Assembly: GCF_000785105.2 (NCBI RefSeq)
Contig: NZ_CP018906.1
Coordinates: forward strand, 434,001-498,000
DNA: 64,000 nt
Direction of reading: 5' to 3'
Origin: Lentilactobacillus curieae
GTDB taxonomy: Bacteria; Bacillota; Bacilli; Lactobacillales; Lactobacillaceae
Positions within the stretch are counted from its first letter, which is position 1. Each line of letters opens with the position of its first letter. The notes under the pieces were generated by a model that worked only from the letters and a program-made list of their open reading frames with translations, did no database searches and was not told where the DNA came from. The translations under genes and the position numbers were made by a program. This document shows positions 1 through 64,000 of the stretch, piece by piece.

Positions 1-59
1 ATATTCCTGGTACACATAATTCAACAATAAATTATTTAATAATTCATTGTCGTTTTGTT

Positions 60-126
60 CGCATCTCCCCCTCATAAAAGATATTAGTCGCAGAAGAGAA
101 GGTTCCCCCAACCTTTTCTTTTTTTT
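60..126 (+). ncRNA. candidate short C-rich RNA ending in a terminator
   Basis: This stretch has no gene. It contains an unpaired CTCCCCCTC tract at 65-73. A 10-bp stem follows (95-104 with 110-119, one G:U pair) whose loop is exactly five C. A run of T (119-126) follows directly, so the hairpin reads as a rho-independent terminator on the plus strand. The gene upstream, if any, lies outside the window, so this could be the 3' end of a longer transcript. I see no convincing -35/-10 pair before it. Confidence 0.3.
95..126 (+). terminator. rho-independent terminator
   Basis: A 10-bp stem with a CCCCC loop is followed by eight T residues. It ends whatever transcript enters from the left edge or the candidate RNA at 60-126. 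Confidence 0.7.
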
Positions 127-215
127 ATACCAAAAATTGATCCATAAATCTCCATGTTCACAAAAAAATCACACTTTCGTCGTTTTTTTTTAACAGTTTG
201 TGTGTATATTAAGAA

Positions 216-368
216 CCATAGAGAAGAGGGTTACTTAAAAGCCTCTCTTCCTACCCCCCAATATCGTAATAAATTAATCCCCCATTAATTTGTTACTTTT
301 CATATTCATATTCCCCTCAGAATATAGACATATTTAGAGATAAGACATCCCCCTGTCTTATCTTTTTT
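216..368 (+). ncRNA. candidate C-rich-loop regulatory RNA
   Basis: Four hairpins follow one another in DNA without a convincing gene: 221-229/242-250 (imperfect), 271-278/284-291 (8 bp, perfect, loop CCCCC), 308-313/320-325 (6 bp, loop CCCTCA) and 338-346/355-363 (9 bp, loop ATCCCCCT, then T-run). A six-C tract at 254-259 lies unpaired between the first two. C-rich loops that bind Shine-Dalgarno sequences are a known feature of several Gram-positive small RNAs (RNAIII and the Rsa RNAs of Staphylococcus). That this is one is inference. Alternatively it is the leader or tail of an unknown transcript. Confidence 0.35.
338..368 (+). terminator. rho-independent terminator before rgg
   Basis: A 9-bp perfect stem (338-346 with 355-363) has the loop ATCCCCCT and is followed by T at 363-369. 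It insulates the rgg promoter from upstream transcription and would form the 3' end of the candidate RNA. Confidence 0.75.
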
Positions 369-386
369 TGTGCCTTCGTTTAAAGC

Positions 387-430
387 AATATTCGAATAAG
401 CTAAATGATTTTCGAATATTCTGATATAAT
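387..430 (+). promoter_or_regulatory. rgg promoter with inverted repeat
   Basis: TATAAT at 425-430 is preceded by TG one base away (422-423), an extended -10 box. A 10-bp inverted repeat, AATATTCGAA at 387-396 and TTCGAATATT at 411-420 (14 bp apart), covers the -35 region. It is a plausible operator for the adjacent Rgg regulator. Confidence 0.5.
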
Positions 431-471
431 AATTTTGAAAACAAAAACTTTATTATTGGAATGATAGACAG

Positions 472-1314
472 ATGAACACTGAACTATTTATAAAAACTAG
501 AAAAAAGCTTGGTTACTCTCAAGAAGAACTATCCAAGGGTATCTGTACCCAAGCTACCCTAAGTAAGTTCGAAAAGTCAGGGAAAGCTCCCTCCATCAAA
601 ATTTTGATTAGACTATGTGAACGCCTCGGTTTGACTTTAGACGATATCTTCCCAATCACATCAAAATCAGAAACTGACGCAATCAAAAAGCTAGATCATG
701 CGGAGTTCCAATTGATTACCAGCGAGTTTGACACAGCAAAAAAGGAACTCGCATCAATTAAGAAGGACGATTTACAAGATAAAGCTTTAATGCAGTACTA
801 CTTCATTAAGGGATTTGTATCTGCACTTGAAGACGCCCCATTATCTGATACCTTGTTTTACTTTGACCAAATTTTAAACGGTCTTGATGATGATCACCAA
901 ACAGTATTCTCTTTACTGGCGTTTACCGGTGTAGGGACTGCTTACTTTAGGAACGGTGAAATCGACAAAAGTGAATTCTACTTTCAAAAGGTATTCGACT
1001 CACTTTACTCACTACCACTTGACGATGAACGGGCAGTTTGGCGGGCTCTTAGCATGATTTTCTACACAGCTGATTACTATGCTCACGCTAAGGAATACGA
1101 CACCAGCAATTCATTGTTAGAGTATGCTTATGGTATCTGTGCAAAGAGTCACGTCACCTACTACGTTGCTAGAATTCAGTTTAGGCGGGCGCAAAATATT
1201 CGTGAGGCTGGTCAAGATGATAAACGAATCGGTGAATATCTAAATGATGCCGCTGCGTTTGCGAGAATTAATAATAACCAAAAGTTGTTAAAGAGAATTG
1301 AAGATTTTGTTTAA
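472..1314 (+). CDS. Rgg/GadR/MutR-family transcriptional regulator
   Basis: This cytoplasmic DNA-binding regulator has 280 residues, the usual Rgg length. An XRE-type helix-turn-helix covers about residues 5-62 (GYSQEELSKGICTQATLSKFEKS region), followed by an all-helical, TPR-like domain to the C-terminus. Rgg proteins often sense short hydrophobic peptides encoded next door. I found no convincing peptide gene on either side, so the ligand is unknown. The gene stands alone, has its own extended -10 promoter and an inverted repeat upstream, and ends at a bidirectional terminator shared with the convergent MMPL gene. Confidence 0.85.
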   Translation: MNTELFIKTRKKLGYSQEELSKGICTQATLSKFEKSGKAPSIKILIRLCERLGLTLDDIFPITSKSETDAIKKLDHAEFQLITSEFDTAKKELASIKKDDLQDKALMQYYFIKGFVSALEDAPLSDTLFYFDQILNGLDDDHQTVFSLLAFTGVGTAYFRNGEIDKSEFYFQKVFDSLYSLPLDDERAVWRALSMIFYTADYYAHAKEYDTSNSLLEYAYGICAKSHVTYYVARIQFRRAQNIREAGQDDKRIGEYLNDAAAFARINNNQKLLKRIEDFV

Positions 1315-1374
1315 CTTATAGTTTATAGATGACAGTTATCTTTTCACTCACATAATAATTAAGTCCTCACAATT

Positions 1375-1413
1375 AAAATCCCCCCGCTAGAAATCTAGCG
1401 AGGGGATTTTTTA
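1375..1413. terminator. bidirectional terminator between rgg and MMPL gene
   Basis: A stem of AAAATCCCC-type and CGCTAG arms with loop AAAT is flanked by A-run and T-run. It serves the two convergent genes. Confidence 0.85.
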
Positions 1414-1434
1414 TACATAGACTTTATTGGTAAC

Positions 1435-3780
1435 TTAGTTCTTAAACTTATTGTGAGTGGCACCTGGGAAATACCAGTTTATCTTACCTAACAAATTGAT
1501 CATTGCTGGGACAAAGATAAGTCGAACGAAGAATGCATCGAACAGAACTCCTCCAGCCAATGAAATTCCAATTGACTTAACAGTTGGATCAGATGAAAGT
1601 GCGAAACTTCCAAACACCGCAATCATGATCAATGCAGCCGTCACGATAACTGGGCCACTTTCAGCAAGACCTGTCTTAACTGCGTACTTGGTATCACCAG
1701 TTAACAGGTATGTTTCCCTGATTCGCGAAACCATGAACACTTCATAGTCCATCGCTAATCCAAACAGCACCCCAATCATAACAACTGGTAAGAAGGCAAG
1801 GATTGGCGCACCAACGCTAATTCCAAAGAAGCTCTTCATCACACCATCTTGCATAACCAAAGTTGTAAATCCGAATGAGGCAAACACGGACAATCCAAAT
1901 CCGACCATAGCAAACAGCGGAATGACAAATGAGCGGAACATAATCATCAAGAGAACGAACGCAATGACCATTACGATTGCTGTAAACATCGGAATGGCGT
2001 TATTTAATTTCTTAGAAATATCAATATTAACCGCATTTGATCCAGTTAATATGATTTTAGTGTTATCGCTCTTTTGGAGCTTTTTGGAATATGAGTTAAT
2101 TTTTTGAGCTAATTTTTCAGTTTTAGCAGATTCAGGTCCGTTTTCCGGCATTAAGATAAACCGGGCGTACTTATGATCTTTACTAATTTTAACTGGGATA
2201 CTAGAAATCGCTGCTTTCTTTGTTCTCTCAGTGACTAACTTTTTAAACTGAAGTGTGTACTTTTGTGCAAGTATCTTCTGTTGTTTAGGAGTCATGGCTG
2301 GATTCTTCATCATTTCAGCCATAACTTTCTTTTGAACAAACTTTTTGCCTTCAACTTTTAGTTTTTGTTGAAATTGTGGTGATTTTGCTGCCTTGACGGC
2401 TTTCTCATTAACAACGGGCATGAGCTGGTCAACGTTATCATAGTTTTCAACTTTACTAGTAACCTTTTTAAGAATTTGCTTGTTTTCCTTTAAAGAATTA
2501 CTACTATCAAGCTTAACAACGCCAATCATTGTTGAATTTGCACCGGCGCCAAACTTGTCCGAAATTGTGTCGTATGCTTGTCGCCGCGTGTTATCCGTTG
2601 GTAAGGAACCGTCAAAAGGCATTCCCAATCGCATGTGACTAGATGGAACCATAAATCCAATCAACACTGCCAAACTTAGAATTACCATAACAAATGGATG
2701 GTTTGCGACTGTTTTGGTAACTACCCCAGTTTTTTTAACTGCCTGTTCAGTGTTCACTGAAGCTGGTTTGATAAACTTACTAAACAATGAAATTAACGCT
2801 GGAAGCAATGTCATTGCAGAGAGAACTGCAAACAAAACTCCAACGGCAGATGCAATCCCCATTTGGGTCAAGAAATCGATTCGAATAAAGACTAGTCCAA
2901 CGAGGGCAACCATAACGGTAATTCCAGCAAATAGAACTGAACTACCCGCGCTGCCTAACGTCGCACCCATGGCATTATCCGGTTCCGTCGTGTCTGAGTT
3001 AGCTAGCTCTGACTTGTACCTGTGAATTATAAACAGGGCATAATCAATTCCAACGGCTAGGGTAATCATAACCGCAAGGGTTTGGGCAACAGAAACGATT
3101 GAAAAGAAATTGGTTCCAATCATGATTGTCATTAAACCGGTAACTAGTCCAATGATGGCACTAATAATTGGTAGACCAGCTGTGATAAATGATTTAAATA
3201 ATACGAGCATTAAGATAAAGGCAATGGCAATTCCGATGATTTCGGAAAGACCACCAATATCAGGCATACTCAGGACGTTTCCTGAGAAGGAGACTTTTGT
3301 GTTACTGTCTTTAACTTTATTACGGAATTTCTTTTGAATTCCGCTAATCGCCTTATCGGAAACCAAGTTAGAATCTTTTTTGAAAGTAATATTAACCATC
3401 CCAGTGGTTTTATCGGAACTAATTGATTGTGATTCGTAGGGACTGGTGATTGACTTGATTTGGCTACCATATTTGCTCTTTAAAGCCTTAACAGTAGCGT
3501 TAATTTCTTTCTTTTGATTTCTGTTATTTATACTCTTATCGTTCGTGTTTTCAACGACAACAGTCATTGAACCCGCATCAACCGACTGATCAAACTGTTT
3601 TTCTAATACTTTTTGAATATCAGTTGATGGGATTCCAGAAATCTTCAAATTTTCATTAAAATGAGATCCAAGCATCCCAACGGCGGAAACAAAGGCTACC
3701 AACATGACAAGCCAAGCAGTTAATGCTTTAAACTTATTGTTATAGACCCACTTTCCAAAACTTGTTAATCCACTTTGCAT
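1435..3780 (-). CDS. MMPL/RND-family membrane transporter (YdfJ-like)
   Basis: This 781-residue protein has the duplicated RND layout: an N-terminal membrane helix, a large extracellular domain, a helix bundle, then the same again. The conserved membrane motifs GIDYALF (about residue 245) and GLAMDYEVF (about 675) are present in the two halves. MMPL proteins export lipids, drugs or other hydrophobic compounds using the proton gradient; the substrate here is not known. The start at 3780 has GGGAG seven bases upstream. The gene is divergent from a TetR-type gene that probably controls it. Confidence 0.85.
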   Translation of the reverse strand: MQSGLTSFGKWVYNNKFKALTAWLVMLVAFVSAVGMLGSHFNENLKISGIPSTDIQKVLEKQFDQSVDAGSMTVVVENTNDKSINNRNQKKEINATVKALKSKYGSQIKSITSPYESQSISSDKTTGMVNITFKKDSNLVSDKAISGIQKKFRNKVKDSNTKVSFSGNVLSMPDIGGLSEIIGIAIAFILMLVLFKSFITAGLPIISAIIGLVTGLMTIMIGTNFFSIVSVAQTLAVMITLAVGIDYALFIIHRYKSELANSDTTEPDNAMGATLGSAGSSVLFAGITVMVALVGLVFIRIDFLTQMGIASAVGVLFAVLSAMTLLPALISLFSKFIKPASVNTEQAVKKTGVVTKTVANHPFVMVILSLAVLIGFMVPSSHMRLGMPFDGSLPTDNTRRQAYDTISDKFGAGANSTMIGVVKLDSSNSLKENKQILKKVTSKVENYDNVDQLMPVVNEKAVKAAKSPQFQQKLKVEGKKFVQKKVMAEMMKNPAMTPKQQKILAQKYTLQFKKLVTERTKKAAISSIPVKISKDHKYARFILMPENGPESAKTEKLAQKINSYSKKLQKSDNTKIILTGSNAVNIDISKKLNNAIPMFTAIVMVIAFVLLMIMFRSFVIPLFAMVGFGLSVFASFGFTTLVMQDGVMKSFFGISVGAPILAFLPVVMIGVLFGLAMDYEVFMVSRIRETYLLTGDTKYAVKTGLAESGPVIVTAALIMIAVFGSFALSSDPTVKSIGISLAGGVLFDAFFVRLIFVPAMINLLGKINWYFPGATHNKFKN

Positions 3781-3807
3781 ATAATTACTCCCTTACTTAA
3801 TAAACTA

Positions 3808-3866
3808 TTGACACATACTATTACTTTTGCCATTATGTGTATATGTTCAATTGAGTGCATCTGCAC
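3808..3866 (+). promoter_or_regulatory. tetR promoter and possible operator
   Basis: TTGACA at 3808-3813 is followed after 17 bp by CATTAT at 3831-3836, preceded by TGC (extended -10). A short inverted repeat GTGCA-TC-TGCAC at about 3855-3866 lies downstream and could be an operator. The region lies between the divergent TetR and MMPL genes. Confidence 0.4.
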
Positions 3867-3895
3867 ACAAAATGTGCAAATTGGGGGAAATGTTT

Positions 3896-4402
3896 ATGAC
3901 TGATATGAGAAGAGAGCGAACTGATATTGTTATTTTTGATACATTTGCTGATCTATTGAAGAAAAAACGGTTCTCAGAGATTACTATGATTGAAATTTCC
4001 CGGGAGTCCTTTGTCCATCGCAACACAATCTACAAGCATTTTCTTGATAAGTACGACTTGCTAGGGAAGTTTATGGACAGAGAAATAAGTAATCATGAAG
4101 ATTTTTTATCAGAATTCGAAAACCGCCCCTTTAAAGCTGTTGCAGGTTTATTTGATTCAAACTTACAACCGATTATTGAAAAGCAACAGTTTGACACCGA
4201 GTTCACTCGATTGGTTGAAGAAAGTGGTGCCAGAGTTCTTTACAATAAAATTAAGGATCCTAATCTACTTTGGAATCTAGGGAATATATATAGCGTTATT
4301 ATGTGGAATCAGTTACATGGAAACAAGCTAGATATTATTGATGACTTTGAAGAATTAGATAGGATTTACCAGACGAAGAAGTTCCCAAAAACTGATGATT
4401 AA
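3896..4402 (+). CDS. TetR/AcrR-type transcriptional regulator
   Basis: This 168-residue regulator has an N-terminal helix-turn-helix (about residues 20-50, with ISRESFVHRNTIYKHFLDK typical of the TetR recognition helix) and a helical ligand-binding half. I start it at 3896 because GGGGG at 3883-3887 is then eight bases upstream; the longer frame from 3827 would overlap its own promoter. It is divergent from the MMPL transporter and is therefore its likely repressor, by the common TetR-transporter arrangement. Confidence 0.8.
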   Translation: MTDMRRERTDIVIFDTFADLLKKKRFSEITMIEISRESFVHRNTIYKHFLDKYDLLGKFMDREISNHEDFLSEFENRPFKAVAGLFDSNLQPIIEKQQFDTEFTRLVEESGARVLYNKIKDPNLLWNLGNIYSVIMWNQLHGNKLDIIDDFEELDRIYQTKKFPKTDD

Positions 4403-4428
4403 TCAAAATTGACTTATAATTAAAAAAA

Positions 4429-4476
4429 CTGAGATGCATCTTCCAGAGAAAGTGGAAGATGCATCTCAGCTTTTTT
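4429..4476 (+). terminator. rho-independent terminator after tetR
   Basis: A 17-bp perfect stem (4429-4445 with 4453-4469) is followed by six T. Confidence 0.9.
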
Positions 4477-4586
4477 GTTCTATGTGTTCTAGTAGTTATC
4501 ACTTGCTTCTATGTTAATGACCAATTCAGTAAACAACAGGAGTGAAGTTTGCTGGTCGAAAAGTTGAGAGTGAATCAAAAAAGTTT

Positions 4587-5582
4587 CTAATGTGACTGAA
4601 TCAAAGATTCCTTCATTTCTGCCGCCCGCTTTGCCTTCTCGTTTTGGCGATGGTACTCAGCCAAATGAACTGCCTGCGTAACGAACAAATGAGTTGCTGC
4701 TTCATAATGGTACTTTCGACCAAGTTCAGCAATGTACCCATTGATATAATCAACTTCTGTTGGTCGATCATTAATCATGTCTTGGTACATTGAAGGGTAA
4801 TGAAGTGGCATGTCAACTCTAGTATTAACTTCCAGTGCCTTCATCTCTTCATCACGGCTGGAAACAAGGTGAATATCTGCGCGGGCACAAATATCATAAG
4901 CTTCATCAATTAGCTGACGAGCCATTGAATCAAACCCGCTGAAGTTACCGAACTCACCCATTTGAATTTCAAACATTGTACAAATGGTATTGATAACTGA
5001 GTTAAAGATAACTTTTGTCATCAAAGTTCCCATAAAGTCATCAGTTAAAGTTGGGTTCATCTGTGCTTTGTCCAGTTCATTGAACAGGTCGTAGCACATC
5101 TGATCTGGCTTTTCGTTTAGAGGGCACATGTTTAATTTTCCAGCTCCACGTTTACCCATAAAATCGACTTCACCGGGGCCAGGAAGAACAGTTGCAATCA
5201 ATGCTGTTCCACCGATAATCTTGTCGTCATCAAAATACTTCTGAATCTTTTCGATGTGTCCCATCCCATTCATACAAGTAAAGGCATAATGTTTTGGCTT
5301 AATAAAGTGAGCACAACGTTCCAAGTAATCTGCTAATTGCATTTGCTTAGCAAAAATAATAAACATGTCAGGATCATCATCGTAACTTTCTGGAGTTTCC
5401 AGTTTGATGTCAACTAGGTGCCGGTCCTCGTGGTCACGCATTACATATACTCCACCCTGTTCACGGATCTTATCGATATGTGGCTGCCAAGTATCAATAA
5501 ATGTAACGTCGTTTCCTGCTTCTTGTAACAAAATTCCGTAACGTAAACCCATTGCTCCTGCACCAATCATTGCAAACTTCAT
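4587..5582 (-). CDS. PanE/ApbA-type 2-oxoacid reductase (ketopantoate reductase family)
   Basis: This NAD(P)-dependent oxidoreductase has 331 residues. The N-terminus has the Rossmann motif GAGAMG, and the C-terminal helical domain has the family's lysine-asparagine segment (TKVIFNSVINTIC). I start at 5582 because GGAG lies about ten bases upstream; the longer frame runs into the T-box terminator. Members either make pantoate (PanE) or, as shown for the Lactococcus 'PanE', reduce branched-chain 2-oxoacids to D-hydroxyacids. The T-box leader upstream, read as valine-specific, fits the second role better. No other pantothenate gene is nearby. Confidence 0.8.
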   Translation of the reverse strand: MKFAMIGAGAMGLRYGILLQEAGNDVTFIDTWQPHIDKIREQGGVYVMRDHEDRHLVDIKLETPESYDDDPDMFIIFAKQMQLADYLERCAHFIKPKHYAFTCMNGMGHIEKIQKYFDDDKIIGGTALIATVLPGPGEVDFMGKRGAGKLNMCPLNEKPDQMCYDLFNELDKAQMNPTLTDDFMGTLMTKVIFNSVINTICTMFEIQMGEFGNFSGFDSMARQLIDEAYDICARADIHLVSSRDEEMKALEVNTRVDMPLHYPSMYQDMINDRPTEVDYINGYIAELGRKYHYEAATHLFVTQAVHLAEYHRQNEKAKRAAEMKESLIQSH

Positions 5583-5616
5583 AACTATCACACTCCATAT
5601 TTTATTTATTCGACTA

Positions 5617-5894
5617 AAAAAAGCGCCCTTGATTAAAATCAAGGACGCTTCTGCGCGGTACCACCTATGTTGTAGCTGGCTGTTGTCCCAACTACCTCTT
5701 CAAGCACAGCCCTTAGGCGATGCTCTAACACTGTAAGGTGTGTCCACCGTAAACACTCATAAATCGCATTTACTGCTTGGAGGTTACTTTCGACTTCATT
5801 GCCAATATCCCTTCTCACTTTTCGGGACTCCCTGAGATTGGTTGGTGAAGACTACTCTCCTCGTCGCTGCATTTGATAATCGAATATTAAGATT
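5617..5894 (-). promoter_or_regulatory. T-box riboswitch, probably tRNA-Val
   Basis: On the minus strand the T-box core AGGTGGTACCGCG is at 5666-5654. An intrinsic terminator follows (stem 5649-5637 with 5634-5622, then T-run). Stem I has the AGTA box and nested arms, with lower GAGG/CCTC and upper CTTCA/TGAAG stems. The specifier loop reads GAAAGTAA. I take GTA (5787-5785, Val): the variable T-box base is T, which pairs with a discriminator A (tRNA-Val) and not with the G of bacterial tRNA-Ser, which excludes AGT. Uncharged tRNA would allow read-through into the PanE-type gene. Confidence 0.85.
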
Positions 5895-5900
5895 GTTCTC

Positions 5901-5929
5901 ATAATACCTACGCAAATTCTAATTGTCAA
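5901..5929 (-). promoter_or_regulatory. promoter of the T-box/panE-type transcript
   Basis: On the minus strand TTGACA (5929-5924), a 17-bp spacer and TATTAT (5906-5901) form a near-consensus promoter. Transcription would start near 5894, just before T-box stem I. Confidence 0.8.
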
Positions 5930-5960
5930 CTCATTTTTTAAATTTATTTTGAAGTTTGAA

Positions 5961-5996
5961 TAAAAAAAGCTGCTTGCCTTAGCCAGCAAGCAGTCT
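5961..5996 (-). terminator. terminator after purB
   Basis: Stem CTGCTTGC/GCAAGCAG (5993-5986 with 5977-5970) is followed by a T-run on the minus strand. Confidence 0.8.
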
Positions 5997-6002
5997 TCTT
6001 AT

Positions 6003-7304
6003 CTATTTTTCTGCGCCAAACACTCTATTCAAAATCTCATCAACATTTCTAATGTGATAATGATAATCAAACGCATCATCAATCTCTGACTTCGAAAGTT
6101 GCCCAGTGATCTTTTCATTGCCATCAACCAAGTCACGGAACTGAATTTGTTCATTCCAGGATTTCGCAGTTAATGGTTGAACAAGGTCATAAGCTTGTTC
6201 TCTGGTCATTCCACTGTCAATCAATTTAAGCATAACTCGTTGACTATAAATCAGACCGTAAGTCCGATTCATATTGTTTAACATTGTTTCAGGAAAGACA
6301 TCTAATTTATCTAAAATGTTCGTGAATCGATGAAGCATGTAATCAACCAACATCAAAGTATCAGGAATGATTACTCGCTCAGCAGATGAGTGTGAAATAT
6401 CACGTTCATGCCATAGAGCAACGTCTTCATATGCTGTTACCATGTGGCCGCGAACAACTCTGGCCAATCCACAAATATTCTCTGAACCGATTGGGTTTCT
6501 CTTATGCGGCATGGCAGAAGATCCCTTTTGTCCAGCATTAAAATGTTCTTCAACTTCATGAATTTCCGAACGTTGGAGACCACGGATTTCAGTCGCAAAT
6601 TCTTCCAAACCAGTCGCAATTAATGCCAACGTTGAAATGTAATCAGCGTGCAAATCACGAGGTAGAACTTGTGAGGTGATTTCCTGGTTTCTAATTCCTA
6701 ATGATTCACATACGTATTCTTCGACAAATGGAGGAACATTCGCAAAAGTTCCAACTGCCCCAGAAATTTGGCCGACCTCTAATTCCTTAGCTGCAGCTTC
6801 GAAACGTTGTTGATTCCGTTTCATCTCTGAGTACCACCGTGCTAATTTCAAACCAAACGTTGTTGGTTCAGCCTGAACTCCGTGAGTCCGGCCAATCATT
6901 ACAGTGTCCTTGTATTGATAGACTTTCTTCTTAATTACTTCCATAAATTTCTCAATGTCTTGGCGAATAATTTCGTCCGCCTGCTTGATTCTGACACCAT
7001 AGGCAGTATCAACGACATCGGTACTGGTAACACCATAGTGAACCCACTTACGTTCTTCACCTAATGATTCAGAAACATCACGGGTAAATGCGACGATGTC
7101 ATGGTGAGTAACAGCTTCAATTTCAGCAATTCGATCAACGTCAAATTTAGCGTTTTTCTTAATCTTTTCAACATCCTCTGCAGGAATGTGTCCAAGCTTT
7201 GACCAGGCTTCGTCAATCGCAATTTCAACCTTTAGCCAAGCATCATACTGGTTTTCAAGTGACCAAATGTGTTTCATTTCTGGGCGGGAATATCTATCAA
7301 TCAT
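6003..7304 (-). CDS. purB: adenylosuccinate lyase
   Basis: PurB cleaves adenylosuccinate to AMP and fumarate, and SAICAR to AICAR, in purine synthesis. The 433 residues include the fumarase/aspartase-superfamily signature [15 protein letters not shown] (about residue 262), holding the catalytic serine loop, and the N-terminal start [11 protein letters not shown] typical of Firmicutes PurB. AAGGA lies seven bases before the ATG. The gene is divergent from purA, so the two enzymes of IMP-to-AMP conversion share one intergenic region. Confidence 0.95.
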
Positions 7305-7394
7305 AGTTAAATCCTTTCTCTTAACGAATTAACACATCAATATTAACATATTGTTCATGTTTTATCCATATTATATGGAAACGAAGTGCTAATA

Positions 7395-7421
7395 TTCGCT
7401 TTTTTAACCGAAACTCGAACG
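7395..7421. promoter_or_regulatory. possible PurR boxes between purB and purA
   Basis: TTCG at 7395-7398 and CGAA at 7416-7419 are opposed and 17 bp apart, with another CCGAA at 7408-7412. Gram-positive PurR binds paired boxes with CGAA cores at about this spacing. The flanks match the consensus only partly, so this is tentative. Confidence 0.3.
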
Positions 7422-7485
7422 ATTATCCGTACACTAATAAAAATCATCAACATTTACGGTTGATATTTAAGAATCCTCCTGCTAA

Positions 7486-8820
<1,335 letters not shown>

Positions 8821-8840
8821 CCCACGGAGGATAACTAACT

Positions 8841-9812
8841 ATGGAAGTATTTGACTACGAAGACATTCAACTTGTTCCCGCAAAATGTATCATTAAGAGC
8901 CGTAAAGACGCCGACACTTCTGTAAAGTTTGGCCCTAAGACCTTTAAAGTTCCAGTTGTTCCTGCAAACATGGAAACTGTAATGAATAAAGAATTAGCAA
9001 TCTGGATGGCACAAAATGATTACTTCTACATCATGCACCGTTTCCAACCAGAAACTAGAACTGATTTTGTTAAGGAATTACACTCACTTGGCCTATACGC
9101 TTCAATTAGTGTTGGTATCAAGGACAGTGAATATGACTTCATCGACGAATTAGTTAAGGAAGATGCTAAGCCAGAATACATCACCATTGACGTTGCCCAT
9201 GGTCACTCAGACTTTGTTATTAACATGATCCACTACATCAAGGAAAAATTACCAGAAACATTCTTGATTGCTGGTAACCTTGGAACTCCAGAAGCAGTTC
9301 GTGAAATCGAAAATGCTGGTGCCGACGCAACTAAAATTGGGATTGGACCAGGTAAGGCCTGCATCACTAAGCTAAAAACTGGTTTTGGTACTGGTGGTTG
9401 GCAATTAGCTGCCCTTCGTCTTTGCTCAAAGGCTGCTAAAAAGCCAATGATTGCTGACGGTGGAATTCGGTTTAATGGTGATATCGCTAAGTCAGTCCGT
9501 TTTGGTGCTTCAATGGTTATGATTGGTTCTCTCTTGGCCGGTCATGAAGAAACTCCTGGTAACCTAATCAGTATTGACGGCAAGAAATATAAGCAATACT
9601 GGGGTTCAGCTTCTGAACGTCAAAAGGGTGCTTATCGTAATGTTGAGGGTCGCCAAATGCTGGTACCATACCGTGGCCACTTGGAAGACACTTTAATCGA
9701 AATGCAAGAAGATCTCCAATCATCAATTTCTTACGCAGGTGGTAAGGAATTATCAGATATTAGAACCGTTGACTACGTAGTAGTTAAGAATTCAATTATG
9801 AACGGCGACTAA
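8841..9812 (+). CDS. guaC: GMP reductase
   Basis: GuaC converts GMP to IMP with NADPH, feeding guanine nucleotides back to the IMP pool used by PurA. The 323 residues form a TIM barrel of the IMPDH/GMPR family: the loop [11 protein letters not shown] with the catalytic cysteine (about residue 176), then [14 protein letters not shown] and the phosphate-binding end. No CBS domains are present, which separates it from IMP dehydrogenase. GGAGG lies nine bases before the start. Linkage to purA supports the role. Confidence 0.93.
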
Positions 9813-9814
9813 AA

Positions 9815-9858
9815 AATAAGGATTCAGGTTGGCAACGCCAATCTGAATCCTTATTTTT
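9815..9858. terminator. bidirectional terminator between guaC and YhgE gene
   Basis: A long stem (AATAAGGATTCAG arm with its complement) around GGCAACGCC, with A-run and T-run ends, separates convergent genes. Confidence 0.9.
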
Positions 9859-12006
9859 TTATAGCTGAGACTTTTCAAATCCTTCTTCCAGCGCATGAAT
9901 CGGTTTTCTAAATAACCGTCGGGAAATTGGAGTGAGGATCACAAAGAACAATCCAAATCCAGCTAAGATTAATAGATCATTGAAGAAAATTCCCCAGTCT
10001 GGGCCAGAGATGGCTTCTCTGAACGCACTAATTGCATAGGTAAATGGTAAGTATGGTGTCAAACTTGTTAGCCCTCGTGGAATAACCTCTAGTGGATACA
10101 AACCACCAGTACCAAAAATCTGCAGGATCATCAGCAAGACACCAACGACTTTACCAACATTTCCAAACGAAAATACCAAACTAAAGATGATCATTGTAAA
10201 TACTAGCGCCGTAAAGAAATCTATGAGGATAAACGCCAGCAAGCTATGCGGTCGAATCCCTAGGAAACCAATCTCCCCGATAAAAGTAAATAGTGTTTGG
10301 GTGAACGCAATCGTCAGGTAAAGCAAGAACTTTCCGCCATATGTCTGGTAGTAGCGAATCTTATTTTCCCTCATTGTGCTTCCCACCGCATACTTCCAGG
10401 AGATGATAGTGGTTAATAACAACACCCCAATCCAAATTGATAACACTGTATAAAATGGAGTTGCTCCATAACCAAAGACCCCCATATTATAAAGTTCTTT
10501 ACTCTTCAACTTGATTGGTGAGGCCAAAATGCTAGCAATATCAGGGTCTTTACCTAGGAGATTAATTAACTTATCTAAATTGCGACTATTCAGGAAGCTA
10601 AGCTGATCATCTAAGTCACTTAACTGTGACTTAATGTTATCTAGTTTCTCCTGGACTGACTTCACCCGATTAACGGACAGACCGCTAATCGAATTTCCTG
10701 CACTTTGCATTGCTTTTAATTCAGGAATTACCTCTCTGAGTGAGCTAATCAAGTCGGAATTATTAGAAGAGTCAGATGCAGTCGTGTCCCCAAGTGAATC
10801 TAGCCGGTTCTCGGTGGAGTTAGCGGTTGTTGCCGCCGAGCCTAACTCATCTTGAATTTTGTCATTCAGGTTGTTGATTTTGTTAGTAAACCTCGTCGTG
10901 TTCTTACCGCTACCCGTTTGTAACTCATTTAGGTATCGCTGCTGTTGCTTAATTTGCTTTTTAGCATTCGTAAAACTAACGACTAGATTATTGATTCGGT
11001 TGCTAGGAATAATTGACCCCACAATATCGAAAACGCGAATCCCATCGTTCAGTCCTGCCACCAAAGCATTTCCTGCCCTACTGGCAACTTTTGCTTGTCT
11101 AGCCAATGTCTGTCCCGAATTGGTTTCCGGATCAATTCCACTAATAGCTGATTGCAAGGAATCCGATTGGTTTTGAATTGAATCCATTGCGTTGCTGACA
11201 CTGTTCTTAGTTGCATCCAAGTTGTTCTTAGTAGTGCTAATTAAATTTTGTTGCTGACTTAAAATATTGCTCAAATCAGTAATCTGTGCAGAAACCTTGG
11301 GAATCCCATTTTTAACTGTTTTAAGATATTTTTGAACGTCTTTTGAATTTCGGTTAACCCGATTTAAATGCTGATCCGCCCTTTTGATTTCACCAATCGA
11401 ATCATTCAAAGAATTACGAATCCCCAATATTTCGGGGCGGTGTAAATCGAGGTCGGCACCAACTTGATTAAGTTTTTTCAATACTAACGATCCACTTAAC
11501 TGAGTGAAATTACTCCGGATTTGCTCAGTAAGTGTGTCCTTAGCCTGACCGGTAATTTTGGTAGCTGCAGGATTCAACTTTTCGTTAGACTTATATACAA
11601 CGGTTGGTTTTTGCGGGTTATCACTGGCAAGCGAAGCTAGGCGACTAGAAAAATCACTAGGAATTTCAATCATTGCGTAGTACTTTCCCTGATCAAGACC
11701 GTTATTACCATCCCAATCATTAGTAATCATCCACTTAACGTCATGGTTCTTCTTCAGCTTAGAAATAACTTCTTTGCCGACATTGATATTTTTACCATTT
11801 AACGTACTGCCCTCATCATCGTTAACCACAGCAATCGGCAACCGTCTGATGTTTTGGGTAGAATACGGATCCCACGATGCTTTTATGTTTAACACTGCAT
11901 ATGAAGCAGGCACTAAACAAAAAGCCAGAATTGTGATTAAAACTGGCTTGCTGTGGATGATTTTAGACATATCTCTTTTAAACAGTTTAAAAATAGTATT
12001 TTTCAT
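9859..12006 (-). CDS. YhgE/Pip-domain membrane protein
   Basis: This 715-residue protein has one N-terminal membrane helix, a long extracellular region with heptad-like, Asn/Ser-rich helices (about residues 190-500), and five or six C-terminal membrane helices of ABC-2 type. The N-terminal block with ASWDPYSTQNIRRLPIAVVN is the family signature. Relatives include the lactococcal phage infection protein Pip and the YueB/EsaA proteins of type VII secretion; the exact task here is unknown. It starts 17 bp after the secreted protein upstream and is paralogous to the divergent gene at 12859-15018. Confidence 0.85.
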   Translation of the reverse strand: MKNTIFKLFKRDMSKIIHSKPVLITILAFCLVPASYAVLNIKASWDPYSTQNIRRLPIAVVNDDEGSTLNGKNINVGKEVISKLKKNHDVKWMITNDWDGNNGLDQGKYYAMIEIPSDFSSRLASLASDNPQKPTVVYKSNEKLNPAATKITGQAKDTLTEQIRSNFTQLSGSLVLKKLNQVGADLDLHRPEILGIRNSLNDSIGEIKRADQHLNRVNRNSKDVQKYLKTVKNGIPKVSAQITDLSNILSQQQNLISTTKNNLDATKNSVSNAMDSIQNQSDSLQSAISGIDPETNSGQTLARQAKVASRAGNALVAGLNDGIRVFDIVGSIIPSNRINNLVVSFTNAKKQIKQQQRYLNELQTGSGKNTTRFTNKINNLNDKIQDELGSAATTANSTENRLDSLGDTTASDSSNNSDLISSLREVIPELKAMQSAGNSISGLSVNRVKSVQEKLDNIKSQLSDLDDQLSFLNSRNLDKLINLLGKDPDIASILASPIKLKSKELYNMGVFGYGATPFYTVLSIWIGVLLLTTIISWKYAVGSTMRENKIRYYQTYGGKFLLYLTIAFTQTLFTFIGEIGFLGIRPHSLLAFILIDFFTALVFTMIIFSLVFSFGNVGKVVGVLLMILQIFGTGGLYPLEVIPRGLTSLTPYLPFTYAISAFREAISGPDWGIFFNDLLILAGFGLFFVILTPISRRLFRKPIHALEEGFEKSQL

Positions 12007-12022
12007 AGGGCCTCAAGCTTTT

Positions 12023-12718
12023 CTATGGTAGCAGGTTCAAAATAAATCTTGTAAAGTTATAAACTTGGTCGGTAATTTGATTGATATTCTCAATCGTTTT
12101 GTAAGTCTTATTTAATGTTTGTTGGGTTAGTTGAATTAATTTTACTCCATCTTTGCGAATTGTTTGATTAATTTCTTTGATTTTGCTGATATCATTAGAG
12201 TTAATCAAAGTGCCTGATAGATTATCCAGCTTTTTGATCAGCGAAGCTAACGAATCATGCTTATTGATAGATTCTAAGACACGGATAACGCTCAACCGAT
12301 TTTTCAACGAAATCGAGTTGATTAGATTCAAAATATGACGGAGTTCAGCCCTCTGCTTGGTAAAGTTAAATGTCCGTACTAGGTAACCACGCCAAATCCA
12401 CCCCTTAACACGACCATTACCATTCTTTACATAATAGTAAACGGCCTTGTTACCATTAGCCTTACGAATCGTGGCTGAACGGTAAGTATAAAAAGTTGTT
12501 CTTGGATAGTTATCAGCATTATGGGCCTTCTTCGTCAAACTAGCCGTAGTGTACAGATAGCCGCTAACCAACCTGTTAGGAGTTTTGGCAATCTTCCTTG
12601 TACTGACCACCGTAGCTCCCTTTGATTTTGCAGACGAATTGATGGTTGTTAAGCCGATTACGCTGATCACAACACTCGCTAGCAATAGCAAGTTTCTTAT
12701 AAATAGTTTCTTCTTCAA
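12023..12718 (-). CDS. secreted protein with SH3-like (GW-type) module and helical tail
   Basis: About 231 residues. I place the start at TTG 12718, where GGGGTG is six bases upstream; a GTG at 12727 would keep the frame. A signal peptide (KKKLFIRNLLLLASVVISVIG) is followed by an SH3-like unit ending in GRVKGWIWRGYLVRT (about residues 85-110), like the modules of many lactobacillus wall proteins. An amphipathic helical region without known domain completes it. It precedes the YhgE/Pip gene by 17 bp, so the two are probably co-transcribed. The function is not known; the helical tail resembles the rods of YhgE proteins in general character only. Confidence 0.6.
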   Translation of the reverse strand: MKKKLFIRNLLLLASVVISVIGLTTINSSAKSKGATVVSTRKIAKTPNRLVSGYLYTTASLTKKAHNADNYPRTTFYTYRSATIRKANGNKAVYYYVKNGNGRVKGWIWRGYLVRTFNFTKQRAELRHILNLINSISLKNRLSVIRVLESINKHDSLASLIKKLDNLSGTLINSNDISKIKEINQTIRKDGVKLIQLTQQTLNKTYKTIENINQITDQVYNFTRFILNLLP

Positions 12719-12858
12719 AAGGTTCACCCCATTTTTAGTTAAATACCCAAATTAGATTGAGCTTGTTAATAGTTAACATATGCATTACTATATAATATAT
12801 CTCAATTAGCGATTGGACAATACCCATTTTTATTTGTTTTAACATCGAGGTTTTTATC

Positions 12859-15018
12859 ATGATCAGAAACATCCGAAAAATATATCTACGAGATATCAAA
12901 GCTATTTTTAAACACAAGGCTGCCTTGTTAACCCTAACTGCGCTGTGTATCTTACCTAGCCTGTACACATTAGTCAATGTCGGAGCAATTTGGAATCCAT
13001 ACAGTACTCAAGAAACCGAACGGATTCCAGTCGCAGTCGTAAATCAAGACAAGGGGGCCAATTTTAACGGTGAACAGCTTAATTTTGGTAAACAGGTAAT
13101 CAAGTCGCTCAAGTCCAATAAAAAGATTGGCTGGCGATTCGTTGACTCAGCGACTGCTGAAAGAAAACTGAAGCAAGGAAAGTACTATGCTGAAATAGTT
13201 TTGCCCAAGGATTTTTCAAGCAAGCTAACCAGTATCGCCTCAAATAACCCTCAAAAAGCTAACGTGACTTTTAAAACGAACACTAAAAATAGCCCAATGG
13301 GAGTTAAAATCACCGAAACTGCTGCCCAGTCACTGGTAACCGAAATCAAAAAGAAGTTTGTTTTTCAAATTAACGAAACGATCTTTTCTTATCTAAACAA
13401 CGCAGGAAATAAGTTGAGCAATAAGCAGGCAAACATCCTCCAGCTAAAGGATCTAATTATTGCTTTAAATGATGGCATGACATTAGCAACCGGCTCGCTA
13501 TCGGCAATCAACGACACCGCCAACGGAATGACAACTGCTTTGTCACAACTCAAGGTCGTAAATCAAGCTGCTCAGGGGAATAATTCGCTTCAAGAAATTG
13601 CCGATGGTAACACTGGGACACTTCAAAATACCCGCCAATCTTTAAATTCAGCTAGTAAAACTGTAAAAGATAACCTATCACAAATTAATCAACGCCAAGC
13701 AAGAGTGGATGGCTTGGTTAGCCAGCTTAATTCCGCTTTAAAACAACGAAATCAATCCAGAATTAGTAGCCTGTCGCAGGCAGCGAAGTCTGAAGTTGAT
13801 ATTATAAAGTCACAAACAAAAATTTTGGCAGCGTTTCTAAGTGCATTTGATAGTAATAATTCCCAAATCAAGTCCTTAACTAACCAGCTTAACTCAGCAA
13901 CTGGCCGCCTAAGTTCTGAATCATCAGCTTTGAGATCACTTCAGGCAAGTACTAATGGTTCTGCAGCTAGCATTAGTTCAGCTGTCGACCGAGTTATTAG
14001 CAGCAACCAGCAAGTTCGCAGACAGCTTAACAACAGTATCACCGGTTCTTTGAACTCAGCTTCTGGAGCAATTGATAGCATGGTCGCCAACGCAATTGAC
14101 AGCTCACAAAAGGCCAGCTCAATCTTGGGTAGCGTTAATCGAGTTAAACAGCTAAACGATAATGCAATCGATAGTGCGATTTCTGGTAACAAATTAATCG
14201 CTAATTCGACAAACAAGCTGGCCAAACAACTGGATGCGTACAAGGGTGATATTGCAACAATCAGTAATAAGCTTAAGTTAACAAGTAACGGCGATATTGC
14301 TGAGATTTTAAGCATCTTACAAAGCAACCCTAAGCTACTTGCAGGAGATTTAACTACCCTATTCAACGTAAAATCCGAATCCATCTATCGAGTCGCAACC
14401 TTCGGTGAAGCATTTGCTCCAAGTTACATGGCCCTCTCGGTTTGGGTTGGCTGCACGATGCTGATTGCCGTGCTTAAAACAACCGTTCCAAAGAGACGGC
14501 GTTTCCGACAGGTTAGTCGGCATGAAGAATATTTCGGCAAAATGCTGCTGTTCTGGACGCTTTCATTGATCCAAACATTTATTATCATTACTTCAACAAT
14601 TCTGGTATTACACGTCCACGTGGCTAACGTATTTGTGGTTTACTTGGTCGGCATGTTTGTATCGCTGACATTCTCAACTATGATTTACACTGCGGCCTCG
14701 TTACTTGGTAACTTGGGAACCGCCCTAATGGTAATGCTAGTCGCATTACAACTGGCAGGTAGTGGAGCCATGTACCCAGTCCAGTTGAATCCACTTATTT
14801 TTAGAATCATTCAGCCATTGTTCCCATTCACTTACGGAGTTGGCGCCTTTAGAGAAGCAATCGGAGGTATCAACATCCAGAGTCTGGGGGTAGATTTCTT
14901 TTTCCTAACGTTTATGTCAGCCGTTGCCATCCTATTGGGATCAATCCTTAAGATTAGGATCAAACGAGTATCAGATAAGTTAAATAAGGCATTTAAGGAA
15001 ACGGGAATTGGTGAGTAA
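12859..15018 (+). CDS. YhgE/Pip-domain membrane protein, second paralogue
   Basis: This 719-residue protein has the same layout as its divergent neighbour: an N-terminal membrane helix, the block IWNPYSTQETERIPVAVVN, a long helical rod rich in Ser, Asn and Gln (about 170-500), and C-terminal membrane helices ending near residue 700. The C-terminal part contains GSGAMYPVQLNPLIFR, matching GTGGLYPLEVIPRG of the paralogue. GAGG lies before the ATG. Two divergent paralogues around one secreted protein suggest a functional unit at the cell surface, but no type VII ATPase (EssC) or WXG100 gene is visible here. Confidence 0.85.
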   Translation: MIRNIRKIYLRDIKAIFKHKAALLTLTALCILPSLYTLVNVGAIWNPYSTQETERIPVAVVNQDKGANFNGEQLNFGKQVIKSLKSNKKIGWRFVDSATAERKLKQGKYYAEIVLPKDFSSKLTSIASNNPQKANVTFKTNTKNSPMGVKITETAAQSLVTEIKKKFVFQINETIFSYLNNAGNKLSNKQANILQLKDLIIALNDGMTLATGSLSAINDTANGMTTALSQLKVVNQAAQGNNSLQEIADGNTGTLQNTRQSLNSASKTVKDNLSQINQRQARVDGLVSQLNSALKQRNQSRISSLSQAAKSEVDIIKSQTKILAAFLSAFDSNNSQIKSLTNQLNSATGRLSSESSALRSLQASTNGSAASISSAVDRVISSNQQVRRQLNNSITGSLNSASGAIDSMVANAIDSSQKASSILGSVNRVKQLNDNAIDSAISGNKLIANSTNKLAKQLDAYKGDIATISNKLKLTSNGDIAEILSILQSNPKLLAGDLTTLFNVKSESIYRVATFGEAFAPSYMALSVWVGCTMLIAVLKTTVPKRRRFRQVSRHEEYFGKMLLFWTLSLIQTFIIITSTILVLHVHVANVFVVYLVGMFVSLTFSTMIYTAASLLGNLGTALMVMLVALQLAGSGAMYPVQLNPLIFRIIQPLFPFTYGVGAFREAIGGINIQSLGVDFFFLTFMSAVAILLGSILKIRIKRVSDKLNKAFKETGIGE

Positions 15019-15021
15019 ACA

Positions 15022-15063
15022 AAAAATAGGTAGTAATTTCGAAAGAAATTACTACCTATTTTT
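15022..15063. terminator. bidirectional terminator
   Basis: Stem AAATAGGTAGTAATTTC/GAAATTACTACCTATTT lies between the convergent YhgE and oppA genes. Confidence 0.9.
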
Positions 15064-16842
15064 TTATTTAGTCATCGCCAAATTCTGCCAGAAACTTGGT
15101 ACAAAGTAATTTACTGCATTGGTGCTGTAATAGTTCTTCAATCGTTTATTGACTGGAGTAAAGCTAAAGCTGTAACTATCAGGCGTATACGCAGCTTCAT
15201 CATTCATATACCGTTGCCATTCCTTGAATTTCTTAGTCCGGTAACTTGAATTCCAAGCTTTATCGCTGTTGATAGCATTGATCAGCTCCGTATTCTTCTT
15301 AGAAACAAAGTGTCCCATATTGTAGGCTGCATCAGCGCCGTACAATTGAGTAGGTGTTGGGTCAGAAGTAACCTGCCAGCCAGCATCAAAGATATCAATC
15401 TTGTTTTGTTTAGGCTCAGAAATGGTGGTATAGAAACTATTGATATCCATAGGTTTTCCAGTGGCCATCTTAACATTTAGACCGACCTTATGCCATTCCT
15501 GAAGTTCTTGTTGATAGATTGCCTGAAGAGTAGATGAACCCTCAGCAGCGCCATAGTAGATGGTAAGTGGCTTACCATTTGGTTGAACTCGCCACTTCCC
15601 CTTCTTTTTGTAACCAGCTTCATCTAACAACTGGTTGGCTTTCTTTGGATTGTATGGGAAACCAGGATTCTTTTTATCGTAATACTGCTTGAAGTTAGGC
15701 AAAATGAGTGTATTTGCCCGCCAACTAACTCCGTTAAACAGCTTCTTATACATCTGATCAAGGTTAATTGCGTACATCATGGCCTGACGAAGCTTCTTAT
15801 TACCCATCTTCATGTTTTTATCGGTCACGTTCACGTTTTTCTTAGTGTCAAAGTGACCAAGGTTAAATCCAAAGTATGAGTATGAAGTAGATGGTCTGCC
15901 AGTCATTGCATAACCCTTAATCTTCGAAGCGTTTTGGTACTGGCTAGTTGGTAAACTTCCCAACGCAAAATCATACTTGTTTGCTTTGAAGGCAGCGAGA
16001 GAATTCGTAGTGGAAACAACCTGTATCTGAACCTTACCAATCTTAGGCTTTGGCCCGTAATAGTACTTATTGCGGACCCAACTAGTCGATTCACCATCCA
16101 CCTGCTTAGCTAGCTTGTATGGTCCAGTAAATACCGGATTCTTACGCACAGGCTTAGATGACGCCAACTTAGAAATCTTGATGCCCTTCAATTTATGATA
16201 AGGAACAACAGACCCCCAAACAAAAGAGTTACCTAAATATTCCATAGAGGGTGCTAACTTAGAGTACTTAATGACAACCTGTTTACCATTTTGCCCATCT
16301 GGATAAGTAATTCCAGAAATGGTTTTGGCTTTTCCATTATGGTACGCTGCCATCCCCTTTATTCTCGCGAAATCGCTTGAATACTGAGAAGAGGTGGTGT
16401 TTTGATTACCAATAATTTCATAGGCGTACTCAACATCCCTAGCAATAACCGGCTTACCATCCGACCACCTTGCGTTCTTCCGCAATGTGATTGTCACGGT
16501 ATTCTTCTTGCGGTCTAATTTCTGATTAGCTAGCCCACCATTGACGATTTTGAAGTTGTTATCCGCTTTAAACAAAGTTTCCAACCCACCTGGCGAGTAC
16601 ACATCTTGATCTTCAACCATATCCTGCAATACTGCTAAAGAGATTCCCTTAAACGGTGCGTCGTTAACTTCAGCAACTCGCAAAGTTGAGTTTCCCGTCG
16701 AAACTGCCTTACCCTTGGCTGAATAACTAGATGGTAAATCAACATGATTAGTAGCAGGCTTCGAACTGTTCTTACCACAAGCCGCTAGACTAATTGTTAG
16801 TAAACTTAAAAAGCTGAGCAAAAACCAGTGTTTTGCTTTCAT
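15064..16842 (-). CDS. oppA: oligopeptide ABC transporter substrate-binding lipoprotein, second copy
   Basis: 592 residues, taking ATG 16842 with GAGGG six bases upstream. A signal peptide with lipobox (SLAACGK) makes it a membrane-anchored lipoprotein. The rest is the SBP family 5 fold, with the block YPDGQNGKQVVIKYSKL and a C-terminal region shared with the first OppA; the two proteins are clearly duplicates. It binds oligopeptides and hands them to OppBCDF. It lies last in the opp operon, after an 89-bp gap holding a weak hairpin that may reduce its expression relative to the first copy. Confidence 0.88.
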   Translation of the reverse strand: MKAKHWFLLSFLSLLTISLAACGKNSSKPATNHVDLPSSYSAKGKAVSTGNSTLRVAEVNDAPFKGISLAVLQDMVEDQDVYSPGGLETLFKADNNFKIVNGGLANQKLDRKKNTVTITLRKNARWSDGKPVIARDVEYAYEIIGNQNTTSSQYSSDFARIKGMAAYHNGKAKTISGITYPDGQNGKQVVIKYSKLAPSMEYLGNSFVWGSVVPYHKLKGIKISKLASSKPVRKNPVFTGPYKLAKQVDGESTSWVRNKYYYGPKPKIGKVQIQVVSTTNSLAAFKANKYDFALGSLPTSQYQNASKIKGYAMTGRPSTSYSYFGFNLGHFDTKKNVNVTDKNMKMGNKKLRQAMMYAINLDQMYKKLFNGVSWRANTLILPNFKQYYDKKNPGFPYNPKKANQLLDEAGYKKKGKWRVQPNGKPLTIYYGAAEGSSTLQAIYQQELQEWHKVGLNVKMATGKPMDINSFYTTISEPKQNKIDIFDAGWQVTSDPTPTQLYGADAAYNMGHFVSKKNTELINAINSDKAWNSSYRTKKFKEWQRYMNDEAAYTPDSYSFSFTPVNKRLKNYYSTNAVNYFVPSFWQNLAMTK

Positions 16843-16861
16843 CCTCATCCCTCGATTCCAA

Positions 16862-16912
16862 AAAAAGCCATGACATTTTTAGTTCTTAAAAACATCATGA
16901 CCCTTTCGTTTA
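16862..16912 (-). terminator. weak hairpin between the two oppA genes
   Basis: An imperfect inverted repeat (GGTCATGATGTTTTT with AAAAATGTCATGGC) is followed by seven T on the minus strand. It could act as a partial terminator inside the operon. Confidence 0.45.
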
Positions 16913-16931
16913 TGGTTTGTCAATCAAACCA

Positions 16932-18731
16932 CTATTTCAAATTACTAGAAGTTAATTCCAATTTGTCCCAGAAACCTGGAGTAAGTGGGCCTGAATCATT
17001 ACTTAGGTCAAAGTTCTTTACTCGGTGGTTAACTGGAGTGTAATTGTACGAGAAGTTATCAGCAACATAGGCAGCTTGATCGTTCATGTACTTTTGCCAT
17101 TCCTTGAACTTCTTAACTCTGTATGAACTACTCCAAGCTTTTTCATTGTTCATTTCGTTCATCAATTGAGTATTCTTCTTGGTTACGAAGTGACCCATGT
17201 TATATGGTGCATCCTCACCATAAATCTGGGTTGGAGTAGGTTCAGATGACACTGACCAGGCAGCATTGAAGATATCAATCTTGTTTTGTTTTGGTGCTTG
17301 AAGTGTTGAATAGAAACTGTTCATTTCCATTGGTTTGCCAGAAGTCATCTTAACGTTCAAACCAACCTTATGCCAAGCTTGCAATTCTGATTGATAAATT
17401 GCTTCTGAAACTGGAGACCCTTGCATAACCCCAAAGTGAATTACCAGTGGCTTACCATTTGGTTGTGTCCGCCACTTGCCCTTCTTCTTGTAGCCAGCTT
17501 GGTTCAAAAGCTTGTTAGCTTTCTTAACGTTGTACTTAAACCCAGGATTTGAAGCATCATAGTACTTCTTAAATACTGGTGGAATCAACGTATTAGCATG
17601 CCAACTAACTCCATTAAGCAGTTTCTTGTAAGTGGCATCAAGGTTAAGTGCGTACATCATGGCTTGACGCAAGTTCTTGTTACTCATCTTCATGCCTTTG
17701 TCCATAACGTTCTTACCAGTCTTAGTGTCAAAGTGACCCAAGTTAAATCCAAAGTAACCGTATGATGGAGCTGGGGTTCCAACTAATTCATATGAACCTT
17801 TAACTGCCTTCTTAATATTCTTATATTGGCTACCTGGCACTTGGCTCAAAGCGAAGTCATACTTCTTTGACTTAAATGCCGAAACTGCGTTACTTGAAGA
17901 AACAACCTGCAAAGTAATGTGCTTAATCTTTGGTTTTGGTCCGTAGTAGTACTTGTTTGGTACCCAAGTAGTTGATTCACCTTGTACCTGCTTAGCAAGC
18001 TTGTAAGGTCCGACAAAGACTGGGGTCTTCCGAACAGCACTTGATGAAGCTAGTTTTGCAATTGGAATGTTTTTGATGTGATGGTATGGAGAAACTGTTC
18101 CCCAAACAAATGAGTTACCAGCGTATTTCATTGATGGTGATAACTTACTGTACTGGATCACAACCTTCTTACCATTTTGCCCATCAGGATATGTAATTCC
18201 GGAAATGGTTTTGGCCTTGCCGGCATGGTATGCTGCCATCCCTTTAATCCGAGCAAAGTCTGATGAGTACTGTTGAGACGTGGTGTTTTTATTACCAATG
18301 ATCTCGTATGAATACTCAACGTCCTTGGCAACGACTGGCTTGCCATCTGACCACTTCGCATTATTTCTCAAAGTGATAGTAACGGTGTTCTTTTTCCGGT
18401 CAAGTTTTTGGTTAGCAAGTCCGCCATCGATGATTTTGTAGTTTTTATCAGTCTTAAACAGAACGTCACTACCACCGGGGGCGTATACGTCAGCATCTTC
18501 AGCATTATCTTGCAAAACAGCCAAAGTAATTCCTTTAAATGGCGCATCGCTAACTTCTGCTCCATAAAGAGTAGAATTGTTACCTTTTGCTGCACCCTTG
18601 GCACTATATGTTTGTGGTAGTTTAATGTGACTACCGGCACCGGATGACTCATTGCCACCCTTACCACACGCTGCTAATGCAACGGCAGAAAGTAGCACTG
18701 CACCAGCAGCTGCCCACTTCTTTTTGCTCAT
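16932..18731 (-). CDS. oppA: oligopeptide ABC transporter substrate-binding lipoprotein
   Basis: 599 residues from ATG 18731, where GGAGGAG is seven or eight bases upstream. The lipobox ALAACGK ends the signal peptide. The mature part is an SBP family 5 peptide-binding protein of the OppA type. It follows oppC and is the principal receptor of the OppABCDF importer. It is closely similar along its whole length to the protein encoded downstream, so the pair arose by tandem duplication and may differ in peptide preference. Confidence 0.9.
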   Translation of the reverse strand: MSKKKWAAAGAVLLSAVALAACGKGGNESSGAGSHIKLPQTYSAKGAAKGNNSTLYGAEVSDAPFKGITLAVLQDNAEDADVYAPGGSDVLFKTDKNYKIIDGGLANQKLDRKKNTVTITLRNNAKWSDGKPVVAKDVEYSYEIIGNKNTTSQQYSSDFARIKGMAAYHAGKAKTISGITYPDGQNGKKVVIQYSKLSPSMKYAGNSFVWGTVSPYHHIKNIPIAKLASSSAVRKTPVFVGPYKLAKQVQGESTTWVPNKYYYGPKPKIKHITLQVVSSSNAVSAFKSKKYDFALSQVPGSQYKNIKKAVKGSYELVGTPAPSYGYFGFNLGHFDTKTGKNVMDKGMKMSNKNLRQAMMYALNLDATYKKLLNGVSWHANTLIPPVFKKYYDASNPGFKYNVKKANKLLNQAGYKKKGKWRTQPNGKPLVIHFGVMQGSPVSEAIYQSELQAWHKVGLNVKMTSGKPMEMNSFYSTLQAPKQNKIDIFNAAWSVSSEPTPTQIYGEDAPYNMGHFVTKKNTQLMNEMNNEKAWSSSYRVKKFKEWQKYMNDQAAYVADNFSYNYTPVNHRVKNFDLSNDSGPLTPGFWDKLELTSSNLK

Positions 18732-18814
18732 AATAATCTCCTCCAATTTTTAACAACGATTGAGTTTCCTGACTTATTTTGATCTCCACATCATCACCTT
18801 AATTGAAATTTGGT

Positions 18815-19762
18815 TTATTTCTCAGTTCCCTTACGTTGCGTAGCGTTGGCAGTTCTCCGAATTACCTGACCGACGTAACTGATTGATAGACACAAAATAA
18901 TGATTTCCAAAGCTGCCGGCAACCATGTCCACCAATACTGAGTAATGTTTTGCGGATCGTTCGCATTAGCAATCAGGGTACCCAGTGAAGGGGTTCCCAT
19001 TGGTAGTCCAAAACCCAGGTATGATAACCCGGTTTCAACCCCGATGTTTTCAGCAAATGACAACGTGGTGTCAATGATTATCAGCGAGGAAATGTTCGGC
19101 ATAATTTCTCTGAAGATAATTTTTAAATCACTAGTGCCCAACGTTTTAGAAGCTTTGACGTAATCCTGTTGAGATTCAGCTAATGTTCGTGACCGAATCA
19201 GTCGGGAAGTTCCCATCCAGTAGAATACTGATAGAATCAAGGTCAGCGTGATGGCATTGTAATTAGGAATAATCGTCACGATAACGATAATTGTCATCAG
19301 CATTGGGATAATCATCATAAAGTCATAAACACGTTGCATAACCAAGTCAACTTTGCCACCAAAGTAACCTGACACCATGCCCCAAATAATTCCCCAGGTT
19401 GAGGAAATTACCGTCAACCCGATGGCGATACAAATTGAGTTTCGTGAACCAAGAATTAGTTGTTTACCAATCGAGCGACCACCAGAATCGGCACCTAAGA
19501 AAAAGTTGCTGAACGGCTTGTTGTAGTAGTCCATGATGTTCGTACTCATTATCTGGTTCACATTCAAGAAGAATGACGCAATGATAACAAACAGCACGAA
19601 GGCAATAATCAATATCAGAGAAATCAGTGCTGGTTTGTCAGCCTTAAACTCATTCCACATGATTCGCGAACGTGACGGCGTGGCTTCTTCAGCGGCCTCC
19701 TTTTCCAGTCGGTCCAAATCCTCTGGCGAAATATCAGTTAATTTACTAGTTTTCTTATCCAA
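18815..19762 (-). CDS. oppC: oligopeptide ABC transporter permease OppC
   Basis: 315 residues with a cytoplasmic N-terminal tail, a first membrane helix at about 45-70 and the five-helix permease domain. The EAA-type coupling loop is visible (about residues 195-225, around YVKASKTLGTSDLKIIFREI). The start is TTG 19762 with GGAGG eight bases upstream. It lies between oppB and oppA and pairs with OppB to form the membrane channel for peptides. Confidence 0.93.
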   Translation of the reverse strand: MDKKTSKLTDISPEDLDRLEKEAAEEATPSRSRIMWNEFKADKPALISLILIIAFVLFVIIASFFLNVNQIMSTNIMDYYNKPFSNFFLGADSGGRSIGKQLILGSRNSICIAIGLTVISSTWGIIWGMVSGYFGGKVDLVMQRVYDFMMIIPMLMTIIVIVTIIPNYNAITLTLILSVFYWMGTSRLIRSRTLAESQQDYVKASKTLGTSDLKIIFREIMPNISSLIIIDTTLSFAENIGVETGLSYLGFGLPMGTPSLGTLIANANDPQNITQYWWTWLPAALEIIILCLSISYVGQVIRRTANATQRKGTEK

Positions 19763-19774
19763 TGTCTTCGCCTC

Positions 19775-20734
19775 CTACTCAACCCGAACTCTTGGATCAA
19801 CCACACTCAGGATGATGTCTGACAACAACGTCCCTAACAGGTTTAACAAACCATACAACAAAACTAGTGCGGTAATTACGGTGTAATCGCGGTAATTAAT
19901 TGCGTTTAAGAATAGTAATCCCATACCTGGATATGAGAACACCATTTCTGTAAAAATCGAACCACCAAGCAATCCAGTAATTGAATATCCAGCGAATGCA
20001 GCAATTGGTAGCAACGAATTTCTAAAGATGTGGTGCTTATAAATGTCCTTGATTGGTACCCCTTTTGAACGGGCAGTCCGAACATAATCTGAATGTTTTG
20101 CATCAATGACTTCGGAACGCAGATACTGGACGATGTTTACAGTCCCAAATAACGCACCCAGAAGTCCGGGCAAAATAATGTGTCCTAACCGAGACAGCCA
20201 CGTCGCTCCCAGACCACTGACTGATGAAGAAACTGAACCACTGGTTGGGAAAATATTAAGGCCGTAACCAAAAATCCAAATTCCGATAACCAGCACAACG
20301 AAGAACGGAATTGACATTGTGACGTAGGTATAAACCCGAATCAATGTATCTTGCCACTTACCTTCACGGCGTCCAGCATAGATTCCGAGTGGTAATGCAA
20401 TCACGTAAGTTAAAATCATTGTGAACACAGCCAACCACAAGGTGTTTGTTCCCCGTTGTTTAATCAAATCAACAACTGGTTCCTGGTATTCGTAACTCAT
20501 TCCCAAATCGCCGCGGAACAAGTGAACCACCCAGTTCCAGTATTGTTGATACCAAGGGTCGTAAAGCCCGTTGATCTTCATCAAGTGATGAATCTGGGCA
20601 GGGTCGGCTCGAGGATTAATGGAACCAGTGAACGGATCACCCGGCATCGCCTTAGCAAGTAAAAACACTAGAATGCTAAGAACAACCAATTCTGGAATCA
20701 TAATCAAAATTCTTCGTAAAATTGTTTTCCACAT
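19775..20734 (-). CDS. oppB: oligopeptide ABC transporter permease OppB
   Basis: 319 residues, six membrane helices and the coupling loop YVRTARSKGVPIKDIYKHHI (about residues 220-240), typical of OppB/DppB. Its ATG overlaps the stop codon of oppF (TAATG), which implies translational coupling. It is the first permease of the importer and sits 12 bp before oppC. Confidence 0.93.
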   Translation of the reverse strand: MWKTILRRILIMIPELVVLSILVFLLAKAMPGDPFTGSINPRADPAQIHHLMKINGLYDPWYQQYWNWVVHLFRGDLGMSYEYQEPVVDLIKQRGTNTLWLAVFTMILTYVIALPLGIYAGRREGKWQDTLIRVYTYVTMSIPFFVVLVIGIWIFGYGLNIFPTSGSVSSSVSGLGATWLSRLGHIILPGLLGALFGTVNIVQYLRSEVIDAKHSDYVRTARSKGVPIKDIYKHHIFRNSLLPIAAFAGYSITGLLGGSIFTEMVFSYPGMGLLFLNAINYRDYTVITALVLLYGLLNLLGTLLSDIILSVVDPRVRVE

Positions 20735-21696
20735 TATCCATTCACCTCCCCATTTGTTTGTCCGCCATCTTCAGGTAGTGCTGCAAAGTGAGTGTCACTA
20801 ATTTGCACTAGTGGTAACGCCATGCCGTCTGCATCGTAATATGCAGACTGGTTATTCTGGTATTCCGCTTCAATCTTGAGACGTTCCTTCCTGTGTGCCT
20901 CCCGATTATTAACGTTAGTTTCAGGAATTGCCGCCAAAAGCCGTTTAGTATAAATGTGTTGCGGGTTGTCATAAATGTCGTCTCGCGTTCCAAATTCAAC
21001 GATGCGGCCCCGATTCATGATGGCAATCTTGTCACACATGTGGCGAACCACTCCAAGATCATGAGAAATAAATAGGTATGAAATGTTAAATTCACGTTGA
21101 ATCTTTTTCATAAAGTTAAGGACCTGTGCTTGAACGGATAGGTCCAAAGCAGAAACCGGCTCATCAGCAATAATTAACTTGGGGTCAGTCGCAACTGCCC
21201 TGGCAACCCCAATTCTTTGTCGCTGACCACCAGAGAATTGGTGAGGATATTTATAAAGTGCATCAGCATCCAACCCAACAATATCTAATAGTTGTAAGAC
21301 CCGAAGCTTTTCTTCGTCTTTACTGAGGTTGCCAAAGTTTCTCAGTGGCTCCGCAATGATGTCTTCAACCCGTTTTCTAGGATTCAAACTAGACATTGAG
21401 TCTTGGAAAATCATTTGAACTGCCTCATCGTATTTCATTGACCTTCTGTGTGACTTTTTAACCACATCTTTGCCTTTGTAAAGAATCGACCCAGAGGTAA
21501 CCTCTTCGAGACCGATAATTGCCTTACCAGTGGTTGATTTTCCAGAACCAGACTCACCAACAAGACCTACAGTTTCCCCTTCGTCAATTGAAAAGCTAAC
21601 CCCGTCAACGGCCTTAACTTCATCAACAACCCGGTTAAAGAATCCGCCACGAATTGGATAGTGGACCTTCAAATTTTTCACTTCGATTAAACTCAT
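20734..21696 (-). CDS. oppF: oligopeptide ABC transporter ATPase OppF
   Basis: 320 residues. Walker A GESGSGKST, signature SGGQRQRIGVARA and Walker B LIIADEPVSALD are all present, followed by the C-terminal oligopeptide/dipeptide ABC extension. It drives peptide import together with OppD. Its start overlaps the end of oppD (ATGA). Confidence 0.93.
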   Translation of the reverse strand: MSLIEVKNLKVHYPIRGGFFNRVVDEVKAVDGVSFSIDEGETVGLVGESGSGKSTTGKAIIGLEEVTSGSILYKGKDVVKKSHRRSMKYDEAVQMIFQDSMSSLNPRKRVEDIIAEPLRNFGNLSKDEEKLRVLQLLDIVGLDADALYKYPHQFSGGQRQRIGVARAVATDPKLIIADEPVSALDLSVQAQVLNFMKKIQREFNISYLFISHDLGVVRHMCDKIAIMNRGRIVEFGTRDDIYDNPQHIYTKRLLAAIPETNVNNREAHRKERLKIEAEYQNNQSAYYDADGMALPLVQISDTHFAALPEDGGQTNGEVNG

Positions 21697-22709
21697 GCTA
21701 GGCCACCCTCCTCATCTGGAAATGTAAATTCCTTGTAGCAGGTGCACCGCACAAGATGATTAGGTTCAACCTCATGCATTGTTGGCTCCTCTTCGTGGGC
21801 AGAAGCTGGTACCCAGGGAATTCTAGGGGCAAACCGATCACCTTGTTTAGGCATTCTTTGCAGTGATGGTACCATTCCCTTGATGACATACAAATCATCA
21901 TTTTCTGAATCTCTTTGTGGCATCGAACGAAGTAACGAACGAGTGTATGGGTGCTTAGGTTCATTAAAAATTTGGGCAGCTGTACCAAGCTCAACGATTT
22001 GACCAGCGTACATCACGGCCACCCGATCAGCAGTTTCAGCAACCACACCAAGATCATGAGTAATTAAAATAATTCCAGCGTGGTTTTCTTTTTGAATATC
22101 CCTTAATACATCAAGAATTTGGGCTTGAATCGTAACGTCCAAAGCAGTGGTTGGTTCATCGGCGATAATCAGGTCCGGCTTGCAGGCAATCGCAATCGCA
22201 ATCACGATTCTTTGCCTCATACCACCGGATAACTGGTGTGGAAATTGATGTGCCGTTCGTTCGGGATTAATAATTCCGACTTGATTTAGTAACTCAATGA
22301 CCCGTGCATGCCGCTGTTCTTGATTCATATCGGTATGATAAATCATTACTTCTTGAATCTGATCCTCTACTCGCTTTAGAGGATTAAGTGCAGACAGCGG
22401 ATCTTGAAAAATCATTCCAATTTTCTTTCCCCGAACCTTGTCAAAACCTGCTTCATCAAGCTCAGTTAAGTTTTGACCTTCAAATTCAATGTCGCCACTA
22501 ATTTTAGTTTCCTTTGGATCATGCAGACCCATGACGGTTGTGGCTAGCGTACTCTTACCACATCCAGACTCGCCAACAATGGCAAGAATCTCATCACGGT
22601 GGACTTCTAAACTTACGTTAGATACGGCATCGTAGTACTCGCCTGATATCTTAAACGCAGTTGAGACGCCGTTAATCTTCAACAGTCCCTCGTTACTGTT
22701 GTTTGACAT
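21693..22709 (-). CDS. oppD: oligopeptide ABC transporter ATPase OppD
   Basis: 338 residues. Walker [10 protein letters not shown], signature LSGGMRQR and Walker [13 protein letters not shown] are present. The C-terminal extension has the paired cysteines VRCTCYKEF that resemble the iron-sulfur-binding tail of some OppD/DppD proteins. It is the first gene of the operon oppD-F-B-C-A-A, all on the minus strand with overlaps or small gaps. The promoter must lie in the A+T-rich DNA at 22710-22900. Confidence 0.93.
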
Positions 22710-22905
22710 TATTCATTCCTCCGCCCAATTAATATTGTTATATTAGTTATCAATGATAATGTGTTTTTTTCTAATTTACAATAGTATATTCTAATTAAAT
22801 TTTAATTTATAGCTATTATTAATTTTTATTTATGTATCAATAGGTAACAAGGTAACGTGGTAATGACAGGTCATATATTATAGAAGAAAAGCGCTTTTTT
22901 AGTTT
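22710..22905 (-). promoter_or_regulatory. opp operon upstream region
   Basis: About 195 bp of very A+T-rich DNA before oppD. A TATAAT lies on the minus strand at 22882-22877 without a good -35 partner, and TTGATA occurs further on. I cannot fix the promoter or find a recognisable operator. No coding sequence is seen. Confidence 0.35.
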
Positions 22906-22939
22906 AAAAAAAGCTGTGAAAAGGATTAACTTCACAGCT
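22906..22939 (-). terminator. terminator upstream of opp
   Basis: A nine-bp perfect stem AGCTGTGAA/TTCACAGCT (22912-22920, 22931-22939) is followed by seven T on the minus strand. It shields the opp promoter from transcripts that enter from the LysM gene and the repeat region. Confidence 0.85.
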
Positions 22940-23103
22940 GTGGATATGTGATTGGTCGTGGGAGGTTGAATGATGTCGGCTTAAGTCGGTTGGATTGATG
23001 CAAAGATGACCGTAAGGTTGACTAAATGGGATCACTTAATCTAATTATTACGTTGGCAACATGACCAAAAAGTGCTCAGCCTTTCAGGTTATTGTGCCTA
23101 GAT

Positions 23104-23145
23104 AAAAAACGGGTTGAGCTCATACTTGGCTCAACCCGTTTTTCA
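23104..23145. terminator. terminator inside repeat cluster
   Basis: Stem AACGGGTTGAGC/GCTCAACCCGTT has A-run and T-run ends (23105-23119 with 23129-23143). Confidence 0.85.
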
Positions 23146-23306
23146 ATTTAGTACTCAATGATTCTAATCTTTATACCGGCAACATAGCCAAAACGTGCTC
23201 ACTCAATCTAATCCCTACGTTTAAAAAAAGTGAGACCGCGCATTTCGTTTGCTCTTAGTCGCCATAGCCTAAACGTGTTCACCCCTTCAATCACTTCCGC
23301 TTAACA

Positions 23307-23354
23307 CAAATAACGCCCGCAAGATTAAAAAACAAATCTTACGGGCGTTATTTA
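23307..23354. terminator. terminator after LysM gene
   Basis: An 18-bp stem with one mismatch (23308-23325 with 23336-23353) is rich in GC at its centre and flanked by A/T runs. It follows the repeat left arm after the LysM gene. Confidence 0.88.
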
Positions 23355-23393
23355 TATTAATGCTCAGTGATTACCGAAGGGGCTCACACTCTT

Positions 23394-23963
23394 TTAATAC
23401 CACCCATTACTCTGCCAAAACTGCTTAGCATTCGTCCATGAGCCATATCTGTCCTTCACATAATTGTTCGCTACCTTCTCCTGATTAGCCGGAGAAAAGT
23501 CCCCATGCAAGTACGCAGCATCCAACTGATATCTGCCAATGTACTTACCATTCGTTACACTGTATGATCCTCTTGATTCGTGATAGGCAATCCATGCCTT
23601 TGGTGAGCCTTGGTCTGCCTTAGCAGCCAAGTCCTTAGCAGTCTCCACAGATACTGCCGCCGTCTGGTTATACGTGTTTACCTTTGGCTTTGGTGTCTCT
23701 GCTTTTTTAGCAGGCTGCTCCTTTTGTTGGTCCGCCTTCTTAGTGCCCGATAGCACCTTAAGCTTTTGACCAACCTTAATTAAGTTACTTTCAAGATTGT
23801 TGGCTTCTTTAATCGAATTAACTGATACATCGAATTTCTTAGAAATCCCCCCAAGGGTGTCGCCAGAATGAACCGTAACGGTCGTTGCCTCTCCCGCGGT
23901 GAAGCCTCCGAGAAAGAGTAGTGCAACAAACGCTGCGAAAATCGTAGAGAATAATTTCTTCAA
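23394..23963 (-). CDS. secreted LysM protein with lysozyme-like C-terminal domain
   Basis: About 189 residues from TTG 23963 (GGAG eleven bases upstream); a GTG at 23975 keeps the frame but overlaps the ribosome-binding site. A signal peptide (LFSTIFAAFVALLFLGGF) is followed by one LysM module (about 22-65, HSGDTLGGISKKFDVSVNSIKEANNL), a Lys/Pro/Gln-rich linker and a C-terminal domain with AWIAYHESRGSYSV and GRYQLD. These match the lysozyme-like fold of lactobacillus aggregation-promoting/transglycosylase proteins, with Glu in YHESRG as likely catalytic acid. It is probably a wall-bound muramidase. The gene is monocistronic and followed directly by the repeat cluster. Confidence 0.8.
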   Translation of the reverse strand: MKKLFSTIFAAFVALLFLGGFTAGEATTVTVHSGDTLGGISKKFDVSVNSIKEANNLESNLIKVGQKLKVLSGTKKADQQKEQPAKKAETPKPKVNTYNQTAAVSVETAKDLAAKADQGSPKAWIAYHESRGSYSVTNGKYIGRYQLDAAYLHGDFSPANQEKVANNYVKDRYGSWTNAKQFWQSNGWY

Positions 23964-24160
23964 TATATAATACACTCCTATAACTAGATGTTAATCGTTC
24001 TTTTAAGAACAACGGACAACATACTATAGGATGAGTGTTACTAGAAAATGTCGGGGATGTTAAGAATCAAGCCTAATTTGTCATTTATGTAACCACTTTG
24101 CAATGTAAATGGTTACAGTTTTTGGGTACCATTACCACTTTAACCCTTTTAGCAAGGCGA

Positions 24161-25552
24161 TTATTGGGACTTATCACCCTGGTGTTTAATTCCAATTCCG
24201 GTGTACCCACTTAGGATTGAAAAAATTGGCGATGCCAAACTGAATATGGCAAACGGCAAATAATCCAATGTGGAAACTTTTAATGTATTAGCTGCGAACA
24301 CTCCAGCAACTCCCCAAGGAATTAAATAATTGATCACAGTTCCACCATCTTCAAGCGCCCGACTTAAACTGACAGCGGCTAACTTTTGCTTTTCAAAGGT
24401 AGATTTAAATGCATTACCAGGTAGAATCACTGACAAGTACTGCTCACCAACAAAGATATTAACCCCAATCCCGCTAAGAACAACGGCCAAAATTAAGGAA
24501 CCAGTTGATTTGAGTTTCTTTGATAGCGGTCCAATCACGGAATCAATGATGCCAAACCGCATCAGTAATCCACCTAACGCCAACGCACAGACAATTAGAC
24601 TAACGGTTGCCATCATTGAAGTAATTCCCCCACGACTTAGTAACGCATCAACCGCCTTATTACCAGTATGAGAAATAAATCCGTTGGTCATGATGTTTAC
24701 CAAATCAGTGATTTTTGTGTGCGGAGCGTAAATAAATAGCATCCCCGTCGCCACCGCAATATTGATAAACAGTGTAAAAATTGCCGGAATTTTTTTCCAA
24801 GCACAAATGAACATTAACGCAATTGGTAGGAATGCCCATCCAGAGATACTGAAATGTTGGTTTAACACATTCACAGTCTGGTCAATTGCCTTGGCAGATA
24901 ATGCCTTACCGCTCTGCCCAAAGATCAAAAACACGACCATCGTAGTCACCCATGCAGGAATCGTTGACCACATTAAATTACGAATGTGGGCAAATAAATC
25001 AGCGTCAACAACTGCCGAAGCTAAATTAGTTGAATCTGAAAGTGGTGATGTTTTATCTCCAAAAATTGCTCCAGAGATGATTGCTCCAGCAACCATCGCA
25101 GGATTCATGCCCATAGTAATTCCCATGCCCATAAACGCAATTCCAACTGTTGATACCACTGTAAAGGCACTACCAATCGCAGTTCCTACAATTGTACATA
25201 CCAAGAATACTGAGGGTAAAAACCACTCTGCAGAAATCAAATGAAAACCAAATACCATGAGTGATGGAATGACTCCCGCCGCAATCCAGGTACTGATCAG
25301 AATACCGATTAAAATAAAGATGAAGATTGGGATAATTCCTGTCTTGATTCCATCAATAATTCCCTCGCTAACTGCATCCCACGAGAATCTTCTAACTTTT
25401 GCCCAGCAAATCAATAGAAAAATTACTAGTAAAATTGGGATTTCAGGAGCAATTGCTAACTTGATCACGCTGAAGCCCATAATCAAAAGCATTGCTAGCA
25501 AAATTACGATTCCTTCAATTATTTCCACCTTAGGGGCGTTCTTTTCTTGCAT
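24161..25552 (-). CDS. NhaC-family transporter, probable amino-acid (tyrosine) transporter
   Basis: 463 residues, start at ATG 25552 with GGAGG eight bases upstream. It has about twelve membrane helices and the NhaC-family blocks GAIISGAIFGDKTSPLSDSTNLAS (about 160-183) and SRALEDGGTVINYLIPWGVAG (about 395-415). NhaC proteins are annotated as Na+/H+ antiporters, but comparative genomics has assigned several T-box- or riboswitch-controlled members to amino-acid uptake (TyrT, LysW, MetT). Here a T-box leader lies directly upstream and its specifier reads best as UAC, so tyrosine uptake is the favoured inference. Malate/lactate antiport (MleN type) is an alternative. Confidence 0.8.
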   Translation of the reverse strand: MQEKNAPKVEIIEGIVILLAMLLIMGFSVIKLAIAPEIPILLVIFLLICWAKVRRFSWDAVSEGIIDGIKTGIIPIFIFILIGILISTWIAAGVIPSLMVFGFHLISAEWFLPSVFLVCTIVGTAIGSAFTVVSTVGIAFMGMGITMGMNPAMVAGAIISGAIFGDKTSPLSDSTNLASAVVDADLFAHIRNLMWSTIPAWVTTMVVFLIFGQSGKALSAKAIDQTVNVLNQHFSISGWAFLPIALMFICAWKKIPAIFTLFINIAVATGMLFIYAPHTKITDLVNIMTNGFISHTGNKAVDALLSRGGITSMMATVSLIVCALALGGLLMRFGIIDSVIGPLSKKLKSTGSLILAVVLSGIGVNIFVGEQYLSVILPGNAFKSTFEKQKLAAVSLSRALEDGGTVINYLIPWGVAGVFAANTLKVSTLDYLPFAIFSLASPIFSILSGYTGIGIKHQGDKSQ

Positions 25553-25589
25553 ATCCAAATCCTCCAAAATATAGTTTTAGAAAATAAAA

Positions 25590-25815
25590 AAAGTCCCTAC
25601 TGCAACGTAAAGTCACAGTAGGGACGAATTCAATCCGCGGTACCACCCAGTTTAAGCTCACAAAAAGAGCTTTCTCACTAGATGTTAACGGTTCTAGTTA
25701 TTTTCCGAATGACACTCCACGGTATTTTGTTTGGATGCCCTGACCGGTTCGCATCAACCACCGGCTTTCTTGCGCCCAGACAACCAAACTACTCGAATGT
25801 GGATCAATCATTGTT
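25590..25815 (-). promoter_or_regulatory. T-box riboswitch, probably tRNA-Tyr
   Basis: On the minus strand the core GGGTGGTACCGCG is at 25648-25636. The terminator stem GTCCCTACTG/CAGTAGGGAC with T-run ends at 25590. Stem I shows AGTA, an upper stem GTTTGG/CCAAAC and a lower stem CCAC/GTGG. The specifier loop reads AAAATACC; TAC (25724-25722, Tyr) sits one base before the lower stem, the same place as the codon in the other T-box. The variable base T matches discriminator A of tRNA-Tyr. ACC (Thr) in the next register is the alternative. Confidence 0.85.
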
Positions 25816-25824
25816 ACGAGTTGA

Positions 25825-25853
25825 ATAATATCATTTATAAAATTAAGCGTCAA
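25825..25853 (-). promoter_or_regulatory. promoter of the T-box/NhaC transcript
   Basis: TTGACG (25853-25848), a 17-bp spacer and TATTAT (25830-25825) lie on the minus strand. The -35 box abuts the stop codon of the acetyltransferase gene. Confidence 0.75.
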
Positions 25854-26408
25854 CTAAACCTCAAGATGACGAACCCCAAAGAATTCTTCAGGGTAATAAA
25901 CTTTACCGCCACGATTATACAAAGCACCGTCGTATAACAGTTTCATCAGGTTTGCATTTAAATCAATTGACAGTGTTGAGTGAACGTTAAAGTTATCGGC
26001 AAAGATGTAGCCATTTTCAGTAAAGAAATTACTAAAGTCAACCGCACTCATTGCCCGATATCCAGCCAATCTTGCTCGGGCTTCAATCTCAAGCAGAATC
26101 TGTTGGCCGATTCCTTGGCGTTGATAATCTGGGTCGACACTTAACTCAACGATTGAAGTAATTGGAAGTTCTTTAGAATTATCACCAATTACTACCTCAA
26201 TCATCATCGCGTGGCCTAAAATTTCACCATCAGTTGTTTTCACTACTACTTCGAAATCCGATCGATACTTAGAAAATCCTCTTAGTCGGTGAACCATTGA
26301 AACTTCATCGCCATCCCGATTTTCATCACCCTTGGAATAACTTCTTGCGATTACTTTATCTATCGCGGGATAGTCACCTGGAGTTGCTGTCTCGATTGTA
26401 TATTGCAA
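25854..26408 (-). CDS. GNAT-family N-acetyltransferase
   Basis: 184 residues starting at TTG. The acetyl-CoA motif is visible as VDPDYQRQGIGQQIL (about residues 95-110), after the strand IVELSV. The substrate is not evident; small-molecule or protein N-acetylation are both possible. It stands alone, upstream of the T-box/NhaC unit and divergent from a small membrane protein. The start codon has GAGAGATG upstream, a weak ribosome-binding site. Confidence 0.75.
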   Translation of the reverse strand: MQYTIETATPGDYPAIDKVIARSYSKGDENRDGDEVSMVHRLRGFSKYRSDFEVVVKTTDGEILGHAMMIEVVIGDNSKELPITSIVELSVDPDYQRQGIGQQILLEIEARARLAGYRAMSAVDFSNFFTENGYIFADNFNVHSTLSIDLNANLMKLLYDGALYNRGGKVYYPEEFFGVRHLEV

Positions 26409-26485
26409 ATCAATTCATCTCTCTATCTGTATAAATACTATTGATATATAATTATCACTGAACTAACTCGAAAGTGGGTATCTCA

Positions 26486-26875
26486 ATGACATCTAAAACC
26501 AAATGGACGCTTATTGGTATTTTAACATACTGTATTTTTATTATTGTAACATTAGGATTTAATTTGCTCGCACCGAATCGAGTCGGCATCACCTGGACCG
26601 TGTTCTGGTACGTAGCCGCAGCTTTAATTATTTATTATCTTTGTTTTAAAAATTGGGTTTATCACCGAGTTTTATACTATGCCCGCAAACTTGAACTAAC
26701 TCAAGCTGACTTAGCTGCTTTCTTACCGGACTTAAAACAAACTCAGGAGATTCCTAATCCTAACAAACGGCACCTATTTAGTCCGCTATTCACCTTGTCG
26801 CTACAAAATCTGGATACGTTGGATCGTCAGGTTAAAAAAATTGCCAAAACCAAAAATATCGACCCATACAAATAA
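26486..26875 (+). CDS. small membrane protein of unknown function
   Basis: About 129 residues, with the start at ATG 26486 (GTGGG seven bases upstream). Two membrane helices at about 7-27 and 37-57 are followed by a basic cytoplasmic tail. I recognise no family. It is convergent with trxA, and both end in one hairpin. Confidence 0.6.
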   Translation: MTSKTKWTLIGILTYCIFIIVTLGFNLLAPNRVGITWTVFWYVAAALIIYYLCFKNWVYHRVLYYARKLELTQADLAAFLPDLKQTQEIPNPNKRHLFSPLFTLSLQNLDTLDRQVKKIAKTKNIDPYK

Positions 26876-26904
26876 AGGAACGGCCAATAGCCGTTCCTTT
26901 ATTT
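26874..26904. terminator. bidirectional terminator
   Basis: An 11-bp perfect stem AAAGGAACGGC/GCCGTTCCTTT overlaps the stop of the small membrane protein and lies next to the trxA stop. Confidence 0.85.
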
Positions 26905-27231
26905 ATTATCTTTCACTTCAGCAAGCTTTTTATCTAAATAGTTAGCTAACTTTTCTTTTGGATAAACACCAGTAATCTTTTCCTTGGCTTCACCATTTTT
27001 GAATATTACGAGGCTGGGAATACTCATTACTTTATATTGTTCAGCAATGTCTTGGTTATTATCCACATTCATCTTACCGAAGTGAATTTTTCCCTCATAC
27101 TGAGTTTCTAAAGTTTCTAAAATTGGATCCATCATCTTACATGGGCCACACCAAGGAGCCCAGAAATCAATGACTGTAATGTCGTTATCGACTTCGGAAT
27201 TTAAATTATCCCGCGTTATCGTTACGCTCAT
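26899..27231 (-). CDS. trxA: thioredoxin
   Basis: 110 residues with the active site WCGPC (about residues 28-32), the thioredoxin fold and the cis-proline loop MSIPSLVIF. It reduces disulfides in the cytoplasm with thioredoxin reductase. Its start overlaps the end of the TerC gene by 26 bp, so both are in one transcript. The second half (KEKITGVYPKEKLANYLDKKL) is typical. Confidence 0.93.
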   Translation of the reverse strand: MSVTITRDNLNSEVDNDITVIDFWAPWCGPCKMMDPILETLETQYEGKIHFGKMNVDNNQDIAEQYKVMSIPSLVIFKNGEAKEKITGVYPKEKLANYLDKKLAEVKDNK

Positions 27232-27967
27232 TTTTATTTCTACCCTTTCTAACGAAGTGGATGATCATCGTAATGACGATTGCACCCAACACAATCAATC
27301 CGAACCATGTGGCCGGAATTTCAATATCAATTGCCGGAATAGATAATATCAGTTTAATAGCAATCAATGCAATCAAAACATATGCCATTGGTTGTAATTC
27401 TGGAATCTTGGCCATCAGTTTCATAATAACTTCAGCGACTCCCCGCATTGCTAGAATCCCGATTAACCCACCAATTAACACAATTACTGGATTAGGCGAA
27501 ATTGCCAATGATGAAAGTACTGAGTCAATTGAAAAGACAACGTCCATAAACTCAATCTGAATAACAACCGACCAGAACAGTGAAATTTTACGTCCCTTTT
27601 TATCGGAAGCCAACTTCTTAGTGTGGACAACCTTTGTTTTTCTAAAGTAAGACCAAACAAGGTAAAGCAGGTACACTCCACCTAAAATTTTGATTTCCCA
27701 GAAATTAATCAGGTAAGTTCCAACACCGATAATTAGAAATCTAAATAGGTAAGCTCCCCACAGCCCGTAAAACAGTGATTTTTCCTGTTGCTTTTTAGTC
27801 GGCAACACTTGAGTTTGTGCAGCCAAAACCACAGCATTATCAACTGATAGTAAACACTCAATAACAACCAGTGAAAAAATAATTAGCCAGTCAGAAGACG
27901 ATGTGATCACCGTTTCCCAATTGTGCACATCAAAGAACGGTCCGTAAAGCTTTTCAATAATGTTCAA
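27206..27967 (-). CDS. TerC-family integral membrane protein
   Basis: 253 residues, about seven membrane helices. The conserved acidic membrane motif ECLLSVDNAVVLA (about residues 37-49) and the second FMDVVFSIDSVLSSLA mark the TerC/YkoY family, which exports manganese or protects against metal stress, including co-translocational metalation of exoenzymes in Bacillus. The start is TTG with AAGGGG eight bases upstream. It is co-transcribed with trxA, which may link metal export to redox stress. Confidence 0.85.
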   Translation of the reverse strand: MNIIEKLYGPFFDVHNWETVITSSSDWLIIFSLVVIECLLSVDNAVVLAAQTQVLPTKKQQEKSLFYGLWGAYLFRFLIIGVGTYLINFWEIKILGGVYLLYLVWSYFRKTKVVHTKKLASDKKGRKISLFWSVVIQIEFMDVVFSIDSVLSSLAISPNPVIVLIGGLIGILAMRGVAEVIMKLMAKIPELQPMAYVLIALIAIKLILSIPAIDIEIPATWFGLIVLGAIVITMIIHFVRKGRNKNERNDNAG

Positions 27968-28011
27968 CGATCAAACCCCTTCCAGTTTTCCCTACATATA
28001 TATTAAGCACG

Positions 28012-28992
28012 TTAATTAACTTCTGTGAAGCTTATTTTATCATCTACCGGAAAGAAACGGGGGCTTTCTGATAAAATCATTTCATCTGTCAGCCGATATT
28101 TGAGAACTTGCTTAGAATGATATGTTTGGTAATATAGCGTTCTGCTCTCACAACAAACGGCCGCTCGGTAAACTGAATAGGTTGGCTGGTGTTCACTACT
28201 CTTTGGCACATTGACGGAGTCCAGAATGTGCCAGCAATTATCAACCGCTTCAGCTTCATCCATTGGTAAATCAATCCGTTCTTTAAGATATGCAGCCCGA
28301 ATAAATCGGGAACCAGGGGTATAAGATCCCGGCGGTGTCATCTTACCAGATACGCTACGGGTCGTTACTCTCGGAGTATTTAATGGTACCGTCCCATTTT
28401 TAAAATCTGGAGTAAATTCAACATAATCTTCTAGGCGCGCAAGCTGGCGTTGAAAATGGTTTGAGTTGGTCACTACTCCAAGCGGATTTTCAATCACTTC
28501 AATTGGGTGAGTCACTGGTTCAATCACCACAATTCTTCCGGTTGGGTCACTGGCTGCAAAGTGTAGCTCTGAATGACCATATTTTTTTAGGCTGTACTTG
28601 TCAGCCATCAACTCAATTTGTTCTATATTAGCCACAATGTCTTCAACCGATTCAAAGTTAGCTAATAAATAGTAGGAAAGTTCAAAAGGTGCAAGGTGTG
28701 TTTTCCCTGGAGTTGGCTCAACCGTAAGCTCTGAACCGTTTGTAAACGTTAGTTTTTGGACAGCCAATCCATGTTCATTAACGCCATCAGAAATATCAAT
28801 CTCATTGTCGTGTTGCCCTCCAGAACCCAAGACTGCGTATTTACTGATAAATTCGTGGTTATCAAAAACTGATTGCCAGTGAAAGTTTCTCGGAACAAAG
28901 GTTGGTTTTGCACCTAATCGGGGCCAATCCATAGTTCTGGCCAGGACGTGTTTGCCATCTTCTTGCCCAATTTGAAAAATACTCGTACACAA
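28012..28992 (-). CDS. choloylglycine hydrolase/penicillin V acylase family enzyme
   Basis: I start this gene at TTG 28992, where GGGGTGG lies five bases upstream and the product begins Met-Cys. The cysteine is then residue 2, as required for the N-terminal nucleophile after Met removal; the longer frame from GTG 29001 would bury it at residue 5. Expected partners are visible: Arg and Asp in ARTMDW (19, 22), Asn in GVNEHGL, Asn in VVTNSNHF and Arg in GSRFIRAA. It hydrolyses amide bonds of conjugated bile salts, penicillin V or related N-acyl compounds. Substrate class cannot be fixed by eye. About 326 residues, monocistronic. Confidence 0.85.
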   Translation of the reverse strand: MCTSIFQIGQEDGKHVLARTMDWPRLGAKPTFVPRNFHWQSVFDNHEFISKYAVLGSGGQHDNEIDISDGVNEHGLAVQKLTFTNGSELTVEPTPGKTHLAPFELSYYLLANFESVEDIVANIEQIELMADKYSLKKYGHSELHFAASDPTGRIVVIEPVTHPIEVIENPLGVVTNSNHFQRQLARLEDYVEFTPDFKNGTVPLNTPRVTTRSVSGKMTPPGSYTPGSRFIRAAYLKERIDLPMDEAEAVDNCWHILDSVNVPKSSEHQPTYSVYRAAVCCESRTLYYQTYHSKQVLKYRLTDEMILSESPRFFPVDDKISFTEVN

Positions 28993-29130
28993 ATTTGCCA
29001 CCCCACTTCTTAAGTTTAAGTAAAATCAATAGTAATTCTGATTGTTTGGCTAAAATTCCTTAAGCGACTTCTAATTAAATGGTATCCTTATAGTAGTTGT
29101 ATTTACAAACATTCTAGGAGACCGAGTAAT

Positions 29131-31842
29131 ATGAAGCAGTTAATTCAAAAATTACATAAAAATCGAATATTTACCCTAATAGTATGGTTGATAGTGGTAC
29201 TCATTGCAATCATTTCAGCTCCAAACATCACCACTTCAATCCAGCAGTACAATCAGCCTCAACTATCGGCAAAGTCACAGCCTTCTAAGGCCCAAAAAAT
29301 CAGAAATGATTGGGGGTACGGCCTTAAGGATACTTTCACAATGGACCTGGTGTATCAGAGTTCCAAGGGTAAGTTAACCGCTAAGCAGCAGCAAGACATT
29401 GCAACTCAACTAAGCAAACTAAAGGATAATCAGTCTTACTATAGTATCAAAAAGATTTCCACTATTGATACTAACTTACAGGGAAAGCCAGCAATGTTAT
29501 CAAAGGATGGTTCGACAGAAGTTGCCACCATTGATATCTCTAATAACGGAAATAGTTTGCGGGTTTTGACTAATCAGTTAGTTGATCAAGCAAAAGTTTC
29601 TGGTTTGAAGTCATACGTTACCAGTCCAGAAGTTGTTCGCGATGTTAATAACGCTAAGATAGCTAAGGTAACCACGGTCAGTCTAATTGCCCTCTTCATT
29701 GCGGCAACGTTGATTATTGCCATTTACCTACGCTCGATTCTGGCAGCACTAGTTTCATTTGTAACTTTATTTGCATCGTTTGTTACGACGTACAGTCTTA
29801 GCTTGCATTTAGCAATGCACTTCAACTGGCCATTTTCCGACTATTCAGTTTTAGAAATAGGATTTGCGACTTTAATGATCGGTACCATCTGGCAAATTTA
29901 CATACTGCGCCGTTTTCGAGAGCTGCTTAAAGCCCAGCCTGAATCGCACTACTCTACAAAACAGACAATCTCTGATTTGAGATTTCCAGTCACTGTTGTT
30001 GGCTTAACGTTGTCATTTATATTTCTATGCACAACGTTTATAAACTTCAACGAAATTAAGTCACTATACGTTTTATCGATTGCATACGCAGTGTTGATTC
30101 TGGCCGTACTGACGTTAACTCCTGTGTTCATGTCAGCACTTGGAGAAAGTATCTTTTGGCCAACAAGCTCAAAATCAAAGATTTCTAAAGCTACCTACTT
30201 TGAAAAGGCCGGGGAGTTCTCAATGTGGCAACCATTTGCCAGTCTGCTTTTGGTGCTATACCTCATCTTACCGTTCATTTACTTCTTCAATAGCAAACTG
30301 AGTTACTCACCAATGACTAACCTTACCCAACAAGATCAAGCGGTTAAAGGTGCTCAGACCCTAAGTGCACACTTTACTCCAGGAAAACCAACGCCAATGA
30401 TCGTCTACATTCAAAACGACAAGCCACTGAATAACGAGAAGTATTTACAACCTCTCGATGCGTTAACCACCAAGTTAAAGGCTAATAAGAACGTTGATTC
30501 TGTATATTCACTAACGCAACCAGGTGGCATGCAGATTGAAAAGTACTACGTTTCAAATCAACTTGAGGCAATTTCATTTGATACAAAGCAGGCAAGCGGT
30601 CAGCTTAAAAAAGCTTCTGTTGGAATTAAAACTAACGCAAGAAACCTGAACCTGGCTAATTTGCAGCAACAAGTTAAGGACATGCAAAAGCTTGTTGGTC
30701 GTAGTGATAGAATTGTTTCTCGCAGTAATAGTCTTTCTAATCAGGTGAGCCAAGCCACTAGTTCGGTTAGTTCATCAGAACGAAGAAGCGCATCCAAGAA
30801 GATTCGCCGTTATCAAGCCAAAATCAAGAACTTGACCGAAGAATTGCAAACAGTTGAATCTGGTCTGTCACAATTGGTTTCAACCGGACAAATCATTCAA
30901 GATTACAGCCAAACAAATTACACGTACATTAAAGATTACAGTCAGCAAATTAAGCAAATCAATAAGCAGTTACAGGCCGTTAACAAAAACGTTGTCTCCT
31001 CAAGCGACCAATTAAATGACATCTATGATTACCTTGACGGGCTGCAAAGCTCACAGGCAGCCAATGTTTACTATGTAACTCCTCAACAGTTAAAGGGTTC
31101 AGACTTTAAGCAAACAATGGCAAACTTTGGTAGTCAAGATCAAAAGACCACAATGTTACAAGTTGTCTTTAATAAAGATACCGATTCAGGAAGCAACCTC
31201 AAAAGAGTTAAAGATGTCCAACAACAAATCAAGTTGCAACTTAGGGGTACCCCACTCGCAAAGGCCAAAGTTGCGGTCACCGGTGAGCCAGTAATCGAGT
31301 CCACCATTGAAAGTAGAATGAACAATAAATTTGTATTCTTATTATCCGTACTAATTATTGGCATGCTACTTGCAGTATTCATTCTGAGCAGAGCCATTTT
31401 GCAACCACTTTACTGGACTGCCGCCTTTGTAGCTTCGGCTTTCACTGGTTTTCAATTAACATACATTACAATGCATTTCATTGCTCACGTAGAATCATTT
31501 GACTGGCAAGTACCAATTATTGCTGCAGGACTGTTAACAGCGATAGCTTCTTGGCAAATAATCAGCCTTGGATTGTCGTTACGTTACACAGAGTTGCCTT
31601 TACTAGAATGGTTGATTCCAACAGTCAAAAGTTACGGAACCATTGTCCGTTACATTGTCCTTGTTGCAATCGCATTTGCAATTGCAATGACATTTGGCGC
31701 TTCGAATGCATTAATTGAGGTTGCATTAATCTTAATTTACACAACGTTAGCATTCTATTTAGTATTACCAATGATCATCGTTTCGTTAGGTAAACTAGCT
31801 GTTACACTCCCTAGCAAGGAAAATATCATCAAAAACAAGTAA
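29131..31842 (+). CDS. large MMPL/RND-family membrane protein
   Basis: 903 residues with an RND-like layout: an N-terminal helix, an extracellular domain, helices at about 185-350, then a second extracellular domain that contains a long coiled coil (about 500-640, rich in Gln/Ser/Lys) and a C-terminal helix bundle. The charged GxDY motifs typical of proton-driven MMPL proteins are not evident (ICs such as FATLMIGTIWQIY and IIAAGLLTAIASWQ stand in their place), so the transport mechanism may differ. GGAG precedes the ATG. No regulator or partner is adjacent. Confidence 0.75.
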   Translation: MKQLIQKLHKNRIFTLIVWLIVVLIAIISAPNITTSIQQYNQPQLSAKSQPSKAQKIRNDWGYGLKDTFTMDLVYQSSKGKLTAKQQQDIATQLSKLKDNQSYYSIKKISTIDTNLQGKPAMLSKDGSTEVATIDISNNGNSLRVLTNQLVDQAKVSGLKSYVTSPEVVRDVNNAKIAKVTTVSLIALFIAATLIIAIYLRSILAALVSFVTLFASFVTTYSLSLHLAMHFNWPFSDYSVLEIGFATLMIGTIWQIYILRRFRELLKAQPESHYSTKQTISDLRFPVTVVGLTLSFIFLCTTFINFNEIKSLYVLSIAYAVLILAVLTLTPVFMSALGESIFWPTSSKSKISKATYFEKAGEFSMWQPFASLLLVLYLILPFIYFFNSKLSYSPMTNLTQQDQAVKGAQTLSAHFTPGKPTPMIVYIQNDKPLNNEKYLQPLDALTTKLKANKNVDSVYSLTQPGGMQIEKYYVSNQLEAISFDTKQASGQLKKASVGIKTNARNLNLANLQQQVKDMQKLVGRSDRIVSRSNSLSNQVSQATSSVSSSERRSASKKIRRYQAKIKNLTEELQTVESGLSQLVSTGQIIQDYSQTNYTYIKDYSQQIKQINKQLQAVNKNVVSSSDQLNDIYDYLDGLQSSQAANVYYVTPQQLKGSDFKQTMANFGSQDQKTTMLQVVFNKDTDSGSNLKRVKDVQQQIKLQLRGTPLAKAKVAVTGEPVIESTIESRMNNKFVFLLSVLIIGMLLAVFILSRAILQPLYWTAAFVASAFTGFQLTYITMHFIAHVESFDWQVPIIAAGLLTAIASWQIISLGLSLRYTELPLLEWLIPTVKSYGTIVRYIVLVAIAFAIAMTFGASNALIEVALILIYTTLAFYLVLPMIIVSLGKLAVTLPSKENIIKNK

Positions 31843-31850
31843 ATTTAACT

Positions 31851-31890
31851 AAAAGTGCCTCCATCTTTTCACAAAGATGGAGGCACTTTT
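31851..31890 (+). terminator. rho-independent terminator
   Basis: Perfect stem AAAAGTGCCTCCATCTTT with its complement, then T-run, after the large MMPL gene. Confidence 0.9.
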
Positions 31891-32069
31891 ATTACAGTAA
31901 CTATTCGCTATATACCAGCGTTTATGAAAGTTGTCCGGCCAAACATTGTGAAAGCTGTTGCAACCTGACAAATTCATTTAACTGGTTTGATATTGTTTTG
32001 TCACAGTTCTGCAACATTCAATTGGTATTCTATTCCCTGTTAAATACGAATAGGAGTTGTTGAAAAGTT

Positions 32070-32546
32070 ATGAAATTACATAAGAATGTTTTGTTAAGTT
32101 TAGTTGCATTGTTCACATTATTGACCGCAGGTTTCTTCGAAGTTGATGCAGGTGCTAAGGCAAAGGCTGATACAGATGCTACTTTCTCACAAGTTTATAG
32201 CACTGCTAAGTCAAAGCTTGGTACTCCATATGTTTGGGGCGCTACTGGTCCTACATCATTTGATTGTTCAGGTTTCACTAGCTACGTTTACAAAAAGGCA
32301 GCTGGAGTAACAATCGCTCGTACTGCACAAGCACAATACAACACTAACAAGCATGTTGCTTACAAGAACATCGAAAAAGGTGACCTAGTATTCTTCGGTG
32401 GTAGCTCAGCATCAATCTCACACGTTGGTATGTACATTGGTGGCGGTAAGATGATCGATGCTCAAAACCGTGGAGTTATTACTGAAAGCGTTAAGGCCCC
32501 TTGGTGGCATTATGTTGGCGCAGCTCACGTTGCTGACCTCGACTAA
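32070..32546 (+). CDS. secreted NlpC/P60 peptidoglycan endopeptidase
   Basis: 158 residues with a signal peptide (residues 1-34, cleaved near GAKAKA) and one NlpC/P60 domain. The catalytic Cys lies in SFDCSGFTSYVYKKA, His in SISHVGMYIGGGKMIDA, and the third polar residue is His/Asn in PWWHYVG. It cuts cell-wall stem peptides (gamma-D-Glu-diamino acid). There is no LysM or SH3 targeting domain, so it is a minimal form. GGAG lies well before the ATG. Monocistronic. Confidence 0.88.
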   Translation: MKLHKNVLLSLVALFTLLTAGFFEVDAGAKAKADTDATFSQVYSTAKSKLGTPYVWGATGPTSFDCSGFTSYVYKKAAGVTIARTAQAQYNTNKHVAYKNIEKGDLVFFGGSSASISHVGMYIGGGKMIDAQNRGVITESVKAPWWHYVGAAHVADLD

Positions 32547-32596
32547 TAAATACCAAACCTATTTAACTTCACAACATAACAACAACTAAATAAATT

Positions 32597-32637
32597 AAAA
32601 AAATCATCTATGACGAAAGGTCATAGATGATTTTTTG
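32597..32637. terminator. bidirectional terminator
   Basis: Stem AAATCATCTATGAC with its complement around GAAAG, between convergent genes. Confidence 0.88.
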
Positions 32638-32658
32638 TACTACATATTTACTAAATAA

Positions 32659-33087
32659 CTATAGCTTACGGTTCATCATTCGGTGACGGATTCCTGCTTC
32701 CATAAATGGTTCAGAGGTAACTTCAAACCCAAGCTTTTCATAAAATCCAATCGCCGTCTCTTGAGCACCTAAATAAAACTCTTTAGCCCTAGCAAATGAT
32801 GAATCATCCATCAAAGCCAAAATAACCGCTCTAGCAACTCCCTGACCACGGTATGGCTTTAGAGTAGCGACTCGTTGAATATGCACCTTATCATCCTCTA
32901 GAGTACCTCTCGCAGTGGCAGCTGGCTTATCATCTACATAGGCAACAAAATGCACCGCCGCCTCATCACTTCCGTCAAATTCAATTGCAGGAACCACACC
33001 TTGTTCTTCAACAAATACCGTTTTTCTAATCATCCGGGCATCTGTATACACGGGACTGGTTAAATCCGTAGTTTTTCTTACTTCCAT
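32659..33087 (-). CDS. GNAT-family N-acetyltransferase
   Basis: 142 residues. The acetyl-CoA-binding segment is VATLKPYRGQGVARAVI (about 72-88), followed by the ending YEKLGFEVTSEPFMEAGIRHRMM typical of the ElaA/YjcF-type subgroup (FDGSDEAAVHFVAY also fits). The substrate is not known. It starts eight bases after the stop of the phosphoglycerate mutase-like gene and is co-transcribed with it. Confidence 0.82.
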   Translation of the reverse strand: MEVRKTTDLTSPVYTDARMIRKTVFVEEQGVVPAIEFDGSDEAAVHFVAYVDDKPAATARGTLEDDKVHIQRVATLKPYRGQGVARAVILALMDDSSFARAKEFYLGAQETAIGFYEKLGFEVTSEPFMEAGIRHRMMNRKL

Positions 33088-33095
33088 ATCATTAC

Positions 33096-33758
33096 CTACT
33101 TTTCGTTATATGCTGTTATTTTGGCATCGTCGCCATCAAATTCCAGTTTAGTGAGACTACCGTTGGCTGGGCGTTCAGAAATATCAAACTGACCATTCCC
33201 ATATCGTTCAACCACACTCAACAAGGTGTTTCCATGGCTCACTAACAAAACGTTATCGCCATCTGAGATGTCAGGATTTTGTTTGATTAGATCAAAGCCA
33301 GCATCAACCCGTTCCCAATACTCTTCGTTGTTTTCCGCCTGATGGAACGGATCCGCATCTTTCAAGAAGTCCTTGGCTTTGCCAATCGAATACTCGGCAA
33401 CAATATCCTTGAACGTTGGCAATCCATGAGGTGCACCTGCTAAATACCACGCTTGATCCATATCGGTACCCTCATAGTATCCATAAAATTCCTCACGAAA
33501 ATGCATTGAAGTAATTGGTTGATTGACATCTGATACTTGGTTCTTATCAAGAATTGTTTGAATCGTATCCATAGCTCTAGTAGTATCACTGCAGTAAGCC
33601 GCTGCAAATTTAACATTGGCAAGTTTTTCACCAGTATCAACCGCATTTTGAATTCCCTTTTCGGTCAATGGCGAATTACTCCACCCTTGTAACTTATTAT
33701 AAATATTGAAATACGTTTGTCCGTGACGCACCATATACAATGTAAATTTCTTTGCCAT
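33096..33758 (-). CDS. histidine phosphatase (phosphoglycerate mutase-like)
   Basis: 220 residues. The phosphohistidine motif MVRHGQTYFN (about residues 9-18), the acid residue region MHFREEFYGYYEG and the second His in LLVSHGNTLL are all present. Such proteins remove phosphates from small molecules or act as cofactor-dependent mutases; the substrate is not evident. GGAC precedes the ATG. First gene of a two-gene unit with the acetyltransferase. Confidence 0.85.
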   Translation of the reverse strand: MAKKFTLYMVRHGQTYFNIYNKLQGWSNSPLTEKGIQNAVDTGEKLANVKFAAAYCSDTTRAMDTIQTILDKNQVSDVNQPITSMHFREEFYGYYEGTDMDQAWYLAGAPHGLPTFKDIVAEYSIGKAKDFLKDADPFHQAENNEEYWERVDAGFDLIKQNPDISDGDNVLLVSHGNTLLSVVERYGNGQFDISERPANGSLTKLEFDGDDAKITAYNEK

Positions 33759-33921
33759 TTTAAAAAATCACGTCCTTTACGTTTACTACATTAAGTATAC
33801 CAACTATAATCAGTCGAGGACCAGATTCGGTTAAGATTTTTGCAAGGTTCAAAAATTTCCTTAACTTTCATATTTACTCTGGTAATATGAAACAAGTAAA
33901 CACTATTTAAGGAGCCCCGTC

Positions 33922-36063
33922 TTGAAATATATAAATAAGATTCTGGAAAAGAGCAGTACCCGCCGAGGGTTTCTAGTTCTTTTAGCTGCGCTTTTCTGGA
34001 TAAAGACCATCATTGCGTACTTTGTTGACTTTAAATTAGGAATTCAAAATCCCTTCCAATTTATAATCGTAATGATCAATCCAATCGCAACCACTGCACT
34101 ATTATTAGGAATCCCGCTTTACTTCAAAAAGAGTCGGGTATTTTACCCTCTAGCAATTCTAATTGCCATTCTCCAAACGGTTCTACTGTACTTAAACGTT
34201 ATTTACTTCAGAGAATTTACTGACTTCATGACTGTCAGCACAATGACCGGTTATTCGAAAGTAAATCAGGGATTGAGTGGAAGTTCGCTTGCCTTAACCA
34301 ACGTTCACGATATTATCTACTGGATTGACATTGTTGCGGTAGTAGTATTGTTAGGACTTAAAAAGATTAAGATTGACCCCCGCCCTCTCAATAAACGGAT
34401 TGGTTTGGCCGTAACATCGTTTGCAATGCTATTTTTTACTATCAACCTATCCTTAGGTGAAATGGATCGACCACAACTCCTAACTAGGACTTTTGACAGG
34501 ACTTATATCGTTAAGTATCTTGGCTTGGACGCGTTCACAGTTTACGATGGGATGAAGTCACAGCATAACAACGACCTGCGGGCTACCGCTACTAAATCCG
34601 AACTAACCAACGTTTTAAAATTCACTCGTAAGCATTACGCCAAACCAGATAAAAAGTATTACGGAATGGCAAAGGGTAAGAACGTCATCGTGATTCATTT
34701 GGAAAGTTTCCAACAATTCTTAATTGGTCAAAAGATTAATGGTAAAGAAGTTACTCCATTTTTAAACAAACTATATAAGAGCAAATCAACGTTTGCCTAC
34801 CGCAACTTCTTCCACCAAGTTGGTCAAGGAAAAACTTCCGATGCTGAAAACATGCTCGAAACTAGTACTTATGGATTGCCACAAGGATCATTATTTGCCC
34901 AACTCGGTAGTGATAACACATTCCAGGCAGCCCCAGCAATCCTTAAACAACGAGCTGGCTACACAAGTGGCGTCTTCCACGGAAACATCGCCAGTTTCTG
35001 GAATCGAAACAACGTGTACAAAAACATGGGTTACGAAAACTTCTTTGATGCCAGTTACTTTGACACCACAGGTGACCGATCACTTGGATATGGTTTAAAA
35101 GATAAACTACTGTTCAACGATTCCATTAAGTACCTACAGCACTTACAACAACCGTTCTACGTAAAATACTTAACGGTTACTAACCACTTCCCTTACGATC
35201 TCGATAAGGAAGATACCAACTTTAAGACTACTAATACTGATGATGACGTTGTTAACAACTACTTCCTCACGGCTCATTATCTTGACCAGTCTGTTCACGA
35301 GTTCTATCGTTACCTTAAGAAGTCTGGATTATTGAAGAATTCAATGATTGTACTTTATGGTGACCACTACGGAATTTCTGATTCTGAGAATAAAAACTTA
35401 GCTAAAGCGTTAGGTAAGAATCCAGACACCTGGGATGATTTTGATGACGCCCAAATGCAAAGAGTTCCCTTCATGGTCAACATGCCTGGAACTAAGAAAG
35501 GTTTCATTTCTAATAAGTATGCTGGAGAGATTGATGTATTACCTACCATCATGCATTTATTAGGAATTAGCACTAAGCGTTACGTCCAATTTGGTACAGA
35601 TGTCCTTTCAAAACAACATGACCAAGTTGTCGCATTCAGAAATCAAGATTGGGTAAGCCCCCACTACACATCTATCAGTGGCGACGTTTATGATAACCGG
35701 ACTGGTAAATTAGCCAAGCTTACTAAAACTCAAAGAAAACAGGTCAAAAAGAACAAAGATAAAGTTCAAACTGAGCTTTCACTTTCCGATTCACTAAACG
35801 AGAAAAACTTATTACGTTTCTATCACCCTAAAGGATTTGAAAGTGTTGATCCTCGTAAATACAATTACGCCAATAGTTTAGATAAAGAAATCAACATCGA
35901 AAAGAAATTGGGTAAAAAGTCCAAGAGCTTGTTCTCTGAAAATGGTAATAAATCAACTCAGAAGTTGTACAAGACAAATGCTCCTGAAATTCATCACAAG
36001 ACAACTAACTCAAGCAGAATTAAGATTACCAACCCAGATGCAACTCATGAAAGTTCTCGATAA
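33922..36063 (+). CDS. ltaS: lipoteichoic acid synthase-family protein
   Basis: 713 residues. Five N-terminal membrane helices (to about residue 200) are followed by the extracellular sulfatase-fold domain. Metal ligands and nucleophile are visible: Glu in IHLESFQQF, Thr in GQGKTSDAENM, Asp-His in YGDHYG and HGNI. It polymerises glycerol phosphate from phosphatidylglycerol onto a lipid anchor. The start is TTG with GGAG upstream. A low-complexity, Lys/Ser/Asn-rich C-terminal tail of about 80 residues extends past the catalytic domain. It may be one of several LtaS paralogues; the potassium channel gene follows after 15 bp. Confidence 0.88.
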   Translation: MKYINKILEKSSTRRGFLVLLAALFWIKTIIAYFVDFKLGIQNPFQFIIVMINPIATTALLLGIPLYFKKSRVFYPLAILIAILQTVLLYLNVIYFREFTDFMTVSTMTGYSKVNQGLSGSSLALTNVHDIIYWIDIVAVVVLLGLKKIKIDPRPLNKRIGLAVTSFAMLFFTINLSLGEMDRPQLLTRTFDRTYIVKYLGLDAFTVYDGMKSQHNNDLRATATKSELTNVLKFTRKHYAKPDKKYYGMAKGKNVIVIHLESFQQFLIGQKINGKEVTPFLNKLYKSKSTFAYRNFFHQVGQGKTSDAENMLETSTYGLPQGSLFAQLGSDNTFQAAPAILKQRAGYTSGVFHGNIASFWNRNNVYKNMGYENFFDASYFDTTGDRSLGYGLKDKLLFNDSIKYLQHLQQPFYVKYLTVTNHFPYDLDKEDTNFKTTNTDDDVVNNYFLTAHYLDQSVHEFYRYLKKSGLLKNSMIVLYGDHYGISDSENKNLAKALGKNPDTWDDFDDAQMQRVPFMVNMPGTKKGFISNKYAGEIDVLPTIMHLLGISTKRYVQFGTDVLSKQHDQVVAFRNQDWVSPHYTSISGDVYDNRTGKLAKLTKTQRKQVKKNKDKVQTELSLSDSLNEKNLLRFYHPKGFESVDPRKYNYANSLDKEINIEKKLGKKSKSLFSENGNKSTQKLYKTNAPEIHHKTTNSSRIKITNPDATHESSR

Positions 36064-36078
36064 TCGAGGTCATTAACT

Positions 36079-36840
36079 GTGAATTCAAATGTTAAATCAG
36101 GATTAATATTAATCTACAACATAGCTTTATCAATGTTGGCAATTTTTTCAATGGTCCTTACCGTTCTGTCGCTACTTGGTGATATTTCACTTCGCCATGG
36201 CCTAGCATCGGTAACATTCTTTGGAATCTGGATTATTTTCTTCGCTGATTACATCATCAGATTTTGGGCAGCTAAGTCCAAAAAAACATTTTTGATTCAG
36301 AATATGTTTGATTTAATTGCATTAATTCCATCCCATCCGGTATTCTCGTTTTTCCGGATCTCCCGAATTGTGCAAATCATTCGCTATTACCATCTGTTTT
36401 GGAAACTAGGCTGGTCAGGGAAATTTACGAAAAAGCTTCATAATTTCTTGTACGATACTGGCTTTATTTATCTACTGTCAATCAGTCTGGTTATTCTGAT
36501 TTTTAGCTCGCTAATCTTCGCTTCATTTGAACATGATTCCCTCGAGAAATCACTATGGTGGGCAATCACAACGGCGACAACCGTTGGCTATGGCGACGTT
36601 ACCCCGACGACTGGTGGCGGGAAACTCATATCAGCCGTCCTCATGTTTGGCGGAATTGGTTTTATTGGTTTGCTAACTTCAACGATCACTGATTTCTTCA
36701 CGGATCAGGACAAAGAAGACGAACAAACCCAAAGCATTAAACAACTAACCAAACAGGTCGAGCACTTGTCAAAGCAGGTCAGTCAGCTGCAAAAGACTGT
36801 GAATGCGAAGGCAAGTCATAGAACGACGAAGAAAAAATAA
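36079..36840 (+). CDS. voltage-gated-like potassium channel subunit
   Basis: 253 residues with six membrane helices; the pore has the selectivity filter TTVGYGDVTP (about residues 168-177). The fourth helix region (SFFRISRIVQIIRYY) carries regularly spaced arginines like a voltage sensor. The C-terminus is a short coiled coil (KQLTKQVEHLSKQVSQLQ) that may tetramerise the channel. No RCK domain is present. The start is GTG with GAGG upstream; it is co-transcribed with the LtaS gene. Confidence 0.88.
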   Translation: MNSNVKSGLILIYNIALSMLAIFSMVLTVLSLLGDISLRHGLASVTFFGIWIIFFADYIIRFWAAKSKKTFLIQNMFDLIALIPSHPVFSFFRISRIVQIIRYYHLFWKLGWSGKFTKKLHNFLYDTGFIYLLSISLVILIFSSLIFASFEHDSLEKSLWWAITTATTVGYGDVTPTTGGGKLISAVLMFGGIGFIGLLTSTITDFFTDQDKEDEQTQSIKQLTKQVEHLSKQVSQLQKTVNAKASHRTTKKK

Positions 36841-36857
36841 CGTCCAATCAAGAATCA

Positions 36858-36922
36858 AAAAAGCTCCTAGCATATGAACTCGGAATTTTAATTGTTTCCG
36901 CGTCAATATGCTAGGAGCTTTT
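36858..36922 (+). terminator. rho-independent terminator
   Basis: A 17-bp stem AAAAGCTCCTAGCATAT and complement has a 30-nt loop, then T-rich sequence. Confidence 0.8.
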
Positions 36923-36955
36923 AATATTTAAAAGAAGTTTCTTGGTTGCCGATAT

Positions 36956-37356
36956 TTAAATTCCGTTATTTTCAATATAGTTAAAAAAGTCTTTAACACT
37001 AAATGGTAGGCTTGTATACCCATAACTATCAAGAATCTTGGCAAGTCTAGTCTTGGTAAATGTCCTATGATACTTACCTAAATCCATACTTTTTTTATAG
37101 ATTACCTCCATAATATAGTCATTATGCGGATTATTTAACCATGCTTTGATTAGATCTTGTTTAGTTGGCTGATATGATAATAATGATTTTTAAAGTTGAA
37201 TGCTTTTTGAGCTTTCTCCTCACTCTTATAGCCATAGCCTCTACCATCATCTAGCAGTTCACCAGTATCAATATCAATTACTACAAACCGATCTTCTTTT
37301 ATTGATAGTTTCTTTGACTTAATGATTGCGATGTTTTCGATAGTAATCACTTCCAT
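36956..37356 (-). pseudogene. frameshifted gene of unknown function
   Basis: The first part (37356-37150) reads MEVITIENIAIIKSKK and ends soon after KAFNF. At the A5 run that follows (near 37190), adding one A lets the frame continue as KKSLLSYQPTKQDL and on through AWLNNPHNDYIMEV and SLPFSVKDFFNYIENNGI to a stop at 36956. The joined product would have about 133 residues. The second part has no start codon of its own with a ribosome-binding site. I do not recognise the family. The region is A+T-richer than its neighbours, which suggests acquired DNA. A sequencing error in the A-run is possible. Confidence 0.55.
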
Positions 37357-37602
37357 TCATATGATTAGTACTTGATGATTATCCAAGTTAGTGTTTCTGA
37401 TTAATATACTTTTGGCAGTTCCTGCTTTCCAATTACTACATTGTGAGAAAAACTTTTTAATAATTACTTTTCTAAATTCAAACGTTCTTTTATGAATTTT
37501 TGAAACTATGATTGTATTTTCTTACATACCTTTACCATCTTTATGGACAATCATAATTTTTATCTGATTCACATTCAGCAAACACATTTAATATAATAAT
37601 GA
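37357..37602. other. A+T-rich gene-poor stretch
   Basis: On the minus strand this 246-bp region has a 21-codon and a roughly 50-codon open frame in the same phase, separated by a TAA and ending in TGA just before the frameshifted gene. Neither has a ribosome-binding site. It may be decayed coding sequence or chance in A+T-rich DNA. Confidence 0.3.
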
Positions 37603-38526
37603 TTATCTGCCAGTTTCAATTGCCTCCATAGATACTGTCTTGTCAGAAGGATCAATTATTGTTCCCATACCGATAGTTTTACTAGTTTTATCTAGTAAAA
37701 TTTCTTTATGACCATTGTTCGATTGATCATCTTGATAAATCATTTCGTAAACACTCTCTTTAGCAACTGAATCTCCAGTAAACCCATTTTTCATAAAACC
37801 ATGATCATCAACGTCAGCAGCAGATATTGCTAAACACTCACCATTCCAATTACTGATGCTCTCTTTGGCAGAAAGTTCTTTTGGTAAGTCATGACCATCT
37901 TTATAATGGTCGAAATTAGTAGGAAGGGTAATTGCCCGTTCATGAGCCATATTATCTAGGGTGCCACTTTCAGCTACAGGAGCAATGTTACGTTTTGCTC
38001 TTTCTTCATTTAAGTATTTAACAAATGATGTTCTAAAATCACTTTCTGTAAAGTCATACTTAATTCTCTTATTATCATCTGGGTTCCATACGGTATTTTC
38101 ATCAGTAGCCGTTGATTTCTTTTTGTCATTATCTTTTTTAGGTTTGTTATTATTTTTACTTTTTTTGTTTACAATTTGAGTGAGATAACCGTTCCAAATC
38201 CACCCGTGAACTTTACCAGATTTGTTTTTAATGTAAGAATAGTAGGCTTTCTTACCATTAGTTTTTCTCACAGTAATAAAGCGATGCGTTGTAAATTTTG
38301 TAGTTAAATAATGACTTGCATCATGAGCCTTAGTTTTAAGATGACGATTAGCCCAAATATTCCCATGTTGAGCCATTACAGTAATATATGAGTCTACCAC
38401 GGTATTATGTAATATTTTCATTCTACTAGATGCTGATGCAACTTGTGCGCTGTAGCCAAACCCAATCACTATCCCTACGATTGTAGAGGAAGTTACCACA
38501 ATCTTTTTTAAGCCGTGTTTTCCCAT
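37603..38526 (-). CDS. secreted CAP-domain protein with SH3-like module
   Basis: 307 residues: signal peptide (about 1-33), an SH3-like module ending GKVHGWIWNGYL (about 60-118), a Lys/Asn-rich linker (about 120-145) and a C-terminal CAP/SCP-like domain with FVKYLNEERAKRN, HERAITL and GHKEILLDKTSKTIGMG. CAP domains of bacteria occur in many secreted proteins, with uncertain biochemical role. The SH3-like module is close to that of the protein encoded at 12023-12718 and probably binds the wall. The gene lies next to A+T-rich, partly decayed DNA. Confidence 0.8.
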   Translation of the reverse strand: MGKHGLKKIVVTSSTIVGIVIGFGYSAQVASASSRMKILHNTVVDSYITVMAQHGNIWANRHLKTKAHDASHYLTTKFTTHRFITVRKTNGKKAYYSYIKNKSGKVHGWIWNGYLTQIVNKKSKNNNKPKKDNDKKKSTATDENTVWNPDDNKRIKYDFTESDFRTSFVKYLNEERAKRNIAPVAESGTLDNMAHERAITLPTNFDHYKDGHDLPKELSAKESISNWNGECLAISAADVDDHGFMKNGFTGDSVAKESVYEMIYQDDQSNNGHKEILLDKTSKTIGMGTIIDPSDKTVSMEAIETGR

Positions 38527-38558
38527 GCTTACGCTCCATTCAACTTTATTTAACTGGT

Positions 38559-38816
38559 TTATTCTTTTTGAAACTCAATCAATTTATCAACCACAAATCC
38601 AGGACTATCGCCGGTTGCAGCGGACAACGCTAACACAATTTTCAGGCTGATGTTGCCAACCGGTTTCGAATTAGCATAAAAGAGAGTGTTTTGATTAATC
38701 CCAGTGATTTTGCTAACTTGATACCTTGAAATCTGATGATTTTGCAAATATTTATCTATTTCCCCCGCCAAATTAATATCCCCCTCAAATTTTTTAAAAC
38801 TTAATTGTATACGCAA
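38559..38816 (-). CDS. small helix-turn-helix protein
   Basis: 85 residues from a TTG start with GGAGG six bases upstream. An XRE-like helix-turn-helix lies at about 32-62 (HQISRYQVSKITGINQNTLFYANS). It resembles small DNA-binding proteins or antitoxins, but no toxin gene is beside it. It precedes the CAP gene by 32 bp on the same strand, so it may share its transcript. Confidence 0.65.
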   Translation of the reverse strand: MRIQLSFKKFEGDINLAGEIDKYLQNHQISRYQVSKITGINQNTLFYANSKPVGNISLKIVLALSAATGDSPGFVVDKLIEFQKE

Positions 38817-38952
38817 AAATCACCTCCAAGATTATTTATAGCAGTAAGGACCTAACGGACAGCTACTGATTTATTTGACGGGCTTTTTTACCCTATCCAA
38901 ATATGCACAGTTATTATACTTCAATATATTGAAGTAATCAATGATGACAACC

Positions 38953-38999
38953 AAAAAGCAAGTAAGAATTTTAAACTAAAATTCTTACCTGCTTTTTTT
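38953..38999. terminator. bidirectional terminator
   Basis: A long stem with arms AAAAAGCAAGTAAGAATTTTA and its near-complement, then T-run; it ends the frataxin-like gene's transcript on the minus strand. Confidence 0.75.
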
Positions 39000-39014
39000 A
39001 TTAGCTCATTCAGT

Positions 39015-39380
39015 TTATTTTCGCCAAAATAAAGTCATGTCCGCCTTATCCTGAATATTAAAGTCGATGAACTTTTTTAAAAGTCCGTAATCAACTTCTT
39101 CATTCCAACCAATTCGCACAAAATTTTTAGTGTATGTGTATCCTGATTCCTCAATGTCTTGTTTGAATTTATTCATAGTGTACTGCTCTGGAGCAACCGC
39201 AAAATTATTTTTAAAATGACTAAACCCAATTATATAGGTCCCATGGTCAGTAAACATCGGCTGATTCCAAGCAATCTTACCATCAAGATTGGGGTAAGAC
39301 TTCGCAACCCAGTCTAAAACCAACGACATTTTTTCACGGTGATCAGGCTCATCAATCTTTTGTAAGTACTCTTCAAACAT
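39015..39380 (-). CDS. DUF1801/YdhG-type iron chaperone-like protein
   Basis: 121 residues. The segments GKIAWNQPMFTDHGTYIIGFSHFKNNFAVAP and FVRIGWNEEVDYGLLKKFIDFNIQDK match the DUF1801 family; the Bacillus member (Fra/YdhG) is a frataxin-like iron chaperone for Fe-S assembly. Whether this one binds iron cannot be told from sequence. It is monocistronic, with the repeat cluster of 39.45-39.76 kb upstream of it. Confidence 0.8.
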   Translation of the reverse strand: MFEEYLQKIDEPDHREKMSLVLDWVAKSYPNLDGKIAWNQPMFTDHGTYIIGFSHFKNNFAVAPEQYTMNKFKQDIEESGYTYTKNFVRIGWNEEVDYGLLKKFIDFNIQDKADMTLFWRK

Positions 39381-39450
39381 GATGACACCTCCTATGGTTT
39401 TAGGTTAATTATGACATAGTTGGTAGGTGGTGTGGTGAAGAAGGGCTCGA

Positions 39451-39758
39451 GCTAATCCCTACAATGGCAGCATAGCTAAAGCGTGCTTACTCAATCTAAT
39501 CCCTACAATGGCAACATAGCCAAAACGTGCTCACTCAATCTAATCCCTACGTTTAAAAAAAGCGAGACCGCGCCGTTTGCTCGCTCCCACTTTTTAAATT
39601 AGTGCTCAATGATTACCGCTTGCGGTCGGCACTCTATTCTAGAACGGCTTCACCCAGCAGTTCACTCTCCTAAGCACAAATTTTTGTCCGCGCATTACAC
39701 TTGCTCGCCCAAAAATTTGCAACTTAGTGCTCGTGAACTACCACTGGGTTCAGCACTC
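39451..39758 (-). repeat. intergenic repeat cluster framing terminators (second locus)
   Basis: On the minus strand, one base after the fnr stop codon: left-arm hairpin with outer stem AGTGCT/AGCACT (39757-39726), a long hairpin with CAAATTTTTG arms (about 39724-39670), a second left-arm hairpin AGTGC/GCACT with inner CCGC/GCGG (39633-39601), a GC hairpin with T-run (39585-39554), and two copies of the 41-bp right arm in tandem (39550-39510 and 39506-39466; 37 of 41 identical, 44-bp period) plus the end of a third (39462-39451). The first tandem copy is identical to 23178-23218. Confidence 0.8.
39554..39590 (-). terminator. terminator inside repeat cluster
   Basis: Stem AGCGAG/CTCGCT (39585-39580 with 39566-39561) with a GC-rich loop is followed by seven T on the minus strand; it probably ends the prsW-fnr transcript. 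Confidence 0.6.
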
Positions 39759-40751
39759 TTATCTTTTCATCGACGTACTATGCACGGGTCCGCGTCGATC
39801 CGGATAAATGCTCTTCATCGCCGCATTCACCGCCATCGGTGCCTCGCCAAATCCAGTAGCAATTAAAGGCTGCTTATCCTCATACTCTGCCACGTCACCA
39901 ATCGTGAACACGTTCTTCACATTCGTCGTTCCATTCATCCCACTATGGATCTTTCCTCGTTGTCCATCAGGGTGTACTTCCCATCCTGCCAACGCATCAT
40001 CCTGTGCAATAAAGCCATAATTAACAACGATGTCATCAACGACCATCGTCTTCTCTTCATCACTCTTCATTCGTTTAGCTTCGACCTTAACTCGGTCACC
40101 TTCTTGACTCAATGAATGAATCAAAAATGGTGTTACTGGTTCAACTGTAGATTCGTTTAGCATATCAACGCTATGTTCCATCGCCCGAAAATTGTCACGA
40201 CGATGCAGCAAGTAAACCTGGCTAGCAACCGATTCAAGTAGTAAAGCTTCATCAATCGCAGAATCTCCACCACCAGCGACAAGCACTTCTCTGTTTTTAA
40301 AGTGCTCAAGATTTTTAACACTGTAAAAGAGGTTTTTGCCTTCAAACTCATCACTATTATCAACAGCTAGTTTTCTTGGGTTAAAGGCACCAACCCCTGT
40401 TGCAATAATGATTGCCTTGGTCATTGATTTACCAGTACTAGTTTCAATTTCAAATTCGTCACCAACTTGGCGAACATTCTGCACCGTAGTGTTCAACTTA
40501 ACTTCAGTGTCAACGGTCTTAAGCTGTTCCTCCAAACGGGAAACCAGTTCACGCCCTTTAATTTGTGGGTAACCACCAACGTCCAAGATTGTTTTCTCTG
40601 GATATAAAGCAGCTACCTGACCGCCTAATTCCGAAAGACTCTCAATAATTTGCGTTTTGGCATTTCTTAATCCAGCATAAAAGCCAGCAAACATCCCGGC
40701 AGGGCCGCCCCCAACTACCGTAATATCATAAGTTTCTAGAGCTTCAGCCAT
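39759..40751 (-). CDS. ferredoxin/flavodoxin--NADP+ reductase, thioredoxin reductase-like
   Basis: 330 residues from ATG 40751 with AGGAGG upstream. The FAD motif VGGGPAGMFAGFYAG (about 11-25) and NADPH motif AGGGDSAIDEALLL (about 162) are present. There is no CxxC between them, which separates it from thioredoxin reductase and places it in the TrxR-like FNR (YumC) group. It moves electrons between NADPH and ferredoxin or flavodoxin. It starts 10 bp after the PrsW gene and is probably co-transcribed with it. Confidence 0.88.
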   Translation of the reverse strand: MAEALETYDITVVGGGPAGMFAGFYAGLRNAKTQIIESLSELGGQVAALYPEKTILDVGGYPQIKGRELVSRLEEQLKTVDTEVKLNTTVQNVRQVGDEFEIETSTGKSMTKAIIIATGVGAFNPRKLAVDNSDEFEGKNLFYSVKNLEHFKNREVLVAGGGDSAIDEALLLESVASQVYLLHRRDNFRAMEHSVDMLNESTVEPVTPFLIHSLSQEGDRVKVEAKRMKSDEEKTMVVDDIVVNYGFIAQDDALAGWEVHPDGQRGKIHSGMNGTTNVKNVFTIGDVAEYEDKQPLIATGFGEAPMAVNAAMKSIYPDRRGPVHSTSMKR

Positions 40752-40761
40752 GATAATCCTC

Positions 40762-41847
40762 CTACTTAGTTTTAATCCGCTTAAGCATTCTGCGGCTATC
40801 TTTTTTATTGGTAATAATCTGTCCCTGAAGGGTTTTAACTTCACGTAACCCAGCATCGATCAGGATCGTAATTGCAAACCAACCAACAATGACATCAATC
40901 GCTTCTTGAATCAATGACATCACAATTGTGGTATTAGGAATGTCCCAATCCCAAAAGGTATGTAGGGCAATCACTAGTAATAAGAATATAAAGAATCGGG
41001 GTTTGGTAAAGAAGTCACGCACCGTAAACGGCTTCTTTCTAACTTTACCTAGAATAATTGCCCCGCCAACAATTGCCGCCCACACGGTATGAGTTCCAAA
41101 GGCTTGGAAGCTTCGCGTAAAGATGGTAAACAGTCCATACTCACTCACATAACCGGAACTTTCAAACACTGAGAAACCCGCACCAATGGCGGCACCAATT
41201 AGCACCCCATTAAATATATAGTTCACCTTATAGCGATTGATAAACAAAATAATTACGAGACACTTTGCTACTTCTTCGACAAAACCGACTAACAATGCGT
41301 TTTCAATACTAACTGTCGTTTTAATTGGTAACGCTAAATACAAACTCATCGTAACCAACAACGACATAATTCCACCAACCAGGAATGTCGTCAGTAATTG
41401 CAGGACCGAAATGTTCTGATACACATTAATTTCAAAAAACATCATCAAAAGCGAAAACGGCACCGCCAACGATCCAATAAAAATCATTCCTGGAATTGCC
41501 TTATCACTTTGGAATAGGTACAACAACAGCATTAGCATTGAAAAACTAACTGCCAGGACTAAAAATACTCGAGTGAAGAACCAAGGTTTGACTGGGCGAC
41601 TTGAGACTTTCTTTAAGCTAGGAGTCGTCGTCCGGGTTCCCACAATAAACAAACGGTCAGCCTCATCTTTGGTATGACGTTTAAATACCTCAGAGAACAT
41701 CTTAGAAAGGTGAATTTCGACCGTCTCATCAGGATTATCGCCCAGATGCTTGGCAATGTTGTCGTCTAAATTATCATAATTTCGCTTAACACCTGTCCAT
41801 AAAAATGAACACATTTTACGAAAGGTGCTCGTAATTTTATTTTCCAT
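40762..41847 (-). CDS. PrsW-family intramembrane metalloprotease
   Basis: 361 residues. A cytoplasmic N-terminal domain of about 110 residues is followed by about eight membrane helices. The PrsW/CAAX-protease motifs are visible: GFVEEVAKCLVI (EExxK), the following GAGFSVFES, and His residues in FGTHTVWAAI and ALHTFWD. In Bacillus PrsW cleaves an anti-sigma factor; no sigma/anti-sigma pair is seen here, so the substrate is unknown. GGGAG lies before the ATG. It is followed by the FNR gene. Confidence 0.85.
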   Translation of the reverse strand: MENKITSTFRKMCSFLWTGVKRNYDNLDDNIAKHLGDNPDETVEIHLSKMFSEVFKRHTKDEADRLFIVGTRTTTPSLKKVSSRPVKPWFFTRVFLVLAVSFSMLMLLLYLFQSDKAIPGMIFIGSLAVPFSLLMMFFEINVYQNISVLQLLTTFLVGGIMSLLVTMSLYLALPIKTTVSIENALLVGFVEEVAKCLVIILFINRYKVNYIFNGVLIGAAIGAGFSVFESSGYVSEYGLFTIFTRSFQAFGTHTVWAAIVGGAIILGKVRKKPFTVRDFFTKPRFFIFLLLVIALHTFWDWDIPNTTIVMSLIQEAIDVIVGWFAITILIDAGLREVKTLQGQIITNKKDSRRMLKRIKTK

Positions 41848-41997
41848 ATAGAACTCCCTGTTTATCAGTCTTACTAAGCGTAAACTAGAAATTAATTTGA
41901 TTCAAGTGGTAGAAAAATTGAGTTTTAAGTCATAATCGAGTATTATTAAGTAAAGGGTTTTCATTACTGATATTATAATAACTGGAGGTAGTTTTTA

Positions 41998-42966
41998 ATG
42001 GCCCAAAAGAAAATGATTCTTGATCTTGATACTGGTATTGATGACGCAATGGCAATCGCCTACGCAGTCGCTTCACCCGAAGTTGATCTAATCGGGATTG
42101 TTGGTTCATACGGAAACTTATACGTTGAAGATGGTGCAATCAACTCACTGAAAATTCTCGAATTACTTGGAGTAACCGATGTACCCGTGTACGTTGGTTT
42201 ATCACATTCATCTGAAGATGATCACTTCGACAGAATGCCTGTTTCAGCACAGATTCATGGTGAAAATGGAATTGGTGAAGTTGAACTTCCAGCACCAAGT
42301 CGTCCGGTTGAATCAAAAAATCCAGACGATGCCATCGATTTCTTAATCGACTCAGTCAAAAAATACGGTAAAGATTTGATTTTAGTTCCAACGGGTCCAT
42401 TAACTAACCTTGATGCTGCTATCCAAAAAGATCCTTCAATTACCAAAGAAATTGGTAATGTCACAATTATGGGTGGTGCATTAACAGTTCCTGGTAACGT
42501 ATCTAACGTGACTGAAGCAAACATCCAACAAGATGCAGCTGCAGCTAACCGTGTATTTACCAGCCCACTCCACTTAACGATGGTTGGTCTTGATGTTACT
42601 TTGAGAACCCTATTAACTTATAAAGAAACTCAACAATGGCGTGACCTTGGCACGAAGTCAGGTAAGGCATTTGCTGATATCGTTGATTATTATATCAAAG
42701 CCTACGAAGTTACTAGCCCAGATTTGCACGGATGTGCTTTGCATGATCCATTTGCTGTTGGGGTTGCAATCAATCCCGACTTCGTTAGTTGCCTAGATTT
42801 GAATATGTACGTAACTACTGATGATAAGTTTTACGGTAGAACTGTTGGGGATCCAGCAAGACTTTCAGAACCTGACACCAATGTTAAAGTAGCGGTAAAC
42901 GCTAATGTTGATGCATATCTAAATGAATTTATGAATCGTCTAACTGGACTATTCAAAGAAAATTAG
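41998..42966 (+). CDS. inosine-uridine preferring nucleoside hydrolase family protein
   Basis: 322 residues. The calcium-binding, catalytic aspartate cluster DLDTGIDDAMAIAYA (about 9-23) marks the family, with MGGALTVPGNVS and HDPFAVGVAINPD further on. It splits ribonucleosides into base and ribose, in nucleoside salvage. Subtype (purine, pyrimidine or both) is not resolved. GGAGG lies nine bases before the ATG. Monocistronic, ending at a bidirectional terminator. Confidence 0.92.
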   Translation: MAQKKMILDLDTGIDDAMAIAYAVASPEVDLIGIVGSYGNLYVEDGAINSLKILELLGVTDVPVYVGLSHSSEDDHFDRMPVSAQIHGENGIGEVELPAPSRPVESKNPDDAIDFLIDSVKKYGKDLILVPTGPLTNLDAAIQKDPSITKEIGNVTIMGGALTVPGNVSNVTEANIQQDAAAANRVFTSPLHLTMVGLDVTLRTLLTYKETQQWRDLGTKSGKAFADIVDYYIKAYEVTSPDLHGCALHDPFAVGVAINPDFVSCLDLNMYVTTDDKFYGRTVGDPARLSEPDTNVKVAVNANVDAYLNEFMNRLTGLFKEN

Positions 42967-42989
42967 CCGGTAGCCATATCGGTAATTTT

Positions 42990-43032
42990 AAAAAACTAGC
43001 TAAGTTGTTTTCCAACATCTTAGCTAGTTTTT
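42990..43032. terminator. bidirectional terminator
   Basis: Stem AAAACTAGCTAAG(A)TGTT and complement, between convergent nucleoside hydrolase and HAD genes. Confidence 0.82.
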
Positions 43033-43037
43033 TAGTC

Positions 43038-43856
43038 TTATTTAAACAGCTCCTGGGTATCTTTTCTCTTTAAAAATGCAGCAACACCATCGTCATCATT
43101 CGACAAAGTAATCGCATCACTAACATTTTTGACCTCATCACTAGCGTTGGCCATTGCGACCCCCACTTTAGCGTGCTCAATCATTCCAAGATCATTGGAA
43201 GCATCCCCAAATGTCATCAAGTTTGAAAAGTTCCAACCAAAGTGTTCAAGTAACTTTCCGAGTCCCACAACTTTATCCATATCTGGAGCAAGAAATTCCA
43301 TGATGTGTGGTTGTGACCTAACAATGTGGTAGTTCTGCTTTAGTTCTGGAGTAAATTTAGTTTCGTACTCGTCCAATAATTCTGGCCGATCACAAATCAC
43401 TGCCTTTGAATACAATTTTTGATCATCTAAGTCAGCAAATGGCATATGATCAAATTTCAATTGGCCATGGAACTGTTCTTCGTACAAAGAATGTTTCAAG
43501 TCAGTCACTGAGTACACTTGCTCGAAGTCCAGAATATCCAATGGGGCGCCAATTTCTTGGGCAAAATCATGTAGAATTTGCCAATGAGCCTTATCTACAC
43601 CGCTCTTAGCTAATTCAGCTTTATCGCGGTTATGGACCACCAACGCACCATTGAAGGTAATTGTGAAGTCCTCGTCCTGTAATAAATCAAGTTGTTCAAT
43701 CAAGTGCCAAATCGCATTAATTGGGCGACCAGTACACAAAACTACTTTGATTCCTTTACTATGTAAATCCCTAAGTACAGCTTCGTTAGTTTTTGAAATG
43801 GTTTTTTCACTAGTTAATAACGTGTTATCCAAATCAAGGGCAATCATCTTAATCAC
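43038..43856 (-). CDS. Cof-type HAD-IIB family phosphatase
   Basis: 272 residues from GTG 43856 (GGAGG eight bases upstream). HAD motifs: ALDLDNTLL (nucleophile Asp), VLCTGRP, a lysine in the cap region, and TFGDASNDLGMI. Such enzymes dephosphorylate sugar phosphates, flavins or other small molecules; the substrate is not evident. Monocistronic. Confidence 0.88.
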   Translation of the reverse strand: MIKMIALDLDNTLLTSEKTISKTNEAVLRDLHSKGIKVVLCTGRPINAIWHLIEQLDLLQDEDFTITFNGALVVHNRDKAELAKSGVDKAHWQILHDFAQEIGAPLDILDFEQVYSVTDLKHSLYEEQFHGQLKFDHMPFADLDDQKLYSKAVICDRPELLDEYETKFTPELKQNYHIVRSQPHIMEFLAPDMDKVVGLGKLLEHFGWNFSNLMTFGDASNDLGMIEHAKVGVAMANASDEVKNVSDAITLSNDDDGVAAFLKRKDTQELFK

Positions 43857-43933
43857 GTGCGCGTCCTCCTTAATTACCTCTATATTGTACAACCATATGT
43901 GAACAATTGAACAGATATTTTAAATAAAGCAAC

Positions 43934-43965
43934 AAAAAAAGCCAACATCAAAAATGTTGGCTTTT
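43934..43965 (-). terminator. terminator after the Spx-like gene
   Basis: Stem GCCAACAT/ATGTTGGC, then seven T on the minus strand. Confidence 0.85.
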
Positions 43966-43995
43966 GGATTCAACATAACTTATACGTAATGTTGA

Positions 43996-44394
43996 TTATC
44001 CAATCATCTGAGCTTCAAGCTCACGAAGTTCAGCTTCCCTGACACTGCGTGGTAGAAACCGACGAATTTCTTCTTCGTTAAATCCGACTTCAATCCGGTG
44101 ATCATCAAAGATGATTGGTCGCTTAATTAAATCGGAATATTTAACAACCAAGTTTACTAGTTGTGATACTGACAAATCATCTAAATTAAGATTCAACTTC
44201 TTATAAATGTTGGAGCGAGTTGAAATGATGTCCTCGCTACCGTTTTCGGTTAAGCGCAATAGTTTCTTCACTTCATCAGCACTCAAAGGATTAGAATTAA
44301 TGTTTCTTTCCTTGAATTCGATGTTGTGCCCCTTTAACCATGCACGTGCTTTCCGACTTGATGCACTGCTTTGTGCTACATATAAATTTAACAT
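43996..44394 (-). CDS. Spx-family protein lacking the CxxC redox switch
   Basis: 132 residues, aligned over its whole length with Spx: SSASSRKARAWLKGHNI, FKERNI, GSEDIISTRSNIYKKLN, KRPIIFDDHRIEVGFNEEEIRRFLPR. Spx binds the RNA polymerase alpha subunit and redirects transcription in disulfide stress. In this copy the usual N-terminal Cys-x-x-Cys (positions 10 and 13) is Ser-x-x-Ser. RNA polymerase contact residues around RKARAW are kept. It may be a redox-insensitive paralogue. GGGGGG lies six bases before the ATG. Confidence 0.88.
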   Translation of the reverse strand: MLNLYVAQSSASSRKARAWLKGHNIEFKERNINSNPLSADEVKKLLRLTENGSEDIISTRSNIYKKLNLNLDDLSVSQLVNLVVKYSDLIKRPIIFDDHRIEVGFNEEEIRRFLPRSVREAELRELEAQMIG

Positions 44395-44577
44395 TTATAT
44401 CCCCCCTATAGGCTATCTTGTACAACATATCCCTTGTGTATAATATTATCACAGCGATAATTATTGTCAACACCGTTACTTACTTTTTTACAATCACTTT
44501 TTCACAATCATTTTCCCTTTTTTTGTCCCCCTGTGTGACCTATAATAGCACTAATAACGCTTTTGGGGGACATTTTT

Positions 44578-46560
44578 ATGGAAACGTTTTATTCTGTAAC
44601 ACTACTTATTGTGGCCGCAATTATTTCAAACATAATTGCCTCCGCATTTGATAAAATTCCGCTAACATTTTTCGAAATTGCTTGCGGTTTTGCACTATCA
44701 TTTCTGCCATTATTCCACCATTATTCACTATATCCTGAGATGTTTATGATCTGCATAATCGCTCCATTATTATACACAGACGGTACAAAAGCCAATCTAA
44801 AACAATTTCGAACTTCACTAGGCCAACTGTTTTCAATGGCTGTGTTTCTTGCCATTGCTACTGCAATATTAATGGGAATCCTCTTTCATTCACTAATGAC
44901 GATTGTTCCACTAACATTGTCAATCATGTTGGCAGCTATCATCACCCCGACTGATTCACTGGCCTTATCATCTATCACTACAGACATTAAAATTCCCCAC
45001 CATGTTTCTGGAGCCCTTGAAAATGAATCGTTATTTAACGACGCATCGGGGATCGTTGTTTTTAACTTAGCTATCCTAACCTTTTCAACTGGTGATTTCT
45101 CCTTAGCAAATGGATTGGCAAGTTTTTCAATCAGCTTCTTTGGGGGAATTTTTATCGGCCTCATTGTTGGATTATTATTTTATTCCTTACAAGGATTTTT
45201 AATTTCAAAATCGATGGATACCTCAACCGTTTTGGTTCCATTAAACTTAATGTCACCAATCGCTACATATTTAGTCGCTGAAGAATTTCATGCTTCCGGA
45301 ATCTTAGCAGTTGTTGCCGCAGGAATTCTACATGGCCTTTACTCTAGCCGTCTACGTTTAACTTCAACTGATGTTCAATTGGTTATCAAAGCCTCGTGGC
45401 AAGTTGTTAGCAGCTTGTTATCTGGAATTGTGTTTGTCTTGCTGGGAGTCACCATTCCAACTGTGATTTCGAAAATGACCCAGTTCTCCAACCATTTCTT
45501 GATGGAGTTGTTAGTGTTAGCCGTTGTCCTATATCTTGGAATGCTAATGATTAGATTTATGTGGGCTAAATTTAATTTAGTAAATCTCCATCCAGATACC
45601 CAAACTAAGAACTCTACCAAAGATTCATTCTTAATTGCCATCGGCGGAATTCACGGAACCATTACGCTATCAATGGCGTTATCAATTCCCTTTACTATCA
45701 ATGGCCACGACTTTCCGTTCAGAGATGAAATCATTTTCGTCGCCACCATTGTAATTTTATTAAGTTTAGTAGTTCCAACATTTGTCCTCCCACTAATACT
45801 AGACAGACGAGAACGCCATGATGACGCTAGCTTCAACAGTTATCGAAACCAAATGGTCAATTACAGTATTCAGCAGATTCGCTCTGATCCAACAATTAAC
45901 CTAGTTGACCGCAACTATGTAATGGATTTACTTGATAGCCAAAAGAAACAAGGAACTACCAACAAAAAACAGGTTCAAGAAATTATGAACCAAATTAATT
46001 CCATTCAGTACCAAACCATCGTAGAAACTTTGGGAGATAATAAGATTGATCGGAAATTGGCAAACTTTGCCGCCCGAAGATTTTTGGTAAACCCAAACCG
46101 TCCTGGTGGCATTTTTAAAAAGATTGGTTTCTTCATTAGGTTAACAATTTCAAAACGGTGGGCAAGAAAAGCCCAACGAAAATTCGTTGAGCGTGATCCA
46201 GAAGAGCACAAAGAAAGCCGTGCTGCTCTAAGAGATCAACTTCATGCGTTGCGTGCGCAGATTGAAGATGAAGCATTTAGCAGGGTAAATGAGTACCTTG
46301 ATGAAATCGAAAGCATGGAGAACAGTAACTCAGTAAGCTTTGTCCGCCGCTCCGTTACCTTCCGCCACATGCGAGAAGATGCCGATCATGAAACCGATGT
46401 TCAACGCAATGAACTACTGATTAAAGCACTTCAATTTGAGTATCAATTCGTTTCAGAACGGTTTAGACAAGGTAACATTGATAAGGAACTTTCAGATCGA
46501 CTAAATCAAAGCATTGCTACCGACCAAATGGTTTATTTACAGTCGGTTGAAACTGATTAA
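44578..46560 (+). CDS. CPA1-family Na+/H+ antiporter (NhaP-like)
   Basis: 660 residues from ATG 44578, where GGGGG is eight bases upstream. About twelve membrane helices fill the first 420 residues. The ion-binding region ITPTDSLALSSI and NDASGIVVFNLA (Asn-Asp) is typical of CPA1 exchangers. A hydrophilic tail of about 240 residues, rich in charged helices (RKFVERDPEEHKESRAALRDQ), follows in the cytoplasm. It exchanges Na+ or K+ for protons for pH and salt balance. Monocistronic. Confidence 0.88.
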   Translation: METFYSVTLLIVAAIISNIIASAFDKIPLTFFEIACGFALSFLPLFHHYSLYPEMFMICIIAPLLYTDGTKANLKQFRTSLGQLFSMAVFLAIATAILMGILFHSLMTIVPLTLSIMLAAIITPTDSLALSSITTDIKIPHHVSGALENESLFNDASGIVVFNLAILTFSTGDFSLANGLASFSISFFGGIFIGLIVGLLFYSLQGFLISKSMDTSTVLVPLNLMSPIATYLVAEEFHASGILAVVAAGILHGLYSSRLRLTSTDVQLVIKASWQVVSSLLSGIVFVLLGVTIPTVISKMTQFSNHFLMELLVLAVVLYLGMLMIRFMWAKFNLVNLHPDTQTKNSTKDSFLIAIGGIHGTITLSMALSIPFTINGHDFPFRDEIIFVATIVILLSLVVPTFVLPLILDRRERHDDASFNSYRNQMVNYSIQQIRSDPTINLVDRNYVMDLLDSQKKQGTTNKKQVQEIMNQINSIQYQTIVETLGDNKIDRKLANFAARRFLVNPNRPGGIFKKIGFFIRLTISKRWARKAQRKFVERDPEEHKESRAALRDQLHALRAQIEDEAFSRVNEYLDEIESMENSNSVSFVRRSVTFRHMREDADHETDVQRNELLIKALQFEYQFVSERFRQGNIDKELSDRLNQSIATDQMVYLQSVETD

Positions 46561-46639
46561 TGATTCTTTCTTTGGGATAATTTACATTACATTCAATGTT
46601 ATATATACTAGAGTTCATAGATAATCTGCGGGTGAAAAT

Positions 46640-48199
46640 ATGAAAATAACAATTCTTTGTACTAGTGATACACATGGGTTCATTGAACCTACTAATTATG
46701 TTGATAAGGGCTTAAATAAACCGTTTGGAATTGGAAAAGCAGCCAGTGCCATTCGGGATTATAAGCAGCACCATAAAGACGAAAAAATCATTGTAGTCGA
46801 CAATGGGGACTTTTTAGAGGGCTCTCCATTGTCTTATTATGCTGCCAAAAAAGCTGACGATACTGATCGACACATCTACACCGAATGTTACAACGAAGTG
46901 GGTTATGAGTTAGGAACGATTGGCAACCATGAATTTGATTACGGCTTAAGCTATTTGCGAGACGTAATGCGTCAATCACATAGAAAATTCATCTGCGCCA
47001 ATATCGTTGATCATAATAACCAACCAATGTTAGGGAAACCATACGAAATTGTGGATTTTGGCCCGTGTAAAATCGGTTTCCTAGGTCTAAGCACCACCAG
47101 TACCAAAAAGTGGAAAAACGTAAACGACCTAGATGACTTTAACTTAGTGTCAGAAATTGATACTGCAGAAAAATATATTCCTGAAATAAAAAAGCAAGCT
47201 GACTTTGTCGTCGTTGTTTATCATGGTGGCTTTGAACGTGACCATACTGGCAACTGGAACGATATTAATCCTGGAGAGAACAAAGGCTATGATTTGCTAA
47301 GCCAATTTCCAGAGATTGACGCCTTAATTTCTGGTCATCAACACAGGAAGATTGAAAGCCATTTATTCAAAAAACCAATTGTTCAGCCAGGATTCCGGGG
47401 TGAATTTATCGGTAGAATCACCCTTAACGTATCCGCTTCAGAAAAGCGAATTACCAAAAGCGAATCAGAATTAATCAGTGTGGCTGATTATCCCGTCCAT
47501 GAAAGAATTAGTAAAACAGTAACCCCTCTTGCTAAAGATGTTGCTCATTGGCTAGACCACCCCCTTTCAAGAATCCAAGGCGATTTATCATTCCTAGATC
47601 CGTTTACAGCTAGAACTGAAGATTCTTCATTCATTGAATTTATTCAAAAGGTCCAAATGGAAAAGATGGGCGTCGACATCTCAGCAACGGCTCTATACAA
47701 TAACGAAGCCCATGGATTTGCGAACCCAATTACCATGCGCAACATCATTACCAACTATGTTTATCCCAACACATTAGTGGTATCTGAAATTTCGGGTGCG
47801 GACCTAAAGGGAGCCCTTGAAGTTTCAGCTGAATACTTCGCTTTAAAGGGTGGCAAAGTTGTCGTTAACGAAAAATTCATTTTTCCAAAACACCGCTATT
47901 ATAATTATGATATGTACGAAGGCGTTGACTACACTTTAGACATTTCCAAACCCGTTGGCAGTCGCGTGACCAAGCTCGAATATCACGGCGAACCAGTAAG
48001 CCCAGAACAAAAACTGCGAGTAGTGCTTAATCGTTATCGGGCCAACGGTGGTGGTCACTACCCCATGTTTACCAAAGATAAAATCGTCAAAACAGATGAT
48101 ACAATCATCTCGCAGATTTTCCTCGAGTATTTAAAGAAACATCCAGTAATCGAAGCAACCAATAACCATAACTTCAACGTGATTTCTGGGAAAAAGTAA
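46640..48199 (+). CDS. 5'-nucleotidase/UDP-sugar hydrolase-like metallophosphoesterase
   Basis: 519 residues. The two-metal phosphoesterase motifs are all present: TSDTHGF, VDNGDFLEG, GTIGNHEFDYG, VVYHGG and SGHQHRK. The C-terminal 5'-nucleotidase domain (from about residue 330) has ALYNNEAHGFANPITMRNI and RANGGGHYPMF. There is no signal peptide or anchor, so it is cytoplasmic, like the YfkN/YunD-type proteins. It dephosphorylates nucleotides or nucleotide sugars. GGGTG precedes the ATG. Confidence 0.85.
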   Translation: MKITILCTSDTHGFIEPTNYVDKGLNKPFGIGKAASAIRDYKQHHKDEKIIVVDNGDFLEGSPLSYYAAKKADDTDRHIYTECYNEVGYELGTIGNHEFDYGLSYLRDVMRQSHRKFICANIVDHNNQPMLGKPYEIVDFGPCKIGFLGLSTTSTKKWKNVNDLDDFNLVSEIDTAEKYIPEIKKQADFVVVVYHGGFERDHTGNWNDINPGENKGYDLLSQFPEIDALISGHQHRKIESHLFKKPIVQPGFRGEFIGRITLNVSASEKRITKSESELISVADYPVHERISKTVTPLAKDVAHWLDHPLSRIQGDLSFLDPFTARTEDSSFIEFIQKVQMEKMGVDISATALYNNEAHGFANPITMRNIITNYVYPNTLVVSEISGADLKGALEVSAEYFALKGGKVVVNEKFIFPKHRYYNYDMYEGVDYTLDISKPVGSRVTKLEYHGEPVSPEQKLRVVLNRYRANGGGHYPMFTKDKIVKTDDTIISQIFLEYLKKHPVIEATNNHNFNVISGKK

Positions 48200-48212
48200 G
48201 CCATTGATATTT

Positions 48213-48256
48213 AAAAACACGACCTATGGTGCTTTCTGCATCGTAGGTCGTTTTTG
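48213..48256 (+). terminator. terminator after the nucleotidase gene
   Basis: Stem ACGACCTA/TAGGTCGT is followed by five T. Confidence 0.75.
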
Positions 48257-48292
48257 ATTCAAATAATTTTCCACCATAATATATTTTGGTGA

Positions 48293-48321
48293 TTGCTTTT
48301 ATATACCCCCGGGGGTATATT
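48293..48321 (+). promoter_or_regulatory. CstR/CsoR-type operator in the rhodanese promoter
   Basis: TTGCTT (48293-48298), a 17-bp spacer and TATATT (48316-48321) form a promoter. A perfect 20-bp palindrome at 48301-48320, ATATACCCCC and its complement, fills the spacer and -10 box. CsoR-family repressors bind such TACCC/GGGTA tracts, and a CstR-like gene is second in this operon, so autoregulation is likely. Confidence 0.8.
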
Positions 48322-48357
48322 GTTATTTAGACAAAAATAAATCGAGGTAATCAAATT

Positions 48358-48654
48358 ATGATGGATTCAATTAATAGCAATGACTTTTACACCAAGGAAA
48401 CTTCAACCCCTGTACCACTTATTGACGTTCGTGAAACAGATGAATTCGCAGAGGCGCACATCCCAGGTGCCGTCAACCTACCACTTAGTACCTTAAACAC
48501 TAATTTTAGTCAGCTTGATCACGATACTCACTACTACATCATTTGCCGTTCGGGTCGCCGTTCTCAATTGGCTAGTCAATTCTTATCAGCCAACGGTTAC
48601 TCTGTAACTAACGTTGAGGGCGGAATGCTCGCATGGAAAGGATCTGTTGCTTAA
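48358..48654 (+). CDS. single-domain rhodanese (sulfurtransferase)
   Basis: 98 residues covering one rhodanese domain, with the active loop ICRSGRRSQ (Cys at about residue 62) and the start IDVRETDEFAEAHIPGAVNLP. It transfers sulfane sulfur via a cysteine persulfide. The stop codon overlaps the start of the CstR-like gene (TAATG), so translation is probably coupled. The promoter carries a CsoR-family operator, so expression should rise with persulfide stress. Confidence 0.88.
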   Translation: MMDSINSNDFYTKETSTPVPLIDVRETDEFAEAHIPGAVNLPLSTLNTNFSQLDHDTHYYIICRSGRRSQLASQFLSANGYSVTNVEGGMLAWKGSVA

Positions 48655-48911
48655 TGGCAGAACAACAATCAGTCATAAATCGCTTAAAACGAGTTGAAGG
48701 CCAACTCAGAGGCGTTCAAAAAATGATTGCTGATGATTCTGACTGCCTAAAAGTAATCAACCAGTTAAGTGCGATTCGCTCAAGTGTTGATCGTACAATT
48801 GGGGTTATCGTTGCTGAGAATCTAAAAGATTGTTTGGAAAATCCTGAAAATGATACCACTGCCCAAGAACAAAAAATCAATGAAGCAATCAAACTAATCA
48901 TCAAAAAATAA
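48654..48911 (+). CDS. CsoR-family repressor, CstR-like persulfide sensor
   Basis: 85 residues: start MAEQQSVINRLKRVEGQLRGVQKMI, first cysteine in DSDCLKVINQL, second in AENLKDCLEN. The copper ligand His before the second Cys in true CsoR is Asn-Leu-Lys-Asp here, as in staphylococcal CstR, which senses sulfane sulfur through Cys31 and Cys60. All-helical tetramer-forming fold. It overlaps the rhodanese gene by one base and probably represses both. Confidence 0.85.
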   Translation: MAEQQSVINRLKRVEGQLRGVQKMIADDSDCLKVINQLSAIRSSVDRTIGVIVAENLKDCLENPENDTTAQEQKINEAIKLIIKK

Positions 48912-48916
48912 GTAGC

Positions 48917-48952
48917 AAAAAAGGCGAGCCATTAGGCACGCCTTTTCTTTTT
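48917..48952 (+). terminator. terminator after the CstR-like gene
   Basis: Stem AAAAGGCG/CGCCTTTT followed by a T-rich run; it overlaps the 3' end of rny. Confidence 0.75.
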
Positions 48953-50521
48953 CTTCTTGTCAGCACCAACGTACGATACTGCTTTAAAACTGCGAATCAA
49001 AGTAACTTTGATCTTACCTGGATAAGTAAGTTCATCCTCAATTTGATCCTTTATCTGCTTGGATAACTCTTGGTTTTTAGCGTCATCCACTTTATTTGGA
49101 TCAACCATCACGCGGACCTCACGACCTGCCTGAATGGCAAAACTATCTTTAACCCCTTGTTGTTGTCTGGCAATCTTTTCAAGACTCCGAAGACGATTGA
49201 TATACTCTTCAACCGACTCACTTCTGGCACCTGGACGGCCTCCAGAAATTGAATCCCCTGCCGCAACTAAGTGGGCGATTGGGGTGGTAACGTCAACATC
49301 ACCATGATGAGAAGCGATTGAATTAATTACTCGCTCGTCTTCACCATAGGTTTCAGCTATTTGAACTCCAAGTTCAACGTGAGTTCCATCAACATCATGG
49401 TCAATCGCCTTTCCAATATCATGGAATAGGCCGGCCCGTTTTGCAATTTGAACATCGAGCCCAAATTCAGCGGCCAACAAACCTGCAATTTTAGCTACTT
49501 CAATCGAGTGGTTCAATACATTTTGACCATAACTTGTCCGGTACTTGAGCCTACCTAGAATCTTCATCTCATCAGGATGAACAAATCCGATGTGAAGGCC
49601 AGTAGCAACATCCTCACCAGTCTTGCGAATTTCTGTCATTAGATTGGTTGATGCAGTTTCAACTTGTTGTTCAATCGTCTGTGAATTAATTTGTCTGGTA
49701 ACCATCAAGTTTCCAATAACAGTTCTAGCGATTTCTCTTCTCAACGGATCAGAGGTTACCACATGAAGCATTAACGGTTCGTTTCGGTCAAAGACAATGT
49801 CAACTCCAGTCAGGGTTTCAATGTACCTTAAGTTGGTATTTTCACGACCAAGTAGTTTCTGTTTAGTGCCCTTGTCTGGTAGCACAACAGAATGTTCTAC
49901 ATGTTCCCGCGGATAATCAACTGGTCCACGCTGGATTGCGTCATCCGCAATCCTTCTAGCCATTTTAGGTGCAATTACTTTTGCTTCATCATTTTGGTAA
50001 CGAAGTTCAACGTCACGGTCACGTTTCAAATCAATCTTTAATTGGTCGATGATTTGTTCCGTAGCAGCTTCATAACTAAGTTTAGCGTTATTTTGTAACG
50101 CAACTTTCCGCTCAGTTTCCAATAAATGCTGTTTGTCGGTCAATTCCTTGATTTCATTTTTAGCTTCATCAAGTTCAACTTGTTGTTCAGCCAAATTTGT
50201 ATGCATTTGATCAAGTCGCTGCTTGGTTTGCTCAATCCCATGATTCCTTTGGTCAATCCGAGACTGGCGAGTACGGTTATCCGCCTCATAACTATCAAGT
50301 TCCTCATTCATTGAGGCTCGATACTCTTGAGCACGTTGTTTACCTTCATTTATTACCTCGGTCTTAACGCTCTGTGCGTCTGACTTGGCATTTTCAATGA
50401 TTTTATCAGCTTGTTGCTTTGCTTGCTCAATTTGCTGAGCGTGCTTCTTTTGCTCAAGCTTCATCCCCGCAACTCCAGCAACCACAGCTGCGATAATTGC
50501 TAATCCAATTATTAATATCAC
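48932..50521 (-). CDS. rny: ribonuclease Y
   Basis: 529 residues: N-terminal membrane anchor (about 1-20), a long coiled coil (about 25-200), KH domain (around GRENTNLRYIETLTGVDI) and HD domain with the metal motif FHDIGKAIDHDVDGTHVELG. RNase Y starts mRNA decay at the membrane in Firmicutes. The start is GTG with GGAGGT seven bases upstream. The 3' end is convergent with the CstR gene. Confidence 0.96.
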   Translation of the reverse strand: MILIIGLAIIAAVVAGVAGMKLEQKKHAQQIEQAKQQADKIIENAKSDAQSVKTEVINEGKQRAQEYRASMNEELDSYEADNRTRQSRIDQRNHGIEQTKQRLDQMHTNLAEQQVELDEAKNEIKELTDKQHLLETERKVALQNNAKLSYEAATEQIIDQLKIDLKRDRDVELRYQNDEAKVIAPKMARRIADDAIQRGPVDYPREHVEHSVVLPDKGTKQKLLGRENTNLRYIETLTGVDIVFDRNEPLMLHVVTSDPLRREIARTVIGNLMVTRQINSQTIEQQVETASTNLMTEIRKTGEDVATGLHIGFVHPDEMKILGRLKYRTSYGQNVLNHSIEVAKIAGLLAAEFGLDVQIAKRAGLFHDIGKAIDHDVDGTHVELGVQIAETYGEDERVINSIASHHGDVDVTTPIAHLVAAGDSISGGRPGARSESVEEYINRLRSLEKIARQQQGVKDSFAIQAGREVRVMVDPNKVDDAKNQELSKQIKDQIEDELTYPGKIKVTLIRSFKAVSYVGADKKKKKRRA

Positions 50522-50586
50522 TCAGGCACCTCCCTTCAAAAAACTCGATACAACTCATTATAACAACATTTCAGTACTTTTTCTTC

Positions 50587-51531
50587 CTATTTAACATACT
50601 TGTTTAGGAATGCACTCACCTTTTCTGTATATAACTTTGGGTTCTTGTCGTAGGACTGGGCGTGAGCAGCTCCCTTTACAATCAATAATTCTTTTGGCCC
50701 CTTTGTAGCATGATAGAGCGGGTAGACCATTTTTGTTGGTACAAACTTGTCTCTAGATCCATGAATGAACATCATTGGTCGGTGATTCTTTGCCACTTGT
50801 TTCAAAGCACTCGCTTGCTTAAAGTTATAGCCATCCTTGGCCTGAGTAATCAGGCTAACAATATCTACTAGTGGAAATTTAGGCAAACTGTACATTGATT
50901 TAGCCTGGTAAGCAATTTCATCGTAGGCAGTAGTGTAACCACAATCTTCAACAAAGGTTTTGACCTGTTTTGGCAACCCTTCATCCCCACTGACCATCAT
51001 TGTTGTCGCGCCACCCATGCTGACACCAAACACAACAATTTGCGAGTCCTCGCCATTCTTATTGACAACTTGTTTGATCCACTTTAAATAGTCTAGACGT
51101 TCAGGCCATCCAAACCCAATATAGTCACCCTGACTTTGCCCATGGCCCCTAGCATCTGGCAGCAAAACATTGTATCCCAAATTATGAAACATGTAGGCAT
51201 ACGAAAACATTTTGTTCTTATTACTCATGAAACCATGAGCAACCAGCACCGTCTTGTTTGTTTTCTTAGCTGCCGGTATGTAATTAGCATCCAATTTTAA
51301 ATTCTGGCCAGCTGAAGTCTCATACCACTTATCCTTTTCTACATCCTGGTACCATTTATGGGCAGGATATGCTGGACTATTCTTGCGGATTGGCTTGTCC
51401 TTTGACAAGAATGTCTTAGGCGCAGGAACGACCGCCACGTTATAGAAGTACATCCCTGCTCCAAACAGGCCGGCTGCTACAACGGCTAACGCAGAGGCGC
51501 CAATTGTAATTACTTTGGTTTTCTTTTTCAT
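50587..51531 (-). CDS. membrane-anchored alpha/beta hydrolase
   Basis: 314 residues from ATG 51531 (AAGGA eight bases upstream). An N-terminal signal anchor (about 5-30) is followed by an alpha/beta hydrolase domain: VAHGFMSNKNKMFSYAYM (oxyanion region), nucleophile elbow FGVSMGGATTMM, and a final His in KGAAHAQSYD. It is an extracellular serine esterase or peptidase-like hydrolase of unknown substrate, common in lactobacilli. Monocistronic, divergent from the XRE regulator. Confidence 0.85.
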   Translation of the reverse strand: MKKKTKVITIGASALAVVAAGLFGAGMYFYNVAVVPAPKTFLSKDKPIRKNSPAYPAHKWYQDVEKDKWYETSAGQNLKLDANYIPAAKKTNKTVLVAHGFMSNKNKMFSYAYMFHNLGYNVLLPDARGHGQSQGDYIGFGWPERLDYLKWIKQVVNKNGEDSQIVVFGVSMGGATTMMVSGDEGLPKQVKTFVEDCGYTTAYDEIAYQAKSMYSLPKFPLVDIVSLITQAKDGYNFKQASALKQVAKNHRPMMFIHGSRDKFVPTKMVYPLYHATKGPKELLIVKGAAHAQSYDKNPKLYTEKVSAFLNKYVK

Positions 51532-51659
51532 CTTATTCATCCTTAAATTAAAGTCATAACGTCGATAATAATAACACATCATCCCATTAATCAAATGGAA
51601 AGTTTTTGAGAACTGCTAAAATGCAGTATAATGAAAGTAATAACAAGGATGGTGATCAT

Positions 51660-52085
51660 ATGTTTTCTGAACGACTGAGAGCGCTCCGTACTGGGCAACA
51701 CCTTACGTTAGAGGGGTTGGCTAGCGAATTGAATAAAATGTTTCCAACTGACAAGCAGCATGAAAACACCCCTGCTCAAATTGGAAACTGGGAACGAGGG
51801 GTCAGGACTCCCTCATATCTGGAAGTTCAAAAGCTCGCAAAGTATTTTGACGTCACAATGGACTACATCACGGGCTTATCAGAAAACACCACTTACGATT
51901 TAGGCCGACTATTTATCTCCGATAAGGATTTAACTTTCAACGGCCAAACAATTTCTTCTGCCGATCGTTATGAAGTATACCAACTTATTTCTGGATACTT
52001 ACATGGTAAAGAAAATCGCAGTGTTAAACCTGGGTTCCAAAATGGATTTCAAGAACAGTTGGACCTTAACATCAATGACAATTAA
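51660..52085 (+). CDS. XRE-family transcriptional regulator
   Basis: 141 residues from ATG 51660. The helix-turn-helix covers about residues 5-70 (LTLEGLASELNKMF, then NTPAQIGNWERGVRTPSYLEVQKLAKYF), with an enlarged loop in the middle. A C-terminal region of about 60 residues has no recognisable domain. The methyltransferase-like gene follows after 11 bp and is probably co-transcribed. Confidence 0.8.
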   Translation: MFSERLRALRTGQHLTLEGLASELNKMFPTDKQHENTPAQIGNWERGVRTPSYLEVQKLAKYFDVTMDYITGLSENTTYDLGRLFISDKDLTFNGQTISSADRYEVYQLISGYLHGKENRSVKPGFQNGFQEQLDLNINDN

Positions 52086-52096
52086 GGAATTTTAAG

Positions 52097-52957
52097 ATGC
52101 TCTCAAAAAAACAGAAGAAACAACTTTTAAAAAATAAACATTCTCATTCAAATAAATCGAATCCTGATTCCGACTACATCTCGCAAATGAACGCATATCG
52201 GGATCTTTTTTCTGCTGTCCCTGAAATCGGCTTTCTAATTAATAATGTCCTGCAAAGCGACCGCTTAATAAAATCAGGAATCCTACCTCAAGACTTACCA
52301 GAATTGATTTTACCAGACAATATCCAAGATCAAATTTTTGAAATCGTAAATGCTAAATATGCCAAGGGCGATCCTGAAGGGGATAAACTCTGGAACCAAC
52401 TAACTGATGCTCTGCCCAAGGTCGATAAATTGCTCAGATCATACCGAGACTATCTGGAGGAAACGTACGGAATGTGGGCGTATATCTCTGCCCCCTTCGT
52501 CAGTTCAATTGCCGATTACATCGGGGATAAGGCCGTTCTTGAAGTTATGGCAGGGAATGGCTATATCTCTAAGGGACTCCAAAATTTAGGAAAACAAGTT
52601 TTTCCAACCGACAGTTTGGCTTGGGAATCCGAAAATGAAACTGGTAACCACCAAGTAACTAACGTTGAAAAGCTTGATGCGCTCACTGCCATTGAAAAGT
52701 ATGGTAATGAAGTTGGTTACGTAATTATGAGCTGGTCTCCCGATAAGGATCCTATCGACGTTCAAGTACTTCAAAAAATAAGAAACGCCAACAACAAAGA
52801 GCTTAAACTCATTGTCATTGGCGAAAAAGATGGTGCAACTAACTCAGCCGAATTTTGGAAGATTGCTAACTTCATTGATGAAGAAGCAGCAGCCAAGATA
52901 AACGAACATCATCAGCCATTTGATTTAATTAAAGACCAGGCTTACCTAGTTGACTAA
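52097..52957 (+). CDS. SAM-dependent methyltransferase-like protein
   Basis: 286 residues. An N-terminal helical region (about 25-135) precedes a Rossmann-like part with VLEVMAGNGYISKGL (about 157-171), which resembles methyltransferase motif I, then a strand ending VIMSWSPDKDP. No catalytic motif fixes the substrate, and several residues deviate from classical motif I, so it may be inactive or of a distinct family. AAGGA lies eight bases before the ATG. Its 3' end overlaps the convergent ogt gene by 29 bp. Confidence 0.6.
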   Translation: MLSKKQKKQLLKNKHSHSNKSNPDSDYISQMNAYRDLFSAVPEIGFLINNVLQSDRLIKSGILPQDLPELILPDNIQDQIFEIVNAKYAKGDPEGDKLWNQLTDALPKVDKLLRSYRDYLEETYGMWAYISAPFVSSIADYIGDKAVLEVMAGNGYISKGLQNLGKQVFPTDSLAWESENETGNHQVTNVEKLDALTAIEKYGNEVGYVIMSWSPDKDPIDVQVLQKIRNANNKELKLIVIGEKDGATNSAEFWKIANFIDEEAAAKINEHHQPFDLIKDQAYLVD

Positions 52958-53507
52958 GATTAGGTAACGGTAACTTTTGAATAAAACGCTTTTTAGGGGC
53001 ACTTCTTTCAAGTTGGAGAAGTGCTTTTTTCTGTGCCTCGCCACCACGATACTTACCAGGTTCCCCATCAGCCTTAACAATTCGATGACATGGAATCATA
53101 ATCAAAACTGGGTTTAACGCAACAGCATGGGCAACCGCCCGGGTCGACTTTCTGTTGCCGATCTTTGAAGCCAGGTCACCATAGCTCATAGTTTCCCCAT
53201 ATGGGACTTCCTCCACAGTTTCCCAGACTAGCTGTTGAAACTCTGTGCCTGCTTCAGAAACATCGATAGGCAAGTCAAAATGGCGCTCTTTACCAGCCAA
53301 GTAATCTTCAAATTGTTCACGATAATGGGAGGTTTTTAGCTCATCGTAGTCAAATTCAATTTGGTACCGGGATTTTGGATAAAAATCAAACATCTCTGAT
53401 AACTTTTTCCCTGGGCTGGAAACGAAGTTTATCCCCTTGTCCGTAACGGTGAAAAAGAATTTTGTATTCTCAATCTCAACACTATCCCAATAGATTTTTT
53501 TAATCAT
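52929..53507 (-). CDS. ogt: methylated-DNA--protein-cysteine methyltransferase
   Basis: 192 residues from ATG 53507 (GGAG eight bases upstream). The active site PCHRIVKADGEPGKYRGG (Cys about residue 152) and the helix-turn-helix part GETMSYGDLASKIGNRKSTRAVAHAV are diagnostic. It removes O6-alkyl groups from guanine in a suicide reaction. Monocistronic. Its 3' end overlaps the convergent methyltransferase-like gene. Confidence 0.93.
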   Translation of the reverse strand: MIKKIYWDSVEIENTKFFFTVTDKGINFVSSPGKKLSEMFDFYPKSRYQIEFDYDELKTSHYREQFEDYLAGKERHFDLPIDVSEAGTEFQQLVWETVEEVPYGETMSYGDLASKIGNRKSTRAVAHAVALNPVLIMIPCHRIVKADGEPGKYRGGEAQKKALLQLERSAPKKRFIQKLPLPNLSQLGKPGL

Positions 53508-53580
53508 GTTAGATTCTCCATATAATATCACTAGTCTCATTTTATCATGAAACAACGAATGGTGCTAACGACTACTGACT

Positions 53581-53632
53581 AAAAAAACGCGACGATAAAT
53601 TAACTAGTTTAAGATATCGCCGCATTTTTATT
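53581..53632 (-). terminator. imperfect hairpin upstream of ogt, downstream direction uncertain
   Basis: An inverted repeat AAACGCGACGATA with TATCGCCGC-type arm and A/T runs lies between ogt and the secreted-protein gene. It has more T on the plus strand end; either direction is possible. Confidence 0.45.
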
Positions 53633-53678
53633 TCAGTTGATATGTGATCTTATGCTTTAAAGGGTCTTCCAGTCTCTA

Positions 53679-54098
53679 TCACTGCTTATGCACATGCGCA
53701 CGGTAATAATTGAACGAAGTGACCCTTTCGACATCATCCCCATACGCAACCTGAAGTTGTTTGTACTTTCCACTCTTACTTACCCGGTAAAAAGTTCCGG
53801 TACCATGATCTTTAGAACTTTTGATTTCAACCCATTTACCCTTGGCATTCTTTGCCGTTGATTTTATTGGGTCTTCATACTGATACTTACCCTCATTGAA
53901 GTTCCGGTAAGATACAGTATGCTTAGTAAACCGGATTCGGGCATAGTGATGATCTCCTAGATACTGGTACCAGTTACCCCGAATACTCTTAGGGATAACT
54001 GCAGCTTGCGCCTGGACCGTTAAGCCTGTGCTTAAACTTAAACCCATTAAACAAGCTATGCCAAATACCTTAGCAAATCTGCATTTTTTTGAATTCAT
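53679..54098 (-). CDS. small secreted protein of unknown function
   Basis: 139 residues with a clear signal peptide (about 1-33, cleaved near VQAQAA). The mature part starts IPKSIRGNWYQYLGDHHYARIRF, a pattern I associate with small secreted lactobacillus proteins of unknown role; it is beta-rich and basic. No catalytic motif is seen. Monocistronic. Confidence 0.7.
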   Translation of the reverse strand: MNSKKCRFAKVFGIACLMGLSLSTGLTVQAQAAVIPKSIRGNWYQYLGDHHYARIRFTKHTVSYRNFNEGKYQYEDPIKSTAKNAKGKWVEIKSSKDHGTGTFYRVSKSGKYKQLQVAYGDDVERVTSFNYYRAHVHKQ

Positions 54099-54237
54099 TT
54101 TCCTGTCCTTCTTGATTGATTAATATCTATTATTGATTGTTCACAAAAATTAGCAACCTTAATCGACAAAAAATCAATCTTTTTTCGATTTCTAGCCACA
54201 CAAAATTCACAATCTTCACGGAAAAGTCATAAATATG

Positions 54238-54293
54238 TAAGGGGCAACCACTACCTTTCAGCAAAATACCGAAAGCTAATAGTTGCCCCTAAT
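54238..54293 (-). terminator. hairpin after arcD
   Basis: Stem GGGGCAACTA with TAGTGGTTGCCCC and an inner CTTTC/GAAAG stem; the T-run is short, so it is a weak terminator for the arc operon. Confidence 0.6.
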
Positions 54294-54310
54294 TAAACAT
54301 TAATGTGGTT

Positions 54311-55741
54311 TTAGAAGGTAATCTGACCAACAATCAAACCGTAGATTGCGTAAATCGCACCAATCACGATTAATATTGCGACTACCCTTTCAACTGGTCC
54401 AAATACCTTTTCTGCGTGATTATCCTTCTTTTGAAGAATCCAGTAAACTGGAATTCCGGCTGCAAACAAGATGCAAGTTAATAGTAAGAAACTTGCTCCG
54501 GCGGCAAACAGTAACCACAATGCATAGATACTTGAAATTACACCGATTACAATGTTTCCAGTTCTTCCAGCTGATCCGCTTGATTCATTTAACGAGAATT
54601 TCAGTTGATAAAAGGCTGAAAATGCGTATGGAATCAAAATTGCGGCACTAGCGATTGAATAGAAGAAGTTATAAGCCTGAGCAGTAATCAAGTATGAGAA
54701 CATAAAGATTTCAACTAAGACGTTAGTAAAGAGTAACGAGTTAATTGGTGCACCATTTTTGTTTTCCTTGGCGAATACTTTAGGGAATGTTCCTTCCTTA
54801 GCAGCTTCGTATGGAAGTTGGCCGGCAAACATTGTCCATGAAAGCCAAGCACCAACCACAGAAATGATAAGTCCCAAGTTAACAACTACGGCACCCCACT
54901 TACCAACTAAGCTTTCTAGCAATTGTGCCATTGCTGGTTGTGACAAGTGTGCAAGTCCGTTTCTACTCATTACACCAAATGATAGCAATGTAATCAGCAT
55001 GTAAATCAAGATAACGGTAATGATACCAAGAACAGTTGCTTTACCAACATCAGAACGTTTTCTAGCTCTTCCTGAGAAAACAACGGCTCCTTCAATACCG
55101 ATAAATACCCAAACAGTTACTAACATAGTGCTCTTGGCTTGCGAGAGAACGCTGCCCCATTCAAAGTTACCACTTGCAGTGTCCCAGAAGTCCATTGTGA
55201 ACATGTTGAGCTTAAATGCGAATAATACAATGATCAAGAATAAGAAGATTGGAATCAACTTAGCAATCGTGATGATCGTGTTAACAAATGACGCTGATTC
55301 TACACCTCGTAAAATCATAAAGTGACAAGCCCATAAAATGAATGAGGCAGCCACGATTGACCAAATGTTTTGACCATCTTTAAAGATTGGCAAGAAGTAT
55401 GCAACGGCACTCATCAGTAATGTTGCATAACCAACGTTTCCTAACCATGCGGATAGCCAATAGCCCCACGCTGAGTTGAAACCCATAAACTTACCAAACC
55501 CAGCTTCGGCGTAACTATATACTCCGGCATCCAGGTCTGGTCGTTTCATTGTTAAGTTTTGGAATGTTAATGCTAACATAACCATTCCGATTGCGGTGAT
55601 TACCCAACCAATGATGATGGCACCGGCACCAGCGTCGGTAGACATATCATGCATCAAGTTGAAAACTCCACCACCGATGATTGATCCAACAACTAAACCA
55701 ATCAACTCAATTAAACCTAATTTTCCATCATGTTCTTTCAT
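54311..55741 (-). CDS. arcD: arginine/ornithine antiporter
   Basis: 476 residues with about twelve to thirteen membrane helices of the APC family. The N-terminal segment GLVVGSIIGGGVFN is the glycine-rich substrate-binding loop. It imports arginine in exchange for ornithine, the energetically neutral step that feeds the deiminase pathway. It is the last gene of arcA-B-C-crp-D, 28 bp after the Crp-type gene. Confidence 0.9.
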   Translation of the reverse strand: MKEHDGKLGLIELIGLVVGSIIGGGVFNLMHDMSTDAGAGAIIIGWVITAIGMVMLALTFQNLTMKRPDLDAGVYSYAEAGFGKFMGFNSAWGYWLSAWLGNVGYATLLMSAVAYFLPIFKDGQNIWSIVAASFILWACHFMILRGVESASFVNTIITIAKLIPIFLFLIIVLFAFKLNMFTMDFWDTASGNFEWGSVLSQAKSTMLVTVWVFIGIEGAVVFSGRARKRSDVGKATVLGIITVILIYMLITLLSFGVMSRNGLAHLSQPAMAQLLESLVGKWGAVVVNLGLIISVVGAWLSWTMFAGQLPYEAAKEGTFPKVFAKENKNGAPINSLLFTNVLVEIFMFSYLITAQAYNFFYSIASAAILIPYAFSAFYQLKFSLNESSGSAGRTGNIVIGVISSIYALWLLFAAGASFLLLTCILFAAGIPVYWILQKKDNHAEKVFGPVERVVAILIVIGAIYAIYGLIVGQITF

Positions 55742-55769
55742 TTCTTCACTCCCTAACTAGGTAAAACCC

Positions 55770-56456
55770 CTATTTGTTATCTGTCAAAATCCGAAAATAC
55801 TTTTTGCCATACAAAATCTTCTGGTCTTTAACTAACTCTGACACCATCTGACTGGTTGTTTCCCTTGTAGTTCCACTGATTTTCGATAATTCAATCAGTG
55901 TCGTTGGATAAGGTATCAAGATCGTGCCATCCGGTTGTTTCTCACCAATCTGCTCTCCCAAAAACTCGACGGCGCTTTCCACTCGCTTTTTGGCACTGGT
56001 AGTTACCATCTTTCGCAACTGAATTTCAGTTGTGTTAATGATACGTCCCATTTCCTTGATCACGGAAACCATCATGTCGGGATTCTTCTTCAACAGTTTT
56101 TCAAACAGCTGCATTGGCATAATTGCCAACTTAACCTCTGACATTGTTTCAGCACTATAACTATAGTTCTCGCCAGAAAACAAACCGATAAATGGGAACG
56201 TCTTACCTTCCTTGATGTAAAAGTAAAGTTTCTCATCGCCATTTTCGTCATAGTGTAGTGACTTTACGATACCGGAAATAATCAAATAAAAATTATTGCG
56301 GGGGTCACCCTGGTCATAAAGAACCTGGCCACGGTGATATTCCTTTATCGTAATTGCGTTCACAAGCTCATCCATATCCCGCTCGCTCATTCCCGCGAAC
56401 TCTGGATGATGTTTAATTTTGAGTAAGCATTCTGTATAGTCATTTTTATCTATCAT
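55770..56456 (-). CDS. Crp/Fnr-family regulator of the arc cluster (ArcR-type)
   Basis: 228 residues: cyclic-nucleotide-binding-like domain (about 20-130, with YDQGDPRNNFYLIISGIVK) and a C-terminal helix-turn-helix (TLIELSKISGTTRETTSQMVSEL). The Fnr iron-sulfur cysteines are absent. Its place inside the arc operon matches ArcR proteins that activate arc genes in Gram-positive bacteria. The gap to arcC is 76 bp. Confidence 0.85.
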   Translation of the reverse strand: MIDKNDYTECLLKIKHHPEFAGMSERDMDELVNAITIKEYHRGQVLYDQGDPRNNFYLIISGIVKSLHYDENGDEKLYFYIKEGKTFPFIGLFSGENYSYSAETMSEVKLAIMPMQLFEKLLKKNPDMMVSVIKEMGRIINTTEIQLRKMVTTSAKKRVESAVEFLGEQIGEKQPDGTILIPYPTTLIELSKISGTTRETTSQMVSELVKDQKILYGKKYFRILTDNK

Positions 56457-56532
56457 TTTCGGATTCCCCAGAACATTTTTATTATGTTGCTTGAAAAACT
56501 TAAGTGCAAATTATATGTCCGTAACCCCCAGA

Positions 56533-57474
56533 CTAATCCGCACTAATAATTGTTCCTGATCCATCATTGATGAACCCATCAATGTTATCAAGAGCAGTAA
56601 CCACTGCTTCACTCTTAGTTGCCTTAACAAAGTCGATTGCGGCCTGAACTTTTGGCAACATGCTTCCCTTAGCAAATTGGTCTTCATCAATGTACTTCTC
56701 TAATTCAGATACGGTAACGTGTTCCAATTTCTTTTGATCTGGTTTATTGAAGTTAACAAAGATATTTTCAACAGCAGTCAAAATGATTAATGCGTCAGCA
56801 CCAACCAATTCAGCTAATTTTTCACTAGCAAAATCCTTATCAATAACCGCTTCGCGGCCTTCTAAGTTACCATCTTTAGTGACAACTGGGATTCCACCAC
56901 CACCGACTGAAATTGGCACGATACCAGCGTCAACCAAGGTATTAACTGCTTGGGTTTCCACCACGTTGATTGGTTTTGGTGATGGAACAACCCGCCGGTA
57001 TCCACGGCCAGCATCCTCAACAAAGGTAAAGTTAGGATTCTCTGCCTTAGCCTCATCCGCTTCATCCTTTGACATGAATGGACCAATTGGCTTGGTTGGA
57101 TTAGTAAATGCAGGATCATCAGGACTAACTTCAACTTGTGTAACCACAGTAGCAACAGTTTTATCCATTCCCTTTTCCTTTAAAACCCGGTTCATGGCAT
57201 TTTGCATCCAGTAACCAATGCTTCCTTGAGTCATCGCAACGGCTGTATCCAAAGGCATTTCTGGGTTTTCTGGAGTACTACCCCCAGCTTGTTGAAGTAA
57301 CAAGTTACCCACTTGAGGACCATTCCCGTGAGAAATGATCAGTTGGTCTCCGTTTTCGATAAACTTAACTAAATGTTGAGCGGTATCTAAAAGTGCTTTT
57401 TGTTGGGCACTGGCTGAGGCATCCTTTGATAGAATGGCGTTACCACCTAGTGCAACTACGATTTTTCTTCCCAT
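56533..57474 (-). CDS. arcC: carbamate kinase
   Basis: 313 residues starting [15 protein letters not shown], with [11 protein letters not shown], the [12 protein letters not shown] segment and [10 protein letters not shown]. It makes ATP from carbamoyl phosphate, the energy-yielding last step of the pathway. Third in the operon, 101 bp after arcB. Confidence 0.95.
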
Positions 57475-57575
57475 GCTGTTCTTCCTCCAAAATCAACAAT
57501 TTAAATCAAAAAGGGACGGAATTGATATCCCATCCCTTCTTTGAAGTGTCCCTCGTTAGAGGTGCACTCTTCGTA

Positions 57576-58607
57576 TTAAACCTTAGGGATGAACATGTTT
57601 CCTAAAGTTGCGGCCATCATAGCCTTAATTGAGTGCATTCTGTTTTCTGCTTCTTCGAATTGACGAGCATACTTGCTAGTGAACACTTCATCTGTAACTT
57701 CCATTTCAGTGATTCCATACTTCTTCTCAACATCTTGTCCATATTGAGTTTCAGTGTTATGGAAGGCAGGTAGGCAGTGCATGAAGATCAATTGATCATC
57801 AGGTGTGCCAGTTGCTTTAAGTGCTTCCATATTTACTTGGTATGGCTTCAAGAGGTTAACTCTTTCTTCCCAGTTATCTTCACCCATTGATACCCAAACG
57901 TCAGTATAAACGATGTTTGAACCGAGCATACCTTCTTTTACGTCATCAGTGATGAGGATCTTAGCACCTGATTTTTCAGCGAATCCACGTGCGATGCTTT
58001 GAGTTTCTTCAGTTGGGAACAAGCTCTTTGGAGCAACGATGTGAACATTGACACCAAGGATGGCACCAGTAACTAACAATGAGTTAGCAACGTTGTTACG
58101 GCCATCACCCATAAATGTAAGGGTTAAGCCCTTCAAAGTACCAAAGTTTTCCTTAACAGTCATAAAGTCAGCCAACATTTGAGTTGGGTGCCATTCATCA
58201 GTTAAACCATTCCAAACTGGAACTCCACTATCGCGGGCAAGGATTTCAGCATCGCTTTGCTTGAAACCTCTAAATTCGATTCCGTCAAACATACCTCCAA
58301 GAACCTTGGCAGTATCAGAAGTACTTTCCTTCTTACCTAATTGAATGTCATTTTGACCCAAGTATTCTGGGTGTGCACCTAGATCGATAGCTGCAGTGGT
58401 AAATGCAGAACGAGTTCTAGTTGATGACTTTTCGAAAAGTAAGGCAATGTTTTTGCCTTCAAGGTAGTGATGTGGAATCCCTGCCTTCTTTAATGCCTTC
58501 AAGTGTAGGCCTAAGTCGATTAAATATTCCAATTCTGCGGCAGTAAAGTCTTTTTCGGCCAAAACACTGCGGCCTTGGAATACGCTTTGTCTAAAATCCT
58601 TTTCCAT
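57576..58607 (-). CDS. arcB: ornithine carbamoyltransferase, catabolic
   Basis: 343 residues with the carbamoyl phosphate motif [12 protein letters not shown] (about 53-64), MHCLPAFHN and the ornithine-side segment. It splits citrulline into ornithine and carbamoyl phosphate. It lies 26 bp after arcA, which indicates the catabolic form rather than ArgF. Confidence 0.95.
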
Positions 58608-58633
58608 TGTGGACTCTCCCTTGATTTTAAAGT

Positions 58634-59875
58634 TTATTTAGTTAAATCTTCACGAACGATTGGGCAACTCATGCAACGTGGACCCCCACGACCTCTAGAT
58701 AATTCACTTGAAATAACTTCAAGTACTTTAAGGCCATGTTGTCTCAATAACTCGTTTGAAACATAGTTACGGTTGTAGGTTACAACAACGCCTGGTGCAA
58801 TTGCCAAAGTGTTTGAGCCATCGTTCCATTGTTCACGACCAGCGATGATTGGATCACCGTTACCAGTTGGGATTAGGTCAAGATCATCTAAGTGAAGTGC
58901 ATCCTTCAAGGTTTCCTTGAGGTCTGTCTTGTGTTGGATATGAATCTCGCCTTCGCCTTGGCCAGGAGTAAGGGTGTAAGTGTCGATATGGCCACCTTCA
59001 CCTAAGATCCCTGGATGAACTGTAAATTGATCGTAGTTGATCATAGTGAACACAGTGTCTAAGTGCATCATTGCATGGTTATGAGGAATACTGATTGCGA
59101 TAACAGTGTCGTAGTTACTGTCTTTAAACAGGTTACGAGCGATATCTTCAATCGCATCAGCTGAAGTTCTTTGTGAAACCCCAATTGCCATAACGTGGTC
59201 GTTTAAGACTAATTCGTCCCCACCCTCGATACGAGTGCTGTGGTTACGATCACGCCATACGTGAACACCTTGGTTAGCAAACCGTGGATGATGTTCAATA
59301 ATGATTTGGTTAAACAATGATTCTCGTTGACGAGCAGCGAAAGTCATATGATTAATACTCAAACCTTCCCCTATACATGCTGAAGGATCACGAGTGAAGT
59401 AGAGGTTAGGCATTGGATCCATGTAGAATTCATAGTCCCCGTCTTCGGCCATGCTTTGTAAATCAGTTGGCACAAAGTCTATTTCATTCTTGCGAATACC
59501 TTCCATGATCTTGTTGACCATGTCTTGGTTATTCATGCTAGCAAGATATTCTTTCAAAGCATCATGGGTTGCCCCAGTTGCGTATCCAGATTCTGTTAAC
59601 ATCTGTTCCAAAAACTTGTCTTTTAATTCGGCCCCGCCAGCATCTAATGCTTCTGCAGCGAGCTTTTCAAGGTAAAGAACTTCTACTCCGTTATCACGAA
59701 GTGTGTTTGCAAAGTAGTCATGTTCTTCCTGTGCCTTAGGTAAATATGGTATGTCATCGAACAAAAGTCTTGGCATCATATCAGGGGTGAAGTTTTCAAT
59801 TTCATGTCCTGGTCGTTTAAGCAAAACTGTCTTTAACTTACCGATTTCCGAAAAGTTGTGAATTGGACTTGTCAT
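58634..59875 (-). CDS. arcA: arginine deiminase
   Basis: 413 residues. The catalytic cysteine lies in [12 protein letters not shown] near the C-terminus, with the Asp/His residues in [13 protein letters not shown] and HLDTVFTMI. It converts arginine to citrulline and ammonia, giving acid resistance. GGAGG lies before the ATG. First gene of the operon; its upstream region carries a catabolite-response element and ARG boxes. Confidence 0.96.
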
Positions 59876-59924
59876 ATTACTGCCTCCTGTTCCTTTCTTA
59901 ATACAACCACATCATAATTCTTTC

Positions 59925-59938
59925 TGAAACCGCTATCA
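59925..59938. promoter_or_regulatory. cre site (CcpA) upstream of arcA
   Basis: TGAAACCGCTATCA matches the consensus TGWNANCGNTNWCA at every position. It lies about 50 bp before the arcA start, downstream of the likely promoter, so CcpA bound there would block elongation in sugar-rich medium. Confidence 0.8.
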
Positions 59939-60009
59939 AGAAATAACTCTCAGACAAAACGAGAGATTTCTAACAAAATTAAGTGTAATCGTATATTTGG
60001 CATTCTATA

Positions 60010-60054
60010 TGACAAATAATTCACAATCAATAAATATGCTCGATAATTATTCAC
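60010..60054. promoter_or_regulatory. two ARG boxes upstream of arcA
   Basis: TGACAAATAATTCACA (60010-60025) and a second box with ATAATTATTCACA (60037-60054), 12 bp apart, resemble ArgR/AhrC sites (TNTGAATWWWWATTCANW on the reverse strand). The argR gene lies just upstream, so arginine-dependent control is likely. Confidence 0.6.
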
Positions 60055-60059
60055 AAAAA

Positions 60060-60198
60060 ATATTTTAAATTAGAAAATAAATTTTTGATTAGATTTAAAA
60101 ATAGCAATCCAACAGGTGGTTAAGCGATTACACGGCCATCGTTATCTAATAGAGTTGGGTTATTTATACCCTCCGTTTAAATTTATTCAAAAAATAAT
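60060..60198. other. A+T-rich spacer between arcA and argR
   Basis: No gene or clear motif is seen in this stretch. Confidence 0.5.
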
Positions 60199-60199
60199 C

Positions 60200-60238
60200 A
60201 CAAAAAAAGTGCCGTTTCTTCATAGAAACGGCATTTTT
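60200..60238 (-). terminator. terminator after argR
   Basis: Stem GTGCCGTTTC/GAAACGGCA with a six-base loop, T-rich on both ends, between argR and the arc promoter. Confidence 0.85.
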
Positions 60239-60285
60239 CACGTACTTACTTTTTTACTATTCAGAATAGAATGTATGATTTTCGA

Positions 60286-60768
60286 CTATTCTTCGCTAAC
60301 AGAGACCATCAAATCAGGGTTTACGTGTTTCATAAAGAAATCATGAACCTCTGTTGCAGCCTGCTTGCTTGGACAAAAGGTAACGATTGTATCATAACCA
60401 GCAAGTGTCCCAGTCACATTATCTAAGCGCAAGTCATCAATAACTGCAGATAAAGGGTTGGCATAACTTGGTTGCGTATGGATCACATTAACAAATTCAA
60501 TCTGTTTAACATCAGTCACTGAATTATTGATCATCCGATTAAGGCGTTCCAGTTCGTTTTGGTTCCCAGACTTAAAGATCATGTATCGAGCATTACCTGA
60601 ACTATCTGGTTGCTTTACAATCTGCATCTCACGGATATCTCTTGATAACGTGGCTTGAGTAACACTGATGCCAGTGTCTTTAAGCTTACTCATCAATTCC
60701 TCTTGAGTCGTAATGGTAAATTGATTGATGATCTGCTCAATTTTTGCTTGGCGTGATTCTTTCTTCAT
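60286..60768 (-). CDS. argR: arginine repressor ArgR/AhrC family
   Basis: 160 residues from ATG 60768 (GGAGG eight bases upstream). The N-terminal winged helix-turn-helix (IEQIINQFTITTQEELMSKLKDTGISVTQATLSRDIREM, about 8-48) and the C-terminal arginine-binding domain (GYDTIVTFCPSKQAATEV) are complete. It senses arginine as a hexamer and probably controls arcABCD through the boxes at 60010-60054. Lactobacilli often have two ArgR proteins that act together; this is the arc-linked one. Confidence 0.92.
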   Translation of the reverse strand: MKKESRQAKIEQIINQFTITTQEELMSKLKDTGISVTQATLSRDIREMQIVKQPDSSGNARYMIFKSGNQNELERLNRMINNSVTDVKQIEFVNVIHTQPSYANPLSAVIDDLRLDNVTGTLAGYDTIVTFCPSKQAATEVHDFFMKHVNPDLMVSVSEE

Positions 60769-60912
60769 TGAAAATGCCTCCAACTATTAAGTTTGTTTAT
60801 ATTATTTGTTTAAAAAAAGCAATTCGATAATTTTATATGAATAACCTTACCAACAAATGATAAAACAAACTGGCGACGATTACCACAAAGCAATCGTAAA
60901 TTTCATCAGGCT

Positions 60913-63210
60913 CTAATATTTAATCACTTGATTAGGGCTCTCCCTAGTTAGTTCGCACTCTGCTCCAGCAATTATCATCGTTGTCCCCGTACCGCTTAAC
61001 AGGCTAACTCGGACCTCGTGCTCATAGATTGCAAATATATACTCGCTATTATAGAGAAAGATTCTAAACTTCACACTATTCCACTGTGAAGGTAATTTAG
61101 GGTACATCGAGAACGTTTCTGCATTATTAACCACCCCAGCAAATCCATAAAAGATTCCTTCCCATGCAGCTCCCAAACTTCCCGCATGAATTCCATTTGA
61201 AGTATTGTGATGAGAGTTTTGAATATCAGTCTCAATTGCTTGTGCAAAGAAGCTATACGCTTGTTTCTCTTTGCCAATCCTAGCCGCTGCAATCGCAAAG
61301 ATGGCCTTTGATAGACTCGAGTCATGGGTCGTGATTGGCTCATAAAAATCAAAGTCTCGGGTTAATTCCTCATCACTGTATCCCTTTGGAAATAGGATAT
61401 CAGCCAATATGGTATCAGCTTGCTTATTAACCTGGCTCCGATACAACATTAGCGGATGATAGTGTAGTAGTAGTGGAAAATCACTAGTATCGATATGACT
61501 GAGGTTAATTTTGTTCATCTTATCAAAGTTTTGATACTGTAATTTGACGTTATTTTCCTTATCAAATGGTAAGTACATTAAATCGGCAGCTTCTTTGATC
61601 TCTGCCAATTCCTGTTTGGATAAGCTAAGCCGTTTTGATAGGTCAGTATTTTCAAACCGTTTTGCATACTTCTCAACCATTCTCAAATTAAACTTAACCA
61701 TCTTGTTTGTATAGTAATTATTATCAACAATCGCGCTATACTCATCAGGACCAGTTACCCGATTGATAACAAACCGACGTTCGCCATCAATTTCGGTAAA
61801 TTTTCCCCATTCCATGTAAAAGCGGGCCGTTTCAACAATGATTTCATAACCATAGTCAGCTAAAAAGTCATCATCACCAGTGACTTCATAATACTGTTCG
61901 ATTGCATATGCAATGTCCGCATTAATATGAATCTGAGCCGTTCCGGCTGGCCAATAGGCACTAGCTTCATAACCATTGATTGTTCGCCAAGCATACATAG
62001 CACCACGATTAAATCCAAATTGAGTGGCTTGCCGTTGCGCTTGCTTAAGAGTTTGGTAACGATACATCAGAATTTTTTTAGCAAGTTCTGGGTTCGTGTA
62101 AATAAAGAACGGTAACATAAAAATTTCAGTATCCCAGAAGTAATGACCACCATAACCACTTCCAGACAGCCCCTTTGCCGGAATACTTGTGTGCGCATTA
62201 CGTCCAGCCGACTGATGCAGCTCAAATAAGTTAAACCGCAAACTTAACTGAACTTGTGGATCACCATCAATCTCCACATCACTGTGAAGCCAAAACGTTT
62301 GCCATACTTGAGCAGATGCCATTAGTTCTGCTTTAAAACTAGTATGCCGAATATGTTCATTTAGTTTTGCAAGGTATTGGTCCGCGTACATCTGGGCATT
62401 TACCAATGGATGAACATCACCAATGGAGAATAGAAATTCAAACTCTTTTTGTGAGCCCTTTTTGGCATGATACTTAGCATGGTAGCCCCAATGATTATTT
62501 TCGTCTTTGTAATACTCCAGCTTAAAGCCCTTACCATTATACGTAAGGATTGCCCCCTGCTGGCTCTTATACGTAGTAATCAAGTAGCTGGGTTGGTCAT
62601 ATCCTTCAAGAAAATCAAGCTGCAGGTGTCCTTCTGATTCATTAACCCGGACATCTGAAACAGTCGAACTAGTAGCCTGATTGATGTAACTATGCATTTT
62701 GATGACTTCAATATCATCATCAAAGTTAACCGGCACAACCCCATATTTAATTCCATAAACATTGTCAGACGCAAGACTGCTAAAGCTCTCAACAACTAGG
62801 TTAAATATTTTGCCCTCGGGAGTTGTTACGCTAAATATTTCGTGGAGTAACCCCGTTTGCATGTCCAGGTTCTTATCAACAGTTTCTGACTTGAAGAAGT
62901 CTACGGAAGAATTCTCATCCCCAACTTTAATTCTGATGTACCGCGGATCAAATAATCGGTTGATTACCTGATCATTCTCAGGATATCCAGTATATTTTTC
63001 CCCATACTCAATTGGGTAATAGTCGTAAAATCCGTTAACAAATAGCCCTGGTGTCCCCACATAGTTCGGATTGTTTCCTTGAAGCGGGTTAGAGTCTCTG
63101 ACCCCAATGTGTCCATTTGCCACATTAAATATAGTTTCTAGATATAATTGATCTTTTGACTTGAGATTTTGTAAATGGATTTGAAAATCTGGCCGTTGTT
63201 CAATTCGCAT
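60913..63210 (-). CDS. mapA: GH65 disaccharide phosphorylase, probably maltose phosphorylase
   Basis: 765 residues, the usual length. The catalytic acid Glu is in VTGPDEYSAIVDNNYYTN (about residue 487), the substrate region is GLSGSGYGGHYFWDTE, and the phosphate-binding block is HNTSNGIHAGSLGAAWEG. Maltose phosphorylase splits maltose with phosphate to beta-glucose 1-phosphate and glucose. Trehalose, kojibiose and nigerose phosphorylases share the fold, so substrate is inferred from lactobacillus usage. No beta-phosphoglucomutase (pgmB) or transporter gene is adjacent. Confidence 0.85.
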   Translation of the reverse strand: MRIEQRPDFQIHLQNLKSKDQLYLETIFNVANGHIGVRDSNPLQGNNPNYVGTPGLFVNGFYDYYPIEYGEKYTGYPENDQVINRLFDPRYIRIKVGDENSSVDFFKSETVDKNLDMQTGLLHEIFSVTTPEGKIFNLVVESFSSLASDNVYGIKYGVVPVNFDDDIEVIKMHSYINQATSSTVSDVRVNESEGHLQLDFLEGYDQPSYLITTYKSQQGAILTYNGKGFKLEYYKDENNHWGYHAKYHAKKGSQKEFEFLFSIGDVHPLVNAQMYADQYLAKLNEHIRHTSFKAELMASAQVWQTFWLHSDVEIDGDPQVQLSLRFNLFELHQSAGRNAHTSIPAKGLSGSGYGGHYFWDTEIFMLPFFIYTNPELAKKILMYRYQTLKQAQRQATQFGFNRGAMYAWRTINGYEASAYWPAGTAQIHINADIAYAIEQYYEVTGDDDFLADYGYEIIVETARFYMEWGKFTEIDGERRFVINRVTGPDEYSAIVDNNYYTNKMVKFNLRMVEKYAKRFENTDLSKRLSLSKQELAEIKEAADLMYLPFDKENNVKLQYQNFDKMNKINLSHIDTSDFPLLLHYHPLMLYRSQVNKQADTILADILFPKGYSDEELTRDFDFYEPITTHDSSLSKAIFAIAAARIGKEKQAYSFFAQAIETDIQNSHHNTSNGIHAGSLGAAWEGIFYGFAGVVNNAETFSMYPKLPSQWNSVKFRIFLYNSEYIFAIYEHEVRVSLLSGTGTTMIIAGAECELTRESPNQVIKY

Positions 63211-63265
63211 TTCAATTCTCCTATTAGCTAATTGTTTTATTAACTATTAAGGTAATTAAAACCAC

Positions 63266-63299
63266 AAAAAAAAGCAATCATTTGAGATTGCTTTTAAGT
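63266..63299 (-). terminator. terminator after rpsN
   Basis: Stem AAAAGCAATC/GATTGCTTTT is followed by T-run on the minus strand, between rpsN and the GH65 gene. Confidence 0.85.
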
Positions 63300-63310
63300 A
63301 AAACGCTATA

Positions 63311-63580
63311 TTACCAACTAGCCTTTTTAACACCAGGTAATTTACCCTCGTGTGCCAACTTTCTAAAGTTGAGTCGTGACATGTGGAACTTACGCATATA
63401 TGCGTGTGGACGGCCGTCGATTTCGTCACGACGGTGGATTCTTGTAGGTGAGGCGTTTCTTGGCAGCTTACTTAGAGCTGCGTAATCGCCCTTAGCCTTG
63501 AGTTCACGGCGTAAGTCAGCGTATTTTGCCACTGTTCTTTCGATTTTTAATTCTTTTTGGATCTTTGATGTTTTTGCGAT
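63311..63580 (-). CDS. rpsN: 30S ribosomal protein S14, zinc-free (C-minus) form, AUC start
   Basis: 89 residues, exactly the family length, if translation starts at ATC 63580-63578. The codons after it read [15 protein letters not shown], the expected S14 N-terminus, and an in-frame TAG lies three codons upstream, so no ATG, GTG or TTG can serve except an internal GTG that removes 16 residues. AAGG lies nine bases upstream of the ATC. The protein has [27 protein letters not shown] and no Cys pairs, so it is the form that replaces the zinc-binding S14 when zinc is scarce. An ATG-to-ATC sequencing error cannot be excluded. Confidence 0.85.
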
Positions 63581-63600
63581 AAGACGCTACCTTCTCTCTC

Positions 63601-63650
63601 AAATAGTATTAATTACCATTTAAATATACCATTAACTTATTTTTTGTCAA
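63601..63650 (-). promoter_or_regulatory. rpsN promoter with Zur-like operator
   Basis: On the minus strand TTGACA (63650-63645), a 16-bp spacer and TATATT (63628-63623) form a strong promoter. The 21-bp dyad at 63621-63601 (AAATGGTAAT, centre T, AATACTATTT) overlaps the start of transcription. It matches 16 of 18 defined positions or nearly so of the Gram-positive Zur consensus AATCGTAATNATTACGATT, so zinc-dependent repression is likely. Confidence 0.6.
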
Positions 63651-63853
63651 CAAAATTTAAAGTAATGAAACCGCCCATCCCCTTTACTAACCCGTTTTTA
63701 ATGGGTATAATTAACTTGTTTTTCACTTGGGACATACACTGTATTCACGGGCATAGGAAATGCGTCGAGTTAGCTGATGCTATATAATGTGTGTAATGAA
63801 TACGCCAGTTTTTATAACCTCAAAGAAATTTTTTCTAAAGGAGAAATTAAAGT

Positions 63854-64000
63854 ATGAACAGTAAGCTACTTTCATTTCTGGAAGAGATCAAAGCCCAAGG
63901 AAATATGTCAAAGGCTGCTCAGTCTTTATTTGTGACCCAGCCTTACATTAGTAGAGTTATCAAAAATGCGGAGGACAATTTCGGTGTTAAATTAATCGAC
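63854..64000 (+). CDS. LysR-family transcriptional regulator, N-terminal part
   Basis: Only the first 49 codons are in the window. The helix-turn-helix is clear: LLSFLEEIKAQGNMSKAAQSLF, then VTQPYISRVIKNAEDNFGVKLID. AAAGGAG lies nine bases before the ATG, and TATAAT at 63783-63788 is a possible -10 box. The target genes lie outside the window. Confidence 0.85.
   Translation, partial: MNSKLLSFLEEIKAQGNMSKAAQSLFVTQPYISRVIKNAEDNFGVKLID

Follow-up and report, generated by a model that had tools for sequence, protein, structure and literature searches.

The opening of the window (by which we mean the whole 64,000 nucleotides of Lentilactobacillus curieae DNA that were analysed) raises the question whether a short stretch rich in C tracts, positions 60 to 368, encodes regulatory RNAs and, if so, of which kind. 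A preliminary description had proposed one or two unannotated RNAs here, whose C-rich loops would block Shine-Dalgarno (SD) sequences. All six C tracts that it listed are at their places (67-71, 105-109, 254-259, 279-283, 313-316 and 349-353), and the four assigned to hairpin loops do lie inside loops, each closed by an uninterrupted stem in a fold check that allows G-T pairs:

92-122, plus strand: stem of 13 pairs
266-296, plus strand: stem of 13 pairs
308-325, plus strand: stem of 6 pairs
336-365, plus strand: stem of 12 pairs

The T runs said to terminate two of the hairpins, both on the plus strand, are also present. When 60-368 was shuffled 2000 times with dinucleotides preserved, 1.9% of the shuffles reached six or more C tracts, so the count alone is only mildly unusual; four loop-borne tracts were reached by none of the 2000 (shuffled mean 0.16, maximum 2). 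G tracts of at least four were not found in 60-368. Two further clusters of four to five plus-strand C tracts per 309 bases occur elsewhere in the window, in stretches starting at 59141-59361 and 62701-62911.

As we read the sequence, 60-368 is most of two of three predicted tandem, paralogous small RNA genes, which we call A, B and C. The stretch first delimited is real but cuts the feature short, in that it begins within RNA B, and RNA A precedes the window; an own-genome search finds an 86% identical copy of 268-377 immediately upstream of the window. The features are as follows, those outside the window being given in coordinates of locus L031:

L031 about 9778-9917, upstream of the window: RNA A, read from sequence
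L031:9923-9939: TTCACA box of RNA B, with its -10 at about 9971-9981
L031 about 9988-10126, of which window 1-126 is the part inside the window, plus strand: RNA B, predicted to start ~12 bases before the window; its match to covariance model R1 (see below) is a weaker one of 36.5 bits
67-71, plus strand: a C5 tract in RNA B that stays free in the centroid fold
92-126, plus strand: hairpin that terminates RNA B; its loop carries C5 (105-109), and a T run follows
157-173, plus strand: putative response-regulator box ahead of RNA C, a direct repeat TTCACA-N5-(A)TCACA with 1 mismatch
205-210, plus strand: TATATT, the -10 hexamer of RNA C, at 48 bp from where the box starts
218-369, plus strand: RNA C, start predicted from the -10 and end from the terminator
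219-253, plus strand: 5' hairpin of RNA C (fold)
254-259, plus strand: unpaired C6 tract of RNA C (fold)
266-296, plus strand: hairpin 1 of RNA C, with C5 loop 279-283 (fold, covariation)
308-325, plus strand: hairpin 2 of RNA C, with a C4 tract (313-316); no element of the family is more conserved (fold, covariation)
336-369, plus strand: hairpin that terminates RNA C; its loop carries C5 (349-353), and a T run follows (fold, covariation)

The suggestion of one RNA with several seeds agrees with RNA C, which has four C tracts, while RNA B has two, one C5 and the C5 loop of its terminator; each has a terminator and a regulated-type promoter. RNA A is without the free C6 of RNA C. Compared with shuffles, A and C fold far better (z of -8.5 and -7.9) and B moderately better (z of -3.2).

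These genes are not peculiar to one genome. A DNA search matched the array in 22 of the 24 genus genomes, own included, and the exact 18-mer of hairpin 2 was found in 22 stretches, 17 of them from named Lentilactobacillus and one from a Lactobacillaceae MAG (UBA5807), the remaining four being single matches in unrelated organisms that we take as chance. The 18-mer is present in one viral contig (L111), perhaps by chance as well. For the covariance search that had been proposed as a check, model R1 was built from 38 segments (alignment A1 took 38 of 42). It matches all 24 Lentilactobacillus genomes, weakly in G018 and G019, and scores RNA C (263-369) at 109.6 bits, a sequence that belongs to the model's own alignment. 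Over 25 loci it gives 56 matches; 46 are A/C units, and the other 10 are B-like and weaker (24.7-37 bits). Outside the genus, matches occur in 3 of 373 other Lactobacillaceae genomes: the one in G090 looks genuine, judging by a near box and three C tracts, that in G057 has a C-tract terminator with no box in sight and that in G368 looks like chance.

Compensatory stem changes with kept C tracts, part of the support that the preliminary description had asked for, are plentiful. Changes on both sides occur in 24 of 26 pairs, and 96.5% of cells pair, among 54 distinct rows (B-like included) in an alignment fitted to the model; an unfitted alignment retains two-sided changes in 12 of 26 pairs. None of 500 shuffles attains any of the five measures used as a covariation control, and pairing falls to 36-51% once partners are slid by 1-3 columns. 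The terminator stem differs between species while its loop retains the C tract. Loops lost from conserved flanks had been named as the pattern that would speak against such RNAs, and what we see is mostly the opposite: three core tracts of C4 or longer are present in 40 of the 46 A/C units and two in the other six, which are one unit each in G013 and G020 (hairpin 1 concerned), both in G015 (hairpin 2) and those of G018 and G019 (terminator loop). The surroundings are similar, too: of 22 genomes tested, 20 have in their array locus an alpha/beta-hydrolase gene resembling the one next to the own array (the G011 array locus showed none, and the G014 locus stops at a contig end). Beyond it, where the locus extends, comes a YitT-like gene and then, in several 8 kb loci, glpK. 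To our minds, A, B, C and their relatives are almost certainly real small RNA genes.

Upstream of them, a direct repeat, TTCACA-N5-TTCACA, recurs. Of the 46 A/C units, 26 have it upstream without a mismatch, 37 with at most one and 44 with at most two, against letter-shuffle means of 0, 0.07 and 0.97; we chose letter shuffles over a reversed-motif control because the latter is not independent of the box. A -10 hexamer (at most one mismatch) sits exactly 48 bp from the repeat start (at most three mismatches) in 43 of the 46 units, and none of the other distances from 40 to 57 bp exceeds 9 units. The box of own unit B has no mismatch; TACTAT stands at 48 and TATAGT at 53. The exact box occurs 103 times in the 24 genomes (22 of which have it) compared with 11 occurrences of its reversal. 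We regard the RNA genes and their promoter as well supported.

What such RNAs might do is a further question, and our likely answer is a stress-switched, LhrC-like multicopy sRNA family that is controlled by a response regulator and blocks SD sites. Transcription, regulator, envelope signal, SD pairing and targets of the array RNAs are what we infer from sequence in this model. An OmpR-class response regulator would bind the TTCACA repeats that lie directly ahead of the core promoter and activate it, each RNA being made from its own promoter and the trigger probably being cell-envelope stress. Each product would be an RNA of about 140-155 nt with an intrinsic terminator and two to four C4-C6 tracts, in loops or unpaired, that may pair with G-rich SD stretches and so block translation of several mRNAs; having several RNA copies would raise the dose.

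Suitable SD sites do exist in the own genome, since GGGGG followed by ATG at 4-11 bases outnumbers its reversal about threefold (192 versus 59), and the first 30 listed GGGGG sites fall to 21 distinct frames, several of them membrane- or secreted-looking. In the window itself, a TetR-like gene (by eye) at 3883-4402 has GGGGG ahead of its ATG; a close orthologue of it (86%) occurs only in G021 among the other genus genomes. For a more specific target search we used the complement of hairpin 2, the most conserved element of the A units, with G-U pairs allowed. Among the 24 genomes it has 25 sites in 21, of which 24 are exact antisense of the RNA and one, in G011, differs by one base. This non-antisense site falls exactly on the SD and start codon of a gene for a LacY-type oligosaccharide transporter of 443 aa; 20 of its 22 bases are complementary to hairpin 2, one of the remaining two forms a G-U pair, and the predicted duplex has -34.8 kcal/mol, whereas 500 shuffled targets average -19.4 and go no lower than -30.9. 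A second species with such a target site was not found among the 24 genomes. Moreover, the search pattern itself resembles an SD plus start codon and, by rough reckoning, ~14 matches are expected in random sequence, so that the G011 site counts by its position rather than by its existence. The transporter mRNA is hence a candidate target only, being one gene in one species found with an SD-like pattern.

An unlikely, though in our opinion the most serious, alternative accepts the same RNAs and promoter and sees their C tracts bind a partner other than an SD, be it a protein, a titrated RNA or another RNA for which they act as sponge. That our searches gave no conserved target, and that the TetR-like gene with its GGGGG SD is closely conserved in just one other genus genome, would fit such a partner. 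It is opposed by the excess of GGGGG-then-ATG over its reversal, by the fall of the sole non-antisense complement on an SD and start codon and by precedent, for the UCCC tracts of LhrC bind the G-rich SD region of lapB, as mutation and compensation have shown (PMC4132741, in part). A UCCC-type seed that blocks SD sites is reported as well for RsaE, FsrA and other Gram-positive C-rich sRNAs (PMC4132741, in part), which the array RNAs resemble in having a putative C-rich seed, their sequences having been compared through Rfam scans alone.

Returning to SD blocking under a response regulator, the neighbours of the box suggest which signal may be involved. In the subset of box sites outside arrays that we opened, the box lies upstream of an operon with Transgly_assoc, AmaP and Asp23 genes (model-named, L186), genes resembling this operon lie downstream of it at four other loci (L142, L148, L153, L157), and it precedes secreted surface protein genes at three (L156, L161, L166). 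It also adjoins genes for a GH25 protein and a metalloprotease, which point away from it, and further sites are in less telling places. From these neighbours we infer that the box may mark a cell-envelope regulon. None of the seven Trans_reg_C regulators found has a box (at most two mismatches) in the 600 bp upstream, so the box cannot yet be assigned to any of them; judged by kind only, the first candidate would be a two-component system whose sensor has an ArlS_N domain (L184). Control of the same RNAs by PhoP, and thus by phosphate starvation, was considered because in Bacillus the PhoP box is a similarly spaced repeat of TT(A/C/T)ACA. However, a 16 kb locus that reads as phoPR-pst-phoU (translations, by eye) is without the box at up to one mismatch, and those box neighbours that we could identify are envelope genes. 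We therefore reject PhoP control, for the box is absent from the pho-pst locus, and regard it as very improbable.

As to kinship, Rfam 15 gave no match over gathering score in window 1-3000, in L031:6000-11500 or in the units of 11 related loci; the best matches that overlap window units, csRNA and ncr1241, are both far below cut-off. LhrC (RF00616) is alike in being tandem and multicopy, with several C-rich (UCCC) sites in loops or linker and own promoters, and LhrC1-5 of Listeria monocytogenes are under control of a two-component system and cell-envelope stress (PMC4132741, in part). A further mark of that family is dependence of its transcription on LisR. Tandem copies with several C-rich sites are what we find here, with three units in the own array and the three core tracts counted above. 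Unlike LhrC, A/C units consist of a 5' hairpin plus three C-tract hairpins. Of 395 Lactobacillales genomes, 34 match the LhrC model, every one of them in family f8 (genera g47 and g69); the model has no match in Lactobacillaceae, none in the own genome and none in window 1-3000 at E up to 5, and exact TTCACA-N5-TTCACA is absent from all 20 LhrC loci examined. With no model match, membership in LhrC is rejected.

The Streptococcus csRNAs are redundant short RNAs under a response regulator that recognises a direct repeat with N5 spacing (PMC8186281, in part), and several short RNAs next to a response-regulator-type repeat of the same spacing are what the array offers, albeit with a regulator that we deduce. 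A divergent member of that family under CiaR is nonetheless scarcely tenable. While csRNA RF02379 aligns to 92-190 (32.2 bits, E 0.12), its gathering score is 57, and the match is not one unit as it spans the RNA B terminator and reaches into the RNA C promoter; the csRNA/CiaR repeat, moreover, is TTTAAG-N5-TTTAAG (PMC8186281, in part) rather than TTCACA-N5-TTCACA. Below cut-off, out of register and with another box, csRNA membership was rejected. We file the array as a new family within a known kind, that of two-component-controlled multicopy C-loop sRNAs.

Just as hard to credit is that 60-368 acts as leader and controls the helix-turn-helix regulator encoded at 472-1314, whose gene begins about 100 bases past the last terminator, given that this gene is beside the array only here among 41 loci tested (hence our rejection) and that the array is found in 24 of 24 genomes with its last unit closed by a terminator. 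In G021, though, DNA about 3 kb past the array does match part of window 418-500. Further downstream, RsaJ at 1329-1451 (both strands) was below cut-off and dismissed; its best-aligned part is a two-way terminator between 472-1314 and 1435-3780.

If the promoter is what defines these RNAs, it may lead to others. Of 397 Lactobacillaceae genomes, 40 matched a pattern of repeat and -10 at the fixed distance, with no C tract asked for; 17 belong to the genus and the other 23 do not, and there was no reversed match among those listed. We inspected all 23 outside matches. In 18 (16 of genus g4, two of genus g9) a short RNA gene comes next, which differs from the array RNAs but is similarly built, having an inverted repeat at its 5' end as well as C tracts and a terminator. 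In four (genus g15, L267-L270) the promoter is upstream of a lipoprotein-like gene of about 340 aa, and the last (genus g22) has neither C-tract RNA nor lipoprotein gene. All 16 g4 RNAs have C5-C7, then TATAACATAT, then TTTAATCCC, and their terminator loops contain C4; each of the two g9 RNAs has two C tracts, neither of them in that loop. Read singly, the 18 show nine distinct terminator stems and keep the C4 loop in 16. A MAFFT alignment of 15 of the 16 g4 RNAs contains no two-sided change at six predicted pairs, the terminators being out of register. The 5' bases of one g4 RNA, ATTACTTGTAGATGAGA, resemble those of the G018 unit, ATTACTTGTAGATAAGA, which suggests descent from a common ancestor; own unit C is much less alike there. 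In an Rfam scan of eight of the 18 outside loci, nothing at E up to 0.05 matched the RNAs.

One promoter type would then drive RNAs so unlike that the covariance model of one did not find the other. On balance we favour an undescribed sRNA class in several genera of Lactobacillaceae, in which one response-regulator promoter grammar (TTCACA-N5-TTCACA, -10 at 48 bp) would be shared and C tracts kept while the remainder is rewritten, and which would form the repressive arm of an envelope-stress regulon, equivalent to LhrC and csRNAs. If this likeness is true, three lineages couple a sensing two-component system with redundant C-loop RNAs. A genus-wide array with a defined box opens a way into a stress regulon in bacteria of food and silage, and searching by promoter first is a route to sRNAs that drift too fast for homology search. 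The literature we found on small RNAs of these bacteria is sparse, and among titles and abstract openings no report of such RNAs in Lactobacillaceae was found; one study (PMC5643018) reportedly concerns a long RNA of Lactobacillus salivarius.

As a minor observation, three C4-C5 tracts in inverted repeats with a terminator-like end were seen at L272:480-740 (G004:C82), and the same stretch is present in L273 (G014:C200). A phage collection contained no DNA similar to it; by eye, it sits between phage-tail-like and holin-like genes, and is perhaps a prophage-borne RNA of similar style.
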